From assembly GCA_013816585.1 (NCBI GenBank), contig JACDEE010000001.1, positions 139,001 to 203,000 on the forward strand: DNA of 64,000 nt, read 5' to 3'. The notes under the pieces were generated by a model, which saw only the letters and a program-made list of their open reading frames with translations, made no database searches and was not told where the DNA came from. Made by a program: the position numbers and the translations under genes. This DNA comes from Sphingosinicella sp. GTDB lineage: Bacteria > Pseudomonadota > Alphaproteobacteria > Sphingomonadales > Sphingomonadaceae. Below are positions 1-64,000 of this stretch, in pieces (the stretch's first letter is position 1; each line of letters begins with the position of its first letter).

Positions 1-249
1 TCGGGCGCAGGCGTGACGCTGATTCCAGGTTCATATCTTGGCATCGCGATGATCGGGCTGACGTTCAAACCAGTGCAGAGCGACGACGCTGGTTAGCGCT
101 TCGCGGCGGCATTTCGGGAGGGCGAATTGCCCGGCATTGTCGCCCAGTTTCTGCGCGCCGCGCGTGCAGCAGTTTCATTGCAGCCTTGCGAATCAGAGAC
201 ACGATCCTTGCCAGAGATAGCAGTCCCGCGTAGTAGTATTATAGCGTAG
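1..249 (+). pseudogene. LysR-family regulator, C-terminal end, interrupted by an amber codon
   Basis: Frame 1 from the window edge reads SGAGVTLIPGSYLGIA and then GLTFKPV. This resembles the end of a LysR substrate-binding domain (G-hydrophobic-P...F/Y-R/K-P). A TAG lies at 94-96, but LysR-like sequence continues in the same frame after it (RFAAAFREGELPGIVAQFL, then an Ala/Arg helix), as the last helix of the family normally does. The frame closes at TAG 247-249. The simplest reading is a nonsense-mutated regulator, possibly decaying inside the mobile element. The 5' part is outside the window. Alternatives are a genuine short protein ending at 96 or amber readthrough. The family call rests on a short stretch. 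Confidence 0.55.
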
Positions 250-566
250 TTCAGCCTGATAGAGATAGCAGACAAGGACGAAGCAGATGACGGCAAGATA
301 AAGCGAGATTCCTCGCTGCCGGAACTTCGTTCCTAAGTGTTTGTCTGCACATTATTTTTTGGCGTCGCGCGGCACCGTCCATGAGGTGAGTGGGTGGCAC
401 TTATGCCATTTTCTCGTTTGTTATCAACGTCTCGATATGCACCAACGACGATGTGCCTCAAATCCGGTCCCGCCGTTTCCCGCCGTTCGCAAGTCTTTCT
501 ACACCACGGCCCTACGCCTCGATTTACTGTCTTGCGTCGCTGATTCCGACCCTCAATCGTCACGTC
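250..566. other. Gene-poor stretch upstream of the relaxase
   Basis: I see no convincing gene here. The first part is AT-richer than the rest of the window and includes a small palindrome (GGAAC-TTC-GTTCC, about 317-329). Start codons between 390 and 566 are in frame with the relaxase, but the translation there lacks relaxase character. The segment probably carries the relaxase promoter, and its position would suit an oriT, but I did not identify a nic site. Confidence 0.4.
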
Positions 567-2654
567 ATGACACGCGACGACGACAGCTTTCGCATCCGTC
601 TCGGCAAGGTTCGCGACCGGGGGACAACCCGTTTGCCGAGGACGGTGCGGCAGCGTCCGAAGACCTTCATAGGCGATGTGCATCAGGCGATCCGTCGAGC
701 GGGTGGCAACCCCAATCGTCTGGCCGGGACGGGGAAAGGAAGCGGGAGGTTCAACGCGCGCGGGCGGGGCGCTCAGATCGCGGCGGCATTGCCGGGCCGG
801 AACGGGTGGAGCCGGGACGGGAGCGGCGTCCGCACCCGCTCGCGGCGGGTGGCGGTGAAGGCTCGCGTGGTGAAACTCAATCCACAGCGCGGCGCGGCGC
901 GCGGACGGCAGTTTGTGAGCGGCAAGGCGGTGGACGCGCACCTGCGCTATTTGGAACGCGATGGCGTGACCCGCGACGGCGAGAAGGGCCAGGCCTATTC
1001 CGCCGACAGGGACGTGGCCGATGGCCCGGCCTTCCTCGACCGTGGCCGCGAGGACCGCCACCAGTTCCGCTTCATCGTCTCCGCCGAGGAAGGCGTGGAG
1101 CTATCCGACCTCCGTCAGACCACGCGCGACCTGATGGCGCAGATGGAATCGGACCTTGGCACCAGGCTCGACTGGATCGCGGTCGATCACCACAACACCG
1201 GACACCCTCACACCCACGTTCTGATGCGCGGCGTGACCGACGACGGCAAGATGCTCAACATCGCCGGGGATTACATCGCCCACGGCGTCCGCGAACGCGC
1301 GAGCGAGATCGTCACGCTGGAGCTGGGCCGTCAGACCGAGCAGGAAGTGTCGCGCCAGCTTGAGCGTGAGGTAGACGCCGAGCGGTTCACCCGGCTCGAC
1401 CGGATGCTGATCGCGGCGCAGGAGCGCGACGAGTTTTCCGATCTGCGGCCCGACAAGGACATGGTCGAGACCGCCCGGCAGAACCGGGCGCTGCTGATCG
1501 AGCGCGCCCGCAAGCTGGAGCGGATGGGGCTGGCGACCGAACATACGCCAGGCGTCTGGACGATATCGGCCCGCGCCGAGCCGATGCTCCGCGAGCTGGG
1601 CACGCGCGGCGACATCATCGAGACGATGCACCAGGCGCTGGAGCGCGAGGGGCTGGCGGAGCAGCGGGCATATGCCGGTTACACAGTGCACCGCGCTATC
1701 CCGACCGAACGCATCGTCGGTCGCGTCATCGCCAAGGGGCTGGGCGATGACGAGCTTGGCGAACGGATGGGCCTGACCATTGACGGCGTGGACGGGCGGG
1801 TTCACCACCTTGAGGTTCCGGCCACCAAGATCGAGGATATCCGGCGCGGCAGCATAATCGCAGTGGAACCGCCGCCGAGCACGCCACGCGTCGCCGATGA
1901 TAACATCCTGCAACACACCGACGCCCAAGGCACCTATCGGCCATCGACGCATCTGGCATCAGTGCGCGAGACCATGCCCCGGATCGACCATGAGCGTCAT
2001 GTCCAGTCGCACGTCCGCAGGCTTGAAACCCTGCGCCGCGCGGGGATCGTCGAGCGCGTCCATGCCGAACACTGGACTATTCCCGCCGACCTTCCCGAAC
2101 GCGGCCTCGCCTATGATCGCCAGCGGTTCGGCAATGGCCCGCGCATCGACGAACTTTCTCACCTGCCACTCGACCGGCAGGTGCGCCACGACGGCGCGAC
2201 CTGGCTCGACCGCACCATGCTCGAAGGCGGACGCAAGACCATGCCGCACACCGGGTTCGGCGGCGACGTACGCACAGCCTGGGACGCACGCAAGCGCGCG
2301 CTCGCCGACATGGGCTATGTTCGCAATCTTGGCGGAGGACAGTTCCGCGCACCAAACGACTTGATCGCGCAACTTGAGCAGGCCGAGGTAGACCGGGCGG
2401 GCAAGAAGTTCGCAGCTGAACGCGGGCTTGACTGGCAACACACCGGAGTTGGCGACCGCGTGTCGGGCAAACTCGTCGGGCAGGCCCAGCTCAGCAGCGG
2501 TCGGTTCGCCATGATCGACAATGGCTTGGGATTCCAGCTCGTGCCGTGGAACGACACGCTCGTCAAACGCCTCGGCCAGCAGGTTGACGGCATCCCCATG
2601 CCCGGCGGCGGCATCGACTGGATGCTCGGACGGAGCCGGGAATTGGGGTTGTGA
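567..2654 (+). CDS. Relaxase/mobilization nuclease with DUF3363 domain
   Basis: Predicted DNA strand transferase of a mobilizable or conjugative element, 695 residues. It would nick oriT and lead the strand into the recipient. The start MTRDDDSFRIRLGKVRDRG is characteristic of the family, so the ATG at 567 was chosen over in-frame codons upstream. A metal-binding histidine motif is visible at residues 208-217 (HHNTGHPHTH), and Y128 in the HLRYLERDG segment is a candidate catalytic tyrosine. The Arg-rich N-terminus (about 1-100) and long C-terminal half match DUF3363 relaxases. No coupling protein or type IV secretion gene is present in the window, so the element is either mobilizable only or has its transfer genes to the left. 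Confidence 0.88.
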   Translation: MTRDDDSFRIRLGKVRDRGTTRLPRTVRQRPKTFIGDVHQAIRRAGGNPNRLAGTGKGSGRFNARGRGAQIAAALPGRNGWSRDGSGVRTRSRRVAVKARVVKLNPQRGAARGRQFVSGKAVDAHLRYLERDGVTRDGEKGQAYSADRDVADGPAFLDRGREDRHQFRFIVSAEEGVELSDLRQTTRDLMAQMESDLGTRLDWIAVDHHNTGHPHTHVLMRGVTDDGKMLNIAGDYIAHGVRERASEIVTLELGRQTEQEVSRQLEREVDAERFTRLDRMLIAAQERDEFSDLRPDKDMVETARQNRALLIERARKLERMGLATEHTPGVWTISARAEPMLRELGTRGDIIETMHQALEREGLAEQRAYAGYTVHRAIPTERIVGRVIAKGLGDDELGERMGLTIDGVDGRVHHLEVPATKIEDIRRGSIIAVEPPPSTPRVADDNILQHTDAQGTYRPSTHLASVRETMPRIDHERHVQSHVRRLETLRRAGIVERVHAEHWTIPADLPERGLAYDRQRFGNGPRIDELSHLPLDRQVRHDGATWLDRTMLEGGRKTMPHTGFGGDVRTAWDARKRALADMGYVRNLGGGQFRAPNDLIAQLEQAEVDRAGKKFAAERGLDWQHTGVGDRVSGKLVGQAQLSSGRFAMIDNGLGFQLVPWNDTLVKRLGQQVDGIPMPGGGIDWMLGRSRELGL

Positions 2655-2815
2655 TCTGCGCTCCATCCCATGGACCGGTTGACGATGCGCTTTCCTTCCA
2701 GCTCCGAACGTGGCATCAAACCTTGGTCCCCGTCGGGATAGCCCATGGAGTGTTTTTGTTTACGACCGTTGCAGGCTGCTGATCTCACTGCGGATCGGCG
2801 TTTGATCTAGAGACA

Positions 2816-2838
2816 TCGGAAAGCGCGACGCTTTCCGA
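2816..2838. repeat. Perfect inverted repeat between relaxase and GNAT genes
   Basis: A 10-bp perfect stem (TCGGAAAGCG / CGCTTTCCGA) with a 3-nt loop, located 42 bp before the GNAT start. No T-run follows on either strand, so it may be an operator or a weak terminator of relaxase transcription. Confidence 0.45.
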
Positions 2839-2879
2839 CACGTCTTCTTGCAACCAAAAAACACTCGAAAGATTTGATC

Positions 2880-3347
2880 ATGATAAACTCGAATATACGC
2901 CCGCTTTGGCGTGACGACCTCTTGCGCGTGGGACATCTCGTTGATGTGAACGACATGTTTCCTTCCGCAATGCTCACGGAAATGACCGCGCCGTTTTTCG
3001 GTGGGCAAGTCGAAGAGCATCGCTGGCTTGTTTTTTATAATGGGCAAGTTGACGGTGTGGCTTACTACGTTCCCGAACAGCTTACGGAAGGAACGTGGAA
3101 CCTCCTCCTGATCGCGGTCGATCCAAAGTTGCACGGTCGAGGCATCGGGACGGACCTTATGCGTTTTGTGGAAACGGAGCTTTGTAGCCAAGGGCACCGC
3201 GTTCTGCTCGTGGAAACATCAGGCAAGCCTGAGTTCGAACGCACACGCGGTTTCTACGATATGCTCGGTTATGACCGCGAAGCGCGTATCCGAGATTATT
3301 ACGCGGATGGTGATGACAAGATCATCTTCCGCAAGTCACTGGCCTAG
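2880..3347 (+). CDS. GNAT family N-acetyltransferase (mobile-element cargo)
   Basis: 155-residue protein with the GNAT acetyl-CoA signature: a hydrophobic strand followed by VDPKLHGRGIGTDLM, with HGRGIG at residues 85-90. A later segment, ERTRGFYDMLGYDREARIRDYY, is typical of the GNAT C-terminal half. The ATG at 2880 was preferred over an in-frame TTG at 2874 because a GAAAG element sits about 8 bp upstream of the ATG. The substrate cannot be told from sequence. The gene is less GC-rich than its neighbours, stands alone and is flanked by hairpins at 2816-2838 and 3356-3387, which suits a cargo gene acquired separately from the relaxase. Confidence 0.85.
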   Translation: MINSNIRPLWRDDLLRVGHLVDVNDMFPSAMLTEMTAPFFGGQVEEHRWLVFYNGQVDGVAYYVPEQLTEGTWNLLLIAVDPKLHGRGIGTDLMRFVETELCSQGHRVLLVETSGKPEFERTRGFYDMLGYDREARIRDYYADGDDKIIFRKSLA

Positions 3348-3355
3348 ACTGCTTG

Positions 3356-3387
3356 TTGGGGCGGGAGCTTTGCGGCTCCCGCCCCAA
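3356..3387 (+). terminator. Strong stem-loop after the GNAT gene
   Basis: A perfect 13-bp stem (TTGGGGCGGGAGC / GCTCCCGCCCCAA) with a 6-nt loop begins 9 bp after the GNAT stop. The stem is very GC-rich and its outer pairs are A:T, but no clear T-run follows. It is probably the transcription terminator of the acetyltransferase. Confidence 0.6.
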
Positions 3388-3535
3388 TATCCATCGGGAT
3401 ATGCCCAGCGCAAGACCACGTCCATAAGCCGCCGGGGACCGTCGATCACCTGTATTTCCCGTCCGGGGCACGCACCGTAGCGGGGCGTAGAGATGCGTTG
3501 TTCCGCATCGACGCGGTATCGCCGACTCTGGCGCG

Positions 3536-3757
3536 ATGCCCCGTCCGTCGCGCGCCCATGAACCCACCGCATCCGAGCAGCTTGAAGCGTTGCTCGGCGA
3601 GCCGTGGCGTTTTCCGGGCCGTCCACCCAAGCACGACCTTGAGATGTGGGCCGTCATCGACGACTGGCCCGAGCGCGTCCCCGTGACCGATGCCGAGATC
3701 GCCGTCTTCGAAGCATGGTTTGGCGACCTGTTCGATGAACTCTTCGGTCCTGTCTGA
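3536..3757 (+). CDS. Small hypothetical protein
   Basis: 73-residue acidic protein with a Pro/Arg-containing N-terminus and an aromatic, acidic C-terminal half (EMWAVIDDWPERVPVTDAEI...FGDLFDELFGPV). I do not recognise the family. It lies 70 bp upstream of the toxin gene on the same strand, within the mobile element. No strong ribosome-binding site precedes the ATG, so the start is uncertain. The non-random composition (many W, D, E, F; few repeated residues) is the main argument that it is coding. Confidence 0.4.
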   Translation: MPRPSRAHEPTASEQLEALLGEPWRFPGRPPKHDLEMWAVIDDWPERVPVTDAEIAVFEAWFGDLFDELFGPV

Positions 3758-3827
3758 CCATCGGGCTCGCCCGTCCCAGTCATAATGGCAGGCTTGCGAG
3801 ATGTCCCTCATTGGAGTATATGAGGTG

Positions 3828-4187
3828 ATGTCGAAACCAGCACCCGTCAGCGTCGTCGAGACGCCCGAGTTTCTGGCGGCGACCCGGCGCATGATGACAG
3901 ACGAGGAGCGCGGCCTGTTGGTGGACTATCTCGCCTACAACCCAGCAGCGGGTGAGCTGATCCCCGGCACCGGCGGGGTTCGGAAGCTACGCTGGGGACT
4001 GGAGGGACGCGGCAAGCGCGGTGGCGCGCGCGTGGTCTATTTCTACCACAGCGAGGCCATGCCGCTCTTCGCGCTGACCGCCTATGCCAAGAACGACCGG
4101 GCGGACTTGAGCCAGGCCGAACGCAACGGCTTCCGCCGCCTGACGGCGCTGTTGGTCGATGCTTATGCCAAGAGGAGCAAGCGATGA
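3828..4187 (+). CDS. RelE/HigB-like type II toxin
   Basis: 119-residue protein resembling RelE/HigB mRNA interferases that cut translated mRNA. The segment GVRKLRWGLEGRGKRGGARV, followed by VYFYHSEAMPLFALTAYAKN, carries the family's Lys/Arg-rich strand and 'A-Y-x-K-x-x-x-x-D-L' pattern. The stop overlaps the antitoxin start by 4 bp (ATGA), the toxin-first order usual for HigBA. An in-frame ATG at 3801 would add 9 residues. The ATG at 3828 was chosen because GGAG lies about 11 bp upstream and the family usually begins close to this point. The pair probably stabilises the mobile element. Confidence 0.8.
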   Translation: MSKPAPVSVVETPEFLAATRRMMTDEERGLLVDYLAYNPAAGELIPGTGGVRKLRWGLEGRGKRGGARVVYFYHSEAMPLFALTAYAKNDRADLSQAERNGFRRLTALLVDAYAKRSKR

Positions 4188-4486
4188 CGAGCACGATTGC
4201 CGACAGCATCCGGCGCGGGCTGGAGGAGGCGGTTGCCTTTGCCGAAGGCACGGCTGACGCCAGCCGCTTCGGCGTGCACATTCCGCAGGAAATCGACGTG
4301 AAGGCGATCCGAGGTAAGCTCGGCATGACGCAGCAGGAGTTTGCCGGGCGGTTCGGCTTTTCGATCAAGACGCTCCGGCATTGGGAACAGAAGCAGCGCG
4401 CTCCCGAAGGCCCGGCGCGCGCCTATCTTCTTGTCATCGATCGCGACCCCCATGCGGTGCAGCGCGCGTTGAGGAGGGCGGCATGA
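4184..4486 (+). CDS. HigA-like helix-turn-helix antitoxin
   Basis: 100-residue DNA-binding antitoxin. An Xre-type helix-turn-helix lies at about residues 40-75 (IRGKLGMTQQEFAGRFGFSI followed by KTLRHWEQ), the pattern of HigA antitoxins, which bind the toxin and repress their own operon. It overlaps the upstream toxin stop and the downstream recombinase start by ATGA on both sides, so the three genes are probably translated from one message. Autoregulation at a promoter upstream of 3828 is inferred from the family. Confidence 0.82.
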   Translation: MTSTIADSIRRGLEEAVAFAEGTADASRFGVHIPQEIDVKAIRGKLGMTQQEFAGRFGFSIKTLRHWEQKQRAPEGPARAYLLVIDRDPHAVQRALRRAA

Positions 4487-6222
4487 CCGCCGCGCTTCCG
4501 AGCACCGTGCCGCTGCGCGCCGCCCTTTATCTGCGCGTCTCGACGGCGCGGCAGGCCGAGCATGACGTGTCGATCCCCGACCAGCGGAAACAGGGCGAAG
4601 CCTATTGCATCGCGCGCGGCTATCAGCTCGTCGAGACCTTCGTGGACGCTGGCGCATCCGCCACCAACGACCGCCGCCCCGAGTTCCAACAGATGATCGA
4701 GGCCGGGACGGCCAAGCCCGCCCCGTTCGAGGTCGTGGTCGTCCACAGCTTCTCGCGGTTTTTCCGCGATCACTTCGAGCTGGAGTTCTACGTCCGCAAG
4801 CTGGCGAAGAACGGCATCCGCCTGTTGTCTATCACCCAGGAGATGGGCGACGATCCGATGCATGTGATGATGCGCCAGATCATGGCGCTGTTCGACGAGT
4901 ACCAATCCAAGGAAAACGCAAAGCACGTCCTTCGTGCTTTGAAGGAGAATGCCCGGCAGGGCTTCTGGAACGGCTCGCTCCCGCCGATCGGCTACCGGGT
5001 CGTCGCCGCCGAACAGCGCGGCGCGAAGATCAAGAAGAAGCTGGAGATCGACCCGCTTCACGCCAACACCGTGCGGCTGGCGTTCCGGCTTGCGCTGGAG
5101 GGTGACGGCACGTCCGGCCCGATGGGCGTCAAGTCGATCACCAAGCACCTGAACGAGCGTGGCATCTACACCCGCGACGGCGGGCGCTGGGGCATCGGCA
5201 CGGTCCATCGGATGCTAACACGGCAGACCTATATCGGTCGCCACGAGTTCAACCGCCGCACCAAGAACGGCGACAACAAGCCGGATGAGGAGGTCATCCC
5301 CGTCGCGGTCCCGCCGATCATCGACCAGGCGACGTTCGACACCGTGCAGGCTCGCATGAAGGCCCGCAACCCTAAGGTGACACCGCCGCAGGTCGTGGGC
5401 GGTCCCACGCTCCTTACCGGGCTCATTCATTGCACCAAGTGCGGCGGAGCCATGACCATCCGCACCGGCAAGGGCGGGCGTTATCGCTACTACACCTGTT
5501 CGACCAAGGCGCGGCAGGGACCAACCGCTTGCAGCGGCATGACCGTCCCGATGGAGAAGCTGGACTCGCTGGTCGCCGCGCATCTTGAGGACCGGTTGCT
5601 CGACCCAACCCGGCTGGAGGAGGTGCTGGCGACAGTCCTCGACCGGCGGCAGGAGCGCACCGAGCGTCGCCATGCCCACATCGCTGAGTTGAACAAACGG
5701 GCGACGGAGACCGACCTACGTCTCAAGCGGCTTTACGATGCCATCGAGAGCGGCGTCGCGGACCTCGACGACCCGGACCTCAAGGACCGCATCGCCAGCC
5801 TCAAGGCCGTCCGCGATCAATCACGCGTCGATGCCGACCGTGCGTCCGCGATGCTGGAAAGTGCAGGGCAGAAGGCGATCACCGCACCAATGCTCGCCAA
5901 GTTCGCACAGACCGTACGCCAGCGGATGCGCCTGCCCGGCGGCGGCTACCGCCGCGACCATCTCCGCTCTCTCGCACAGCGCGTCGAGGTCAACGATGGC
6001 GAAGTCCGCATAATGGGGTCGAAGTCCGACCTGTTGCGGACGCTTGCCGCCGCAAGCGCGTCTGGAACGCTGCCGGGCGCAGTGCCCAGCTTTGTTCCGA
6101 AGTGGCGGAGCGGGTGGGATTCGAACCCACGATACGCTTTTGACGTATACTCACTTTCCAGGCGAGCGCCTTCGACCACTCGGCCACCGCTCCGCATGCT
6201 CTGGAAGCAGGCCCTCTACTGA
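4483..6222 (+). CDS. Large serine recombinase (site-specific integrase)
   Basis: Integrase/excisionase of the mobile element, 579 residues as read here. The resolvase N-terminal domain has the catalytic serine at S20 (LYLRVSTARQ). A recombinase domain covers about residues 165-290. A zinc ribbon has C317, C320, C339 and C350, and a coiled coil lies at about 390-460. The start is the ATG overlapping the antitoxin stop, with GAGGAGGG upstream; in-frame codons from 4381 lie inside the antitoxin gene. The last 39 residues (from 541) are read antisense through tRNA-Ser and flanking host DNA, ending at TGA 6220-6222. This C-terminus is therefore supplied by the insertion site and may differ in the excised circle. 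Confidence 0.9.
   Translation: MTAALPSTVPLRAALYLRVSTARQAEHDVSIPDQRKQGEAYCIARGYQLVETFVDAGASATNDRRPEFQQMIEAGTAKPAPFEVVVVHSFSRFFRDHFELEFYVRKLAKNGIRLLSITQEMGDDPMHVMMRQIMALFDEYQSKENAKHVLRALKENARQGFWNGSLPPIGYRVVAAEQRGAKIKKKLEIDPLHANTVRLAFRLALEGDGTSGPMGVKSITKHLNERGIYTRDGGRWGIGTVHRMLTRQTYIGRHEFNRRTKNGDNKPDEEVIPVAVPPIIDQATFDTVQARMKARNPKVTPPQVVGGPTLLTGLIHCTKCGGAMTIRTGKGGRYRYYTCSTKARQGPTACSGMTVPMEKLDSLVAAHLEDRLLDPTRLEEVLATVLDRRQERTERRHAHIAELNKRATETDLRLKRLYDAIESGVADLDDPDLKDRIASLKAVRDQSRVDADRASAMLESAGQKAITAPMLAKFAQTVRQRMRLPGGGYRRDHLRSLAQRVEVNDGEVRIMGSKSDLLRTLAAASASGTLPGAVPSFVPKWRSGWDSNPRYAFDVYSLSRRAPSTTRPPLRMLWKQALY
6103..6193 (-). tRNA. tRNA-Ser(GGA)
   Basis: 91-nt serine tRNA with encoded CCA, read on the minus strand from GGAGCGGTGGCCGAG at 6193 to CCGCTCCGCCA at 6103. 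The acceptor stem is GGAGCGG/CCGCTCC. The anticodon arm is CTCGC-CTGGAAA-GTGAG, giving anticodon GGA. A long variable arm (ATACG/CGTAT stem) identifies serine, and the T-loop is GGTTCGAATCC. Its 3' end faces the mobile element, the usual geometry for integration into a tRNA 3' end with the gene kept intact. Confidence 0.97.
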
Positions 6223-6551
6223 CCCTTGGGCCTGAGGGCAAGCTGGCCGGCGACGGCGTCGATCGCCGTGGCCAGGTCGATGTCGAGGCGGGTGAGGCCT
6301 TTGGCGCTGTGGGTGGTGAGGAATATGTCGACCTTTTTCCAGACATTGGACCATTCGGGATGATGATCGGCCTTTTCGGCCAGCAGGGCGACGCGGGTCA
6401 TGAAGGCGAAGGCCTCGCCGAAATTCGCGAATTGGAAGCTTCGGGAAATGCCGTCGCGCGCCCCGTCCCATGTCCAGCCGCTCAAGGCCGCCAGCGCCAC
6501 GTCGCGCTCTTCGTAAGTCAGCTTCGGCAAGATTGGCTTCTCCTCGTTCAT
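6216..6551 (-). CDS. phhB: Pterin-4-alpha-carbinolamine dehydratase
   Basis: 111-residue PCD/DCoH-like enzyme that dehydrates 4a-hydroxytetrahydropterin, recycling the cofactor of aromatic amino acid hydroxylases. The signature ADHHPEWSNVWKKVDI is clear, and length and fold pattern match the family. The start is ATG 6551 (MNEEKPILPKL). Its stop overlaps the recombinase stop by 7 bp on the opposite strand, so it is the first chromosomal gene after the element. No phenylalanine hydroxylase is nearby. In such cases a role in general pterin metabolism is possible. Confidence 0.9.
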   Translation of the reverse strand: MNEEKPILPKLTYEERDVALAALSGWTWDGARDGISRSFQFANFGEAFAFMTRVALLAEKADHHPEWSNVWKKVDIFLTTHSAKGLTRLDIDLATAIDAVAGQLALRPKGQ

Positions 6552-6569
6552 GCCTTTATGTCGCGCAGA

Positions 6570-6983
6570 ATGAGCGAGCGTCAAATTCTTGCGCCCGATG
6601 TGGCAACGATCGAAAGGCTGGCGGAGGCGGCGATTGCACGCCTGCCGCAGCCGTTCCGCGCCCATCTGAACGACGTGGTCTTCCGCGTGGAGGATTTTGC
6701 GGAGGAAGAAGTGCTGAAAGAATTGGGGATCGAGGATCCGTTTGACTTGAGCGGCCTCTACAGCGGGCGGCCGATGGGCGAGCAATCCTCGATGCTGTCG
6801 GGCGAGCTCCCCGCGATGATCCACCTCTATCGCCGGCCCTTGCTGGACGAATGGGTCGAAACCGGCGTCAGCCTGGAAGATCTGGTAACTCATGTGATCG
6901 TGCACGAAGTTGGCCATCATTTCGGATTTTCCGACGACGATATGCACGCCATCGAAGATGGTCCCGGAAGCGCGGCCGAATGA
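6570..6983 (+). CDS. Minimal zinc metallopeptidase family protein (zincin-like)
   Basis: 137-residue zincin-like protein with the conserved C-terminal motif HEVGHHFGFSDDDMHAIE, in which the two histidines and glutamate of HExxH would bind and activate zinc. This compact family is common beside core genes in Proteobacteria; its physiological substrate is unknown. ATG 6570 (MSERQ) was chosen; an in-frame ATG at 6558 would add four residues, and neither has a good Shine-Dalgarno. The stop overlaps the ccmA start (ATGA), so it probably shares an operon with ccmAB. Confidence 0.85.
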   Translation: MSERQILAPDVATIERLAEAAIARLPQPFRAHLNDVVFRVEDFAEEEVLKELGIEDPFDLSGLYSGRPMGEQSSMLSGELPAMIHLYRRPLLDEWVETGVSLEDLVTHVIVHEVGHHFGFSDDDMHAIEDGPGSAAE

Positions 6984-7552
6984 GCGGAGCGGCGTTGCTA
7001 GAACTGGATCAGGTCGCCTGCCGCCGCGGCGGGCGCATGTTGTTCGAAGATTTGAGCCTGATCCTGGAGCCGGGCGGGGCCGCGCTCGTAACCGGTCCCA
7101 ACGGTATCGGAAAATCAAGTCTGCTTCGCCTTGCGGGAGGCCTGCTCGCGCCCGTGGCCGGAACTGTTCGGCGCCCGGTGCCCGTTGCCTTGGCCGATGA
7201 TCGTGCCGCGCTCGACGAAAGGCTTACGCTTGGCCGGGCGCTCGAATTCTGGGCCAGGCAGGACTCCACCGACCCCGCCGTCGGGATGCAGGCCATGGGG
7301 CTCGCCCACCTTGATGCCGTTCCGGTACGGATCCTGTCCACCGGACAGCGGAAACGAGCGACGCTGGCGCGGGTCATCTCATCCGGCGCGCGCCTGTGGC
7401 TGCTGGATGAACCTGCCAACGGGCTGGACGCCGAAGGCCTCGAACGGCTGGCGGCGGCGATGGCCCGGCATCGCAAAAGCGGCGGCGGGATCCTCACCGC
7501 CTCGCACCAGGCTCTCGGTCTCGACGACGCGCAGCCGGTGAAGCTTAGATGA
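6980..7552 (+). CDS. ccmA: Heme exporter ATP-binding protein CcmA
   Basis: 190-residue ABC ATPase of the cytochrome c maturation (system I) CcmABCD complex, which releases holo-CcmE after heme loading. It has Walker A GPNGIGKSS, the degenerate signature STGQRKR and Walker B LWLLDEPANGL, and the short length is typical of CcmA. Start and stop each overlap a neighbour by 4 bp, consistent with coupled translation with ccmB. The other ccm genes are not in the window. Confidence 0.92.
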   Translation: MSGAALLELDQVACRRGGRMLFEDLSLILEPGGAALVTGPNGIGKSSLLRLAGGLLAPVAGTVRRPVPVALADDRAALDERLTLGRALEFWARQDSTDPAVGMQAMGLAHLDAVPVRILSTGQRKRATLARVISSGARLWLLDEPANGLDAEGLERLAAAMARHRKSGGGILTASHQALGLDDAQPVKLR

Positions 7553-8187
7553 TTGCGCTCACCCTTCGCGAAATCCGCTTCGCGGCTTCCAGCGGGCATG
7601 CCCTGCTGTCGGTCATCTTCTTCCTTTTGGTGGCGACCCTGTTCCCGTTCGCAATCGGCCCGGATACGCCGTTGCTCGCCAGGACAGGTGGAGGCGCGCT
7701 CTGGATCGCGGCATTGCTGGCGGCCTTGCTTCCAATCGAGCGGCTGGTGGAACCCGACCGTGCCTCTGGAATCCTCGATCAGCTCGCAGTCCGCGGGAAT
7801 AGCGACGAAGGCGTGGCGCTCGCCAAGCTGATCGGCCACTGGCTGAGTTTCGGCCCGCCTTTGATGCTGGCGGCGATACCCGCCGCCGCGTTGATGAAAA
7901 TGCCCGCATATGCCTTGCTGCGGCTGGAGCTGGGCCTGTTGGCCGGAACCCCGGGCCTCGCCGCGTTGACGTTGATGGTGGGGGCCATCGTCGCCGGCCT
8001 TCGAAGCAATGGCGCGCTCGCCGGATTGCTGATGCTTCCGCTGGCAGTGCCGATCCTGATCTTCGGCGCGGGGATGGGCGAAGGCCGGGACCTTGCGGCA
8101 TTCAAACTGCTTGCCGCCGTTTCATTGTTACTGGTGGCCGTCGCGCCGTTCATAGCCGGCGCTGCAATCAAGGCCGCGCGCGATTAA
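7549..8187 (+). CDS. ccmB: Heme exporter membrane protein CcmB
   Basis: 212-residue integral membrane protein with about six hydrophobic segments and the CcmB start ALTLREIRFAASSGHALLSV. A short motif around residues 60-85 (LLPIERLVEPDRASGILDQL) resembles the conserved 'L-x-x-E-x-D-x-x-x-G-x-L-x-x-L' of the family. It forms the permease of the CcmA-driven complex in cytochrome c biogenesis. Its stop overlaps the convergent methyltransferase gene by 4 bp. Confidence 0.93.
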   Translation: MIALTLREIRFAASSGHALLSVIFFLLVATLFPFAIGPDTPLLARTGGGALWIAALLAALLPIERLVEPDRASGILDQLAVRGNSDEGVALAKLIGHWLSFGPPLMLAAIPAAALMKMPAYALLRLELGLLAGTPGLAALTLMVGAIVAGLRSNGALAGLLMLPLAVPILIFGAGMGEGRDLAAFKLLAAVSLLLVAVAPFIAGAAIKAARD

Positions 8188-9062
8188 TCCTTCGACCAGC
8201 GGGCAAAGATAGCGGTCGGGAGCAGGAGCCCGCGCGCTTCTTCACGCACCGCCATGTCGCCCATCTCGACCTTGCCGCCGAGGTCGGCCATGGCCTGGGC
8301 GAGGAGCTCGCCAATCGCCAGCGCCGACATACGAACCGCATAGACGGTCAGCACCAGGAAGCGGCTGTCGGCGTCCAGCAATTTGCGGCAATCGGCGATC
8401 AGGCCCGGAAGATCTTCTTCCAGCCGCCAGATTTCCCCGGTCGGCCCGCGCCCATATTTTGGAGGGTCGAGAATGATCCCGTCATATCGGCGTTCACGCC
8501 TGACTTCGCGCGCGGTGAATTTGGCAGCATCATCGACCATCCAGCGGATCGGTCGGTCGGACATTCCGGACAGGATCGCATTGTCCTTGCCCGCCTCGAC
8601 CGATTTTTTGGAAGCGTCGACGTGGACGAGATTGGCGCCGGCCGCAGATAAGGCCAATGTGCCGACCCCGGTATAACCGAACAGGTTGAGCGCGTCGTTT
8701 CCTTCGCTCAGCCGCTCGCGCATCCATGCCCATTGCGGCGCCATGTCCGGGAAGAAAGCGAGATGACGGAAGGGAGTGCACATCGCGCGAAAGCGGACAT
8801 CCTCCCACGCCATTTCCCAGCCCTCGCGCGGCACCGGCCGGTGGAAGTTCCAGCGGCCGCCGCCGTCCTCGTCCGAACCCGGAACGAATTCGCCGTCCGC
8901 ATCCCAGGTTTCGAGCGCCGGGGCCCACATGGCCTGCGGTTCCGGGCGGATGAAGCTATAAGGGCCGTATCGTTCGAGCTTTCGGCCATGGCCCGAATCC
9001 ATCAGGCCGTAAGCCTCCCAGGGGGCGGCAACCAGGATGTTCGGCAAAGTCTGCAGGTTCAT
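8184..9062 (-). CDS. Class I SAM-dependent methyltransferase, rRNA (RlmI/RlmL)-like
   Basis: 292-residue methyltransferase. The SAM-binding motif NLFGYTGVGT is at residues 126-134, an acidic strand end HVDASK at about 147, and the catalytic-type DPPK at 199-202 (ILDPPKYGRGP), as in RlmI/RlmL m5C/m2G rRNA enzymes. There is no obvious PUA domain; the N-terminal 120 residues contain many aromatic residues instead. It is the last gene of the long minus-strand operon, with an ATGA overlap to the M16 peptidase. The exact RNA target is not deducible. Confidence 0.82.
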   Translation of the reverse strand: MNLQTLPNILVAAPWEAYGLMDSGHGRKLERYGPYSFIRPEPQAMWAPALETWDADGEFVPGSDEDGGGRWNFHRPVPREGWEMAWEDVRFRAMCTPFRHLAFFPDMAPQWAWMRERLSEGNDALNLFGYTGVGTLALSAAGANLVHVDASKKSVEAGKDNAILSGMSDRPIRWMVDDAAKFTAREVRRERRYDGIILDPPKYGRGPTGEIWRLEEDLPGLIADCRKLLDADSRFLVLTVYAVRMSALAIGELLAQAMADLGGKVEMGDMAVREEARGLLLPTAIFARWSKD

Positions 9063-10285
9063 GCGGCCCTGACGGCAGAAAAGCCGATCGTCGCCCGCGC
9101 GCGCGGACCCGAAAGCATGGCCCGGCCAGCCTCGTGCACCTGATCGATCGTGACCGCTTCGAGTTGCGCGATGACGTGCGACGTTTCGACCAATCGCCCG
9201 TGCAGCGAAATCTGGCGTGCGACGTAGCCCGCCTGGCCCCAGGGGCTTTCCATCGACATCAACAGGCCCGCCTTGGCTTGGGTGCGGACCCGGTCGACCT
9301 CGCGCTGGGTGATGCTGCCCGCCGCATCGGCGATGATTTCCTCGATCAATTGCGCCGCCAGTGCCGATTGGTGGCGAGCGGTGGCGGCATAGATCGAGAA
9401 CAACCCAGTCTCGCGATAGGGATGGAGATAGGAATAGACGGAATAAGCAAGACCCCGATCCTCGCGCAATTGCTGGAACAGGCGCGACGACATGCCCCCG
9501 CCCACCGCATCGGAGAAAAGCCGCGCCGCATAATAATCGGGATCGAGCTGCGCCGGGCCTTTGAAGCCCAGGGCGAGATGCGCCTGGTCCGAAGTCGAGC
9601 GTCCCACCCGGTCCCCGCCGGTGAAGCTGGCCGGAACCGCTTCGTCTATCTCGCCTTCCGGAAGGGCATCGAACCAGGTCGCGGCCAGATCGACGAGCGC
9701 TAAATGATCCACCTTGCCCGCGGCGACCAAAGACAAGCTGCCGGCGCGATATTGGTTCAGCCGCCAATCGTGCAGATCCTGCGCCACGATCGCCTCGATG
9801 CTCGCCTCGTCGCCCAGGATCGACCGTCCGAGCGGCTGGTCGGCAAAGGCGGCGGATTGCAGATCGTCGAAGATGATGTCGTTCGGCGTATCGCGGGCCT
9901 CGCCCAATTCCTGCAGGACGACGTCCTTCTCGCGCTCCAGCTCCGCGTCCGAGAAATGGGGCCTGAGGATCATGTCGGCGATCAGTTCGACCCCCAACGG
10001 AATATGTTCGGCCATGACCGAGGCCATGAAGCTGGTCGAATCCCGGTCGGTCGCGGCGTTGAGATCGCCGCCCACATCCTCGATCGCTTCGCTGATCTCG
10101 CGCGCGGACCGCCCCCCCGCGCCCTTGAACACCATATGTTCGAACAAATGGGCGAGGCCGTTGAGACGGGCATTTTCGTGCCGCGAACCAGCATCCGCGT
10201 AGAGGCCGACCGCGGCCGTCTCGACGCCCTGCATTTCGCGGCTGGCGACCCGAAGGCCGTTGGGAAGGGTGGTTAGCTGCATCAT
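9059..10285 (-). CDS. M16 family zinc peptidase (processing-peptidase-like)
   Basis: 408-residue pitrilysin-family protease resembling mitochondrial processing peptidase beta. The inverted zinc motif HxxEH is at residues 46-50 (HLFEH). A distal glutamate region follows (EISEAIEDVGGDLNA), and the GGGMSSRLFQQLRE loop is typical. ATG 10285 (MMQLTTLPNG) is preceded by AAGGGG at suitable spacing; a longer in-frame start would reach the SURF1 stop. The protein probably acts as a soluble or membrane-associated peptidase. Its place behind oxidase assembly genes is common in this order, but a role in oxidase assembly is only inferred. Confidence 0.9.
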   Translation of the reverse strand: MMQLTTLPNGLRVASREMQGVETAAVGLYADAGSRHENARLNGLAHLFEHMVFKGAGGRSAREISEAIEDVGGDLNAATDRDSTSFMASVMAEHIPLGVELIADMILRPHFSDAELEREKDVVLQELGEARDTPNDIIFDDLQSAAFADQPLGRSILGDEASIEAIVAQDLHDWRLNQYRAGSLSLVAAGKVDHLALVDLAATWFDALPEGEIDEAVPASFTGGDRVGRSTSDQAHLALGFKGPAQLDPDYYAARLFSDAVGGGMSSRLFQQLREDRGLAYSVYSYLHPYRETGLFSIYAATARHQSALAAQLIEEIIADAAGSITQREVDRVRTQAKAGLLMSMESPWGQAGYVARQISLHGRLVETSHVIAQLEAVTIDQVHEAGRAMLSGPRARATIGFSAVRAA

Positions 10286-10324
10286 GGGATCGCGCCCCTT
10301 AGCCGCTGCGGCGCTGAGCGGCAA

Positions 10325-10903
10325 CTATCGCCGCGGCCGCCGCCTCAGCGCGAGGACGTAGATGACCCCCGCCGCGGCCGCGAAAAAGAACCATTGGAAG
10401 GCATAAAAGACATGATTGTTGGGAATGGTTTCGGGCGAAGGTGGAGCGCTGGGCTGCAAGCCCGGGGCCGGCGTGGCGGAAATCATTTTGATGCGATGCC
10501 GGCTGTCCGGGGCGATCACCCCTTTTACCTCACCGCCCTTCCATTGCGGTGGTCGATTGTCTCGCGACCAGCCCATATCCACTTCCATTCCGGGCCCTTC
10601 AGTGCCGCCGGTGCGGCAGCTGGCGATGAAGCTCCAGCCCGAATCCCCATCCCGATTCTGACCGGCGGTCGGGCGCCACCGGGTCACCTGGAGGCAGAAG
10701 CCTTCGGCCTTGCGGAAATAATATTCCTCGCCGCGCGCGGCCGAGGCGGGCCAGGCCATCGAGGGCAGAGTGGCAGCGGCGGCATAGCGGTCGAGCAACC
10801 CTTCCTTCCATTCGGCCCGCTGCAATTGCCAGATGCCGAGCGCGATCATCGTCGCGACGGCAGCGGTGACCAGCATGGTGGGAAAGATTGGAAGCCGCAT
10901 CAT
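10325..10903 (-). CDS. SURF1 family cytochrome oxidase assembly protein
   Basis: 192-residue inner-membrane protein with one transmembrane helix at each end (about 5-22 and 165-184) around a periplasmic domain, as in SURF1, which helps insert heme a into cytochrome oxidase subunit I. The N-terminal helix ends in GIWQLQRAEWKEGLL, the family 'LG-x-WQ-x-x-R-x-x-W-K' signature. The C-terminal helix contains NNHVFYAFQWFFFA, matching the conserved 'H-x-x-YA-x-x-W'. The start overlaps the DUF983 stop (ATGATG), so both are translated from the cta operon. Confidence 0.92.
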   Translation of the reverse strand: MMRLPIFPTMLVTAAVATMIALGIWQLQRAEWKEGLLDRYAAAATLPSMAWPASAARGEEYYFRKAEGFCLQVTRWRPTAGQNRDGDSGWSFIASCRTGGTEGPGMEVDMGWSRDNRPPQWKGGEVKGVIAPDSRHRIKMISATPAPGLQPSAPPSPETIPNNHVFYAFQWFFFAAAAGVIYVLALRRRPRR

Positions 10904-11283
10904 GGCCGTTCCTGGATGCGGCCTTCGCGGGCGCTGTTTCGATATTCGAGCGCCAGCAACGCGGCCTTGGCCAAGCGGAGCGAAAGCACCACCGCGCCGA
11001 TCGTGATCGGGATCCAGAGCAGGATATGAACCCAAAAAGGCGGCCCGGCGATCAGCTCGAGCGCGATGGCAAGGCCGGTGATCAGCGCACCGATGATCAG
11101 GATCAGGAAAGCGGCCGGCCCGTCGCCGACATTGAACGCCGCGAAATCGAGGCCGCAGGCCCGGCACCGGGACGCAAAGGTAACGACGCTTTGGAACAGA
11201 CCGCCGGCACCACATTGCGGGCAAAGGCCGCGAAGCGCGGCCTCCATCGGAGCGGGCGCCGATGCGGGTGGGCGAAGCTCCAT
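10900..11283 (-). CDS. DUF983 family membrane protein
   Basis: 127-residue protein with a zinc-ribbon-like cytoplasmic head (C21, C24, C40, C43) followed by two transmembrane helices (about 58-80 and 84-106). DUF983 proteins sit in alphaproteobacterial cytochrome oxidase operons between ctaE and surf1, exactly as here. The function is not established; a role in oxidase assembly or copper/heme handling is inferred from context. Confidence 0.88.
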   Translation of the reverse strand: MELRPPASAPAPMEAALRGLCPQCGAGGLFQSVVTFASRCRACGLDFAAFNVGDGPAAFLILIIGALITGLAIALELIAGPPFWVHILLWIPITIGAVVLSLRLAKAALLALEYRNSAREGRIQERP

Positions 11284-11350
11284 TCAGGCCGCTCCGCCCG
11301 CATTCGAAAAACCGGCGAGCCCAGGTTCGGAAGACCGGGCCGCCTGCCGA

Positions 11351-12166
11351 TCAATGATATTCGGCGCCCCAGCCGCCCCAGACATAGATGACCAGGAACA
11401 GGAACAGCCACACGACGTCGACGAAGTGCCAATACCAGGCGGCAGCCTCGAAGCCGAAATGCTGGCGCGGGGTGAAATCGCCGCGATAGGCGCGGATCTG
11501 GCAGACGATCAGGAAGATCGTACCGACCAGCACGTGGAAACCGTGGAAACCGGTCGCCATGAAGAAGGCCGAAGTATAGATATTGTCGGCAAATCCGAAC
11601 GGCGCATGGGCATATTCATAGGCCTGGATCGAAGTGAACAGGGCGCCGAGAGCGATCGTTGCCCAAAGGCCTTTCTTCAATCCTTCGCGGTCGCCATGGA
11701 TCAGGGCATGATGCGCCCAGGTGACGGTGGTGCCGGAGCACAAAAGGATGAGCGTGTTGAGCAGCGGATAGCCGAACGGATCCAGCACATGCATCCCTTC
11801 GGGCGGCCAGACTCCACCGATCGCTTCGACCGGCGAGGGGAAGAGCGATGCGTCGAAATAGGCCCAGAACCAGGCGACGAAGAACATCACTTCCGAAGCG
11901 ATGAACAGGATCATCCCGTAGCGAAGGTGCAATTGCACCACCGGCGTATGGTCGCCGGCATGCGCTTCACGGATCACGTCGGACCACCAACTCAACATCA
12001 CGAACAGGACGACGATCAGGCCGGCGAAGAACACATATCCGCCGAACGCCTGGTCGTGCATCCACATCACCCCGCCCGCCGCCATGGCGAGCGCGCCCAT
12101 CGAGCCGATAAGCGGCCAGATGCTGGGCGGAAGGATATGGTAATCGTGGCTTTTCGCTCCGGCCAT
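11351..12166 (-). CDS. ctaE: Cytochrome c oxidase subunit III
   Basis: 271-residue subunit III of the aa3-type terminal oxidase, with seven predicted transmembrane helices. Typical segments are [38 protein letters not shown] with its membrane glutamates, and [18 protein letters not shown]. It supports proton uptake and stability of the catalytic core. It follows ctaG with a 35-bp gap in the operon. Confidence 0.97.
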
Positions 12167-12201
12167 CTTCGTCTTGTCCTCTTAAGGTTCTTGCCCGTCC
12201 T

Positions 12202-12744
12202 CTAGCTTTGCGGCTGGGGCTCGTCCACGGGGTAAAAAGTATAGGAAAGCGTTATCTCACTGATCCTGCTGGCATCGGGGTCGTCGAGGATCTTCGGATC
12301 GATATAATAGACCACCGGCATCCGGATTTCCTCGCCGGGCTTCAGCACCTGTTCGGTGAAGCAGAAACATTGGACCTTGGTAAAATACTGACCGGCCTGC
12401 AGCGGGGTGACGTTGAACGTCGCGGTTCCGGTGACGGGGCGGTCGGACAGGTTCTTCGCGGTGAAGAACGCCATCTTGCGAGCGCCTACCGCGCTCCGTT
12501 CGACATGTTTTTCGGGCGCGAACGACCAGGGCAGTGCCGAGGAGACGTTGGAATCGAACCGAACGTTGATGAGCTTTCCGGCCACCGCTCCAGGCGCCTC
12601 GCCGCCGATCTTCATCTGCGTGGTGCCGCCAAAGCCGGTCGCCTGACAGAAAATTCGGTAGAGCGGCACGCTGGCAAAGGCCATGCCGGTCATCCCGAAC
12701 ACCAGCAAGGCAGCCAACAGCCCGGTGCGCGCGTTCCGGTTCAC
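12202..12744 (-). CDS. ctaG: Cytochrome c oxidase assembly protein CtaG (Cox11)
   Basis: 180-residue copper chaperone that delivers Cu to the CuB site of subunit I. It has one N-terminal membrane anchor (about 8-28) followed by a periplasmic immunoglobulin-like domain. The copper-binding signature KVQCFCFTEQ is present, as is the conserved ASVPLYRIFCQATGFGGTTQ after the anchor. The start codon is GTG at 12744, overlapping the stop of the 43-codon ORF upstream (GTGA). Length is normal. Confidence 0.96.
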   Translation of the reverse strand: MNRNARTGLLAALLVFGMTGMAFASVPLYRIFCQATGFGGTTQMKIGGEAPGAVAGKLINVRFDSNVSSALPWSFAPEKHVERSAVGARKMAFFTAKNLSDRPVTGTATFNVTPLQAGQYFTKVQCFCFTEQVLKPGEEIRMPVVYYIDPKILDDPDASRISEITLSYTFYPVDEPQPQS

Positions 12745-12872
12745 GAGCCCACCGACATCTTGGCGATGCTGACGAAGAACATCAGGACGACGAAGGCACC
12801 GAGCGCGAGGCCCATTACCAGCGCACGGCCTTTCTGGCGGCCGCGGATCGGGTCCGGATCGGGCAGAGTCAT
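12741..12872 (-). CDS. 43-residue membrane protein between ctaB and ctaG
   Basis: Tiny protein [20 protein letters not shown] continuing into one hydrophobic helix ([19 protein letters not shown]). It has ATGA overlaps with ctaB upstream and GTGA with ctaG downstream, which strongly supports translation. Comparable small single-helix proteins (CoxF-like) occur at this point in other alphaproteobacterial oxidase operons. The function is unknown; an assembly or accessory role is inferred from position. Confidence 0.82.
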
Positions 12873-13777
12873 GCGATCAGCCAGCGGTCTAGCACCAGGG
12901 CGCCGAAGACCGCGAAGAGATAGAAGATCGAATAAGCGAACAGGCGCTTTTCCGGCTTCATGCCCGAAGGCTCGGTGGCTCGGTTGCTGAGCACCCGCAA
13001 GGCGAGTAGTATGAAGGCGAGGCTGAGCGCAGCCGCCGAGATTCCATAAAGCGCGCCGGCGAGCCCAAGCGGCCAGGGCGCGACCGCCGCGGCGCTCATC
13101 GGCAGGGTATAGAGTGCGATCTGCTGGCGCGTGACCCGGGGCCCCGAAATGACCGGAAGCATCGGCACGCCGGCGGCGGCGTAGTCAGAACGGACGAACA
13201 GGGACAGGGCCCAGAAATGCGGCGGAGTCCAAAGGAAGATCAGAGCGAACAGCAGGAGGGGCAGCAGGCTCACGTCGCCCGTCGCAGCCACCCAGCCGAT
13301 CACCGGCGGGAAGGCGCCGGCCGCGCCGCCAATGACGATATTCTGCGCCGTGATCCGCTTCAGCCAGACCGTATAGACGAGGACGTAGAAGAGGATCGAC
13401 ACGGCCAAGGTCGCCGCAGCCAGCCAGTTGGTCGCCACCCCCATCAGCAGCACCGAAAAGGCGCTGAGGCCGACCCCGAAATGGAGCGCCGACTGCCGTT
13501 CCATTCGCCCTGCGGGAAGCGGCCGGCCCGCGGTCCGCTTCATCAAAGCGTCGAGATCGGCCTCATACCATTGGTTGAGCGCCGCCGCGCCGCCCGCGCC
13601 AAGCGCGATGCACAGGATCGCGGTGAAGGCGAGTATGGGATGGATCGACACCGGCGCGGCCAGGAGACCGCAAAGGCCCGTAAAGACGACGAGGCTCATC
13701 ACCCGCGGCTTGGTAAGGGCCACGAAGTCCCGCCAGTCGGCGGGGAGCGCTACAGCAGTGAATGTCCGCGTTGTCAT
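12869..13777 (-). CDS. ctaB: Protoheme IX farnesyltransferase (heme O synthase)
   Basis: 302-residue UbiA-family prenyltransferase that adds a farnesyl group to heme b, the first step to heme a. The aspartate-rich motif [21 protein letters not shown] (residues 69-88) and a second Asp-containing loop ([16 protein letters not shown]) are present, with about eight or nine transmembrane helices. It lies between ctaD and the small ORF in the oxidase operon. Start ATG 13777. Confidence 0.96.
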
Positions 13778-13814
13778 AATATCAGACCATTGCCCTTCAG
13801 GCGGGCTGGCGATT

Positions 13815-16627
<2,813 letters not shown>

Positions 16628-16811
16628 CTAAACCCCTTGGACCGCTCCGGATGGGAGCAGATGGATTCGTCTTGGGAAACAGGTAAGTCGCGGCGCCTTA
16701 TAGCAGCGGATGTGCGCGCCTCAAGCACCCTGCCGGCTTTTTCCGCCCGCTTGCCGAAAAGCGCCTCTCCGCTTATCAGGCGGACGAGTTGGGCGGCTTC
16801 AAGGAAATGGA

Positions 16812-17396
16812 ATGACCGAAGACGATATTTTGTCTGAATTCCGCGCGGCCGACGCCCTTCTGGAGGGGCATTTCATTCTCTCATCTGGCCTTCACAGCCC
16901 GCGCTACCTGCAATGCGCGCGGGTGTTGATGGATCCGGTGCGCGCCTCGGGGCTGGCCTCCGCGCTCGCTGCATCAATGCCGCGCGAGATACGAAGCGAA
17001 ATCGAAATCGTCGTCTCCCCGGCCATGGGCGGAATAATTGCCGGCCATGAAATGGGCCGGGCGCTCGGGGTCGAGGCGATTTTCGTCGAACGGCCCACGG
17101 GTAGCTTCGAACTCCGCCGCGGCTTTCGCCTGAAGCAGGGCCAAAAAGTGCTGCTGATGGAGGATGTGGTGACGACCGGGCTCAGCTCCCGCGAAGCGAT
17201 CAAGGCGGTGGAGGAAGCCGGCGGCCAGGTCATCGCGGCGGCGGCCCTGGTCGATCGTTCCAACGGTGAAGTAGATCTTGGCGTGCCCTTCTTTCCCCTG
17301 GTGACGATCACCGTCCCCACTTATGCGGCCGACGCATTGCCTGACGCGCTAGCCGCGATTCCGGCCGAAAAGCCCGGGAGCCGAAAGGCCGCGTGA
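16812..17396 (+). CDS. pyrE: Orotate phosphoribosyltransferase
   Basis: 194-residue enzyme of pyrimidine synthesis that joins orotate and PRPP to give OMP. The PRPP-binding loop [11 protein letters not shown] is at residues 113-123 with E117/D118, and the N-terminal [15 protein letters not shown] is diagnostic. The start ATG 16812 is preceded by AAGGAA; in-frame codons upstream lack a binding site. It heads a plus-strand run pyrE-pdxJ-acpS-lepB in which each gene overlaps the next by 4 bp. Confidence 0.95.
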
Positions 17397-18124
17397 CGAG
17401 CCCGCTCCGCCTCGGCGTCAATATCGACCATGTCGCCACCATAAGGAATGCGCGTGGCGGCATGCATCCCGATCCCGTGCGCGCCGCCTTCATTGCCGCC
17501 GAGGCCGGGGCCGACGGCATCACTGCGCATCTTCGCGAGGATCGGCGGCACATTACCGACGAGGATATCGATCGGCTGATGGAGCGGCTGACCATTCCTT
17601 TGAATCTGGAAATGGCCGCGACCGAGGAAATGCTGGAAATAGCGCTCCGCCACCGGCCGCACGCTGCGTGCATCGTCCCCGAAAAGCGCGAGGAACGGAC
17701 CACCGAAGGCGGCCTCGACGCGGCGGGGCAGGATAATCTCCTCCGCCCCTTTGTCAGCCGCCTGGTAGAGGCCAATATCAGGGTGAGCCTGTTCATCGAA
17801 CCCGATCCGCGTCAGATCGAGGCAGCGATCCGGCTGAAGGCTCCGGTGGTCGAATTCCATACCGGGCTTTATGCCGCCCTCGAAGGCGACGAGCAGGCGC
17901 GCGAATTGAACCGGATCGCCGATGCCGCCGCGCTCGCCACCAAGAACGGGATAGAGGCGCATGCCGGCCACGGCCTGACCTTTGACAATGTCGTACCGAT
18001 CGCCGCCATCCCGCAACTGGCCGAACTCAATATCGGCCATTTCCTGATCGGCGAGGCGATCGTCACCGGCCTCGATGCGAGCGTCAGGCGGATGCGCGGC
18101 CTGATGGACGAGGCTCGCGGATGA
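17393..18124 (+). CDS. pdxJ: Pyridoxine 5'-phosphate synthase
   Basis: 243-residue TIM-barrel enzyme of vitamin B6 synthesis that condenses deoxyxylulose phosphate with 3-amino-2-oxopropyl phosphate. The N-terminal [17 protein letters not shown] and the C-terminal [13 protein letters not shown] are family signatures; the catalytic [10 protein letters not shown] segment is present. The start is GTG 17393, overlapping the pyrE stop (GTGA). In the dense operon its translation probably depends on pyrE. Confidence 0.96.
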
Positions 18125-18537
18125 TCATCGGAATCGGATCGGACCTCTGCAATATCGATCGGATCCAGAATTCGCTCGACCGTTTCGGCGACCGTTTCAC
18201 CAACCGCGTCTTCACCGACATCGAGCGCGACAAGGCCGAAAAGCGTCCTTTCACTCGCGCCGGAACCTACGCCAAAAGATTTGCCGCCAAGGAGGCTTTT
18301 TCCAAGGCGGTGGGGACCGGTTTCAAGCGCGGAGTGTTCATGCGTGATATAGGTGTGGTCAATAAAGCGTCGGGGGAACCCACGCTTCGCCTTACCGGCG
18401 GCGCCAAACAGAGGCTTGACGATATGATCCCGGAAGGCCACGCCGCGAATATCCATCTGACGATGACCGACGACCATCCGTTCGCCCAGGCCTTCGTCAT
18501 CATCACCGCCACTCCGACCCAGGGAGGAAAAGGGTGA
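18121..18537 (+). CDS. acpS: Holo-[acyl-carrier-protein] synthase
   Basis: 138-residue phosphopantetheinyl transferase that activates the acyl carrier protein of fatty acid synthesis. The two Mg-binding motifs are [12 protein letters not shown] (D8) and [13 protein letters not shown] (E58). Length is normal. It overlaps pdxJ (ATGA) and lepB (GTGA). The acpS-lepB pairing is common in alphaproteobacteria. Confidence 0.95.
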
Positions 18538-19403
18538 GCGCGAGCGACCCCGTATTTTCCATGAAGACCAAGCAAAAGACCCAGGCCGGCACCGATTGGT
18601 GGGGCGAAACGAAGGCGATTTTCTGGCTGATCCTGGCCGTGCTCGCCTTTCACTCCTTCATCGCCAAGCCATTCTACATTCCGTCGGAATCGATGATGCC
18701 GGTCCTGCTGAAGGGCGACCGGCTGGTGGTCAGCAAATATCCCTTTGGCTGGTCCTGGGTGTCGCCATCCTTCCATGTGATGCCGCCGACCGAGGGCCGC
18801 CTGCTGGGGCGCCTGCCCGAGCGCGGCGACATCGTCATCGTTACCCCGCCCGGACAGAAAGCCGATTATATCAAGCGCGTGATCGGCCTTCCAGGCGACC
18901 GGCTGGAGATGATCCAGGGATTATTGTTCATCAACGGCAAGGCGATCATCCGCCAGAAGCGCCCCGATGCCTTGTTCCCGGTCGATCCCAACGTACCCTG
19001 TCAGCCGGGCGGCGATGACGGCGAACGGGTTAGCGGCACCGGCGGACAGGCCTATTGCCGATTGCCGATCTTTCGCGAGACGCTTCCGGGTGGCAGTTCC
19101 TATGATACGATCGACATGGGATATCGGCCGGACGTAGATGATTTTGCGGAACTCACCGTACCTGTTGATCATGTGTTCCTGATGGGCGACAATCGCGATC
19201 GATCCGCCGACAGCCGCGTGGCGCTCGAGAATCAGGGGCTTGGCGGGCCGGTACCGTTTGAAAATATCGGCGGACGCGCCGAAATCATCACTTTCTCGCT
19301 CGATGGCACGTCGGAATATCTCAATCCGATCAGCTGGTTCAGCGCGCTTCGCTCCGGCCGCGCGGGCAATTCCCTCCATCCCGCCCAAGCGCCCGCGAAA
19401 TGA
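18534..19403 (+). CDS. lepB: Signal peptidase I
   Basis: 289-residue inner-membrane protease that removes signal peptides from Sec and Tat substrates. One membrane helix (about 27-45) precedes the catalytic Ser53 in PSESMMP. The general base Lys114 is in [13 protein letters not shown], and the C-terminal [11 protein letters not shown] box is intact. A roughly 40-residue insertion between the Lys box and the C-terminal box contains two Cys (CQPGGDDGE...AYCRLP). Start GTG 18534 overlaps the acpS stop. Confidence 0.95.
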
Positions 19404-20473
19404 CCGATGCCCCCAATCTCCACGTCGAGCAAAGGGGGCCGACCGAACTTCGCGACCCACTGATCAGGGACGAATTGAAGCGGGCCTGTGTCTGGCTTGG
19501 CCTTACCCTTGCCATCATCCTGATCGCGCTGCTCGCCCAGCCCTTGCTGCTGATCATCGGCGGAATGGTGTTCGCCTCGATGCTGGATGGCGGCGCGAGG
19601 CTGCTGGGCCGGATTTTGCCGATCGGGCGCGGCTGGCGCCTGCTAATCGTGACTCTCGCCACGCTCGCTTTCGTCGCTGGTACCGTCGCGATCACAGGGA
19701 TGCAGATAGCCGGCCAGGCCGAAAACTTCCAGGCCGTCCTTACCACGCAGCTCAATCGCGGGCTGCAATGGGTCGGGACCTTCGGCGTCGTTCCCGGTAA
19801 TATCCGCGTAGAACAGATACTTCAGCAATTCATGGGTTCGCTCGGCAGGCTGACCACCGCCGTCACCAGTGCATTGGGGGCGCTGACCAGTTTCTTCATG
19901 ATTATCGTCATCGGCCTGTTCATTGCCGTCGAGCCCCGCCTGTACGAGCGAGGCGTTGCCTGGATGCTTCCGCTTCGGAGCCGCGATCCCTTTTACCGGA
20001 CCGCGGATCGGGTGGGCTTCACCCTGCGCCGGCTGATGGCCGGAAGACTGGTTGGAATGGCGGTTGAAGGTTTCGGCACCTGGCTGCTTTTATGGGCGGG
20101 CGGCGTGCCCATGGCGGCCTTGCTGGGCCTGCTCACCGGTGTCCTCGCGTTCCTGCCCAATATCGGCGCGATCGTATCGGGCGTTTTGATGGTGATGGTT
20201 GGGTTCAGCGCGGGCACCGAAGCCGGCATTTGGGCGATCACCGTCTATGTCGTGGTGCAGGTCGTCGATGGTTATTTCATCGTTCCTTATGTCGCGCGCA
20301 AGACCGTCGATCTCGCCCCCGCTCTCGTGCTGGGGGCACAATTATTGTTCGGCGCCTTGTTCGGCATTTTGGGGCTGGCCCTGGCCGACCCGATCGTTGC
20401 GATGATCAAGGCGGCGCTCCAGCAGAAATCGCTGGAGGAAAGCGGCCAGGCCGCCGGGGTCGCCGAACCCTGA
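19400..20473 (+). CDS. AI-2E family transporter (putative permease)
   Basis: 357-residue polytopic membrane protein with the AI-2E/YdiK-type layout: N-terminal helices (about 30-100), a soluble loop (about 105-160), and C-terminal helices with GLLTGVLAFLPNIGAIVSG and FIVPYVARKTVDLAPALVL, the conserved family segments. Such proteins are exporters or Na+/H+ antiporters; autoinducer transport should not be assumed. The start overlaps the lepB stop by 4 bp. Confidence 0.86.
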   Translation: MTDAPNLHVEQRGPTELRDPLIRDELKRACVWLGLTLAIILIALLAQPLLLIIGGMVFASMLDGGARLLGRILPIGRGWRLLIVTLATLAFVAGTVAITGMQIAGQAENFQAVLTTQLNRGLQWVGTFGVVPGNIRVEQILQQFMGSLGRLTTAVTSALGALTSFFMIIVIGLFIAVEPRLYERGVAWMLPLRSRDPFYRTADRVGFTLRRLMAGRLVGMAVEGFGTWLLLWAGGVPMAALLGLLTGVLAFLPNIGAIVSGVLMVMVGFSAGTEAGIWAITVYVVVQVVDGYFIVPYVARKTVDLAPALVLGAQLLFGALFGILGLALADPIVAMIKAALQQKSLEESGQAAGVAEP

Positions 20474-20492
20474 GGCATAGCACCCTATCTAG

Positions 20493-20508
20493 CCGGCCAT
20501 CTGGCCGG
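20493..20508. terminator. Short hairpin between convergent genes
   Basis: CCGGCC-ATCT-GGCCGG, a 6-bp GC stem with a 4-nt loop, in the 42-bp gap between the convergent AI-2E and FKBP genes. It could end transcription from both sides. There is no T-run, so the call is tentative. Confidence 0.35.
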
Positions 20509-20515
20509 ATGAGTA

Positions 20516-21109
20516 TCAGCCGGTGGGCTGCCCGCCGCCGCCCTGTTGCTGCATCATCTGCATCATCTGCATTTGAATACGCTGCTCTTCCTCGGGTGTC
20601 AGCGATCGGAAATCGACCAGGTCGAGATCGAATTCGAGCATCGAATCGGGCGGTATGGTGTCGCCGCTGCCCTGCGGTCCGTAGCCCAGTTCCGGTGGCA
20701 TCCAGATGCGATAGGCGGAACCCTTGTTCATCAATTGCAGCGCTTCGCTGACTCCGGGGACGACTCCGAAGACCGGCGCGGTGGCCGGGCCGCCCTGCTT
20801 GGCGCTTTCGTCGAAAATGGTGCCGTCGGCCAGCCGGCCGACATAATTGAAGGTGACGATATCGGTAGCGCCGGGACGCGGTCCGGATCCTTTACGAAGC
20901 ACTTCATATTGAAGGCCGGAGGCCGTGGTGACGACATTGTCGCGCTTGCCATTCTGAGCCAGGAAGAATCGGGGATCGCCGGTGCGCAGACTTTCCGTGC
21001 CCTGGTACGCCAGCCAAAGGATCGCCAGTGACAGCGCGGCGAGGCCGGCCCACAATTTCACGAGCGAGCCCTTCTTGATCGGGCGGATCGGAACGGCGGT
21101 CACGGACAT
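20516..21109 (-). CDS. FKBP-type peptidyl-prolyl isomerase, membrane anchored
   Basis: 197-residue protein with a basic N-terminus, one membrane helix (about 21-38) and an FKBP domain (about 60-165) showing TASGLQYEVLRKGSGPRP, VTFNYVGRLADGTIFDES and PPELGYGPQGSGDTIPP. It probably faces the periplasm and assists folding of exported proteins. The Met/Gln-rich tail with a GGGG stretch is unusual but short. Start ATG 21109. Confidence 0.92.
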   Translation of the reverse strand: MSVTAVPIRPIKKGSLVKLWAGLAALSLAILWLAYQGTESLRTGDPRFFLAQNGKRDNVVTTASGLQYEVLRKGSGPRPGATDIVTFNYVGRLADGTIFDESAKQGGPATAPVFGVVPGVSEALQLMNKGSAYRIWMPPELGYGPQGSGDTIPPDSMLEFDLDLVDFRSLTPEEEQRIQMQMMQMMQQQGGGGQPTG

Positions 21110-21208
21110 GTTAAAGCCCCGGATATGGAAGGCGCGGCAGGGACGCGGTAGTGAAGGCTCGTGGCCCGGCCACGGAACGCTGCCGCAAGCAGGACGAAAC
21201 GGCCGGTT

Positions 21209-21415
21209 TTAACGGACGCCGTCACGCTCCATGCGCTTGCGCTCCAGCTTGCGGGCGCGGCGGATGGCGGCGGCACGCTCGCGGGCGCGCTTTTCCGAAG
21301 GCTTTTCGTAATGGCGGCGCAGCTTCATCTCGCGGTAGACGCCTTCGCGCTGGAGCTTCTTCTTGAGCGCTCGCAGCGCCTGGTCGACATTATTGTCGCG
21401 AACGATGATTTGCAT
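21209..21415 (-). CDS. rpsU: 30S ribosomal protein S21
   Basis: 68-residue basic protein with the S21 pattern [20 protein letters not shown] and [21 protein letters not shown]. It sits at the 3' end of 16S rRNA near the anti-Shine-Dalgarno and helps initiation. It is a single gene with its own upstream region (21416-21629, divergent from the ferredoxin-like gene). Confidence 0.97.
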
Positions 21416-21629
21416 AAGCGGTCGTCACTCTCCATTCGAAAGGCTTGTGTTCGGGCAGCCGGCAGAGCCGCTTTCCCAACATAGCCCGAAAATCCATAGA
21501 AACGGGTTCGTCGCGAGTTGTCCCGCGCCGTGCGAGGGGGCCGATACCAGCCATCTCCCCCACTTTCAAGCCGATAAAGGCAATGGGCGCCCTTTGCGCG
21601 GCACGCTTATTATCCGTAAAAGGCCCTAT

Positions 21630-22166
21630 ATGCGCTTCACCGTGAACGGCCAGCCGGTCGAATATCGAATGGATCCGAGGACGCCCCTGCTCTGGGCACT
21701 GCGCGATGCGTCCAACCTGACCGGCACCAAATATGGCTGCGGATCGGGAGAATGCGGCGCCTGTACGGTCCATATCGACGGCAAGGCGGTGCGCAGCTGC
21801 ACGGTGACGGTGGCCGAGGCCGAGGGCACGTTCGTCACCACGATCGAGGCCCTGTCGCGTGATCGCTCGCATCCGGTGCAGCAGGCCTGGGTCGCCGAAT
21901 CGGTCCCGCAATGTGGTTATTGTCAGTCTGGAATGATCATGGCGGCCGCGGCACTCGTCGATTCCAATCCCAATCCGAGCGACGATGAGATTGATGCCGC
22001 GATCACCAATATCTGCCGCTGCGGTACGTATCCGCGTATTCGCGAAGCGATTCGCCGGGCGGGCCGCGTAAGGAGCGGCGTGGAACAGATCACCGCGGCG
22101 CCCCCGCCCGGTATCGATCCGAAGGACGCGGCGCGAGAGGTACCCGCCCTTTCGCGCGAAAACTGA
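21630..22166 (+). CDS. [2Fe-2S] small subunit of a molybdenum hydroxylase, IorA-like
   Basis: 178-residue protein of the xanthine dehydrogenase/isoquinoline 1-oxidoreductase alpha-subunit type. The plant-ferredoxin cluster is bound by C37, C42, C45 and C57 ([10 protein letters not shown]...C). The second cluster has QCGYCQSG and [15 protein letters not shown]. It would pass electrons from a molybdopterin large subunit to an acceptor. No large subunit or Mo-cofactor gene is adjacent; the next gene is an unrelated RcnB-like protein. The ATG 21630 start gives the normal family length. Confidence 0.9.
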
Positions 22167-22268
22167 TTCTTTCTAATCCCTTGCATCCGGGTTCAGCTAC
22201 GGCTCATCCTGCCGGGCGCACGGTTCATCAGTCCGCGCATATTGCCGGCGAGTAAGAGGAGTTTTCCG

Positions 22269-23039
22269 ATGCGTAAGGCGCTGATCGGTTTTTTATTGGG
22301 GGCAAGCATGGCCACGCCGATGGCCGCTTTTGCCCAGGAAAGTGAAGTGTCGGAGGCCCGCGCCGAGCGTCGTCAAACGCGGATCGAACAGCGCACCGAA
22401 CGGCGCCAGGAACGCGTCGAGGCGCGTACCGAACAACATCAGGAACGGACGGAACGGCCGCAACGCGAAGAGAGCGTTCCCGGGATCGAAGGCCGCGCCC
22501 AGACCTTTCCCGGCCATGAAGCACGCGCCAGACGGGTGATCACCGAAGCCCGCCAGGAACGGCGCGAGGATCGCACGGAACGCCGCGAGGACCGCCGCGA
22601 AGACCGTGTCGACCGCCGGCAGGACCGGCGCGAGGATCGCGTCGAGCGGCGTGACGATCGCCGCGATGTCCGGCTGGACCGGCGCGGCGACAGGCGAGAA
22701 GATCGGGCCGACCGCCGCGAACATCGGCGCGACTGGAATCGCGGCTGGCGCAACGACCGCCGCTACGACTGGCAGTCTCACCGTTATTCCAACCGCAACG
22801 CCTTCCGGCTGGGCCGCTATTATTCGCCCTATCGGAACCACGGCTATAGCCGTTTCTCGATCGGCCTGAGGCTCGGATCCGGTTTCTATTCGGATCGCTA
22901 CTGGATCAATGATCCATGGCAATATCGTCTGCCGCCGGCTTATGCCGGGACCCGCTGGGTCCGATATTATGACGACGTTCTGCTGGTGGATATGTACACC
23001 GGCGAAGTCATCGACGTCATTTACGGCTTCTTCTGGTAG
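22269..23039 (+). CDS. RcnB-like secreted protein with Arg/Asp/Glu repeats
   Basis: 256-residue exported protein. A signal peptide (about 1-22, cut after FAQ) is followed by a long, highly charged segment (about 25-165) built of repeats such as RREDR and RDDRR, then an aromatic region and a C-terminal RcnB-type domain (PWQYRLPPAYAGTRWVRYYD, then DVLLVDMYTGEVIDVI). RcnB proteins are periplasmic and linked to nickel/cobalt homeostasis; sphingomonads carry many such charged variants of unknown role. GAGGAG precedes ATG 22269, and a terminator follows. Confidence 0.85.
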   Translation: MRKALIGFLLGASMATPMAAFAQESEVSEARAERRQTRIEQRTERRQERVEARTEQHQERTERPQREESVPGIEGRAQTFPGHEARARRVITEARQERREDRTERREDRREDRVDRRQDRREDRVERRDDRRDVRLDRRGDRREDRADRREHRRDWNRGWRNDRRYDWQSHRYSNRNAFRLGRYYSPYRNHGYSRFSIGLRLGSGFYSDRYWINDPWQYRLPPAYAGTRWVRYYDDVLLVDMYTGEVIDVIYGFFW

Positions 23040-23064
23040 TCCCGGACCCTAGACGGACCGAAGC

Positions 23065-23098
23065 AAAAGCCCGGAGCGTGAGAGAACTTCGGGCTTTT
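23065..23098 (+). terminator. Rho-independent-type terminator after the RcnB-like gene
   Basis: AAAAGCCCG / CGGGCTTTT, a 9-bp stem with a 16-nt loop ending in TTTT, 25 bp after the stop at 23039. The flanking A and T tracts make it potentially bidirectional. Confidence 0.75.
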
Positions 23099-23162
23099 CA
23101 CTTGTCGGCGGCGCGGCGCTAGAGCAGCATAAGGCGATCATAGCCCCGGGGATTCCAATCAC

Positions 23163-24434
23163 ATGTTCCGTCTTGTCGCTTTTGCCGCCAGCCTCGTCCT
23201 GGCCGCCTCGTCCGCTTCCGCGCAAACCATCATCGTCCATGCCGGAAGGCTGATCGCCGACGCGTCCCATGCCGCGCAGGGGCACTCGACCATCACCATC
23301 ACGAACGGCAAGATCACCGGCGTCGCGGCCGGGTTCAATCCCGCCCCCGCCGGCGCGACATTGATCGACCTGTCCGGCAAAACCGTCCTCCCCGGCCTGA
23401 TCGACACCCACACCCACATTACGGGCGAGCCGGGCGGGGATTATTGGCGGCAGGCGGTGGACAGCAACGAATGGGCGGCCATGCTCGGCGTCAGGAACGC
23501 GCTGGTCACCGCCAAGGCCGGTTTCACTACCGTTCGCGACCTCGGCGCACCCGAACAGGCGATATATGCGCTCCGCCGCGCGACCCAGGAAGGGGCGGTG
23601 CCCGGCCCCCGTATCGTCACCTCGGGCTCAGCCATCTCTATCATCGGCGGCCATGGCGACGTCAGCGGGTTCCGTCCGGAGGTCAATGCCGTGCTCCAGG
23701 ACGGCTATACCTGCACCGGCGCCGAGGAATGTTCGGCCAAGGTCCGCCAGGCCTCACGCGCCGGCGCGGACCTCATCAAGATCACCGCGACCGGCGGCGT
23801 CTTGTCGCAACAGGCAAGGGGCCTGGGCCAGCATTTCACCGATGGCGAGATGAAGGCGATCGTGGACACCTCCCATTCGCTTGGCCTGAAAGTGGCCGCC
23901 CATGCCCACAGCGCCAGGGGCGTGGAAGCCGCGGCACGCGCCGGGGTGGATTCGATCGAACATGGCACCTTTGCCGACGCGCGGGCGATCGCGGCGATGA
24001 AGGCCAATGGAACCGTTTTGGTGCCTACCCTGATGGCCTATACCGGCATCCGCGAGGATCTGGCGAAGGGATCCTTCACGCCCGTGGTCGCTGCCAAGGT
24101 CCGCGAAACCCTGGGCGAAGTCGGCAAGGCCGCACGCGCTGCCCGCACGGCCGGAGTGCCGGTCATTTTCGGAACCGATTCCGCCGTTTACCCGCACGGG
24201 CGCAATGCCGAGGAGTTCGCGCAACTGGTCGATGTCGTGGGCATGAGCCCCGCCGAAGCCATCGCCTCCGCCACTACCGGTGCGGCCAGGCTGATCGGTC
24301 TGGAAAATGAGGTCGGCCGAATCGCCCCCGGCTTTTCAGCCGACCTGATCGCGGTTACCGGCGATCCGCTGGAAAATGTGAGAGCGCTTGAAAAGGTGGA
24401 TTTCGTGATGGTCCGCGGCCGGGTCATCGATTGA
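23163..24434 (+). CDS. Secreted amidohydrolase (imidazolonepropionase/prolidase-like)
   Basis: 423-residue metal-dependent hydrolase with a signal peptide (about 1-21, SASA|Q). The amidohydrolase motifs are in order: GLIDTHTHITGEP (H83, H85), LIKITATGG (candidate carboxylated lysine), VAAHAHSARGVEAA, SIEHGTFAD and FGTDSAVYPHG (catalytic Asp). The closest class is the Xaa-Pro dipeptidase/imidazolonepropionase-like group, often periplasmic in sphingomonads. The substrate is probably a small amide or peptide; it cannot be named. Confidence 0.9.
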   Translation: MFRLVAFAASLVLAASSASAQTIIVHAGRLIADASHAAQGHSTITITNGKITGVAAGFNPAPAGATLIDLSGKTVLPGLIDTHTHITGEPGGDYWRQAVDSNEWAAMLGVRNALVTAKAGFTTVRDLGAPEQAIYALRRATQEGAVPGPRIVTSGSAISIIGGHGDVSGFRPEVNAVLQDGYTCTGAEECSAKVRQASRAGADLIKITATGGVLSQQARGLGQHFTDGEMKAIVDTSHSLGLKVAAHAHSARGVEAAARAGVDSIEHGTFADARAIAAMKANGTVLVPTLMAYTGIREDLAKGSFTPVVAAKVRETLGEVGKAARAARTAGVPVIFGTDSAVYPHGRNAEEFAQLVDVVGMSPAEAIASATTGAARLIGLENEVGRIAPGFSADLIAVTGDPLENVRALEKVDFVMVRGRVID

Positions 24435-24495
24435 GCGGCCGGAGACTTACGGCCAGAATTTTGACGGCGGCGACTGAACGAGCTGGAGTTTTTTG

Positions 24496-25143
24496 ATGTA
24501 CAAGGTCGAGATTGGAGAGTGGGTAAGCCGGCGCCTTAAAAAGCGGCCGAACGCGCTCAAGCTTCCGTCAACGAAATTGGAGATCTTCATCGTCCGCGAT
24601 TTCCTGACGCACAAGGAATGCGAGGACCTCTGCGAGCGGATCGACACCCACCGCCAGCCCTCAGGATTGCTGGGCGATCATTCCGACCCCGAATTTCGAA
24701 CCAGCGACAGCTGTAATCTCAATCCGCTCGATTCGGTCACGATGAAGACAGAGGCGAAGATAACCGACTTGATGGGTATCGATCCTCAGCATGGCGAAAC
24801 TATTCAAGGCCAGCGTTACGCGGTCGGACAACAATTCAAACCGCATCACGATTTCTTTCACCCGAGCGAGGCTTATTGGCCGGAGATGGAGAAAGCGGGC
24901 GGACAGCGCACCTGGACCGCGATGGTGTTCCTGAACGAGCCGGAGGCGGGCGGGCAGACCGCGTTTCCGGAGGCCAATCTGAAGGTGACGCCGCGCACCG
25001 GCAATCTGCTCACCTGGAACAATATGGACCAATATGGCGAACCCAATCCCTATTCGCTGCATCAGGGCATGCCGGTCGAGGCAGGGGTCAAATATGTGAT
25101 CACCAAATGGTATCGCGAACGCTTCTGGAATCCCTATGCCTGA
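24496..25143 (+). CDS. 2OG-Fe(II) oxygenase, prolyl 4-hydroxylase type
   Basis: 215-residue dioxygenase of the P4Hc family, using Fe(II), O2 and 2-oxoglutarate. Iron ligands are H117 and D119 in FKPHHDFFHP and H189 in SLHQGMPV; K199 (GVKYVITKW) should bind 2-oxoglutarate. ATG 24496 with GGAG upstream was preferred to an overlapping TTG. No signal peptide. The substrate is unknown; bacterial relatives hydroxylate proline in proteins such as EF-Tu. Confidence 0.9.
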   Translation: MYKVEIGEWVSRRLKKRPNALKLPSTKLEIFIVRDFLTHKECEDLCERIDTHRQPSGLLGDHSDPEFRTSDSCNLNPLDSVTMKTEAKITDLMGIDPQHGETIQGQRYAVGQQFKPHHDFFHPSEAYWPEMEKAGGQRTWTAMVFLNEPEAGGQTAFPEANLKVTPRTGNLLTWNNMDQYGEPNPYSLHQGMPVEAGVKYVITKWYRERFWNPYA

Positions 25144-25215
25144 CCGATTCTGCGCGCTTGCTACGTCTGTGGATGCGTCTTAGACAAGCAACACAGTCTT
25201 AGCCGAAGGATCGCC

Positions 25216-27060
25216 ATGAAGAAGTCCCTGCTGCTCGCCGCCAGCGCAATTCTCTACCTGTCCGCCTGCGCCACCAACACCATAGGCGCCACCGACACGG
25301 TATCGGCTTCCCCCCAGCCCCTCGCCGTGGAGGCGCCGGCCCAGCAGGATGAAGCCAAGCGGCTCGCCGACCTGTTTCGCGAGAGCGACGAGGCCAGCCT
25401 TCGCCGCAATCCGGTCAATGCGATCTTTCGCGGGGACCTTCGCTACGCGGACCAACTCGGCGATTTCATAAGCGACGAATATTATGCCGCGGAAAAGGCG
25501 GCGGCGGAGGCCGACCTCGCCGGTCTTGCAGCCATCGATCGGGCGAAGCTCAATCAGACCGACCAGATCGCCTATGACGTATTCAAATTTCAGACCGAAG
25601 ACACGCTGAAGGGCTACACGCCGGAGATGATGGCGCTGACAATGGTCCGCCCGGTCAATCATTTCAGCGGCATCCACACTTTCTACCCGACCTTCGCGTC
25701 CGGCCAGGGCGCCGCCCCGTTCAAGACGCTCGCCGATTATGAGAACAACCTGAAGCGCCACAAGGATTATGTGGTCTATCATGACCGGGCGATCGGACGC
25801 TTTCGCCAGGGCATGGCTTCGGGCGTGGTCGAAACCAAGCTGACGATCCGCAACGTGATCGACCAGCTGAATCTGCAGCTGGCCGAAAAGGCGGAAGCAT
25901 CGACCTTTTACGCGCCGGTGAAAACCTTCCCAGAGGGAATTTCCGCAACCGACCAGGCACGACTTCGCGCAGCCTATCGGGCGTCGATCGAGAATGAGCT
26001 CTACCCGGTCTACACGAGGCTCCGCGATTTCCTGCAAAAGGAATATCTTCCCGTCGCGCGCGATGGCGTGGGCCTGGTCCATATGAAGGGCGGAGCGCTT
26101 CTGTACGATCGCCTGATCGAGGGCACGACGACGCTCCCGCTAAAGGCTGGCGAGGTCCATTCGCTGGGCCTCAGCGAAGTGGCGCGAATCCTCGGCCAGA
26201 TGGAATCGATCAAGAAAGAGGTCGGCTTCAAAGGTAGCCTGCCCCAATTTTTCGAACATCTCCGCACCCATCCCAAGTTCAGGCCGGCATCGCGCGATGC
26301 GCTTCGCGACGGATTCTACGCGATCGGCAAGAAGGTTGATTTGCGCATCGGCGAGCAGTTTTCCGCGATTCCTAAGACCCCGCTCGAGATCCGGGCCGTT
26401 GAGCCGTTCCGCGAAAAGACCGCCGCCGGAGGCTCCTACCAATCCGGCACGCCCGACGGATCGCGGCCCGGAGTCTTCTATTACAATGCCTATGACCTTC
26501 CATCGCGCAACACCTATGGAATGGAGACCCTTTATCTTCACGAGGGGTCGCCGGGGCACCATTTCCAGATCAGCCTGGCGCAGGAGAATGAGGCGCTTCC
26601 CGCTTTCATGCGGTTCGGCGGCAACACCGCCTTCGTCGAAGGCTGGGCGCTCTATGCCGAAACGCTGGGCCCCGATCTGGGCCTCTTCACCGACCCCTAT
26701 CAACGAATGGGGCATTTGGACGACGAGATGCTTCGCGCGATGCGGCTGGTGGTCGATACCGGCATCCATTCCAAGGGTTGGACCCGCGACCAGGCGATCG
26801 CCTACATGCTGGCCAATTCAGGAATGGGGAAAACCGACGCAACGGCGGAAGTCGAACGCTATATCGCCATCCCCAGCCAGGCGCTCGCTTACAAGATCGG
26901 ATCGCTGACCATCCAGCGGCTGAAGGCGAAGGCCAGGAGTGAGCTTGGATCGGCCTTCGATCCGCGCGAATTCCACGCGCAGGTACTGATGACTGGATCG
27001 CTTCCGCTCACCGTGCTTGAAAGCAAGATCAACGACTGGATCGCGTCGAAAAAACAATGA
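25216..27060 (+). CDS. DUF885 family lipoprotein (putative zinc peptidase)
   Basis: 614-residue secreted protein with a lipobox (LSAC, acylated Cys18), so probably anchored in a membrane facing the periplasm. The DUF885 core motif HEGSPGHHFQIS starts at H442 (H442-E443...H448-H449), resembling the thermolysin-like zinc site of M32/M3 peptidases; E in FVEGWALYAE (about 475-484) is the likely third ligand. Sphingomonads often have several paralogues. The substrate is unknown. A GC-rich hairpin follows the stop. Confidence 0.9.
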   Translation: MKKSLLLAASAILYLSACATNTIGATDTVSASPQPLAVEAPAQQDEAKRLADLFRESDEASLRRNPVNAIFRGDLRYADQLGDFISDEYYAAEKAAAEADLAGLAAIDRAKLNQTDQIAYDVFKFQTEDTLKGYTPEMMALTMVRPVNHFSGIHTFYPTFASGQGAAPFKTLADYENNLKRHKDYVVYHDRAIGRFRQGMASGVVETKLTIRNVIDQLNLQLAEKAEASTFYAPVKTFPEGISATDQARLRAAYRASIENELYPVYTRLRDFLQKEYLPVARDGVGLVHMKGGALLYDRLIEGTTTLPLKAGEVHSLGLSEVARILGQMESIKKEVGFKGSLPQFFEHLRTHPKFRPASRDALRDGFYAIGKKVDLRIGEQFSAIPKTPLEIRAVEPFREKTAAGGSYQSGTPDGSRPGVFYYNAYDLPSRNTYGMETLYLHEGSPGHHFQISLAQENEALPAFMRFGGNTAFVEGWALYAETLGPDLGLFTDPYQRMGHLDDEMLRAMRLVVDTGIHSKGWTRDQAIAYMLANSGMGKTDATAEVERYIAIPSQALAYKIGSLTIQRLKAKARSELGSAFDPREFHAQVLMTGSLPLTVLESKINDWIASKKQ

Positions 27061-27069
27061 AGGCATCGA

Positions 27070-27096
27070 GGCCGCGCCGGTCCTGCCGGCGCGGCC
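27070..27096 (+). terminator. Hairpin after the DUF885 gene
   Basis: A perfect 11-bp GC stem (GGCCGCGCCGG / CCGGCGCGGCC) with a 5-nt loop, 9 bp after the stop. No T-run, but position and stability suggest a terminator. Confidence 0.55.
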
Positions 27097-27214
27097 GATG
27101 CGATGCAGATCCTGCATCAGGCACCAGTCCGAAAGGGGGTGGACCGCGCGCTTAAACGCGGGTTCGGCAAGCTCGTTGCGTGCTGATTTACTGCCGCCGC
27201 GAACAGGCAAATGC

Positions 27215-28822
27215 TCAGGCCGGAGAATCAGGACTCGGGAAGGGCGCCGCCAGCGCCTCGCCAATAAGCCTGCGGCTATTCTCGATCCCGTAAAGCGCAA
27301 TGAAGCTGCCCATTCGCGGGCCCTGGCTGGTCCCGAGCAGGGTCTCGTACAAGGCCTTGAACCAGTCGCGCAGATTTTCGAATTGATGCGCCTTGCCGAC
27401 TTCGAACACCAGATGCTGGATGTCCTCGGCGCTGGCATCGGCCGGCAATATCGCAAGCTGCGCATCGAGATCGCGCAAGGCCGCGGCTTCCTTGTCATCC
27501 GGTGCGCGGCGCTGGAGCGAATCCTTGACGAAGTCGCGAAAATAGACGGCGGCATAACCGATCAGCGCGTCCAGTTCGGGATGCGTCTCCGGCGAAGTTT
27601 CGGGCGCGTAGCGCTTCACGAACGACCATAAAACGTCCTTGTCGTCGGTCAGCGCGACACCCGCCAGGTTGAGCAGCAGGGCAAAGGTCAACGGCACCCG
27701 CGCAGGCGGCACCCTGCCGGCGTGGATATGATGGACCGGGTTGCCGAGGCGCTTGTCCCATTCCTGGTCCGGATAAGCGGTCAGGAATTGCTGATATTCG
27801 TCGACCGCGCGCGGGATGATCCCAAAGCTCAATTGCTTGGCCCTTTTGGGTTCGCGGTAAATGTAGAAACTCAAGCTCTCCTGCGGCGCGTAGGTCAGCC
27901 ACTGGTCGATGGTGAGGCCGTTCCCCCTGGACTTCGAAATCTTCTCTCCATTTTCGTCGAGAAACATTTCATAGTTGAACCCCTCGGGCGGGCGGGCGCC
28001 GAGGATGCGCGCGATCTTGGAGCTCTGGATCACCGAATCGATCAGGTCCTTGCCGGCCATTTCGTAATCGACCCCCAGCGCCACCCAGCGCATCGCCCAA
28101 TCGACCTTCCATTGAAGCTTCGCGCCCCCTGAAAGGATCGACTGTTCCACGCTCTCGCCGGTCGCCGGATCGGTATAGCGGACGGTCCCCGCCTCGGCAT
28201 CCACCACCTCGATGGGGACCTGCAGCACCTCGCCGGTCGCCTGGCTGATTGGAAGCACGGGCGAATAGGTCGCCCGGCGCTCCTCGCGCAAAGTCGGCAG
28301 CATCACCCCCTGGATATCATCATATTTCCGAAGGACGTTTTTCAGCGTCTCGTCGAAGCGGCCCGATCCGTAGCAATCGGACGAGGCCAGAAATTCATAA
28401 TCGAAGCCGAAAGCGTCGAGGAATTGCCGGAGCAAATTGTTGTTGTGGTCGGCGTAGCTCTGGTGGCCACAGCCGAATGGATCGGGCACCTTGGAAAGAG
28501 GCTGCCCGAGATGTTCATGCATCATATCCTGATGGGGAACGCCGGGCGGAACCTTGCGCATTCCGTCCATGTCGTCGGAAAATGCGATCAGACGGCTCGG
28601 CCAGTCGACCATTTCGGCAAGCGCATGGCGGACCATCAGGGTCCGCGCCACTTCCTGGAAGGTGCCGAGGTGCGGAAGGCCAGAGGGTCCATAACCCGTT
28701 TCGAATATTATGCCGCGCTCGCCAGGCCCGTCCGGATAGCGTTTCAGGAGTTTGCGGGCTTCCTCATAGGGCCACGCCTTGGCTATTTTTGCGGTGTTCC
28801 GAAGCTCTTCAGGTACCGACAC
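27215..28822 (-). CDS. lysS: Lysyl-tRNA synthetase, class I
   Basis: 535-residue class I LysRS, the archaeal-type enzyme used by many alphaproteobacteria instead of class II LysS. The HIGH-like signature is PSGLPHLGTF (P50-H51-L52-G53) and the KMSKS loop is KISKS at residues 294-298. A zinc/insert region with CGHQSYADHNN is also typical. The start is GTG 28822 (MSVPEELRN) with AAAGGG upstream; codons further upstream overlap the divergent helicase promoter. It lies 38 bp from the helicase start on the opposite strand. Confidence 0.95.
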   Translation of the reverse strand: MSVPEELRNTAKIAKAWPYEEARKLLKRYPDGPGERGIIFETGYGPSGLPHLGTFQEVARTLMVRHALAEMVDWPSRLIAFSDDMDGMRKVPPGVPHQDMMHEHLGQPLSKVPDPFGCGHQSYADHNNNLLRQFLDAFGFDYEFLASSDCYGSGRFDETLKNVLRKYDDIQGVMLPTLREERRATYSPVLPISQATGEVLQVPIEVVDAEAGTVRYTDPATGESVEQSILSGGAKLQWKVDWAMRWVALGVDYEMAGKDLIDSVIQSSKIARILGARPPEGFNYEMFLDENGEKISKSRGNGLTIDQWLTYAPQESLSFYIYREPKRAKQLSFGIIPRAVDEYQQFLTAYPDQEWDKRLGNPVHHIHAGRVPPARVPLTFALLLNLAGVALTDDKDVLWSFVKRYAPETSPETHPELDALIGYAAVYFRDFVKDSLQRRAPDDKEAAALRDLDAQLAILPADASAEDIQHLVFEVGKAHQFENLRDWFKALYETLLGTSQGPRMGSFIALYGIENSRRLIGEALAAPFPSPDSPA

Positions 28823-28860
28823 AAGTTGCCCTTTCGTTCCGCCTCCTCCATTTGGGACGG

Positions 28861-31587
28861 ATGGCGGCCTCTTTGCCTTATCCCGCGCTCTACGCAACCC
28901 ATGGCGGCATCTGGATAGCGAGTCCGGAAGGCGAAGTGCGTGGTATCGGGCGCGGCGAGGCGATCGCCCGCGCCGCCGAGACCCCACTCATCATGCTCAA
29001 CGCGCCCCTGGTCGGTCAGCGGCTCGGCTATCCCGAATTGTCGGGGCTGGACCTTCTGGAGCTGTTCGCCTTCGTTCACCCTGCGCGCTTCGCCGTGCCG
29101 ACGCCGAAGGGCCTGGCCCACGTACTGGGTCTGCAGGCGCCGGAAGATGACGGCGAATCCGCGCCATTTCTGCTTCGCGCCGCCGCTTCATTGATGGAGC
29201 GGCTGGAAGGGGATTGGCCCGAACGGGAAGGAGCCTGGACTTCGGCGCAGGCGCTCGGCCGCCTGCGCTGGTCGTGGAGCGGGGCAGTTGCGGCCCGCTT
29301 ACCCCGGCCCGAACGGGACGAGCGCTGGCTCTTTTCCAGATTGCCCGAATGGGAGGAGACGGCGCCCCGGCCGCAACCCGCCGCGGTGCGAATCGACGCG
29401 GGTTCGGCGATCGAGCGCCTCGCGCACTTTACCGGCCAGGGTGCAGAGCCGCGCCTCGGCCAACAGGATTATGCCGCGGCGGCTGCCGAAGCCTTCGCCC
29501 CCCGCCGCGCCGAAGGGCAGCCACATATATTGCTGGCGGAGGGAGGCACCGGGATCGGCAAGACGCTTGGTTATCTGGCCCCGGCTTCGCTCTGGGCGGA
29601 AAAGGCCGCAGGCACGGTCTGGGTCTCGACCTTCACCAAGGCGCTGCAGCGGCAGCTCGACCGCGAGAGCGAGCGGCTATTTCCCGATTCGGAGGAACGC
29701 AGGGCCAAGGTCGTGGTCCGGAAGGGCCGGGAAAATTATCTCTGCCTGCTGAACCTCGAAGATGCCTTGCAAGGCGGATTTGCCGGCCGCGCCGCGATCC
29801 TCGCGCAGCTTGTCGCCCGCTGGGCGGCTTATACGCGCGACGGCGACATGGTGGGCGGCGACATGCCGGGCTGGCTCCCCACCCTGTTCCGCCGCGCCGG
29901 TGCGACCGCGCTGACCGACCGGCGCGGCGAATGCGTCTATGCCGGCTGCCCGCATTACCGGAAATGCTTCATCGAGCGTTCCGGCCGGTCGAGCCAGAAT
30001 GCCGATATCGTGATCGCCAACCACGCTTTGGTCATGATCAACGCCGCGCGCGGGCGGGAAATGGGCAATGCGCCGACCCGGATCGTGTTCGACGAGGGGC
30101 ATCATCTGTTCGACGCCGCCGATTCGACCTTCGCGACGGCACTAACGGGGCAGGAGACGATCGAGCTTCGCCGCTGGCTGATTGGGCCCGAGGGCAAGGC
30201 GCGCGGAAGGCGGCGCGGGCTGGCCGCGCGGCTGATGGATGTCGCATCCTATGACGAAGCGGGCGCGCTGGCATTGGAATCGGCTGTGCGCGCCGCAGGC
30301 GCCCTACCCGGCGACGGCTGGCTTTCGCGCATCGCCGAAGGAATGCCGTTCGGCCCCATTGAAAAATTGCTCTCGGCTATTCGCGGCACGGTCTATGCGC
30401 GCGCCTCCGCTCAGGATGCGGGCTATGGGCTCGAAACCGAAATGGCGGAACTGGATACCGATATCGTCGAGGCGGCGGCCCCCGCGGTGGAGGCGATGGA
30501 GCAATTGCTTCGGCCGCTCGTCTCGCTCGGCAAGAGACTGGAAGCGGTGCTGGAAAATGCGCCCGACTGGCTCGACGCGCAGGCGCGGGCCCGGATCGAA
30601 GGCGCGATCGGCGGCCTTTCCTGGCGATGCCGAACGCTCACCGGCTGGATTGCCCTTGCCGCGCGGCTTGGAGGCCCGGCGGACCGCGATTTCGTAGACT
30701 GGCTGGGCGTCGAGCGCATCGATGGGCGCGAATATGATATCGGCCTTCACCGGCGCTGGCTCGACCCTACCAGACCCTTGGCGGAGACGGTATTGAAGCC
30801 GGCGCACGGGGTGATCGTGACTTCGGCGACGTTGCGCAACAGCGAAGGCTGGGACGCGGCCGAGGCGCGTACCGGCGCCTTGCATCTCGACTCCCCCGCG
30901 TTGCACTTCGCGGCCGAGAGTCCGTTCGATTATGCGGCCAACAGCGAAGTCCTGATCGTGACCGACCTGAAGCGCGGCGATGCGGCCCAGCTTGCCGGCG
31001 CCTATGCGCGCCTGATCGAGGCCTCGGGCGGCGGCACGCTTGGCCTGTTCACTTCCATCCAGCGGTTGAAATCGGTTCATTCGCGTCTCGCGGACCGCCT
31101 CGCCCGGGCAGGACTCCCCCTTTATGCCCAACATGTCGATCCGATCGACACCGGCACTCTGGTCGATATCTTTCGCGACGATCCGCGCGCCTCTCTCCTC
31201 GGCACCGATGCGCTTCGGGACGGGGTGGATGTGCCCGGCCATTCGCTCCGCCTGGTGGTGATGGAGGGCGTTCCCTGGCCGCGGCCGACGGTATTGCACG
31301 CGGCCCGCCGCGCGGTTGGCGGCGGCACGCTTTACGACGACCGGGTGGTCAAGGCCCGGCTGGCCCAGGCCTTCGGCCGGCTGATCCGGCGCGCGCAGGA
31401 CCGGGGGATATTCGTTCTGCTGTCATCCGCCACCCCTTCGCGATTGCTGAACGCTTTCCCAGGTGGAGTGATGGTGAGCCGAGTCCCGCTCGACGTGGCG
31501 ATAGAGCGCGTGGCGACACGTCTTTCACCCGCGCCGGCTTTCGGGCATCAGGGCGAGAGCGCTATTGCAGGCGAAGGATCTTCATGA
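28861..31587 (+). CDS. DinG/XPD-like ATP-dependent DNA helicase
   Basis: 908-residue superfamily 2 helicase. Walker A GGTGIGKT is at residues 228-235 and the DEAH-type box is DEGH at 411-414. C295, C358, C363 and C369 lie in the XPD/DinG iron-sulfur position between these motifs. The C-terminal half has ATLRN, GTDALRDGVDVPG and QAFGRLIRRAQDRG (motif VI). It probably unwinds damaged DNA or R-loops 5' to 3'. The N-terminal 200 residues are specific to an alphaproteobacterial subfamily. The stop lies in the first unit of a 17-bp tandem repeat leading into the next gene. Confidence 0.92.
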   Translation: MAASLPYPALYATHGGIWIASPEGEVRGIGRGEAIARAAETPLIMLNAPLVGQRLGYPELSGLDLLELFAFVHPARFAVPTPKGLAHVLGLQAPEDDGESAPFLLRAAASLMERLEGDWPEREGAWTSAQALGRLRWSWSGAVAARLPRPERDERWLFSRLPEWEETAPRPQPAAVRIDAGSAIERLAHFTGQGAEPRLGQQDYAAAAAEAFAPRRAEGQPHILLAEGGTGIGKTLGYLAPASLWAEKAAGTVWVSTFTKALQRQLDRESERLFPDSEERRAKVVVRKGRENYLCLLNLEDALQGGFAGRAAILAQLVARWAAYTRDGDMVGGDMPGWLPTLFRRAGATALTDRRGECVYAGCPHYRKCFIERSGRSSQNADIVIANHALVMINAARGREMGNAPTRIVFDEGHHLFDAADSTFATALTGQETIELRRWLIGPEGKARGRRRGLAARLMDVASYDEAGALALESAVRAAGALPGDGWLSRIAEGMPFGPIEKLLSAIRGTVYARASAQDAGYGLETEMAELDTDIVEAAAPAVEAMEQLLRPLVSLGKRLEAVLENAPDWLDAQARARIEGAIGGLSWRCRTLTGWIALAARLGGPADRDFVDWLGVERIDGREYDIGLHRRWLDPTRPLAETVLKPAHGVIVTSATLRNSEGWDAAEARTGALHLDSPALHFAAESPFDYAANSEVLIVTDLKRGDAAQLAGAYARLIEASGGGTLGLFTSIQRLKSVHSRLADRLARAGLPLYAQHVDPIDTGTLVDIFRDDPRASLLGTDALRDGVDVPGHSLRLVVMEGVPWPRPTVLHAARRAVGGGTLYDDRVVKARLAQAFGRLIRRAQDRGIFVLLSSATPSRLLNAFPGGVMVSRVPLDVAIERVATRLSPAPAFGHQGESAIAGEGSS

Positions 31588-31651
31588 AGATGCTGAAATT
31601 ATGAAGATGCCGAAATCATGAAGATACCGAGATCATGAAGATACTGGCATT
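31584..31651 (+). repeat. 17-bp tandem repeat forming chained mini-ORFs before sixA-like gene
   Basis: Four units with exact 17-bp period start at 31584, 31601, 31618 and 31635: ATGAAGATGCTGAAATT, ATGAAGATGCCGAAATC, ATGAAGATACCGAGATC and ATGAAGATACTGGCATT. Each of the first three units opens a six-codon ORF (MKMLKL, MKMPKS, MKIPRS) whose TGA overlaps the next unit's ATG as ATGA. The helicase stop overlaps the first ATG in the same way, and the fourth ATG is the start of the phosphatase gene. A good Shine-Dalgarno (AAGGA, 5-nt spacing) stands only before the first unit. Confidence 0.9.
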
Positions 31652-32180
31652 GCTGCGTCACGCCAAATCGACCTGGGATGATCCCGTTGCGCGTGATTTC
31701 GACCGACCCCTCAACAAAAGGGGGCAGAAAGCCGCGCGTACCGTCGGTGGGGAGATGCGTTCTCTCGGCCTTGGCTTCGATCGCGTGATCGCCTCTCCCG
31801 CTTTGCGCGTGATCGAGACGCTGGCCGATATCGAACAGAGCTACGGGAAAAATCTTGGCCAGGTCTATGACCAGCGCCTCTATCTTGCGTCGCCGGCCAC
31901 CCTGATCGACCTGATCCACGAGACCGGGGACGAGACCCAGAGCCTATTGGTCGTTGGGCATAATCCCGGGCTGGAGAGGCTCGCCATCATGCTGACGCAA
32001 GGCAGCGACGGTCCGCTTCGATCGGAGCTGGAATGCAAATATCCGACCGCGACGCTCGCCGAAATCGCACTGAAGGTGGAAAGTTGGGGCGAGGTTGCCG
32101 AAGGGACCGGAACGCTTACTCGCTTCGTCCGCCCGCGCGATCTCGATCCGGAACTCGGGCCGGACGAAGACAGCTATTGA
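31635..32180 (+). CDS. SixA-like histidine phosphatase
   Basis: 181-residue histidine phosphatase family protein with the N-terminal catalytic motif [13 protein letters not shown] (RHA variant of RHG) and the second catalytic histidine in [11 protein letters not shown]. Length is close to SixA, which dephosphorylates phosphohistidine proteins; the true substrate is unknown. The ATG at 31635 is the only start giving the full motif. Its own Shine-Dalgarno is poor, and translation may depend on reinitiation through the 17-bp repeat chain. The 3' end overlaps the convergent MerR gene by 7 bp. Confidence 0.88.
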
Positions 32181-32542
32181 GCGAGAGCGTCGGCCAGCAG
32201 GCGGCGGATAGCGCGAAGCTGCTCGACCGGAAGCCCGTCGGGCTGAACCGGCGGTAAGGGCGCCGCGGCCGGGATCGACTCCTCGCCGCCGCCGTTGCTC
32301 GACAGCAATTGCTGGACGCCGCGGATCGTATATCCGTCTTTATTGAGCAGTCGGTGGATGCGCCGGGCAAGCGCCACGTCGGCCGGCCGATAATAACGGC
32401 GATTGCCGGCGCGCTGCAGCGGCTTCAATTGCGGAAAGCGCGTTTCCCAATAACGCAGGATATGCTGAGGGACGCCCAGTTCGGCGGCCAGCTCGCTTAT
32501 CGTGCGAAAGGCCTGATCGCTCTTGCCCTGGCTGTCCGCCAT
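32174..32542 (-). CDS. MerR family transcriptional regulator
   Basis: 122-residue protein with a winged helix-turn-helix ([20 protein letters not shown] followed by ETRF, and the [15 protein letters not shown] wing). A short C-terminal part replaces a metal-binding domain. This form is the last member of the conserved rpmF-plsX-fabH-ihfA-merR order; its target genes are not established. Start ATG 32542, directly after ihfA. Confidence 0.9.
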
Positions 32543-32551
32543 GCCGCGGCC

Positions 32552-32875
32552 TTAGCCGCCCTTGACGATCCGCTCGCGCATGATCTGGCTTGCGCGGAAG
32601 GTAAGCACACGGCGCGGCGCGATCGGAACCTCGACTCCGGTCTTGGGATTGCGGCCAACCCGCTCGCCCTTGTCGCGAAGGATGAAGCTGCCAAAGCCCG
32701 AAATCTTGACATTCTGGCCGTCGGCCAAAGCAGCGCACATGTGATGCAATATGCGTTCGACAATATTCGCTGATTCGGCACGCGAGAGGCCAATCTCGCG
32801 ATGTACATTGTCCGCTAGGTCGGCCCGCGTCATGGTCCCGATATCGGACTGCCTGATGGTACCAGCGTCAGCCAT
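32552..32875 (-). CDS. ihfA: Integration host factor subunit alpha
   Basis: 107-residue DNA-bending protein of the HU/IHF family. The DNA-intercalating arm region [20 protein letters not shown] is complete, and [20 protein letters not shown] matches IHF-alpha rather than HU. It would pair with IHF-beta (not in the window) and assist sigma-54 promoters and recombination. ATG 32875 follows a very strong GGGGGAGGAA; an in-frame start further upstream lacks one. Confidence 0.95.
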
Positions 32876-32955
32876 GTTCTTCCTCCCCCGGAGTTTCGCG
32901 GATTTTGTAGAGCAGCCAGCGTAAAAGTGCAATCCAGCACTGCGGCGATCCGGCC

Positions 32956-33918
32956 TTAATAACGGACGATCGCAGCGCCCCAGGTGAAGCCGCCACCCAT
33001 CGCTTCGAGAACGATGAGGTCTCCCTTCCTAATACGACCGTCGCGAACCGCCACGTTGAGGGCCAGCGGAACGGAGGCCGCCGACGTATTGGCGTGCTGG
33101 TCCACCGTAATCACCACCTTCTCCGGCGGAAGCCCCAATTTCTTGGCGGTGGCATCCAGAATGCGCTTGTTGGCCTGGTGCGGAACGACCCAGTCGATCT
33201 CGCTGGCATCATGTCCGGTCGCGGCCAGCACTTCGTTCAGAACCGCGGCCAGATTGACCACCGCGTGGCGGAAGACTTCCTTGCCCTTCATCCGCAGCTT
33301 GCCGACGGTTCCCGTCGTCGAAACACCGCCGTCGACGAACAGAAGCTGGTTGTGCCGTCCGTCCGCGTGGAGCCGCGTCGCGAGAATTCCCCGATCTTCG
33401 GTCTCTTCCGCTTTCAGGACGATCGCGCCCGCGCCGTCGCCGAACAGCACGCAGGTTGCACGATCCTCCCAATCCAGGATCCGGCTGAATGTTTCCGAAC
33501 CGATCACCAGCGCATGTTCGGCCATGCCGCCCTTGAGCATATTGTCGGCAACGGAGAGCGCGTACAAAAATCCGGTGCACACCGCCGCCACATCAAAGGC
33601 GATGCAATCGTCGATACCCAAGGCCGTCTGAACGATGGTGGCGCTGGCGGGGAAAGTCTGGTCCGGGGTCGCAGTGGCCAGGACGATCAGACCGATCTGA
33701 TCAGCGGAAACGCCTGCCGCTTCGAGGGCCTTGCGGGCGGCTTCGGTTGCCAGGGTAGCGGTGGTTTCGCCATCCGCCGCGATATGCCGAGCCTCGATCC
33801 CGGTCCGCTCGATGATCCATTCATGCGTGGTATCGACCCGCTCGGCAAGCTCCGCGTTGGTGACCCGGCGCGGGGGCAAAGCGGCCCCGGTGCCCATGAT
33901 GACAGAGCGGCGCATCAT
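32956..33918 (-). CDS. fabH: 3-oxoacyl-ACP synthase III
   Basis: 320-residue ketoacyl synthase that starts fatty acid synthesis by condensing acetyl-CoA with malonyl-ACP. The catalytic triad is visible: Cys in [13 protein letters not shown], His in [11 protein letters not shown], Asn in [11 protein letters not shown]. The start (tandem ATGATG) overlaps the plsX stop. The upstream genes plsX and rpmF give the classic fab cluster order. Confidence 0.97.
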
Positions 33919-34964
33919 AAAGCGGCCACGCGGGCCGCGCGGTGCGCCGCGATATTGTCGAGATCCTCGATGATCTTGCGGGTGAGATCCTGGCGCACCA
34001 TCCGCGCGGCGACCCGGATCGCATTGGCGACCCCTTTTTCGTTCGCATTGCCGTGGCTCTTCACCACCAGACCGTTCAGGCCCAGAAACACCGCGCCATT
34101 ATGATTGTTGGGATCGAGATGGTGCCGCAATAATTCGGTCGCCGGTCGCGAGATCAGGAAGCCTATCTTGGACCGGATCGAGCTGGTGAAGGCGCGGCGG
34201 AGCAGATCGGTCACGAAGCGGGCCGTGCCTTCGGCCGTCTTCAGCGCGATATTGCCGGAAAAGCCGTCGGTGACGATCACGTCGACATCGCCGCGCGACA
34301 ATTTGTCGCCTTCGGTGAAGCCGTCGAAACGCATGCCCAGATAATCGGCCTCGCGCAGGATCGCCGCGGCATCCTTTAGTTCGCCGGTGCCTTTCAACTC
34401 CTCGGTGCCGATATTGAGCAGCTTCACCCGCGGCTTTTCAAGGTCGAGAACCACCCGCGAATAAGCGGCGCCCATCACCGCGAACTGCACCAGATTCTGG
34501 GTATCGCATTCGGTGTTGGCGCCAAGGTCCAGCATGACCAGGTCGTTCGCGCCCAATGTCGGTAGCAAGGCGGCCAGTGCGGGCCGGTCGATGCCGGGCA
34601 TGGTACGCAGCGCAAGCTTCGACATCGCCATCAGAGCGCCGGTATTGCCGCCGGAAACCATGGCATGGGCGTCGCCCGCCTTCACCGCGGCAATCGCCTG
34701 ACCCATTGAGGTGGTCTTCGCCCGGCGGATCGCGTGCGCGGGTTTGTCGGTCGCGGCGATGACATCATCGCTGTGAATGATCCCGGTGACGGCAGCGAGA
34801 CGCGGATATTTGTCGAGTTCCGCGCGAATCACCGCTTCATCGCCGAACAGCAGGAAGTGGAGGTCGCTATGGCGGCTAAGGGCGCGATTGGCCCCGGCCA
34901 GCATGGCAGCGGGACCCGAATCGCCACCCATCGCGTCTATTGCGATCCGCGGCGCGGTGCCCAA
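33915..34964 (-). CDS. plsX: Phosphate acyltransferase PlsX
   Basis: 349-residue enzyme that converts acyl-ACP to acyl-phosphate for phospholipid synthesis. [12 protein letters not shown] at the N-terminus and [15 protein letters not shown] are diagnostic. The start codon is TTG 34964, supported by GGGAG 7 bp upstream; no ATG fits the conserved N-terminus. It lies 34 bp after rpmF and overlaps fabH. Confidence 0.96.
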
Positions 34965-34998
34965 CTCTCGACTCCCTTACTGCTTCTAAACTCTCGTC

Positions 34999-35178
34999 TT
35001 ACGCCTCGACGGGGCGGATTTCACGGCCATTATAATGACCGCAACCAGAGCACAGATTGTGCGGGAGCCGGAGCTCGCCACAATTCGGGCATTCCTGGTA
35101 ATTCACCGCCTTCAGCGCGTCATGGCTGCGGCGCATGTTCCGCTTCGAAGGCGACGTTTTTCTCTTTGGGACGGCCAT
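34999..35178 (-). CDS. rpmF: 50S ribosomal protein L32
   Basis: 59-residue ribosomal protein beginning [20 protein letters not shown], with zinc-ribbon cysteines CPNCGE and CSGCGH. It is a component of the large subunit and the first gene of the rpmF-plsX-fabH operon. The divergent upstream region (35179-35389) is shared with the MAPEG gene. Confidence 0.97.
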
Positions 35179-35342
35179 CCTGGCACCTGTTCAAAATTGG
35201 AGTTCATGATGTGGGCGAGCGGGAAGCCAATGGTCAATGGCCGGTTCGGCCGCGGGCCATGGCGGCCGGGTGCTCGCTCTTGAGCAGCGCCGCCTATACC
35301 GATTTTCGGCTATGTTGCAAGCATCGCCTTGGCGCTTTAGCT

Positions 35343-35370
35343 GGATAAAAGGCTTGGCCGGATAAAAGGC
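35343..35370 (+). repeat. Direct repeat upstream of the MAPEG gene
   Basis: GGATAAAAGGC occurs at 35343-35353 and again at 35360-35370, a 17-bp period, just before the G-rich ribosome-binding region of the MAPEG gene. It could be a tandem duplication or a regulatory binding pair. Confidence 0.6.
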
Positions 35371-35389
35371 AGGGGGGGGAAGACAGACG

Positions 35390-35722
35390 ATGATCATGCT
35401 GCCGATCACGCTTACGATGGCAGGCGCTGCCGCCCTGCTCAATTTCTGGCTGGGATTGAGGATCAGCCTGCTGCGCAGGCGTCACTCCGTTTCCATCGGC
35501 CATGGCGGGCAGGACCGGATCGAAACGCGCATGCGCGCGCATTCGAACTTCGTCGAATATACCCCCATCTTCCTGATCCTGCTGGGGTTCGTCGAACTCG
35601 CCCGCGGGTCGCAGCCATGGCTGTGGTTGGTCGCGATCCTTTTCATCCTGAGCCGCATCGCGCACGCCTTCGGGATGGACCGGGCAGGCGCAATCGGCTG
35701 CGGATCGGGGGGATCTCCATGA
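35390..35722 (+). CDS. MAPEG family membrane protein, probably frameshifted near its C-terminus
   Basis: 110 residues as read, with three of the four MAPEG helices (about 6-24, 52-70, 77-92) and the conserved RMRAHSNFVEYTPIFLILL. The frame then gives AGAIGCGSGGSP and stops. The adjacent frame from 35692 continues NRLRIGGISMTWIILLVLAA, a plausible linker and fourth helix, to a stop at 35811. One base seems missing at about 35690-35692; a G6 run (35706-35711) is an alternative slip site. MAPEG proteins are glutathione S-transferase-like or of unknown function. Either a recent pseudogene, a sequence error or recoding. Confidence 0.75.
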   Translation: MIMLPITLTMAGAAALLNFWLGLRISLLRRRHSVSIGHGGQDRIETRMRAHSNFVEYTPIFLILLGFVELARGSQPWLWLVAILFILSRIAHAFGMDRAGAIGCGSGGSP

Positions 35723-35830
35723 CCTGGATCATCCTTCTGGTCCTGGCGGCCTATGCGCTCGCGCTTCCTTATATCGACGGCGGCCTCACGCATACGATCA
35801 CCTACGCCTGAACTTCTCCCTGACCTGGGT

Positions 35831-36490
35831 TCAGGCGCGCGCGAGCGCATGATCTCCGACAAACGGATTGGTCCGCCGTTCATGGGCGAAATTGCTCATC
35901 GGCCCGTGGCCCGGGATGAAAGCGGTGTCGCCGCCCAGCGGCCACAATTTGGTGATGATGGCGTCGATCAGATCCTGGTGATTGCCCATCGGGAAATCGG
36001 TGCGGCCGATCGATCCCTGGAACAGGACATCGCCGACGATCGCCAATTTCGACGGCGCATGATGGAAAACCACATGCCCGGGCGTGTGTCCGGGGCAATG
36101 ATAGACATCGAAGGCGAGGTCGCCCACAATCGCCTGATCCCCGTCCTCCAGCCAGCGGTCGGATTCGAATGGCTGGCCGATTATGCCGTAGCGGGCGCCG
36201 TCTTCCTCCAGCCGGTCGATCCAGAATTTGTCGGCGATATGCGGCCCTTCAATCTTCACGCCCAATTCGTCCGCCAGAATTTTGGCCGATCCGCAATGAT
36301 CGATATGGCCGTGGGTGAGCAGGATCTTTTCGATCGTCACTCCATGGGCGTCGGCCGCGGCCTTCAACCGATCGAGGTCGCCGCCCGGATCGGTGAAAGT
36401 CCCCCGCATCGTCCTGGTGCACCACAATAAGGTGCAATTTTGCTGGAGCGGCGTCACCGGAATGATCGCGGCCATTAAGGGAGATGTCAT
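35831..36490 (-). CDS. MBL-fold hydrolase, glyoxalase II-like
   Basis: 219-residue metallo-beta-lactamase-fold protein of the YcbL/GloB2 group. The metal motif is THGHIDHCG, with further ligands in HCPGHTPGH, GDVLFQGSIGRTD and IPGHGPMS. It probably hydrolyses S-lactoylglutathione or a related thioester. Starts at 36490 (MTSPLMAA) or 36475 (MAAIIPVTP) are both possible, and neither has a good Shine-Dalgarno. Divergent from pabB. Confidence 0.9.
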   Translation of the reverse strand: MTSPLMAAIIPVTPLQQNCTLLWCTRTMRGTFTDPGGDLDRLKAAADAHGVTIEKILLTHGHIDHCGSAKILADELGVKIEGPHIADKFWIDRLEEDGARYGIIGQPFESDRWLEDGDQAIVGDLAFDVYHCPGHTPGHVVFHHAPSKLAIVGDVLFQGSIGRTDFPMGNHQDLIDAIITKLWPLGGDTAFIPGHGPMSNFAHERRTNPFVGDHALARA

Positions 36491-36626
36491 TCGCCGCAAA
36501 TGACTTGCGCGTCCCCCCGATGCAAGCGCTCTCCTCCGCCTTTCTTAAGCTGTATCTCGACAAAAAGGCAGGCGACGGTCATCGGGACAGGATAGATGGA
36601 CTCAAAGAGGGCGATCCCGGCCTGAA

Positions 36627-38384
36627 ATGCTTGACGCTGCCGAACCATTCATCCTGTTCGACGACAATAGAGGGTTGGAAGCGGCCAGGGCGCGCCTGTA
36701 CCGCGATGCCACCCGGATCATCCAGACCCGGGATCCCGATGAGATCGGGGCCTGCCTTCAGGAATTGCGGAACGCGCAGGAGCGGGGGCTCCATGGCGCC
36801 GGGTTTATCGCCTATGAAGCAGGGCATTCGCTGGATGAGAAGCTCTGCTCGCTTCGCGCGACACCCGATCCCGGAGCGGCGCCGCTCCTCTGGTTCGGCC
36901 TGTTCGAACGATATGAGGAGATATTGCCGGGCGATTTCCTGCCCGACCCGAAAGGCGCCTGGAGTGGCGAGCCGATCCCGCGGATCGAGCCGGGGGAATA
37001 TCAGGCCATGGTGATGCGGGTGAAGGCGCATATCGAGGCGGGCGACATTTATCAGGCCAACCTTACCTTCGCCGCAAGGGCACAGACCCAAGGCCACCCC
37101 CTGGCGCTTTACGCCTCGATCAGGGGCCGCGCGCAAGCGGGGCATGGAGCTTTGCTTTTCACCGGCGACCATTGGTTCCTCTCCTTCTCGCCCGAATTGT
37201 TTTTCACGCTCCAAGGGCGGAAGGTCACGGCGCGGCCAATGAAGGGCACGGCCACCCGGCATCCCGATCCGGCGCGTGATTCCGACACGGCCGCGATTCT
37301 GAGCCAGGATCCGAAACAACGCGCCGAAAACCTGATGATCGTCGATCTGCTCCGCAACGATCTGTCGCGCGTTTCGAAGCCGGGCAGCGTCGAGGTGCCG
37401 TCGCTGTTCACGGTGGAGACCTACCCGACCGTGCATCAATTGACCTCCACCATCACTTCCGAACTGGAGGACGGATTGAGCGGCGTGGACGTGATCGAAG
37501 CCATCTTTCCCTGCGGATCGATTACCGGTGCGCCCAAGCTCAGAGCGATGGAAATCATCGGTGAAGTCGAGACAGGTCCCCGAAACATCTATACCGGTTC
37601 GATCGGGTGGCTTGAGCCCAACGGTGATGCGTCGTTCAACGTCGCGATTCGAACCCTGGTCCTGAAGCGCGGCGAAACCGTCGCAGCGATCGGATTGGGA
37701 TCGGGCATCGTCGCGGACAGCCACCCGGACGACGAATGGCGCGAATGCCTGGCGAAAGGGGTTTTTGTGAAGTCGACGATCAAGTTCGACCTGATCGAGA
37801 CGATGCGGTTTGATCCCCATGAGGGCATCGCCGAACTTGAACGCCATCTGGCCCGGATGAAGCGAAGCGCGCTGGAACTGGATTTCCCTTTCGACCGGCA
37901 CGCGGCCCGCAACGATCTGCAGGCCGCTACCTTCCGCCTTCGCGAACCGCGCGCCGTCCGGCTGCTCCTGTCGCGCGCCGGGAATGTCGCGATCGAGTCG
38001 CGGCGCCTGCCCCCGACTCCGGCGCAGCCCGCGACAGTTGCGATCGTCGCCCTCCCGGTCCGCAGCGACGATTTTCGCCTGCGCCACAAGACCAGCGATC
38101 GGTCCTTTTACGACAATGCGCGGCGGCAAGCCGGAACGTTCGAGACCGTCTTCGAAGATCCGGCCGGTTTTCTGACCGAAGGCAGCTTCACCAATATATT
38201 CGTCGAACGGGATGGGGGCTTGCTGACGCCGCCTTCGTCACGCGGGCTGCTGCCCGGCATATTGCGCGAGAAGCTGATCGACGAAGGACTGGCCGAAGAA
38301 GCGGATCTTCGCCCCGCCGATCTCGTTCAGGGATTTCTCATCGGCAACGCGATACGTGGCGTGATACGAGCTCGAATGGGATGA
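36627..38384 (+). CDS. pabB: Fused aminodeoxychorismate synthase component I / aminodeoxychorismate lyase
   Basis: 585-residue bifunctional protein for p-aminobenzoate in folate synthesis. The N-terminal 390 residues are PabB (IYQANLTFAA, FTVETYPTVHQLTSTITSEL, IFPCGSITGAPKLRAMEII, GLGSGIVADSHPDDEW). The C-terminal 190 are a PLP-dependent PabC-like lyase (RHKTSDRSFYDNARRQA with the PLP lysine region, then GFLTEGSFTNIFVERDG). The glutamine amidotransferase PabA is not in the window. The stop overlaps msrB (ATGA). The ribosome-binding site before ATG 36627 is weak. Confidence 0.94.
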   Translation: MLDAAEPFILFDDNRGLEAARARLYRDATRIIQTRDPDEIGACLQELRNAQERGLHGAGFIAYEAGHSLDEKLCSLRATPDPGAAPLLWFGLFERYEEILPGDFLPDPKGAWSGEPIPRIEPGEYQAMVMRVKAHIEAGDIYQANLTFAARAQTQGHPLALYASIRGRAQAGHGALLFTGDHWFLSFSPELFFTLQGRKVTARPMKGTATRHPDPARDSDTAAILSQDPKQRAENLMIVDLLRNDLSRVSKPGSVEVPSLFTVETYPTVHQLTSTITSELEDGLSGVDVIEAIFPCGSITGAPKLRAMEIIGEVETGPRNIYTGSIGWLEPNGDASFNVAIRTLVLKRGETVAAIGLGSGIVADSHPDDEWRECLAKGVFVKSTIKFDLIETMRFDPHEGIAELERHLARMKRSALELDFPFDRHAARNDLQAATFRLREPRAVRLLLSRAGNVAIESRRLPPTPAQPATVAIVALPVRSDDFRLRHKTSDRSFYDNARRQAGTFETVFEDPAGFLTEGSFTNIFVERDGGLLTPPSSRGLLPGILREKLIDEGLAEEADLRPADLVQGFLIGNAIRGVIRARMG

Positions 38385-38878
38385 ATGACATGACCATGAA
38401 CAGACGGACATTGTTGGGCGCCGGCGCGGCCGGACTGGTGGGGGGCACGGCGTTTGTGCTGAGCGGTCGCCCATCGGAGGCGCGGGGCAGGTTCGAGGTC
38501 CAGTATAGCGACGCCGAATGGAAGACGCGCCTGAATCCATCGCAATATTCGGTGCTGCGCCAGGAAAAAACCGAGCGTGCGGGATCGAGCCCGCTCAACA
38601 AGGAGAAGCGGCGGGGCCTCTATGTTTGCGCCGGCTGCGGTCTTCCGCTCTTCGCATCGACTACGAAATTCGAAAGCGGTACCGGCTGGCCCAGTTTCTG
38701 GAAGCCTCTGCCCAAGGCGATCGGAACCAAAGAAGACAATAGCTTGTTCGCCACCCGGACCGAGGTTCATTGCCGCCGCTGCGGGGGTCATATCGGCCAT
38801 GTATTCAACGATGGGCCGAGGCCGACCGGACTTCGTTATTGCATGAACGGTTCAGCGATGCTGTTCCGGCCGGCCTAA
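38381..38878 (+). CDS. msrB: Peptide-methionine (R)-S-oxide reductase, exported
   Basis: 165-residue MsrB that reduces methionine-R-sulfoxide in proteins. The N-terminus NRRTLLGAGAAGLVGG has a twin arginine (R8-R9) and hydrophobic core, suggesting Tat export to the periplasm. Zinc is held by C83, C86, C131 and C134; the catalytic residue is C154 in RYCMNGSAM. The overlap with pabBC means they share an mRNA, though the functions are unrelated. Confidence 0.93.
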   Translation: MNDMTMNRRTLLGAGAAGLVGGTAFVLSGRPSEARGRFEVQYSDAEWKTRLNPSQYSVLRQEKTERAGSSPLNKEKRRGLYVCAGCGLPLFASTTKFESGTGWPSFWKPLPKAIGTKEDNSLFATRTEVHCRRCGGHIGHVFNDGPRPTGLRYCMNGSAMLFRPA

Positions 38879-38894
38879 GGCCAGGCCGATCGGA

Positions 38895-39557
38895 TCAGGC
38901 CGCTATGGGAAAACGCAATAGCCGGTCCGCGACCGGCACCAGGGCCTGCGCGCCTGGCCCCACCGCCTTGACGATTTCGGGATGCCATACGTCGAGGCCG
39001 CCGGTGAGCGAGCCGAAAGCGGGGAGGATGATCTTGCGCTCCGTGGCAACGAAGCAGCGGCGGGATACCCGCCGGCCCCGGTGGCTGATACGGAATTTGG
39101 GATGGAAATGCCCCGAAAGTTCAGGCCGACTTTCCAGCGGATCGGCTTCGTGGCGAAGCAGCAGGCCATCCACCTCCGCCTCGGACACGATCTCTCCACC
39201 GCAATGGTCCGCAAAACCGGGATCATGATTGCCGGTGATCCAGGTCCAGCGGGTTGTCCGGGTCAATTCGGTCAGCATCCAACGCGCTCTGGGGGGCAGG
39301 CGATCACAGCCATGCCGGTCGTGAAAACTATCCCCCAGGCACCAGATTTCCCGAGCGCCGGTGGAGGCGACGAGCGCCGCGATTTCCCCCAGAGTCGCCT
39401 CCGAATCATAAGGCGGGAGCATCTGGCCTAAACGGGCGAACCAGCTTGCCTTTTCGAGGTGCAGGTCGGCCAGCAGCAACGCTTCCCGGGACGGCCAATA
39501 GAGCGCGCCCTGCGGCAATGCCATCAGCACGTGGCCGGAGAACGAAAAGCGAACCAT
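38895..39557 (-). CDS. pdeM: Ligase-associated DNA damage response endonuclease PdeM
   Basis: 220-residue metallophosphoesterase. The motifs are LLADLHLEK, LGDSFHDRHG, WITGNHDP and SGHFHPKF, the calcineurin-like metal ligands. PdeM/MPE belongs to a four-part repair set with an Lhr-core helicase, an MBL exonuclease and an ATP-dependent ligase; all four are found in this window. Start ATG 39557. It stands alone here, convergent with msrB. Confidence 0.9.
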   Translation of the reverse strand: MVRFSFSGHVLMALPQGALYWPSREALLLADLHLEKASWFARLGQMLPPYDSEATLGEIAALVASTGAREIWCLGDSFHDRHGCDRLPPRARWMLTELTRTTRWTWITGNHDPGFADHCGGEIVSEAEVDGLLLRHEADPLESRPELSGHFHPKFRISHRGRRVSRRCFVATERKIILPAFGSLTGGLDVWHPEIVKAVGPGAQALVPVADRLLRFPIAA

Positions 39558-39610
39558 TCGGCCGCTATAAACCGGCCGTGGCTGCTTTCAAGCGCTCTTC
39601 AATAATGGCG

Positions 39611-39763
39611 TCAGGCGTTGGAGAAGATCGCGGCGGCCGCGGCCTGAACCCGCTGCGGCGAATCGGCTTCCGACGTCGCCGTGGCGAAGAAGAAGATGGC
39701 GCCCAGGCCAAAGCCCTGCGCCACGAGCGCGAACGGATTGGTTAGTTTTTTCTTGATATTCAT
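39611..39763 (-). CDS. 50-residue hypothetical membrane protein
   Basis: Small protein MNIKKKLTNPFALVAQGFGL with one hydrophobic helix (about 11-29) and an Ala-rich tail. The basic start and single helix suggest an inner-membrane peptide. An in-frame TTG at 39814 would add a Lys/Arg-rich extension. No obvious Shine-Dalgarno. It lies 53 bp upstream of pdeM on the same strand, so it could be transcribed with it. Family not recognised. Confidence 0.5.
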   Translation of the reverse strand: MNIKKKLTNPFALVAQGFGLGAIFFFATATSEADSPQRVQAAAAAIFSNA

Positions 39764-39814
39764 CGGCTTGGTCGTGTTCAACGCTCGCTGCTTTTTCCGC
39801 TTCCCGATGGCCAA

Positions 39815-39991
39815 AACGCTAGGGAAGGCGGTGGCCCTTACGGGGCCGAAAGAAGTTTTGCACCTGTTATTTTCACTCCTGCGCCCCAGTTCCTAAACAG
39901 AAGATGAATCCTGTTCGCATGGCGGCAGGAAAGATCCGCCGCTTATCTTGATTTGCGCGGTTTCCTCGCTTCCGGGATTTCCCGAACGAGA
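39815..39991. other. Intergenic stretch, no gene seen
   Basis: No supported coding sequence on either strand. It is AT-richer than its surroundings and probably carries the promoter of the small membrane protein and pdeM (minus strand). Confidence 0.4.
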
Positions 39992-40174
39992 TCAATCGTT
40001 CAGCAGACCGTCGCTGAGGTCAGCGCCTTCGACGCAAACGAAATCCGCGGGGTCAAAGCGCCGGTCAAAGGTGCGGGTGGCAATTCCATGGGCGAAAAAC
40101 GCTCTGACACAGACCGGCACTGCCGGAAAAGTCTCCAGGCGGCGGAAATTTAGTTCGGTCTTTTTCGGATTCAA
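39992..40174 (-). CDS. Possible 60-residue hypothetical protein
   Basis: Minus-strand frame LNFRRLETFPAVPVCVRAFF...TRTFDRRFDPADFVCVEGAD, ending DGLLND, 20 bp after the histidine kinase stop. The composition looks protein-like but no family is recognised. The only conventional start is TTG 40174. The open frame continues upstream to a CTG that overlaps the kinase stop as CTGA. It may be a decayed or non-coding frame. Confidence 0.25.
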   Translation of the reverse strand: MNPKKTELNFRRLETFPAVPVCVRAFFAHGIATRTFDRRFDPADFVCVEGADLSDGLLND

Positions 40175-40194
40175 GTTGGCGGCGCGAAGGATCT

Positions 40195-42243
40195 TCAGCG
40201 GCGTCGTGGCAGCTTCTGTTCCAGCAGAGCCGCAAGATCGGCCATGCCGAAAGGCTTGCGGAGTATGGCCGCATCGCCTTCCAGCGCGCGGTCGATCTGT
40301 TCGCTTTCGGCATAGCCGGTGACAAAGATGATCGGCATGTTCGGGTGAGACTTGCGCGCGGCGCGCGCCACCTCCGCGCCGTTCATGGTCGGCATCGCAT
40401 AATCGAGCAGCATCAGATCGGGCTCCTGTTCGCCGAGCCGATCGAGACCCTCCTCGCCGCTGGCCGCCGTCACGACCTTATGTCCCAAATTCTGAAGAAT
40501 ATCGTTGAGGAAGTCGCGGACATCGGGGTCGTCGTCCACCACCAGGATGGAGGCTCCGGCCGGCTGCGATTGGACGACAGCGGGTCGTTCGGTCTTGGCC
40601 GTCTCCGACGCCGACCGTTCGTCGCCCGCTACCGATGGCAGCAGGAGATGGACAATTGTCCCTTTGCCGGCTTCGCTTTCGATGCGCAGCGTTCCGCCGG
40701 ACTGGCGGGCGATGCCGTAGACCTGAGCAAGGCCAAGGCCGGTGCCCTTGCCGGTCGGTTTGGTCGAAAAGAATGGCTCGGTAGCGCGCGCCAGCACTTC
40801 CGGCGTCATGCCCGTGCCGGTGTCGGCCACCGACACGCATATATAATCACCCGGCTCCACATCCGGTTCGTCGGACAGAAAAGTTCGGCCGGTCGAAATG
40901 GTGAGCGTGCCGCCGTCGGGCATCGCATCACGCGCGTTGATGGCGAGGTTAAGTATCGCATTTTCAAGCTGGTTGGCGTCGCAAATCCCATATCGGCCGT
41001 CAGCGCTCAACCGGGTCTCGACCTTCACTTCGCTGCCGATCGTGTGGCTGAGCAGGCTCTTCATTTCCGCGATGACCGAATTCACTTCCACCGGGGCCAT
41101 GGCGATGCGCTGGATTCGCGAGAAAGCGAGAAGCTGGCCGGTAAGCTTGGCCCCTCGCCGGCTCGATTCCAGCGCGGTTTGCGCGATCCGCTTCAACCTT
41201 TCGTCCTCGACACGCGATGCGATGATTTCCAGTCCGCCGAGGATGGGGGTCAGCAAATTGTTGAAATCGTGCGCGATGCCGCCGGTCAATTGTCCGACCG
41301 CCTCCATCTTCTGCGCCTGGCGGAGCGCCTCTTCGGCCCTTATCCGTTCGTTCACTTCGGCCTGCAGCCGGTCGAGCGCCGCGCTCAGATCCGCGGTTCT
41401 CTCCTCGACCCGCTTTTCGAGGATTTCGTTCATCCCACGAAGCTTGGCCTCGGCCTCCTTGGCCTCGGTGATGTCGTAGGCGACCCCAATGAATCCGATA
41501 TGACCGCCATGCGCGCCCCAGCGCGGCTGCGAAACCGATCGGAGCCAGCGATATTCGCCTTGCCTGTTGCGGTAGCGGCCCTCCAGTTCGAACGACACAA
41601 GCGAGGCCTCGCCAGCCAGCGACTCTTGGACCAGACGTTCATTGTCGTCGGGGTGAATGATCGTCCGCCAGTCGAAATCCACCGCTTCCTCATAGGTCGC
41701 GCCCAGGAAATCGACATAGGCGCGGTTCACGAAATTGCGCCGGCGGTCCAGCTGGGTCACCCACATCGGCACCGGTGCCGAATCGGAGATCAGACGAAAT
41801 CTGTCCTCGCTTTCCCGCATCGCCTGTTCGGCATTATGCCGCTCGGTGACATCCGATCCCTCGACGAAAATGCCGGTGACTTGCGTGCCCTTCCCGTCCG
41901 TGATCGGCTGAAAAACGAAATCGAGCAGCCGTTCTTCGGGCTCGCCGCCGGGAAGCCGCTGCAGCCGGATCGATCGTGCTCGCCCCGTGAGCGCCTTGCC
42001 GCTTTCATAGACATGGTCGAGCAGGGCGAAGAAATTTTGGTCCTTCAGATCGGGAAAGGCCTCGCGAACGCTTCTTCCGACAAGCTCCCGCGGGCCCACC
42101 AGCCGCTGATAGGAAGCGTTGACCATTTCGAAGATATGGTCGGGGCCGGCCACGACCGCCATGAAACCCGGCGCTTCCTGGAACAATTGCCGCAGCCGCT
42201 CTTCGTCCACCAGCGGAACCGGAGGGGCGGGGGAATGCGGCAT
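40195..42243 (-). CDS. PAS-domain hybrid sensor histidine kinase/response regulator
   Basis: 682-residue cytosolic hybrid kinase without membrane helices. PAS domains lie at about 20-135 and 145-265, and a coiled coil at about 268-315. The HisKA phospho-site is H325 (GGIAHDFNNLL), followed by the HATPase domain (ENAILNLAINARDAMPDGG, then GTGLGLAQVYGIARQSGG). A receiver domain at about 560-680 has phospho-acceptor D614. The GGIAHDFNNLL form and fused receiver suggest a stress or redox sensing phosphorelay. The signal and output are unknown; no partner regulator is adjacent. Confidence 0.93.
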   Translation of the reverse strand: MPHSPAPPVPLVDEERLRQLFQEAPGFMAVVAGPDHIFEMVNASYQRLVGPRELVGRSVREAFPDLKDQNFFALLDHVYESGKALTGRARSIRLQRLPGGEPEERLLDFVFQPITDGKGTQVTGIFVEGSDVTERHNAEQAMRESEDRFRLISDSAPVPMWVTQLDRRRNFVNRAYVDFLGATYEEAVDFDWRTIIHPDDNERLVQESLAGEASLVSFELEGRYRNRQGEYRWLRSVSQPRWGAHGGHIGFIGVAYDITEAKEAEAKLRGMNEILEKRVEERTADLSAALDRLQAEVNERIRAEEALRQAQKMEAVGQLTGGIAHDFNNLLTPILGGLEIIASRVEDERLKRIAQTALESSRRGAKLTGQLLAFSRIQRIAMAPVEVNSVIAEMKSLLSHTIGSEVKVETRLSADGRYGICDANQLENAILNLAINARDAMPDGGTLTISTGRTFLSDEPDVEPGDYICVSVADTGTGMTPEVLARATEPFFSTKPTGKGTGLGLAQVYGIARQSGGTLRIESEAGKGTIVHLLLPSVAGDERSASETAKTERPAVVQSQPAGASILVVDDDPDVRDFLNDILQNLGHKVVTAASGEEGLDRLGEQEPDLMLLDYAMPTMNGAEVARAARKSHPNMPIIFVTGYAESEQIDRALEGDAAILRKPFGMADLAALLEQKLPRRR

Positions 42244-42319
42244 TCATACTCTCCCCAAAATTCGGAAGCGCAGGCAAGAGCTTAGCGCTGAAGCGGCAAT
42301 CGGGGAAGCCTTGTCCGTG

Positions 42320-43513
42320 CTAGGGTCGCTCGGCGGACCGCTCCGCCTGGCGCAGCAGCCTGAGTACATTCCCGCTCCAGATCTTTTGAATGTCGATATC
42401 GCTAAAGCCTTCGCGGCGCAGCCGGGCGGTGATCTTGGGCAGGAAGGACACGTCCTTCAGGCCCTGCATTCCGCCGCCGCCGTCCCAGTCGGCGCCAAGA
42501 CCGACATGATCGACGCCCATCAGCCTGATGGAGTGAAGCATACTTTTCATGAAAAGCTCGAAATCGCCGACCGTATAGGGACGCTGAGCATCGAGCGCGG
42601 CCTTGTCGGCGACCAGCTTTCGCCGTTCGGCCGGGCTGAGCTCGAGCCAATTTTCCTGGCGGTCCACGATCGCGCTGCGCTCTGGCGAATTATCGTGCCC
42701 GACGAGGAACAAGGTGTTGAGCTGCAACACGCCTCCGGCCTTGGCCAGGCGCCGCAGCCGCTCATCGTCGATATTGCGCGGGTGACTGAACAAGGCCTTG
42801 GGTCCGGAATGGGACAGGATGATCGGTGTCTTGGACAAGGCCAGCAATTGATCGAACGTGGCGTCCGACGAATGGCTCCCGTCGATCACCATGCCGAGAC
42901 GGTTCATCTCCTTCACCCATTCGCGGCCAAGCGGGCTGAGACCATTCCAGCGCGCGGTGTCGGTGGTGCTGTCGGCGAATTGATTGTTCTTCGAATGGAC
43001 GGGGCCCGCCATCCGGACTCCCATATCGTAGAAGGTCTTGAGCAGGCTCAGATCCTCGCCGAGGGGATAAGAGTTTTCGATCGACTGATAGACAATATGC
43101 TTTCCAGTCTTGTGGATGCGCTCGGCATCGTCGGCCTTGGTCGCGAAAGCGAGTTTATCGGGATTCTGATGGACGACCCGCTGGATCGCCCGGCCGCGCT
43201 GAAGGGCGCCGTCACGCGCCTTTATGTAGCCTTCGGGTGTGAGGGGGCCCTGCGACGTGAAGATGACGAAGAAACCGCCATCGAGGCCGCCCGCCTGCAT
43301 CCTGGGTATGTCCGTCTGGGTGACGTCCCAATCATATTCGTGCCAGTCGCTGAAATCCCATCCGGGCCGCTCGAAATTTACGGGTGTATCGAGATGGGTG
43401 TCGAGAACCAGCATCTCTTCATGCGCCAGCCGGTCCGCCGGACTGACCGGATCATGGGCAAAAGCCGGAGCGGCGAACAGGAGGGGAATAGCGAAAAGGG
43501 GGCTGAGGCGCAC
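42320..43513 (-). CDS. Membrane dipeptidase (peptidase M19), exported
   Basis: 397-residue zinc dipeptidase with a signal peptide (about 1-19, APAFA|H). Metal-binding residues are in LDTHLDTP, VIDGSHSSD (His) and ILSHSGPKALFSHPRNIDD, with GVDHVGLGADWDGGGG near the C-terminus. It hydrolyses dipeptides, possibly D-containing, in the periplasm. The start is GTG 43513. Confidence 0.92.
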   Translation of the reverse strand: MRLSPLFAIPLLFAAPAFAHDPVSPADRLAHEEMLVLDTHLDTPVNFERPGWDFSDWHEYDWDVTQTDIPRMQAGGLDGGFFVIFTSQGPLTPEGYIKARDGALQRGRAIQRVVHQNPDKLAFATKADDAERIHKTGKHIVYQSIENSYPLGEDLSLLKTFYDMGVRMAGPVHSKNNQFADSTTDTARWNGLSPLGREWVKEMNRLGMVIDGSHSSDATFDQLLALSKTPIILSHSGPKALFSHPRNIDDERLRRLAKAGGVLQLNTLFLVGHDNSPERSAIVDRQENWLELSPAERRKLVADKAALDAQRPYTVGDFELFMKSMLHSIRLMGVDHVGLGADWDGGGGMQGLKDVSFLPKITARLRREGFSDIDIQKIWSGNVLRLLRQAERSAERP

Positions 43514-43580
43514 GAACGATCTCCAAATCTTGGAAGCGCACCATGAAATCGGGCCGCGCTTTAAGCAAGGGCTATGCTGG

Positions 43581-46007
43581 CTAGTCGATCCGCATCGCTT
43601 CGGCCGCCAGCGATTCCGCTTCGATCAGGATCGAATCGTCGGCTGTCCCGGTCGCGGTACGTTCCCGTCCGACGATCACCAACACCGGCACCGCCAGGGG
43701 CGACACCCGGTCGAGCTTCACGTGGAGCATAGTACCGGCGGCCCGGTCGAGGAGGTCGGCGAGGCGGCCGACATCGGTCATGCGCTGCCTTGCATCTTGC
43801 CACGCGGCGCGGAGCAGCAGGTGATCGGGCTCATAGCGGCGAAGCACGTCGTAGATGAGATCGGTGGAAAAAGTGACCTGCTTGCCCGACTTGCGCTTGC
43901 CGGGATGGTGACGCTCGACCAGGCCGCCAATCACCGCCACTTCGCGGAAGGCGCGTTTCAGCAGGTTCGAACCCTGGACCCATTCGACGAATTCATTTTC
44001 GAGTATGTCGGCCGAAAAGAGGCTGGCCGGATCCTCGACCGGGTCGAGACTGTAGCAGGCCAAAGCATAATCATTGGAAACGAAGCCAAGGGGGCGGAGA
44101 CCCGCCGTTTCCATCCGCCGGGTGATCAGCATCCCGAGCGACTGGTGCGCATTCCAGCCTTCGAAGCTGTAGGCGACCATATAATGGCGATGTTCGTGCG
44201 GGAACGTTTCGACCAATAACTGATCGGGGTGGGGCAGGACCGACCGATAATCCTGAACCTCCAGCCATTCGCGGACATCGTCCGGGAAGCGCGGCCATTG
44301 ATCACGGTCATGAAGGAAATGACGGACGCGGTCGGCAAGGTTGGTGCTCATCGCCATGCGCGCGCCGACATAGGTCGGGATCCGGGCGGATTTGGTGGTG
44401 GCGCGGACATAAAGGTCGACCCCGTCGATCCGCTCAACTTCCAGCACCAGTCCCGCAAAGAAGAAAGTGTCGCCCGGCGACAGGGTGGAGGCGAAATATT
44501 CCTCGACCGTGCCGAGCTTCCGCCCATTGCGGAAACGGACGTCGAGCAGCGGCGCGTCAACGATGATGCCGGCATTCATCCGATGCTGCTGAATGAAGCG
44601 GGGATGGGAGACGCGCCAGGTTCCGTCGGGATCGCGGGTCAGCCGCCGGAACCGGTCATAGGCACGGAGCGAGTAGCCGCCATCCTGGATGTAGGCAAGA
44701 ACCTGACCGAACAATTCCTCTGAAAGCCCGGCATAAGGAGCGGACGAACGCACCTCGTCCAGCATATCCGCTTCACGAAAAGGGGCTGCACAGGCGCCGG
44801 CCATGATGTGTTGGGCGAGCACGTCGAGAGCGCCGGCGCGAAAGATTTCGGGGTCCAGTTCGCCCTCGCCGATCGCATCCAGCGCGGCGCGCGCCTCCAG
44901 ATATTCGAAGCGATTGCCGGGAACCAGGATCGCCTCGCTCGGCTCGTCCAGCCGGTGATTGGCGCGGCCGATCCGCTGCAGCAGCCGCGACGATCCCTTG
45001 GGCGCGCCCATCTGGATCACCAGGTCGACATTGCCCCAATCGACGCCGAGGTCGAGGCTGGCGGTGCAGACCAGGCCCCGCAGCCGCCCTTCGGCCATCG
45101 CCTTTTCAACCTTCCGCCGCGCATCGATCGACAGCGATCCGTGATGGACACCGATCGGCAAATGCTCGTCATTGACCGTCCAGAGATCCTGGAAGATCAG
45201 TTCGGCTAAACTACGGGTGTTGCAGAAAATGAGCGTGGTCTGGTGCCGCTCGATTTCCCGCATCACGTGCTCGGCCGCCCAGCGGCCCGAATGGCCGGAC
45301 CAGGGGATGCGATCGTCTTCGGGAAGCATGATCGAGATTTCGGCGTCGGCGCCCGGATCGCCGATCACCACATCGACCGTCTCCGTATCGCCATGCGGCG
45401 CGAGCCAGCCCTGATAGGCTTCGGGATCCGAGACGGTGGCCGATAGCGCCACCCGGCGCATTTGCGGCGCGAGGCGCTGCAGTCTGGCCATGGCCAGGGA
45501 CAGGAGGTCGCCCCTTTTACCGGCGGCGAAGGCATGGACTTCGTCGATCACGATCGTGCGCAGATCCCGGAACATCCGGAAGCTGTCTTCATGGCTGAGC
45601 AGCAGGCTGAGGGATTCCGGAGTGGTGAGCAGTATCTGCGGCGGCCTTACCCGCTGCCGCGCCTTGCGGTCGGCGGGCGTGTCACCGGTGCGTGTCTCGA
45701 CCCGTATCGGAAGGCCCATTTCCTCGATCGGAGTAAGGAGGTTGCGCTGCACATCGACCGCCAGCGCCTTCAAGGGCGAGACGTAGAGCGTGTGCAATCC
45801 GTCGCTCGGCTGCTCGATCAGTTCGGCCAGGCTGGCGAGAAAGCCGGCCAGGGTCTTGCCGGCGCCGGTTGGCGCCACCAGCAGCGCATTGCGCCCGGCG
45901 CGCGCTGCCGCCAGCATTTCATACTGGTGGCGCCGGGGTTGCCAGCCTTTCGCTTCGAACCATTGCAGAATGACGGCCGGAAGGCCTCCCGTATCCGCCT
46001 TTGTCAT
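43581..46007 (-). CDS. Ligase-associated DNA damage response DEXH-box helicase (Lhr-core)
   Basis: 808-residue superfamily 2 helicase of the Lhr-core type. Walker A APTGAGKT is at residues 45-52 and the DEVH box at 155-158. Motif III/IV segments are LSATVSDPEAYQGW and TLIFCNTRSLAELIF; motif VI is LLQRIGRANHRLDEPSEA. The winged-helix and Lhr-specific domains fill the C-terminal half. It translocates 3' to 5' on ssDNA and partners with the repair exonuclease, PdeM and ligase. A 63-codon membrane ORF lies 45 bp upstream on the same strand. Confidence 0.93.
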   Translation of the reverse strand: MTKADTGGLPAVILQWFEAKGWQPRRHQYEMLAAARAGRNALLVAPTGAGKTLAGFLASLAELIEQPSDGLHTLYVSPLKALAVDVQRNLLTPIEEMGLPIRVETRTGDTPADRKARQRVRPPQILLTTPESLSLLLSHEDSFRMFRDLRTIVIDEVHAFAAGKRGDLLSLAMARLQRLAPQMRRVALSATVSDPEAYQGWLAPHGDTETVDVVIGDPGADAEISIMLPEDDRIPWSGHSGRWAAEHVMREIERHQTTLIFCNTRSLAELIFQDLWTVNDEHLPIGVHHGSLSIDARRKVEKAMAEGRLRGLVCTASLDLGVDWGNVDLVIQMGAPKGSSRLLQRIGRANHRLDEPSEAILVPGNRFEYLEARAALDAIGEGELDPEIFRAGALDVLAQHIMAGACAAPFREADMLDEVRSSAPYAGLSEELFGQVLAYIQDGGYSLRAYDRFRRLTRDPDGTWRVSHPRFIQQHRMNAGIIVDAPLLDVRFRNGRKLGTVEEYFASTLSPGDTFFFAGLVLEVERIDGVDLYVRATTKSARIPTYVGARMAMSTNLADRVRHFLHDRDQWPRFPDDVREWLEVQDYRSVLPHPDQLLVETFPHEHRHYMVAYSFEGWNAHQSLGMLITRRMETAGLRPLGFVSNDYALACYSLDPVEDPASLFSADILENEFVEWVQGSNLLKRAFREVAVIGGLVERHHPGKRKSGKQVTFSTDLIYDVLRRYEPDHLLLRAAWQDARQRMTDVGRLADLLDRAAGTMLHVKLDRVSPLAVPVLVIVGRERTATGTADDSILIEAESLAAEAMRID

Positions 46008-46052
46008 CGGGCCGCTTGACCGCCCGAATCAGCTTCAAGGCCGAAAACAGCT

Positions 46053-46244
46053 TTAGGGAACGCCTTCATCTTCGCCGCGATGGGCCCGATCTTCCTCGCG
46101 GTAAAGTTCGCGCGTCGCCTGCTCGGTTTCCTCGATCGACGAGCGCGAGCCGCGGTTCCTGAGGACCGCCCAGGCGAGCACAGCGATCAGCAATAAGGGG
46201 CCGACGATCGTAATGATGCTCCATAAGGGGCCACTTGCATCCAC
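46053..46244 (-). CDS. 63-residue single-helix membrane protein upstream of the Lhr helicase
   Basis: Small protein MDASGPLWSIITIVGPLLLI continuing through one transmembrane helix (about 7-27) into a charged cytoplasmic tail rich in E, R and D. It starts at GTG 46244 after a strong AAGGAGG. Longer in-frame extensions are antisense to the exonuclease gene and are not supported. Similar short proteins are common in sphingomonads, but I know no function. The position suggests co-transcription with the helicase gene. Confidence 0.72.
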   Translation of the reverse strand: MDASGPLWSIITIVGPLLLIAVLAWAVLRNRGSRSSIEETEQATRELYREEDRAHRGEDEGVP

Positions 46245-46316
46245 GCTGACGATCCTCCTTGCATTGGCGCCGCGAAAGTTTGGAACCGCCGAGCCTGTTC
46301 GCCCATATAGCTCCCG

Positions 46317-47315
46317 ATGGCCCGTCTCGGTTCCTGGATCGAGCCTTTTCCCGAAGGCATTTACGTCAAGCCCGCTGACGCGTGGATCGACCCGTCGCAG
46401 CCCAAGGCCCGCGCGCTCGTCACCCACGGCCATGCGGATCATGCCCGCGGCGGTCATGAAAATGTCTGGGCCACGCCCGAAACTCTGGCGATCATGGAAT
46501 GCCGCTACGGTCCCCAGAAAGGGATCCCCGTCGCTTATGGAGAGAGCCTGCGGCTGGGTGAAGTGGAGATCAGTTTCGTCCCTGCCGGCCATGTGCTCGG
46601 ATCGGCGCAGATCGTCATGGACCATAAGGGCGAACGGATCGTCGTTTCGGGCGATTATAAAAGGCGGCCCGATCCGACCTGCGCGCCGTTCGAGCCGGTC
46701 CCGTGCGACATCTTCATCACCGAAGCGACCTTTGGCTTGCCGGTATTTCGGCATCCGGAGACCGCCAGCGAGATCGACCGGTTATTGCTGCGGCTGCATG
46801 AAAATCCCGACCGTTGCGTGCTGGTCGGCGCTTACGCCCTGGGGAAGGCGCAGCGCGTAATCATGGAATTGCGTGGCCGGGGGCATCACGATCCCATCTA
46901 TATCCACGGGGCTCTGCAGCGTTTGTGCGAACTTTATGCCGAACATGGGGTCCCGCTTGGTGAGCTTCGTCCCACGACGGAGGCGAAGAAGGAGGAATTG
47001 AAAGGCAGGATCGTGCTCGCGCCTCCCGGCGCGCTCAACGACCGCTGGTCGCGCCGCCTGCCCGACCCGATCACCGCCATGGCTTCGGGCTGGATGCGAG
47101 TCCGGCAACGCGCCCGTCAGCGCAACGTCGAACTACCTTTGATCCTGTCGGACCATGCCGATTGGGACGAACTAACCCGGACCATAACCGAACTGGCGCC
47201 ACGCGAAGTGTGGGTCACCCACGGCCGTGAGGAGGCTCTGATCCACTGGTGCATGACCCGCCAGATCAAGGCGCGTGAATTGAACCTGGTCGGCTATGAA
47301 GACGAGGATGATTAA
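46317..47315 (+). CDS. Ligase-associated DNA damage response exonuclease (MBL fold)
   Basis: 332-residue metallo-beta-lactamase/beta-CASP-like nuclease of the repair set. The metal site is THGHADHARGG (H37, H39, D41, H42), with further ligands in FVPAGHVLGSAQIV, VSGDYKRRPD and ILSDHADWDEL. It resembles SNM1-type 5' exonucleases that act on crosslinks. Divergent from the Lhr helicase and its small upstream ORF. Confidence 0.92.
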   Translation: MARLGSWIEPFPEGIYVKPADAWIDPSQPKARALVTHGHADHARGGHENVWATPETLAIMECRYGPQKGIPVAYGESLRLGEVEISFVPAGHVLGSAQIVMDHKGERIVVSGDYKRRPDPTCAPFEPVPCDIFITEATFGLPVFRHPETASEIDRLLLRLHENPDRCVLVGAYALGKAQRVIMELRGRGHHDPIYIHGALQRLCELYAEHGVPLGELRPTTEAKKEELKGRIVLAPPGALNDRWSRRLPDPITAMASGWMRVRQRARQRNVELPLILSDHADWDELTRTITELAPREVWVTHGREEALIHWCMTRQIKARELNLVGYEDEDD

Positions 47316-47318
47316 AAA

Positions 47319-48701
47319 TTAGTGGCCCGCCTGCGGCCCGCGTGTGAGGCCCGACAAGGCCAGTTGCTCGTCAATCTGGTCCATTAGCCGATCGAGGCCC
47401 TGCTGATCCTTGGCTTCGGCCCGCGCGACCAGCACATCCTGGGTGTTGGACGCACGCAGCAGCCACCAGCCATCGGCCGTATTCACGCGCGCACCATCCG
47501 TGTCGTTCACCTGCGCGCCGCTTTGGGCCAGCCGCGCCAGCACTTCCTGCACGACCGGGAATTTGCGGGCCTCGTCCACCTGGAATCGCATTTCGGGTGT
47601 GTTGACCATAGGGGGCATGGCGGAGCGCAGGTCGGTCAAGGAACCGCCGAGGCGGCTCACCGCGCGGATCAGCCTGACCGCGGCATAAAGCGCGTCGTCA
47701 TAACCATAATAATCATGCGCGAAGAAGATATGCCCGCTCATTTCGCCGGCCAGGGGGGCGCCGGTTTCCTTCATCTTGGTCTTGATCAGGCTATGGCCGG
47801 TTTTCCACATCAGCGGTTTTCCGCCGAGCTCCGCAATCCGATCGTAAAGCGCCTGGCTGGCCTTGACGTCGGCGATGATCGTTGCGCCCGGCACATCCTC
47901 CAGCACCGGCTGGGCCAGGATCGACAGCAATTGATCGCCCCAGACCACGCGGCCGTCACCATCCACCGCGCCGATCCGGTCGCCGTCGCCGTCGAATGCG
48001 AGCCCGAAATCCAGGCCCTTTTCCGCCACCAGCCGCTTCAGATCCTCGAGGTTCTTTTCTTCGGTCGGATCGGGATGGTGATTGGGAAAAGCGCTATCGA
48101 CGTCGGTGTAGAGCAAATGATGTTCGCCAGGCAGCAGAGAAGTCAATTTCTCGATCGCCGGCCCGGCGGCGCCGTTCCCGGCGTCCCAGCCGATACGAAA
48201 GCCGCTTCCGTCGAAATTCTGGAGCAGCCGCGTCACGTAGCGGTCCATCATGTCTTCATCGCTGGAACCGCCGCTTCCTTCGTCCCAATCACCGGCAGCG
48301 GCCATGGCGCCCAGTTTCTGGATGTCCTGACCGAAGAAGGCGCTGCCGAACATCACCATCTTGAAGCCGTTATAATTGGCCGGGTTGTGGCTGCCGGTGA
48401 TCATGATGCCGCCGTCCACATCCAGTACGGCTTCGGCATAATAGAGCATCGGCGTCGGCCCGAGGCCGACCCGCACGACGTCACAGCCGCTTTCATTGAG
48501 GCCCCTGATCAACGCGTTTTCCAGGATAGGAGAACTTTCGCGGCCGTCAAACCCGACTGCCACCCTGCCGCCTGCGCCGCGCTTCACCAGGGTCGCGAAG
48601 CCGCGCCCGATCGCATAGGCGTCGGCCTCGCTCAGCGTTTTCCCCACGATCCCGCGAATGTCATATTCGCGCAAAGAGGTCGGGTCGAAACGATGGCTCA
48701 T
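47319..48701 (-). CDS. Phosphomannomutase/phosphoglucomutase
   Basis: 460-residue alpha-D-phosphohexomutase making mannose-1-P or glucose-1-P for envelope polysaccharides. The phosphoserine loop [12 protein letters not shown] has S104; the Mg loop [14 protein letters not shown] and sugar-binding GEMSGHIFF are present. Length fits AlgC/ManB-type bifunctional enzymes. The start ATG 48701 gives the canonical [16 protein letters not shown]. It converges closely with the exonuclease gene (3-bp gap). Confidence 0.93.
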
Positions 48702-48732
48702 TACTATCTCCGTGACTGAAAGATTGGCGTAC

Positions 48733-49149
48733 TTAAGACGCGCGGGGCGTGTGGCGGTTCATTTCGGCGACCAAAGTATCGCGCGCCACGTTGACCCGGT
48801 TGGCAAGCTCGGCCGATCCGCCCGCATCGGGATGCACCTTGGTGATCAGCCGGCGATGCGCGGCGCGTATCTCCACCAGGCTGGCCCCCTCGCCCACCCC
48901 GAGCAAGGCGCGGGCGTCGGCGACGTTCATCATCGAAGACCGGTTCTGCGTCCGGCGCCAGGCGGCCCAGAGCAAGGAACCGCCCATCAGAAGCGCGCCG
49001 GGAATCATCCTTCCGGTGGTCAGCAGACGCAGGCCGAGCAGGAAGAGCAGGCCCGCCACCGCATCTTCATAAGTGAGGCCCTTCAGCCGTCCCGTCCACC
49101 ACGCCCAGCCGGCCGCGGCGAGAATGAGCAGGATGACGACGCCTGGCAT
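48733..49149 (-). CDS. Membrane-anchored J-domain protein
   Basis: 138-residue protein with two N-terminal hydrophobic helices (about 2-20 and 30-62) followed by a short J domain with the HPD tripeptide at 106-108 ([13 protein letters not shown]). It probably recruits DnaK to the inner membrane, like TIM14/DjlA-type proteins. It begins one base after the MipZ stop, so the two genes form an operon. Confidence 0.9.
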
Positions 49150-49150
49150 T

Positions 49151-49957
49151 TCAGCCTGTCGCGGCGCGGGGTTTAGGGGCGGCTTCTTCTTCTGCGGGAA
49201 GGCCGAAGCCAGCGATCATTTCGCGCAATTCCTGGCGCGCGGCGATGTGGCTGAGCCCGACATCGCCGATCTGCGCCAGATCGAGCAGGGTCAGGCCCTT
49301 GGGAAAAAGCTCTCGGTAGATGACCCGCTCGCCCAGGCCGGGAATGACCCGGAAACCGACACGGCGCGACAATTCGTCGAGCGCCGTGCCGACCCGGCGC
49401 ATGTTTCGGGCCTCGATATGCTGAAGGCGGTTTCGAAGCACGACCCAGTCGACGCTGGCGCCGGTCGTCTTGGCCCGCTGCGTACGGCTGTTCCAGACCA
49501 GTTCGGCATAGAAGCTTGGCCGGCGGACCTTATAGGTTTCGGGATCGACTTCACCGATCAGGTCGAGGTCGACGAAGCTGTCATTGATCGGGGTGACCAA
49601 TATGTCGGCACGAAGCATTGCGGCGCGGGCATAAACGTCGTCGCGGCCCGGAGTGTCGATCACCACGACATCGACATTGGCAGCGAGACGATCGAGCTGC
49701 GTGTCGAGATCCTCGCCTTTGGCCGGATCGAAGGTCTCGTAGATCGGCATCGGCAGCGAAATTCCGGTTCGCTTGATCGTCTCGGCACGATTGTCGAGAT
49801 AACGGCCCAGCGTCCGCTGCCGCGTGTCGAGATCGATCGCGGCTACGCGGCGGCCGGCGGCAGCGAGCGCTACCGCGCTGTGCACCGCCGTGGTGGATTT
49901 GCCGGTCCCGCCCTTTTCGTTGGCAAACGTGATGAAATGCGGCGCCGCGCCAGCCAT
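49151..49957 (-). CDS. mipZ: Division plane positioning ATPase MipZ
   Basis: 268-residue ParA/MinD-family ATPase that forms a gradient from the pole and blocks FtsZ assembly away from midcell. The deviant Walker A is NEKGGTGKST (residues 13-22) and VVIDTPGRDD is the Walker B region. PINDSFVDLDLIGEVDPETY and RNRLQHIEARNMRRV are MipZ-type segments. The ATG 49957 start gives the canonical N-terminus HFITFANEKGG. The gene is divergent from panC. Confidence 0.93.
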   Translation of the reverse strand: MAGAAPHFITFANEKGGTGKSTTAVHSAVALAAAGRRVAAIDLDTRQRTLGRYLDNRAETIKRTGISLPMPIYETFDPAKGEDLDTQLDRLAANVDVVVIDTPGRDDVYARAAMLRADILVTPINDSFVDLDLIGEVDPETYKVRRPSFYAELVWNSRTQRAKTTGASVDWVVLRNRLQHIEARNMRRVGTALDELSRRVGFRVIPGLGERVIYRELFPKGLTLLDLAQIGDVGLSHIAARQELREMIAGFGLPAEEEAAPKPRAATG

Positions 49958-50052
49958 GATCCCTACCTTGCCCCCCTCTTGATCTTGCCCCCACCAGCCC
50001 GCAAAGCGCGGGTCCAGAAGGTTCACGAAGCTGTATCGGAGGCGCTTTCGCC

Positions 50053-50901
50053 GTGCAAATAATCCGTGACCTGCCCGCGCTCCGCAAAGCCGTGGCAGGA
50101 TTGAAAAAAGAATGCGGCAAGCTTGCTTTCGTGCCGACCATGGGCGCGCTGCACGCGGGACATATGGCGCTGATCGCCGAGGCCGGGCGCAAGGCCGATC
50201 ATGTCGTCGCCTCGATCTTCGTGAATCCGACCCAATTCGCCCTCAATGAGGATTTCAGCACTTACCCCCGGCGCGAGGCGGAAGACATGCATATGCTGGA
50301 AAAGGGCGGCTGCGCCCTGCTCTGGGCCCCCGATGTCGAGACGATGTATCCCCCCGGCCATTCGACCACAATCAATGTCACCGGGGTTTCCGACGGATTG
50401 GACGGCGCCGCACGGCCCGGCCATTTCACCGGTGTTGCCACCATCGTCTATACCCTGCTCAACCAGGTTCAGCCCGACATCGCCTTGTTCGGCGAAAAGG
50501 ATTTCCAGCAGCTCGCCGTGATCCGCCGGATGGTGCGGGACATGGATTTGCCAGTGGAGATTGATGGCGTCCCGACCCAGCGCGACGCCGACGGAATCGC
50601 CTTGTCTTCGCGCAATATCTATCTGAGCAAGGAGCAGAGGATCGCAGCGCGCGCGCTTCCGCGGGCGCTCGGCGAAGCGGCCAAGGCGATCCAGGAAGGC
50701 GGCGACATCCGCGAACATACCGAGCGCGCGACGGACACGCTACGCCGGGCAGGCTTCGATCCGATCGACTATGTCGCTGTGTGCGATGCCGAGACGCTTG
50801 AGTCCCTTACCAGTCTCACCCGCCCCGCCCGGATCCTCGCGGCAGCGCGGATCGGGCAAACGCGGCTGATCGATAATTTGCCGGTCATTCCCTCTGTCTG
50901 A
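50053..50901 (+). CDS. panC: Pantothenate synthetase (pantoate-beta-alanine ligase)
   Basis: 282-residue enzyme of pantothenate/CoA synthesis. The nucleotidyltransferase motif PTMGALHAGHMALI, the pantoate-binding VNPTQFALNEDFSTYPR, LFGEKDFQQLAVI and ALSSRNIYLSKEQR are all present. The start is GTG 50053. It stands alone, with no panB adjacent in the window. Confidence 0.96.
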   Translation: MQIIRDLPALRKAVAGLKKECGKLAFVPTMGALHAGHMALIAEAGRKADHVVASIFVNPTQFALNEDFSTYPRREAEDMHMLEKGGCALLWAPDVETMYPPGHSTTINVTGVSDGLDGAARPGHFTGVATIVYTLLNQVQPDIALFGEKDFQQLAVIRRMVRDMDLPVEIDGVPTQRDADGIALSSRNIYLSKEQRIAARALPRALGEAAKAIQEGGDIREHTERATDTLRRAGFDPIDYVAVCDAETLESLTSLTRPARILAAARIGQTRLIDNLPVIPSV

Positions 50902-50980
50902 AGATTCCTCACCCGGCTGTTAACCATTTCTTTAAAGGGATGGGTCGAAACAGATCCCACAAGAACAGAAGGGATGTTTC

Positions 50981-51277
50981 ATGGGTCACTCGATCAAACA
51001 AGCGGTCTTCCTGATGGAAAGCCGGATCGCAGACGCCGCCGACGGCGATGCCGACGCACTCTATGAACTGGGGGTCGCTTATTCGACCGGGGCCGAAGGG
51101 GCCGACGTCGATCTGATCGAGGCGCATAAATGGTTCAACCTGGCAGCCTTGGGCGGCGACAGCCGCGGCCAGGAGAGCCGGGCCGAACTCGCTGATTATA
51201 TGAGCGCGCGTGAAATCGCCGAAGCCCAGCGCCAGGCCCGGGCCTGGCTGTCCGCGACAATAAGCCAGGCGGCCTAG
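50981..51277 (+). CDS. Small SEL1/TPR-repeat protein
   Basis: 98-residue protein containing one Sel1-like repeat (ADALYELGVAYSTGAEGADV followed by DLIEAHKWFNLAAL). GAAGGGA precedes ATG 50981. Such single-repeat proteins may mediate protein contacts; no partner is evident. Its end overlaps the convergent acyltransferase gene by 4 bp. In relatives it is a conserved hypothetical. Confidence 0.85.
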   Translation: MGHSIKQAVFLMESRIADAADGDADALYELGVAYSTGAEGADVDLIEAHKWFNLAALGGDSRGQESRAELADYMSAREIAEAQRQARAWLSATISQAA

Positions 51278-52410
51278 GCCTTTTTGAAGGGCGTGAAGTC
51301 GGCCAGATAATCGATCTCTTGCGCCACAGCTTGGCGTTCCGCCTCCAGGAATTCTGCCACGGCGCGCCGGAAGGCCGGATCGGGAATATGATGCGCGGAC
51401 CAGGTCGGCACCGGGCGGTAGCCGCGGCTCAACTTATGCTCCCCCTGCGCCCCTGCCTCGACCCGGCTCAATCCGCGAGTGATCGCGATCTCGATCGCCT
51501 GATAATAGCTTAATTCGAAATGGAGGAAGGGCACTTCCTCGATACACCCCCAGTAACGGCCATAGAGGGCGTCGCTGCCGATGAGGTTTAGCGCTCCTGC
51601 GATCGGAACGCCGTCGCGCCTGGCGAGCACCAGCAGCACGCGATCGGCCAACCGCTCCCCCAGCAACGAAAAGAAACGCCGCGTGAGATAGGGTCGCCCC
51701 CATTTGCGTGCCCCGGTATCCTGGTAAAATTCCCAGAAAGCGTCCCAATGCGCTTCGGTCAGTGCCGATCCGGAAACATGCTCGACCGCCAGCCCCTCCA
51801 GTGCCGCGGCCCGCTCCTTCTTTATCGCCTTGCGCTTGCGCGAAGAAAGCGAGGCCAGAAAATCGTCGAACGAGGAATAGCCGTCATTCTGCCAATGGAA
51901 CTGCCGGTCGATCCGGATCAGCCAGCCGGCGCGTTCGAACAGGGCGACTTCCGCTTCGGCGATGAAAGTGGCGTGGGCCGAAGACAGCCCTTCCTTTCGG
52001 ACAATGGCTTCCGCCGCCGCGATCAGACCCGAAGCGAAGGCGGTGTCGGCGGTGAGCAGCCGGCGCCCGGTGACAGGAGTGAAGGGAACCGCGATCTGCA
52101 ACTTGGGATAATAGGACCCGCCAGCCCGCTCATAAGCCTCCGCCCAGGCATGATCGAACACATATTCGCCCGCGCTATGGCTTTTGGCATAAGCCGGCAT
52201 GATCGCCGCCGGGCGTCCGTCGCGGCCGTCGATCACGATCGGCAGAGGCTGCCACCCGGCCCCGGGTGCCGCACTGCCCGATTCCTCGAGTGCCGACAGA
52301 AAGGCGTGGCTGAGAAATGGATTGTCCGCGCCGGCGCATCGGTCCCAATCTTCGGCGGCAAGGCTTGCGGCGCCCGGCGCGATCCGGGCGATTATCTCCC
52401 CGTCGCTCAT
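51274..52410 (-). CDS. FemAB/GNAT-type N-acyltransferase (DUF482-like)
   Basis: 378-residue protein of the COG3146-type peptidogalycan/GNAT family. Clear segments are NPFLSHAFLSALEESGSAAP, GWQPLPIVIDGRDGRPAAI, YGRYWGCIEEVPFLHFELSY and GAQGEHKLSRGYRP. Proteins of this class have tandem GNAT folds; the substrate is unknown. The start ATG 52410 overlaps the upstream phosphodiesterase stop (ATGA), so the two are co-translated. Confidence 0.87.
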   Translation of the reverse strand: MSDGEIIARIAPGAASLAAEDWDRCAGADNPFLSHAFLSALEESGSAAPGAGWQPLPIVIDGRDGRPAAIMPAYAKSHSAGEYVFDHAWAEAYERAGGSYYPKLQIAVPFTPVTGRRLLTADTAFASGLIAAAEAIVRKEGLSSAHATFIAEAEVALFERAGWLIRIDRQFHWQNDGYSSFDDFLASLSSRKRKAIKKERAAALEGLAVEHVSGSALTEAHWDAFWEFYQDTGARKWGRPYLTRRFFSLLGERLADRVLLVLARRDGVPIAGALNLIGSDALYGRYWGCIEEVPFLHFELSYYQAIEIAITRGLSRVEAGAQGEHKLSRGYRPVPTWSAHHIPDPAFRRAVAEFLEAERQAVAQEIDYLADFTPFKKA

Positions 52411-53171
52411 CGGCCGGTCGGCGCGGCTTTTTGCGGCAATTCGTGGATCATCTGGTCGGCATAGGCCGAGGCGGCCTCTTCGTCCCGCCGGTTGCTTATG
52501 GTCCAGGTGACCAGGGGCAGGCCTCGCGCGCGCGTCGCCGCCGCGAAAGGCGAAGGGAGATCGCGTATGTCGTAGGCCAGGAAATCGGTGCCGGATCGCC
52601 ACAAGGACAAATGGCGCTCGATCCGCCCCCTGATGCGGCCTTTGTCCTTTTCGGTCACCACCAGACCGCGCACGATGTGCGGCGCGTTAATGGCGAACCA
52701 GCGGCCGACCTCGGGGTTGAACGACATGATCGCGGCTTGCCCCGAATATCGGCGCAGCCTGTCTTCGATATCGCGGCACAGGGCCGACGTCTTGCCCCGG
52801 GGCGCCTTCACTTCGATCAGCAAGGCGCAGCGCCCGCCGATCAGCGTCAGGACCTCTTCCAGATCAGGAACGGTCTCTTCGCTATTCTCGAGCCTGATTC
52901 GCCGGAGATCGGACCAATCCTTGTCCACCACCCGGCCCTCGGCCTCGGTCAGCCGGCCAAGCGACGCATCGTGAATGACGATGGCCCGGCCATCGCGGCT
53001 CATCTGGACGTCCAGCTCGATCCCGAATCCGGCGGCGATCGCAGCCTCGAAGGCGGCACGGCTATTCTCCAGCCGGCCCGGCCCGTGCAGGCCGCGATGC
53101 GCATAAGGGCTTGCCGTCAGCCAGGCGGGCGAGCTGGGCGTGTCAGACCTGCTTGATGGCGACGATCGCAT
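52407..53171 (-). CDS. Glycerophosphodiester phosphodiesterase
   Basis: 254-residue GDPD TIM-barrel enzyme splitting glycerophosphodiesters to glycerol-3-phosphate and an alcohol. The motifs are AHRGLHGPGRLENS (catalytic His/Arg), GIELDVQMSRDG and IVIHDASLGRLT. ATG 53171 is the best start and overlaps the upstream ridA end by 29 bp; no later conventional start lies before the catalytic motif. Cytosolic, no signal peptide. Confidence 0.9.
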   Translation of the reverse strand: MRSSPSSRSDTPSSPAWLTASPYAHRGLHGPGRLENSRAAFEAAIAAGFGIELDVQMSRDGRAIVIHDASLGRLTEAEGRVVDKDWSDLRRIRLENSEETVPDLEEVLTLIGGRCALLIEVKAPRGKTSALCRDIEDRLRRYSGQAAIMSFNPEVGRWFAINAPHIVRGLVVTEKDKGRIRGRIERHLSLWRSGTDFLAYDIRDLPSPFAAATRARGLPLVTWTISNRRDEEAASAYADQMIHELPQKAAPTGR

Positions 53172-53610
53172 CAATCTCGACGGCCGCGCCCAGCGGCAGA
53201 ACCGGGACGCCCACGGCGCTTCGGGCATGACGTCCAGCTTCGCCGAACACCTGCTCCATCAAATCCGACGCGCCATTGGCGACTTTCGGCTGATCGGTGA
53301 AGTCGGGAGCGCTACTGATGAATACGCCGAGCTTCACGATACGTTCGACGCGGTCGAGCGACCCCAGGGCCTTGTTGATCTGCGCGAGCAGCATGATCCC
53401 GCAAAGGCGCGCCGCCTTCTGGCCGGCTTCCAGATCCCGGTCTTCGCCGAGACGTCCGGTCATCACCTGGCCCTCACTGAACGGAAGTTGCCCCGAAATA
53501 TAGAGCAGCCCGCCGGCCTCGACGGCCGGGACGTAGGAAGCGACCGGCGCGGCCGGTTCGGGAAGAGTGATGCCTGCTTGGGTAAGGCGGTCCTGGATGC
53601 TGTCGGTCAT
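53143..53610 (-). CDS. RidA family protein
   Basis: 155-residue YjgF/YER057c/UK114-like protein. RidA members deaminate reactive enamines and imines such as 2-aminoacrylate. The segments GGLLYISGQLPFSEGQVMTG and VGVPVLPLGAAVEIDAIVAI are typical, though the canonical catalytic Arg near RxxV is replaced by the variant ARSAVGV, placing it among the COG0251 relatives. First gene of the ridA-GDPD-acyltransferase run. Confidence 0.9.
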   Translation of the reverse strand: MTDSIQDRLTQAGITLPEPAAPVASYVPAVEAGGLLYISGQLPFSEGQVMTGRLGEDRDLEAGQKAARLCGIMLLAQINKALGSLDRVERIVKLGVFISSAPDFTDQPKVANGASDLMEQVFGEAGRHARSAVGVPVLPLGAAVEIDAIVAIKQV

Positions 53611-53643
53611 GCGGATGGCGTAAGCACTTGCCGGCGAGGAAGG

Positions 53644-54270
53644 TCAAGCCTTGGCGGTGAGGCCGGAGAGGCGATCCAGGATCCACGGCAGGGCCTCGCT
53701 CCAATCATCGATCCGGGCATCGGCATGAGTGGCCTGCGGAACATTGGGCGCGAGGCTCGGCTCGCTGATCATATGGAGCCGCCACACTGAAGCGGCGTGT
53801 TTCGCCACTGATTCGTGGTGCATGGCGAGGTCATCGATGAAGATCGCGGCGCTCGGTTGATATTCTTCCAGCAGCCGCGCCACCGGGCGGCCCTTGCCGC
53901 CCTGGTTGCAGACCACCCGGTGGCTGATGCCATGCGCATCGAGCTGCGCCACCCGATCCGCATGACAATGTTCGCCAAGGTTGGTGAGGATGACGATGTC
54001 AGCCACGGCTCCGATCCGGGCCAGCGCCTCCGCGGCATGGGGCACCAGCGTCTGGCGATGCATCTCGGTCGCGAAGAAGCCGTCGAGCAAGGGCCACATT
54101 TCCTCGCGCGAGAGCGGCGCCGGATCGCCGCGCCGGCGCATCGATGCCGAAAAATCGCCGCCATCGGGCGCGAAGTCGATTTGATGCGCCTCACCCAGCC
54201 AGGCGCCGAAATGGGAGACCATGTGCAGGATGACTTCGTCGCAATCGCTGATCAGCAATGGCCTCGTCAT
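53644..54270 (-). CDS. HAD-family hydrolase
   Basis: 208-residue HAD phosphatase-like protein. Motif I is SDCDEVILH (D9, D11), motif II ILTNL, motif III lysine in GGKGRPV, and motif IV FIDDLAMHH. Substrate unknown. The start overlaps the DUF3572 stop (ATGA), so they form a small operon. Confidence 0.86.
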   Translation of the reverse strand: MTRPLLISDCDEVILHMVSHFGAWLGEAHQIDFAPDGGDFSASMRRRGDPAPLSREEMWPLLDGFFATEMHRQTLVPHAAEALARIGAVADIVILTNLGEHCHADRVAQLDAHGISHRVVCNQGGKGRPVARLLEEYQPSAAIFIDDLAMHHESVAKHAASVWRLHMISEPSLAPNVPQATHADARIDDWSEALPWILDRLSGLTAKA

Positions 54271-54536
54271 CGTTCGAGCTGCTCCCGAGCATCGACCAGC
54301 CGGACGGGCGTTACACCCAGCGCCTCGGCGCAGGCGATGAGGTCGGGCTCGTGCGCCTCGAGAAACCGCAATATCGCGGCCAGCAAGGCTTCTTCGCCAA
54401 GGCGCGCGCGCAGATCGTCGGGGTTAAGCCCAGTCAACGCGAGCAACCGTTCGGCCCGGCCGGTATCGCGAAGCGTCCAGCCGAGTGCCGCCAGCGCCAG
54501 GGCCTGCGGCCCATGGTTTGTTTCATTAAGACTCAT
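54267..54536 (-). CDS. DUF3572 family protein
   Basis: 89-residue helical protein, beginning MSLNETNHGPQALALAALGW and containing RLLALTGLNPDDLRARLGE, as in DUF3572 proteins that lie beside divK in many alphaproteobacteria. Function unknown. Divergent from divK with about 35 bp between starts, so the promoters overlap. Confidence 0.86.
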   Translation of the reverse strand: MSLNETNHGPQALALAALGWTLRDTGRAERLLALTGLNPDDLRARLGEEALLAAILRFLEAHEPDLIACAEALGVTPVRLVDAREQLER

Positions 54537-54571
54537 CGCCTAAGATGCCGCCACAACCTAAAGGCTTTCGC

Positions 54572-54952
54572 GTGGCGAATAAAATCCTTGTTGTCGAGGA
54601 CAACGAACTCAATTTGAAGCTCTTCTGCGACCTGCTTCGCGCCCATGGCTATGAAGCGGAGCCGGTCAGAGACGGCCGCGAAGCGGTCGAACGCACGCGC
54701 GCGTTCGATCCCGACCTCATCATCATGGATATCCAGATGCCGCATATCAGCGGACTGGAGCTGATCGAGCAGCTCAAATCGGACGACGCGCTAAAGTCGA
54801 TTCCGGTGATGGCGGTAACCGCTTATGCGGCGAAGGGCGACGAGGAACGAATCCGGGATGCCGGCGCCGAGGGTTATGTCTCGAAGCCGATCTCGCTGAT
54901 GAAATTCGTCGAATCGGTGGGCGCGCTGTTGAAGCCCGAACCGGGCCCCTGA
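54572..54952 (+). CDS. divK: Single-domain response regulator DivK
   Basis: 126-residue CheY-like receiver with no output domain. ILVVEDNELNLKLFCDLLRA, phospho-acceptor D53 (LIIMDIQMP) and K in GYVSKPISL match DivK, which regulates the DivJ/PleC/DivL kinases of the alphaproteobacterial cell cycle. GTG 54572 is preceded by AAAGG at good spacing and gives the canonical N-terminus; an ATG at 54545 would add nine residues. The close DUF3572 partner supports the assignment. Confidence 0.9.
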   Translation: MANKILVVEDNELNLKLFCDLLRAHGYEAEPVRDGREAVERTRAFDPDLIIMDIQMPHISGLELIEQLKSDDALKSIPVMAVTAYAAKGDEERIRDAGAEGYVSKPISLMKFVESVGALLKPEPGP

Positions 54953-54979
54953 TCAAATCCCGCAAGAAGCGGGAGCGGC

Positions 54980-55147
54980 TTATTTGATCTTCGCTTCCTT
55001 GAATTCCACATGCTTGCGCACGACCGGATCATATTTCCGGAAGGTCATCTTCTCGGTAATGTTCCGGGGATTTTTCTTGGTCACGTAGAAAAAGCCAGTG
55101 TCGGCGGTGCTGACGAGCTTGATCTTCACGGTTGCTGGCTTGGCCAT
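54980..55147 (-). CDS. rpmG: 50S ribosomal protein L33
   Basis: 55-residue ribosomal protein [20 protein letters not shown] continuing with [19 protein letters not shown]. It lacks the zinc cysteines, i.e. the Cys-free form. A single gene convergent with divK. Confidence 0.97.
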
Positions 55148-55316
55148 GGCAGCCTCTGTTAAATGGTTTGTCGCGAAAAATAAAAGCGGCGTCGCCGCCG
55201 CTCATATGCGCGCCTGCCTCTGCCTTCATCGCCCCTTCCTGTCAAGGCCGCGCCCTTTACCAACGCGTAACGCTTTTGGCGCATATCAGGGAAACCGGGG
55301 TAGCGGGGGGACGATC

Positions 55317-55409
55317 ATGCGGTTCAGATCTTATTATTCAGAGAGCTTTCCCTGGGGAAGCCTTGCGGTGCTTGGGCTCTATTTCACAACGCTGACCGCC
55401 TTCGCCTGA
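55317..55409 (+). CDS. 30-residue hydrophobic small protein
   Basis: ORF MRFRSYYSESFPWGSLAVLG ending in an aromatic/Thr hydrophobic stretch. A strong GGGGGGA lies 5 bp before ATG 55317. It is too short for family recognition, but the binding site and hydrophobic single-helix design resemble bona fide small membrane proteins. It converges with another tiny ORF 21 bp away. Confidence 0.5.
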   Translation: MRFRSYYSESFPWGSLAVLGLYFTTLTAFA

Positions 55410-55430
55410 TCGGACGTCTGGTTCAGCGGC

Positions 55431-55517
55431 CTAAAAGATAAAGTCCAATATTCCGAACACGACCATCAACGCTATCCCGATAGCGGCTATCGCTAGGCAA
55501 CCGATCGCTCTTATCAT
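55431..55517 (-). CDS. 28-residue hydrophobic small membrane protein
   Basis: ORF MIRAIGCLAIAAIGIALMVV ending GILDFIF, a near-complete transmembrane helix. The Shine-Dalgarno AGGAGG stands 5 nt from ATG 55517, one of the best in the window. It is divergent from the DNA ligase gene 97 bp away, sharing its upstream region. No family recognised. Confidence 0.55.
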   Translation of the reverse strand: MIRAIGCLAIAAIGIALMVVFGILDFIF

Positions 55518-55614
55518 CAGACCCTCCTGAACCTTTTGGGTTCAACAAGGATCGGGCCATGACGTTCCGGCAGCACCCAGGGAGCCACATCGCCCCGATA
55601 TCGTTACGGCGATA

Positions 55615-57213
55615 ATGCGCGAATTTTCCCAGCTTCTCGACGGCCTCGTCTACACGCGTTCGCGCAACGCCAAGCTGAAGCTGATTGGCGACTATCTGAA
55701 GCGCACGCCAGACCCCGACCGCGGATATGCGCTCGCTGCCCTGACCGGGGAGCTTGACCTGCCCGCGGTCAAGGCGGCCACGATCCGGGGCATCACCGAA
55801 GAGCGCGTCGATCCCATCCTGCTTCATATGAGCCGTGATTATGTCGGCGACCTTGCCGAAACCGTGTCCCTGCTCTGGCCCAAGCGGATCGACCAGCCGG
55901 CGGACATGGATGACGGCACCTTGCGCCTGTCCAATATCGTCGAGCGGCTGGCCAGTCTCGGCCGCTCCGAAGCGCCCCAGGCGCTGGCCGACATGCTCGA
56001 TCATCTGGATGCGAGCGGCCGCTATGCGCTGCTGAAACTTGCTACCGGCGCCTTGCGGATCGGGGTTTCCGCGCGCCTCGCCAAGCTGGCGCTCGCGCAG
56101 GCATTCGACCTCGATGTCGATGCGGTGGAAGAGGTCTGGCACGGTATCGGGGTGCCTTATGCGCCTCTGTTTGACTGGGCCGAAGGCAGAGGCGAACAAC
56201 CGACCGCCAGAGACGTGCCGGTCTTTCGGCCGTTCATGCTCGCCCACCCGCTCGACGATTTGCGAGTCTCCCTCGCCGAATATGCGGCCGAATGGAAATG
56301 GGACGGAATCCGAGTGCAGATCGTGCGCGTCGGCGGCGAGACGCGACTCTACAGCCGGGCCGGCGACGATATCACCCGCAGCTTTCCCGACGTCGCGGCG
56401 GCCTTCGAATCCGAAGGCGTGGTCGATGGCGAATTGCTGGTGAAAGGCGAGGCCCAGGGAGCGGAGCAACATGGCGGTGGCGCAGCAAGCTTCAACGCGC
56501 TGCAGCAGCGGCTCGGGCGCAAGACCGTATCCCCGAAAATGCTGGGTGATTATCCGGCATTCGTGCGGCTTTACGATATTCTGATCGACGGGGCCGAAGA
56601 TGTTCGGATGCTGCCCTGGCGGGAGCGGCGGGCAAGGCTCGAAGCTTTCGTCCCGCGCCTCGATCCCGAACGCTTCGATCTTTCTTCGCTGATCGAGGCA
56701 GCGGATTTCGATCAGTTGGAGGAGATACGGGCGGGATCGCGCGACGCCGCGATCGAAGGGGTAATGCTGAAGCGCCGCGACAGTCCCTATGTGCCGGGTC
56801 GGAAGACCGGCCATTGGTATAAATGGAAGCGTGATCCGCTGAATGCCGACTGCGTCCTGATGTACGCCCAGCGCGGCAGCGGCAAGCGTTCCTCTTATTA
56901 TTCGGATTTCACCTTTGGCTGCTGGAACGCGGAGGACGAACTGCTTCCCGTCGGCAAGGCATATTTCGGATTTACCGACGAAGAACTGATGTGGCTCGAC
57001 CGGTTCGTGCGCAACCACACGGTGCAGCGTTTCGGCCCGGTGCGGGAGGTAGAAAAGACACTGGTGCTCGAAGTGGCGTTCGATTCGATCAACAACAGCA
57101 AGCGCCATAAATCCGGCCTGGCCATGCGCTTTCCAAGGATCTCGCGTATCAGGAAGGACAAGCCGGCCGCCGAAGCCGACCGGATCGAGACGCTGGAAAA
57201 AATGGTGAACTGA
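55615..57213 (+). CDS. ATP-dependent DNA ligase (cisplatin damage response type)
   Basis: 532-residue ligase that seals nicks using ATP. The adenylation motif I is KWDGIR with nucleophile K228 (EWKWDGIRVQI). Later motifs are RLYSRAGDDIT, VDGELLVKG, EGVMLKRRDSPYVPGRKTGHWYKWKRD (motifs IV-V region) and the C-terminal OB-fold. The N-terminal 200 residues are the DNA-binding domain. It is the namesake of the ligase-associated repair set, and its partners PdeM, Lhr-core and exonuclease lie 8 to 17 kb away in this window instead of in one operon. Confidence 0.94.
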   Translation: MREFSQLLDGLVYTRSRNAKLKLIGDYLKRTPDPDRGYALAALTGELDLPAVKAATIRGITEERVDPILLHMSRDYVGDLAETVSLLWPKRIDQPADMDDGTLRLSNIVERLASLGRSEAPQALADMLDHLDASGRYALLKLATGALRIGVSARLAKLALAQAFDLDVDAVEEVWHGIGVPYAPLFDWAEGRGEQPTARDVPVFRPFMLAHPLDDLRVSLAEYAAEWKWDGIRVQIVRVGGETRLYSRAGDDITRSFPDVAAAFESEGVVDGELLVKGEAQGAEQHGGGAASFNALQQRLGRKTVSPKMLGDYPAFVRLYDILIDGAEDVRMLPWRERRARLEAFVPRLDPERFDLSSLIEAADFDQLEEIRAGSRDAAIEGVMLKRRDSPYVPGRKTGHWYKWKRDPLNADCVLMYAQRGSGKRSSYYSDFTFGCWNAEDELLPVGKAYFGFTDEELMWLDRFVRNHTVQRFGPVREVEKTLVLEVAFDSINNSKRHKSGLAMRFPRISRIRKDKPAAEADRIETLEKMVN

Positions 57214-57217
57214 AGCC

Positions 57218-57394
57218 TTAGGCGGCGACCACCTGGCGCGAGGCGGCCATCGGCCTATCGCCGGCCATCACCAAGGCTTCATATTTTTCGGCGAGCTCGA
57301 GGTGACGAGCTCTGGCTTCCGGAGTCACCGAACGTCTCGCCGCGAGCATCTCTGCCGCAGCCCGTCTCCGGAAGTACCTCAAGTCACTTTCCAT
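57218..57394 (-). CDS. Small helical hypothetical protein
   Basis: 58-residue charged helical protein MESDLRYFRRRAAAEMLAAR with RARHLELAEKYEALV. Short proteins with the pattern 'YFRRRAxxE...AxxAHxELAxxYxxL' are widespread in sphingomonads; function unknown. GAGGGG precedes ATG 57394. Extension to an earlier start is not supported. Convergent with the ligase (4-bp gap). Confidence 0.75.
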   Translation of the reverse strand: MESDLRYFRRRAAAEMLAARRSVTPEARARHLELAEKYEALVMAGDRPMAASRQVVAA

Positions 57395-57496
57395 CGAGCC
57401 CCCTCGGTGTAAAAGCCTGCCTTTTCGTAGCGTAACCGTAATAAGGCCGTCAAGTTGACCAAGAATTAACCCGGAAATGCGGTAATTCCGCAAAGA

Positions 57497-57532
57497 AAAG
57501 CCCGGCTCGCTCTTATCGAACGGCCGGGCTTT
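57497..57532 (-). terminator. Rho-independent terminator after the cold-shock gene
   Basis: 10-bp stem AAAGCCCGGC / GCCGGGCTTT with a 16-nt loop. On the minus strand it is followed by TTTTCTTT, 27 bp beyond the cold-shock stop. It could also end transcription from the plus side. Confidence 0.75.
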
Positions 57533-57559
57533 CTGTTTGCCGACTCGGCCGAGTCGTCG

Positions 57560-58390
57560 TTACTGAACCGGCTGAAGATTCACCGCTGCCGTCTTGCCGC
57601 GGCGATCGACTTCAAGCTCGAACTCCAGACGATCGCCTTCGTTGAGGCTGACCATTCCGGCGCGTTCGACCGCCGAAATATGGACGAACGCGTCCGGCTG
57701 TCCGTCGTCGCGGCTGATGAAGCCGAAGCCCTTCATCGCGTTGAAGAACTTGACCGTGCCTGATGCCTTTTCGCCGGTCAGCTGACGCTGAGGCCCACCG
57801 GCACCACCGCCGCCACCGAAGCCGCCGCCGTCACGATCCTCGCGAGGAGCGCGATCCTCGACCGGGAGCGGATCGCCCTCGATCTTGAGGTCGGTTGCCG
57901 AAATCCGTCCGCCGCGATCCACCAGGGTGAATCCCAGCGGTTGGCCTTCGGCCAGACCGGTAAGGCCGGCTTGCTCGACAGCGGAAATGTGAACGAACAC
58001 ATCCTCGCCGCCATCGTCGCGGACGACGAAGCCGAAACCCTTTTGGGCGTTGAAGAATTTTACGACGCCTTTGCCTTCGCCAACGACCTGGGGAGGCATG
58101 CCGCCGCCGCGTGGGCCGCCGAAGCCGCCACCAGCGCCACCGCCTGCGCCACCGCCGCCGCGATAGCCGCCACCGCCGCCGCCGCCGTATGGCGCACGAT
58201 CGCCACCGCCGAAGCCGCCGCGGTCGCCATAATTGCCTCCGCCGCCGCCACCGCCATATGGCGCCCGATCGCCACCGCCGAAGCCGCCGCGATCACCAAA
58301 GCTGGGAGTGAAATTGTCCTCGCCGAAACCGTCGCGCTTGTCTCTGCCGCGCCCGCCGCGATCCCCACGGCGCCCTTTATCAAAACTCAT
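57560..58390 (-). CDS. Two-domain cold-shock protein with Gly/Arg-rich N-terminus
   Basis: 276-residue RNA-binding protein. Two cold-shock domains are visible (about 103-168 and 206-273), each with RNP1-like (KGFGFV/KGFGFI) and RNP2-like (DVFVHI/DAFVHI) motifs. The first 100 residues are a Gly/Arg/Asp-rich low-complexity region with a 23-residue repeat (32-54 and 55-77). Double-CSD proteins are typical of alphaproteobacteria; the RGG-like leader suggests RNA chaperone or condensate behaviour. The long 195-bp upstream region may hold a cold-responsive leader. Confidence 0.92.
   Translation of the reverse strand: MSFDKGRRGDRGGRGRDKRDGFGEDNFTPSFGDRGGFGGGDRAPYGGGGGGGNYGDRGGFGGGDRAPYGGGGGGGYRGGGGAGGGAGGGFGGPRGGGMPPQVVGEGKGVVKFFNAQKGFGFVVRDDGGEDVFVHISAVEQAGLTGLAEGQPLGFTLVDRGGRISATDLKIEGDPLPVEDRAPREDRDGGGFGGGGGAGGPQRQLTGEKASGTVKFFNAMKGFGFISRDDGQPDAFVHISAVERAGMVSLNEGDRLEFELEVDRRGKTAAVNLQPVQ
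58160..58297 (-). repeat. 69-bp direct repeat inside the cold-shock gene
   Basis: Two tandem 69-bp units encode GDRGGFGGGDRAPY plus a Gly7 run. They lie in the low-complexity leader and should be prone to copy-number change. Confidence 0.8.
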
Positions 58391-58585
58391 GCCTTCAAAG
58401 TCTTTCCCGCGCCCGTAACCCTGTCAAACCACCGCGCTGGGCTGAACGCGCAAACGGCCCTGGCGCGTTGAAAAAAATGGCGCACCGCCGAATCTCATAG
58501 CTTAATTTTCGACTTCGGGCGACTCTCTTTCAGCGTAGCGGCCCAAGCGCGCTATCCGCAACGTCGGCGCTGCAGGAATCGGCCG

Positions 58586-59518
58586 TCAATGTTTGCGGGC
58601 GAATCGGTGATGTATCGCCACGATCAGCGCGCCCAACACTAGTCCCGCAATCCCCGATCCGATGGCTCCGATGGTCCATGTGACGGCGCCTTTCATCGCC
58701 GGCACGGCATGGCCGCCCGCTTCCGCCAGGTCGTGGATGAAATGGGCGAGTCCCGACAAACCAAAGCTTTCGAGACCGTGCACCACAATGCCCCCGCCTA
58801 CCCAGATCATTGCCGCAATCCCAATCACCGACAAAGCCGACATCAGCCGGGGCATCAGATGCACCAGTCCCCGCCCCAAGGCGCGGGAAGCGGCGTTCCG
58901 GCGCTGCGCCAGATGAAACCCGATATCGTCCATTTTGACGATCAAGCCGACCAACCCATAAACACCGATGGTGATCGCCACGGCGACTATGGCCAGGATC
59001 GCGGAGCGCGTTATGAACGGCTCGGTCGCCACTTCGGCAAGCGCGATGGCCATGATTTCGGCCGAGAGGATAAAATCGGTCCATACCGCGCCTGCGACCA
59101 TTTCCCGTTCATGGCCTTCGCTGCCAAGCTCCGCCGCGTCTTCCGCCAGGCTATGCTTCCCGCCGGAAATGGATTCCCACACTTTCTCGGCGCCTTCGAA
59201 ACACAGATAAGCGCCGCCTACCATCAGCAACGGCGTTATCGCCCAGGGAAGAAGAGCGCTCAGTGCCAGTGCCACGGGCAGGATGATGAGCAGCTTGTTC
59301 TTGAGCGATCCCTTCGCGATTCGGGCGATGATCGGCAATTCGCGGTCCGGAGTGAACCCGGTGACATAGCGCGGCGTAACGGCAGTATCGTCGACCACGA
59401 CCCCGGCCGCCTTCATTCCCGCACGACCTGCGGCAGCGCCGATATCATCGATGGAGGCGGCGGCAAGCTTGGTGATGGCCGCGACATCGTCGAGCAGGGC
59501 GGCAAGGCCGGAAGGCAT
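58586..59518 (-). CDS. DUF808 family inner-membrane protein (YedI-like)
   Basis: 310-residue polytopic protein of the YedI type. Family segments are LLDDVAAITKLAAASIDDIG and KAAGVVVDDTAVTPRYVTGF at the N-terminus, LLMVGGAYLCFEGAEKVWE in the middle and about six to seven transmembrane helices overall. Function unknown. It stands alone, divergent from RNase D. Confidence 0.9.
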   Translation of the reverse strand: MPSGLAALLDDVAAITKLAAASIDDIGAAAGRAGMKAAGVVVDDTAVTPRYVTGFTPDRELPIIARIAKGSLKNKLLIILPVALALSALLPWAITPLLMVGGAYLCFEGAEKVWESISGGKHSLAEDAAELGSEGHEREMVAGAVWTDFILSAEIMAIALAEVATEPFITRSAILAIVAVAITIGVYGLVGLIVKMDDIGFHLAQRRNAASRALGRGLVHLMPRLMSALSVIGIAAMIWVGGGIVVHGLESFGLSGLAHFIHDLAEAGGHAVPAMKGAVTWTIGAIGSGIAGLVLGALIVAIHHRFARKH

Positions 59519-59617
59519 GAAGGTTCAACTCCTTGAGGACGTTCCCCTGTTAAAAGGAGACGCGAAGCGATCAAGCGCGCATTGAGCCTCCCTGCGCTTT
59601 ATCCTAAGGGATGGCGC

Positions 59618-60235
59618 ATGAGCGTTCATTTTCATGAAGAAGACCTGCCCGAAGGCGTACTGGCCCCCGGGCCTCTCGCCGTCGATACCGAGACAATGGG
59701 CCTGCAACTGGGCCGCGACCGATTATGCGTGGTGCAGATTTCGGACGGGCGCGGCGATGAGCATCTGGTCCGCTTCGGCCGGGGGAGCGATTATGCGGCC
59801 CCCAATCTGAAAGCCGTGCTCGCCGATCCGGATCGCCTCAAACTCTATCATTTCGGTCGCTTCGACCTGGCTTCGATCCGCGCCTATCTGGGCGTGATGG
59901 CGGAGCCGGTATATTGCACCAAGACCGCATCGCGCCTGATCCGAACCTATACCGACCGGCATGGCCTGAAGGATCTGGTCAAGGATCTGCTCGGCACCGA
60001 AATTTCCAAGCAGCAGCAGACCTCGGACTGGGGAGCCGCCGAGCTCAGCGACGCGCAGAAGGAGTATGCCGCTTCGGACGTTCGCTATTTGCACGCGCTG
60101 AAGCAAAAACTGGACGAACGGCTGGAGCGCGAAGGACGGATGCGCCTGGCCCAGGCCTGTTTCGATTTCCTCCCCCATCGGGCTTTGCTCGATCTCGCGG
60201 GCTGGCCGGAGGTCGACATTTTCGCCCATGCCTGA
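59618..60235 (+). CDS. rnd: Ribonuclease D, short form
   Basis: 205-residue 3'-5' exonuclease of the DEDDy group: D23 and E25 in LAVDTETMGLQ, a further Asp in YHFGRFDLASIR, and YAASDVRYLH (Y/D). HRDC domains of canonical RNase D are absent, as is common in alphaproteobacteria; it probably trims structured RNA such as tRNA precursors. AAGGGATGG precedes ATG 59618. It is followed directly by lptC. Confidence 0.92.
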   Translation: MSVHFHEEDLPEGVLAPGPLAVDTETMGLQLGRDRLCVVQISDGRGDEHLVRFGRGSDYAAPNLKAVLADPDRLKLYHFGRFDLASIRAYLGVMAEPVYCTKTASRLIRTYTDRHGLKDLVKDLLGTEISKQQQTSDWGAAELSDAQKEYAASDVRYLHALKQKLDERLEREGRMRLAQACFDFLPHRALLDLAGWPEVDIFAHA

Positions 60236-60258
60236 GCATTCGATATCCAGACTGGCCA

Positions 60259-60897
60259 ATGTCTGAGCTGGCGGCGCGCGAACGGATCGTGAAACGCAGC
60301 TGGGCATCGCCTGGGGGCGTGCATGACGCGGTCATCCAGTCGCTCAAGATCGTGCTTCCCGTGCTGATAGGGCTGCTTACCGCCTATCTCGCCTTGGCCC
60401 CGCTTTCGAAAACGCGCGAGATCAGCTTCATTCTCGACAAGAACAAGGTCGCGGTGGCGAAAGAGCGGATGCGCGTCCGCTCCGCCAGCTATCAGGGACA
60501 GGATAATCGCGGACGGCCCTTCACGATCGAGGCCGACACCGCGGTCCAGGCGACTTCGCGCGATCCGATCGTAGACATCGTCGGAATGGCCGCGCGGATC
60601 GAGCTTGGCGACGGACCCGCGACGTTGCAGGCGGAGCGCGGACGCTATGACCTGGAGGGCGAGACCGTCGATGTGATCGGCCCGATCCTGTTCAACGCCC
60701 ATGACGGCTATCGGCTCGAAACGCGCGATGTCGCGGTGAACCTCAACGACCGGACGCTGACCAGCAATGGCCGGGTCGAGGGTCGCATGAAGCTCGGCCG
60801 CTTCACCGCCGACCGCATGACCGCCAATCTTCCCGAGCGCCGGGTCGTGCTTACCGGCCGCGCGCGCTTGTATATCGTGCAAGGCGGCATCAGATGA
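60259..60897 (+). CDS. lptC: LPS export periplasmic protein LptC
   Basis: 212-residue bitopic protein. One membrane helix (about 29-48) is followed by a beta-jellyroll periplasmic part (IVDIVGMAARIELGDGPATL, LNDRTLTSNGRVEGRMKLG) that receives LPS from LptBFG and hands it to LptA. Overlaps lptA by ATGA. Confidence 0.9.
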   Translation: MSELAARERIVKRSWASPGGVHDAVIQSLKIVLPVLIGLLTAYLALAPLSKTREISFILDKNKVAVAKERMRVRSASYQGQDNRGRPFTIEADTAVQATSRDPIVDIVGMAARIELGDGPATLQAERGRYDLEGETVDVIGPILFNAHDGYRLETRDVAVNLNDRTLTSNGRVEGRMKLGRFTADRMTANLPERRVVLTGRARLYIVQGGIR

Positions 60898-61439
60898 GGG
60901 GCATGAACAAAGCCGCTTTCGCTGCCGCGACAGGAGTCGCTTCCCTGTCCGCTCTCGCGGTTTCCCCGGCGATCGGTCAAAGCCCGCCGTCCGCATTGCA
61001 GGGACATAATACCAATGCCCCGGTTACCGTGGCTTCCGACAGGATCGAAGTGCAGGATCGCGCCGACCGCGCGATATTTTCCGGCAATGTGGTGGCCACC
61101 CAATCCGACCTGACGCTGAACGCCGCGCGGATCACGGTCGCCTACACCAACAGGCAAGGTATCCAGATCGAACGTCTGGACGCGAGCGGCGGTGTGACGG
61201 TGCGAAGTCCGTCGGAAACGGCCCGCGGGCAATTTGCCGTTTACGACCTCAACAACCGGCTGATCACGCTGGTCGGCGGCGTCACCCTGACCCGGGGCGC
61301 CTCGCGCGTCAGCGGCGGACGGCTGGTGATAGACCTCAGCACCGGCCGCGCCGTGATGGACGGCGCCGGGCCGCCGGGCACCAGCAGCCAAAGCGGGCGC
61401 GTCACCGGCACTTTCACCGTGCCACAGCGTAGCAATTGA
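60894..61439 (+). CDS. lptA: LPS transport periplasmic protein LptA
   Basis: 181-residue periplasmic OstA/LptA-domain protein with a signal peptide (about 1-28, SPAIGQ). Segments VTVASDRIEVQDRADRAIFS, GNVVATQSDLTLNA and GGVTLTRGASRVSGGRLVID are the repeated beta-strands that bridge the periplasm in the Lpt machine. The start overlaps lptC; the 137-bp gap to lptB may contain a promoter. Confidence 0.93.
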   Translation: MRGMNKAAFAAATGVASLSALAVSPAIGQSPPSALQGHNTNAPVTVASDRIEVQDRADRAIFSGNVVATQSDLTLNAARITVAYTNRQGIQIERLDASGGVTVRSPSETARGQFAVYDLNNRLITLVGGVTLTRGASRVSGGRLVIDLSTGRAVMDGAGPPGTSSQSGRVTGTFTVPQRSN

Positions 61440-61576
61440 GAAGCAGCGGTCTACCGCAAACATAAGCCCTTAGCGTCGATCGGTACTGGACTTGCCGACC
61501 AAGTCATGCAGGAATCCTGCCAATTCGGGCATAAGGACGCTTCGCCCGAACGATTGGCTGTGATAGCGGAGCCCGG

Positions 61577-62356
61577 ATGAACGACGCGACCCTCATCGAC
61601 CAGCCTTCGAATGCCTCGGCGCTCGGCGAAATCTCACGCGGGCTTTCGGTGGTATCGATCGCCAAATCCTATGACCGCAAATCGGTCCTGAAGGACGTGT
61701 CGCTCGGCCTCGACCGCGGCGAAGTCGTCGGCCTGCTCGGCCCCAACGGCGCGGGCAAGACGACCTGCTTCTATTCGATCATGGGCCTGGTGAAGCCTGA
61801 CAGCGGCCGCATCCTGCTCGACGGCAAGGATATTACCGGCCTTCCCATGTACCGCCGCGCGGTGCTGGGTATCGGTTACCTGCCGCAGGAAACATCGATC
61901 TTCAGGGGCCTCACCGTCTCGCAGAACATCATGGCGGTGCTGGAGGTGGCTGAGCCCGACCGCGAGGTGCGGGAGCAAAGGCTGGAACAGTTGCTCGACG
62001 AATTCAGCATCGGCCGATTGCGCGATTCGCCGGCCATGGCGCTTTCGGGCGGCGAGCGGCGCCGATGTGAGATTGCTCGCGCTCTGGCCGCGGACCCTTC
62101 GATCATGCTGCTCGACGAACCCTTTGCCGGCATCGATCCCATTTCGATTTCTGACATTCGCGATCTGGTGGGGGAATTGAAAAAGCGGGATATCGGCGTA
62201 CTCATTACCGATCATAATGTCCGCGAAACGCTCGACATCGTGGATCGCGCCTGCATCATCTATGATGGACAGGTGCTGTTCGCGGGCAGCCCGGAAGCGC
62301 TTGTCGCCGACGAGAATGTCCGGCGCCTCTATCTCGGCGAGAGCTTCGAGTTGTAA
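61577..62356 (+). CDS. lptB: LPS export ABC ATPase LptB
   Basis: 259-residue ABC ATPase powering LPS extraction with LptFG. Walker A is GPNGAGKTTCF, signature LSGGERRRCEIARALA and Walker B IMLLDEPFAGIDP; the LptB-specific GIGYLPQETSIFRGLTVSQN is present. About 25 extra N-terminal residues precede the ABC core. Directly followed by rpoN (2-bp gap), the classic lptB-rpoN pair. Confidence 0.95.
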   Translation: MNDATLIDQPSNASALGEISRGLSVVSIAKSYDRKSVLKDVSLGLDRGEVVGLLGPNGAGKTTCFYSIMGLVKPDSGRILLDGKDITGLPMYRRAVLGIGYLPQETSIFRGLTVSQNIMAVLEVAEPDREVREQRLEQLLDEFSIGRLRDSPAMALSGGERRRCEIARALAADPSIMLLDEPFAGIDPISISDIRDLVGELKKRDIGVLITDHNVRETLDIVDRACIIYDGQVLFAGSPEALVADENVRRLYLGESFEL

Positions 62357-62358
62357 AT

Positions 62359-63891
62359 ATGGCGCTCGGGCCTCGCCTGGACTTACGCCAAAGCCAATCG
62401 CTGGTGATGACGCCGCAGCTGCAGCAGGCGATCCGCCTGCTCGCGCTTTCCAATCTCGAGATCGAAGGCTTCATCGCCGAGGAAATGGAAAAGAATCCGT
62501 TGCTCGACAGCGGCGGATCGGACGATGACCCGAATCTGGAATCTCCACCGGTCGGCGAAACCGAAATGGCGGGCGATGGCGCGGACAGTCCCGACATCGT
62601 CGACCTGGTCGCGTCAGGAGATGTCCAGCAGGATGCTCCGCTGGACGTCGATTATGACAGCGAGGATTTCCACCAGGACAGCGAAGCGGATTCGATGCGC
62701 GGCGCGCCGGAAGGATTGGGCCTCGATGGCGGATTGGGTCTGGACCGGGCCGGACCGGGCGGTGGCGAGGACGTGGATTATGACAGCTTCGCCGCCGGGG
62801 ACATATCGCTGCAGGATCATCTCCTGGCGCAGGCCGGCGCTTCGCTGTCGGATACGGACCTGCTGATAGCCACCCAGATTATCGAACAGCTCGAGGAAAC
62901 CGGCTATTTTTGCGAGTCGTTGAGCGAGCTGGCCGGGCGGCTCGGCGCGCCGCTGGGCGAGGTCGAGCATGTGCTTGCGGTGGTTCAGACCTTCGACCCT
63001 GCCGGGATCGCCGCCCGGTCGCTGGCGGAATGCCTCGCGATCCAGGCGAAAGAGGCCGGCCGATACGATCCGGCAATGGCCCGGCTGATCGACAATCTGG
63101 ATTACCTCGCCAAGGGCAATCTTGGAGCGTTGAAGCGCATTTGCGGAGTCGATGACGAAGATCTGCGCGACATGATCCGCGAGCTTCGCGCCCTTGATCC
63201 GAAGCCTGGATGCCGCTTCGGGTCGGGGGACCGCATCGACGGCATCGTGCCGGACGTGTTCGTCGCCAGGCGCAGCCATGGCTGGGCAATCGAATTGAAT
63301 GGGGCGACGCTCCCAAGGCTGCTCGTCAACCGGACCTATTATACCGAACTGGCCGGCGGCGCTCAGGACCGGAAATCAAAGGCCTGGCTGGCCGAATGCC
63401 TGGCTAGCGCCAATTGGCTGCTGAAGGCGCTCGATCAGCGCGCGCGGACGATCATCAAGGTATCGACCGAGATAGTGAAACAGCAGGATGCTTTTTTTCG
63501 GCAGGGCGTCGCCCATCTCCGCCCGCTCACATTGAGGGCGGTTGCCGATGCGATCGGAATGCACGAATCGACCGTCAGCCGGGTCACTTCCAACAAATAT
63601 CTGGCCTGTGACCGCGGCCTGTTCGAGCTCAAATATTTCTTCACCAGCGGCATTCAGAGCTCGGATGGAGGAGACGCCGTGTCGGCCGAAGCGGTCAAGA
63701 GCCACATCAAGAGTCTGATCGGTGCCGAGGATCCAAAGGCAATCTTGTCCGACGATCAATTGGTCGACCTGTTACGCGCTAAGGGTTTCGACATAGCCCG
63801 CCGGACGGTCGCCAAATATCGAGAGGTGATAGGGATCGGATCGTCCGTCCAGCGCCGCCGCCAGAAAGCGATCGGCAGCCACGCCACCTGA
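62359..63891 (+). CDS. rpoN: RNA polymerase sigma-54 factor
   Basis: 510-residue sigma factor for -24/-12 promoters activated by enhancer-binding ATPases. The Gln/Leu-rich region I (LRQSQSLVMTPQLQQAIRLL), acidic region II, core-binding region III, a helix-turn-helix (DAIGMHESTVSRVTSNKYL) and the RpoN box ARRTVAKYRE near residues 480-490 are all seen. IHF, whose alpha subunit is also encoded here, usually assists these promoters. Confidence 0.96.
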   Translation: MALGPRLDLRQSQSLVMTPQLQQAIRLLALSNLEIEGFIAEEMEKNPLLDSGGSDDDPNLESPPVGETEMAGDGADSPDIVDLVASGDVQQDAPLDVDYDSEDFHQDSEADSMRGAPEGLGLDGGLGLDRAGPGGGEDVDYDSFAAGDISLQDHLLAQAGASLSDTDLLIATQIIEQLEETGYFCESLSELAGRLGAPLGEVEHVLAVVQTFDPAGIAARSLAECLAIQAKEAGRYDPAMARLIDNLDYLAKGNLGALKRICGVDDEDLRDMIRELRALDPKPGCRFGSGDRIDGIVPDVFVARRSHGWAIELNGATLPRLLVNRTYYTELAGGAQDRKSKAWLAECLASANWLLKALDQRARTIIKVSTEIVKQQDAFFRQGVAHLRPLTLRAVADAIGMHESTVSRVTSNKYLACDRGLFELKYFFTSGIQSSDGGDAVSAEAVKSHIKSLIGAEDPKAILSDDQLVDLLRAKGFDIARRTVAKYREVIGIGSSVQRRRQKAIGSHAT

Positions 63892-64000
63892 CGCCAGAGT
63901 TAAAGCAGCCGGGTCACACCTTAGATGAGGCGGTGACCAAGCCGGCAATCAAAGTGCCGTGTCGCGCAGGTCGTTGGGGGCCTAGCCGCGTTCAGGCGAG

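Follow-up and report, generated by a model that had tools for sequence, protein, structure and literature searches.

The junction between a DinG/YoaA-like helicase gene and a SixA-like histidine phosphatase gene in the window (the whole stretch of DNA analysed, 64,000 nucleotides) is occupied by a short tandem array, and the locus raises the question of how such an array came about and by which route ribosomes would reach the phosphatase behind it. On re-reading, the junction agrees with its description in the first-pass annotation: there are four 17-bp units at exact period, hexapeptide ORFs in the first three, chained TGA/ATG overlaps, a helicase stop that overlaps the first ATG and a fourth ATG that is the start of the phosphatase (Table 1). 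The helicase stop TGA (31585-31587) sits within the first ATGA of the array, and the stop/start overlap read from the sequence is −4 nt at all four junctions. The period is exact and the units are non-identical, with 15/17, 15/17 and 13/17 identical positions between adjacent units, 12 to 15 of 17 positions in common for any unit pair, and 12-14/17 matching positions when the phosphatase start is compared to units 1-3. A rough binomial estimate puts the chance of 43/51 matches at about 7e-11 after multiplication by 64000 (positions) and 100 (periods), and in the output of Tandem Repeats Finder the array spans 31582-31644 with 3.7 copies and a score of 91. An assembly artefact is unlikely, since the four units vary at 5/17 positions. 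The array is also the only occurrence in its own genome of the three-ATGA pattern with 17-nt period, and a 451-base DNA query gave a single match there.

Table 1. Features at the helicase-phosphatase junction, in window coordinates.
Feature	Position	Strand	Remarks
DinG/YoaA-like helicase gene	28846-31587	+	28846 is where translation was begun, not an assigned start; ORF and PF13307
Shine-Dalgarno-like AAGGA	31574-31578	+	5 nt ahead of first ATG; duplex energy −6.0
14-bp perfect palindrome ATCTTCATGAAGAT	31578-31591	+	Surrounds first ATG
Unit 1	31584-31600	+	17 bp, read from sequence
Unit 2	31601-31617	+	17 bp, read from sequence
Unit 3	31618-31634	+	17 bp, read from sequence
Unit 4, first 17 nt of phosphatase gene	31635-31651	+	Read from sequence
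Mini-ORF MKMLKL-stop (unit 1)	31584-31604	+	Its TGA overlaps unit 2 ATG
Mini-ORF MKMPKS-stop (unit 2)	31601-31621	+	Its TGA overlaps unit 3 ATG
Mini-ORF MKIPRS-stop (unit 3)	31618-31638	+	Its TGA overlaps phosphatase ATG
SixA-like histidine phosphatase gene, 181 aa	31635-32180	+	ORF and PF00300

The names given to the two flanking genes are resemblances and not family assignments. The helicase matches PF13307 (Helicase_C_2) with an E value of 6.7e-20 and the YoaA and DinG models below their curated cut-offs, while the phosphatase matches PF00300 (His_Phos_1) with an E value of 3e-08 and TIGR00249 (sixA) with 1.4e-13, the latter below cut-off. The Met at 31635 is where the phosphatase homologues of relatives start to align. 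The ratio of phosphatase to helicase divergence (median 2.51 here, rank 13 of 22, range 1.78-3.22) gives no sign of relaxed constraint on the phosphatase, and a protein that diverges at an ordinary rate is presumably still produced and in use. The end of the phosphatase gene is overlapped convergently by a minus-strand ORF (32174-32542), which we take to be MerR-like, and the further minus-strand ORFs beyond it are presumably integration host factor-, FabH- and PlsX-like. Repeats of other kinds were seen elsewhere in the window, namely GCC-rich imperfect arrays at 58100-58298 (periods 3, 21, 24, 33 and 69), which might, at a guess, encode a glycine-rich repeat on the minus strand, and imperfect overlapping arrays, CGC- and GAC-rich, at 22556-22733 (periods 12, 21 and 33, each divisible by three), which we would guess to be perhaps an Arg/Asp-rich protein repeat.

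The state of the junction in relatives bears on the origin of the array. The collections used hold one genome per species, and the phosphatase has a match in all 26 genus genomes searched (26/26, own genome included). The 25 others were compared; two were left out of the junction count, L021 with just 70 bases ahead of the start at a contig end and L042 with undetermined bases, leaving 23 informative relatives. A direct −4 overlap of helicase and phosphatase is kept in 20/23, which supports the earlier proposal that an ancestral ATGA overlap between the two genes had grown by tandem duplication. The three exceptions have spacings of −47 (L020), +19 (L031) and +7 (L037), and their occurrence implies that tight coupling is dispensable in the genus. 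One of the 20 relatives with the overlap, L039, has its helicase read in two frames, and the overlap at the end of the C-terminal part reads GTGA; the frame change, at about 1260, is either real or an error in a small contig. A repeat array was sought in the 90 nt before the phosphatase start of the 23 informative relatives and was found in none of them (0/23). In the family, a start pattern (the phosphatase start with a further ATGA 3-33 nt upstream) matched 29/397 genomes, a figure that counts pattern matches and not gene carriage, as phosphatases with divergent starts are missed, and among the 31 pattern matches listed from these 397 genomes a repeated unit occurred in the own genome only. 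The array is therefore derived and, within the genomes searched, private to one of them, and these comparisons give good support to an origin in which the opening 17 nt of the phosphatase gene were duplicated in tandem.

The regularity of the chain is a matter of arithmetic. In a unit that starts with ATGA and is 17 nt long (2 mod 3), the codon after the sixth residue is made up of positions 2-4 of the next unit and therefore reads TGA, so that the −4 overlaps follow from the unit length and the first four bases, and design is not needed. By the same arithmetic the chain survives at every copy number, as the first-pass annotation had maintained. A unit of 0 mod 3 would yield an in-frame N-terminal extension, and with a length of 1 mod 3 only alternate units would be coupled. 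This gives a simple rule, that duplication at an ATGA junction keeps the −4 linkage for units of 2 mod 3 length in which no further in-frame stop occurs.

Chains of this kind recur in viral contigs, where we searched for four-ATGA patterns, with ATGAR at the first three positions, at the coupling periods 17, 14 and 20 (30, 103 and 49 matched stretches, respectively) and at the non-coupling periods 16, 13 and 19 (73, 60 and 30). For period 14, 80 of the 103 matches were analysed. Distinct tandem arrays with a mean adjacent identity of at least 0.6 were kept, and those with flanking ORFs of at least 50 aa on both sides were counted as lying at a gene junction. Gene-junction arrays amounted to 4/127 for coupling and 1/119 for non-coupling periods (Fisher p 0.37, with period 14 drawn from 80 of 103 matches), which shows no significant enrichment, and the pattern fits recurrent, tolerated slippage. 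In L101:139-937 (minus strand), four identical 17-bp units (MRTSTI and stop), all with ATGA overlaps, stand between ORFs of 139 and 105 aa; these ORFs have no match in Pfam or PHROGs, and a blastn comparison of the region to the phage collection likewise found nothing. L435 carries a relative of the upstream ORF (49% over residues 30-139) that terminates in a plain ATGA overlap, and no match is seen between the ORFs that follow the junction in these two contigs. L235:2417-3105 (minus strand) has three 14-bp ATGA-coupled units (MSLPK and stop) ahead of a small DUF3309-like ORF (E 0.0015, below the Pfam cut-off). Two of the four junction arrays are those of L300, where the upstream ORF matches a head scaffolding family and the downstream ORF has no match, and of L262, where neither ORF matches Pfam; no weight is placed on these two. 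The chains in L101 and L235 are ATGA-coupled like the present array, but the genes and units differ, and they are therefore presumably events independent of it.

The AAGGA motif ahead of unit 1 is, judged from where it lies, the site that served the phosphatase gene ancestrally, and relatives show comparable energies. Duplex energies, computed with an assumed 16S tail that was not taken from this genome, are −6.0 kcal/mol before unit 1, −1.4 kcal/mol before both unit 2 and unit 3, and −3.0 kcal/mol at very short spacing before the phosphatase, in line with the earlier statement that the only good Shine-Dalgarno stands before unit 1. In the 22 relatives of the energy comparison (the start of L025 was not found, and L021 and L042 were excluded), the median before the phosphatase start is −5.9 kcal/mol, with 20/22 at −3.0 or stronger, spacing not being weighed in this comparison. 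The ancestral Shine-Dalgarno is now 51 nt further upstream of the phosphatase. A search for a sigma-70-type promoter at 31200-32300 found none, other promoter types being possible.

The start of unit 1 is predicted to be the least accessible of the four. Its AUG is predicted to be almost wholly paired (0.03-0.04 unpaired), and the predicted unpaired fraction over −10..+5 is 0.23-0.30 at unit 1, compared to 0.43-0.56 at units 2 and 3 and 0.50-0.59 at the phosphatase start. Translation of the helicase would open the paired start of unit 1. The predicted fold pairs later units with the palindrome at the first ATG and is, as a whole, within chance. RNA structure was considered as the purpose of the repeat and was rejected, the segment 31554-31680 being no stabler than shuffled sequences (z −0.70; 50/200 as stable).

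Overall, the array is a duplication product, and our data lean somewhat towards a reading in which the phosphatase is reached serially via the mini-ORFs; the arrangement is most likely a tolerated by-product of slippage and not a selected switch. The junction was ancestrally an ATGA overlap, and the duplication put three extra six-codon ORFs between helicase and phosphatase. Unit 1 would be started by the ribosome that ends the helicase, or by one loaded at the ancestral Shine-Dalgarno, and three further steps of termination and reinitiation would follow before the phosphatase is reached. The phosphatase output would be lowered by the product of the three reinitiation yields, and would still exceed that across an untranslated gap of 47 nt. 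Six-codon ORFs may also shed ribosomes by peptidyl-tRNA drop-off.

The E. coli literature gives mixed indications of how well such a chain would perform. In PMC10666635 reinitiation is down 40-80% at a spacing of +14 nt and (almost) wholly lost at +38 nt; for reinitiation to occur, the final 15 nt of the upstream gene are enough. Contrary E. coli studies, as cited in PMC12548453, saw spacings from −4 to +25 nt make no difference, or saw coupling at +50 nt and more. The case for the chain is weakened a little by these conflicting spacing studies together with the buried start of unit 1, and the chain is disfavoured by the want of a good Shine-Dalgarno at units 2 and 3 and the phosphatase, given that removal of the Shine-Dalgarno cut reinitiation substantially in 4/5 E. 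coli pairs (PMC6728339). On balance, the mini-ORF chain would seem a better path than scanning of the 47-nt gap, and serial termination-reinitiation is in our view a plausible and, by a modest preference, the likeliest route to the phosphatase.

The residual −3.0 kcal/mol site ahead of 31635, and an unpaired fraction there that is similar to the values at units 2 and 3 and higher than the value at unit 1, would also suit a phosphatase that is initiated independently at 31635, by its weak Shine-Dalgarno, an A-rich context or a transcript of its own, with the mini-ORFs as an inert spacer. Such an initiation has a parallel in bioF, the one of five overlapping E. coli pairs that began de novo despite a very weak Shine-Dalgarno (PMC6728339), and agrees with the spacing other than −4 in 3/23 relatives. 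However, the site at 31635 is weaker than that in 20/22 relatives, and no promoter-like site of sigma-70 type was found in the region searched around it, which makes an independent start doubtful, even if it deserves attention. Readthrough of the unit-1 UGA would lengthen the phosphatase by 17 residues at its N-terminus: the starts of unit 1 and of the phosphatase, 51 nt apart, share a reading frame with one in-frame UGA between them, and from 31605 onwards frame 0 runs into the phosphatase without a stop. The shared frame arises only when the copy number is divisible by three, ten open codons would be met by chance in most cases (0.62, hand estimate), and the homologues align from the Met of 31635, so that we regard readthrough as very improbable.

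A selected attenuator tunable by copy number was also considered, in which slippage alters the number of reinitiation steps and sets the phosphatase level in subpopulations. Here a fixed yield per six-codon ORF would be multiplied along the series, giving graded steps of phosphatase output in which the frame is never broken, unlike on/off phase variation. The ATGA is kept in all four units though 5/17 positions vary, the chain is intact whatever the copy number, and a precedent exists in Mtb-fpg1, where longer upstream MIRU-VNTR repeats went with a higher mRNA level (PMC2734929). That effect, however, is one on the transcript and of the opposite sign, longer repeats going with higher expression (PMC2734929), and, given so few changes, the conservation of ATGA is non-significant (about 0.2, hand estimate). 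Divergence between repeat units should lower slippage, and the divergence seen here argues against frequent recent slippage. The array is moreover present in one genome only among those searched, and the viral contigs show no significant favouring of coupling periods at gene junctions. We thus give little credence to a selected tunable element, and a serial attenuator with graded output is equally improbable. A chance by-product is more likely than a switch, and the array is probably ordinary mutational debris, with the serial route as our preferred account of how the phosphatase is reached.

The first-pass annotation knew of no described control element with this design, a view that does not stand beside the MIRUs of mycobacteria, which place mini-ORFs at start codons with −4 coupling (PMC12548453). 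MIRUs are described there as repeats that insert at start codons, their internal ORF being coupled to the gene with −4 spacing, and that appear mobile (PMC12548453). They are 40-100 bp long, dispersed over 41 loci in H37Rv and polymorphic in copy number at 12 loci (PMC2734929). The senX3-regX3 junction holds three 77-bp MIRUs in H37Rv, and two of 77 bp and one of 53 bp in CDC1551, and the MIRUs between these genes are able to drive transcription (PMC4213456). In the present array, too, the unit holds a mini-ORF and stands at a start codon with −4 coupling, and the senX3-regX3 MIRUs, like our units, are tandem copies between two operon genes (PMC4213456). In contrast to MIRUs, however, the unit is 17 bp long and a copy of the gene's own start, the array is found once in its own genome and in 0/23 relatives instead of being dispersed at many loci, and the promoter-like site that would match the transcriptional activity of the senX3-regX3 MIRUs was not found (sigma-70-type, 31200-32300). 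The array thus resembles a miniature MIRU tandem but fails the features of unit size and dispersal.

Very short ORFs are also known to act on the gene that follows, as with the two-codon minigene of axe-txe, which modulates the next gene (PMC8708949), and the short ORFs used in biotechnology to deliver ribosomes to the next gene (PMC12548453). These are single mini-ORFs, whereas the present array is a tandem chain from the gene's own start; for a chain so built, no report was found in the open-licence literature searched. The locus offers a naturally occurring series of similar reinitiation steps from one gene to the next, relatives still have its one-step ancestor, and it would make a ready test of the share of ribosome flow that survives each stop-restart and of the tolerance of tandem duplication at ATGA junctions. 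Close kin of the array are also the ATGA (−4) coupled pairs, whose type of overlap both the ancestral and the present junctions show and for which termination-reinitiation is treated in PMC6728339 and PMC10666635. Those studies concern one step between two genes, whereas the present array has four successive overlaps, and the structural novelty at this one operon junction is real, as a natural variant of known translational coupling.
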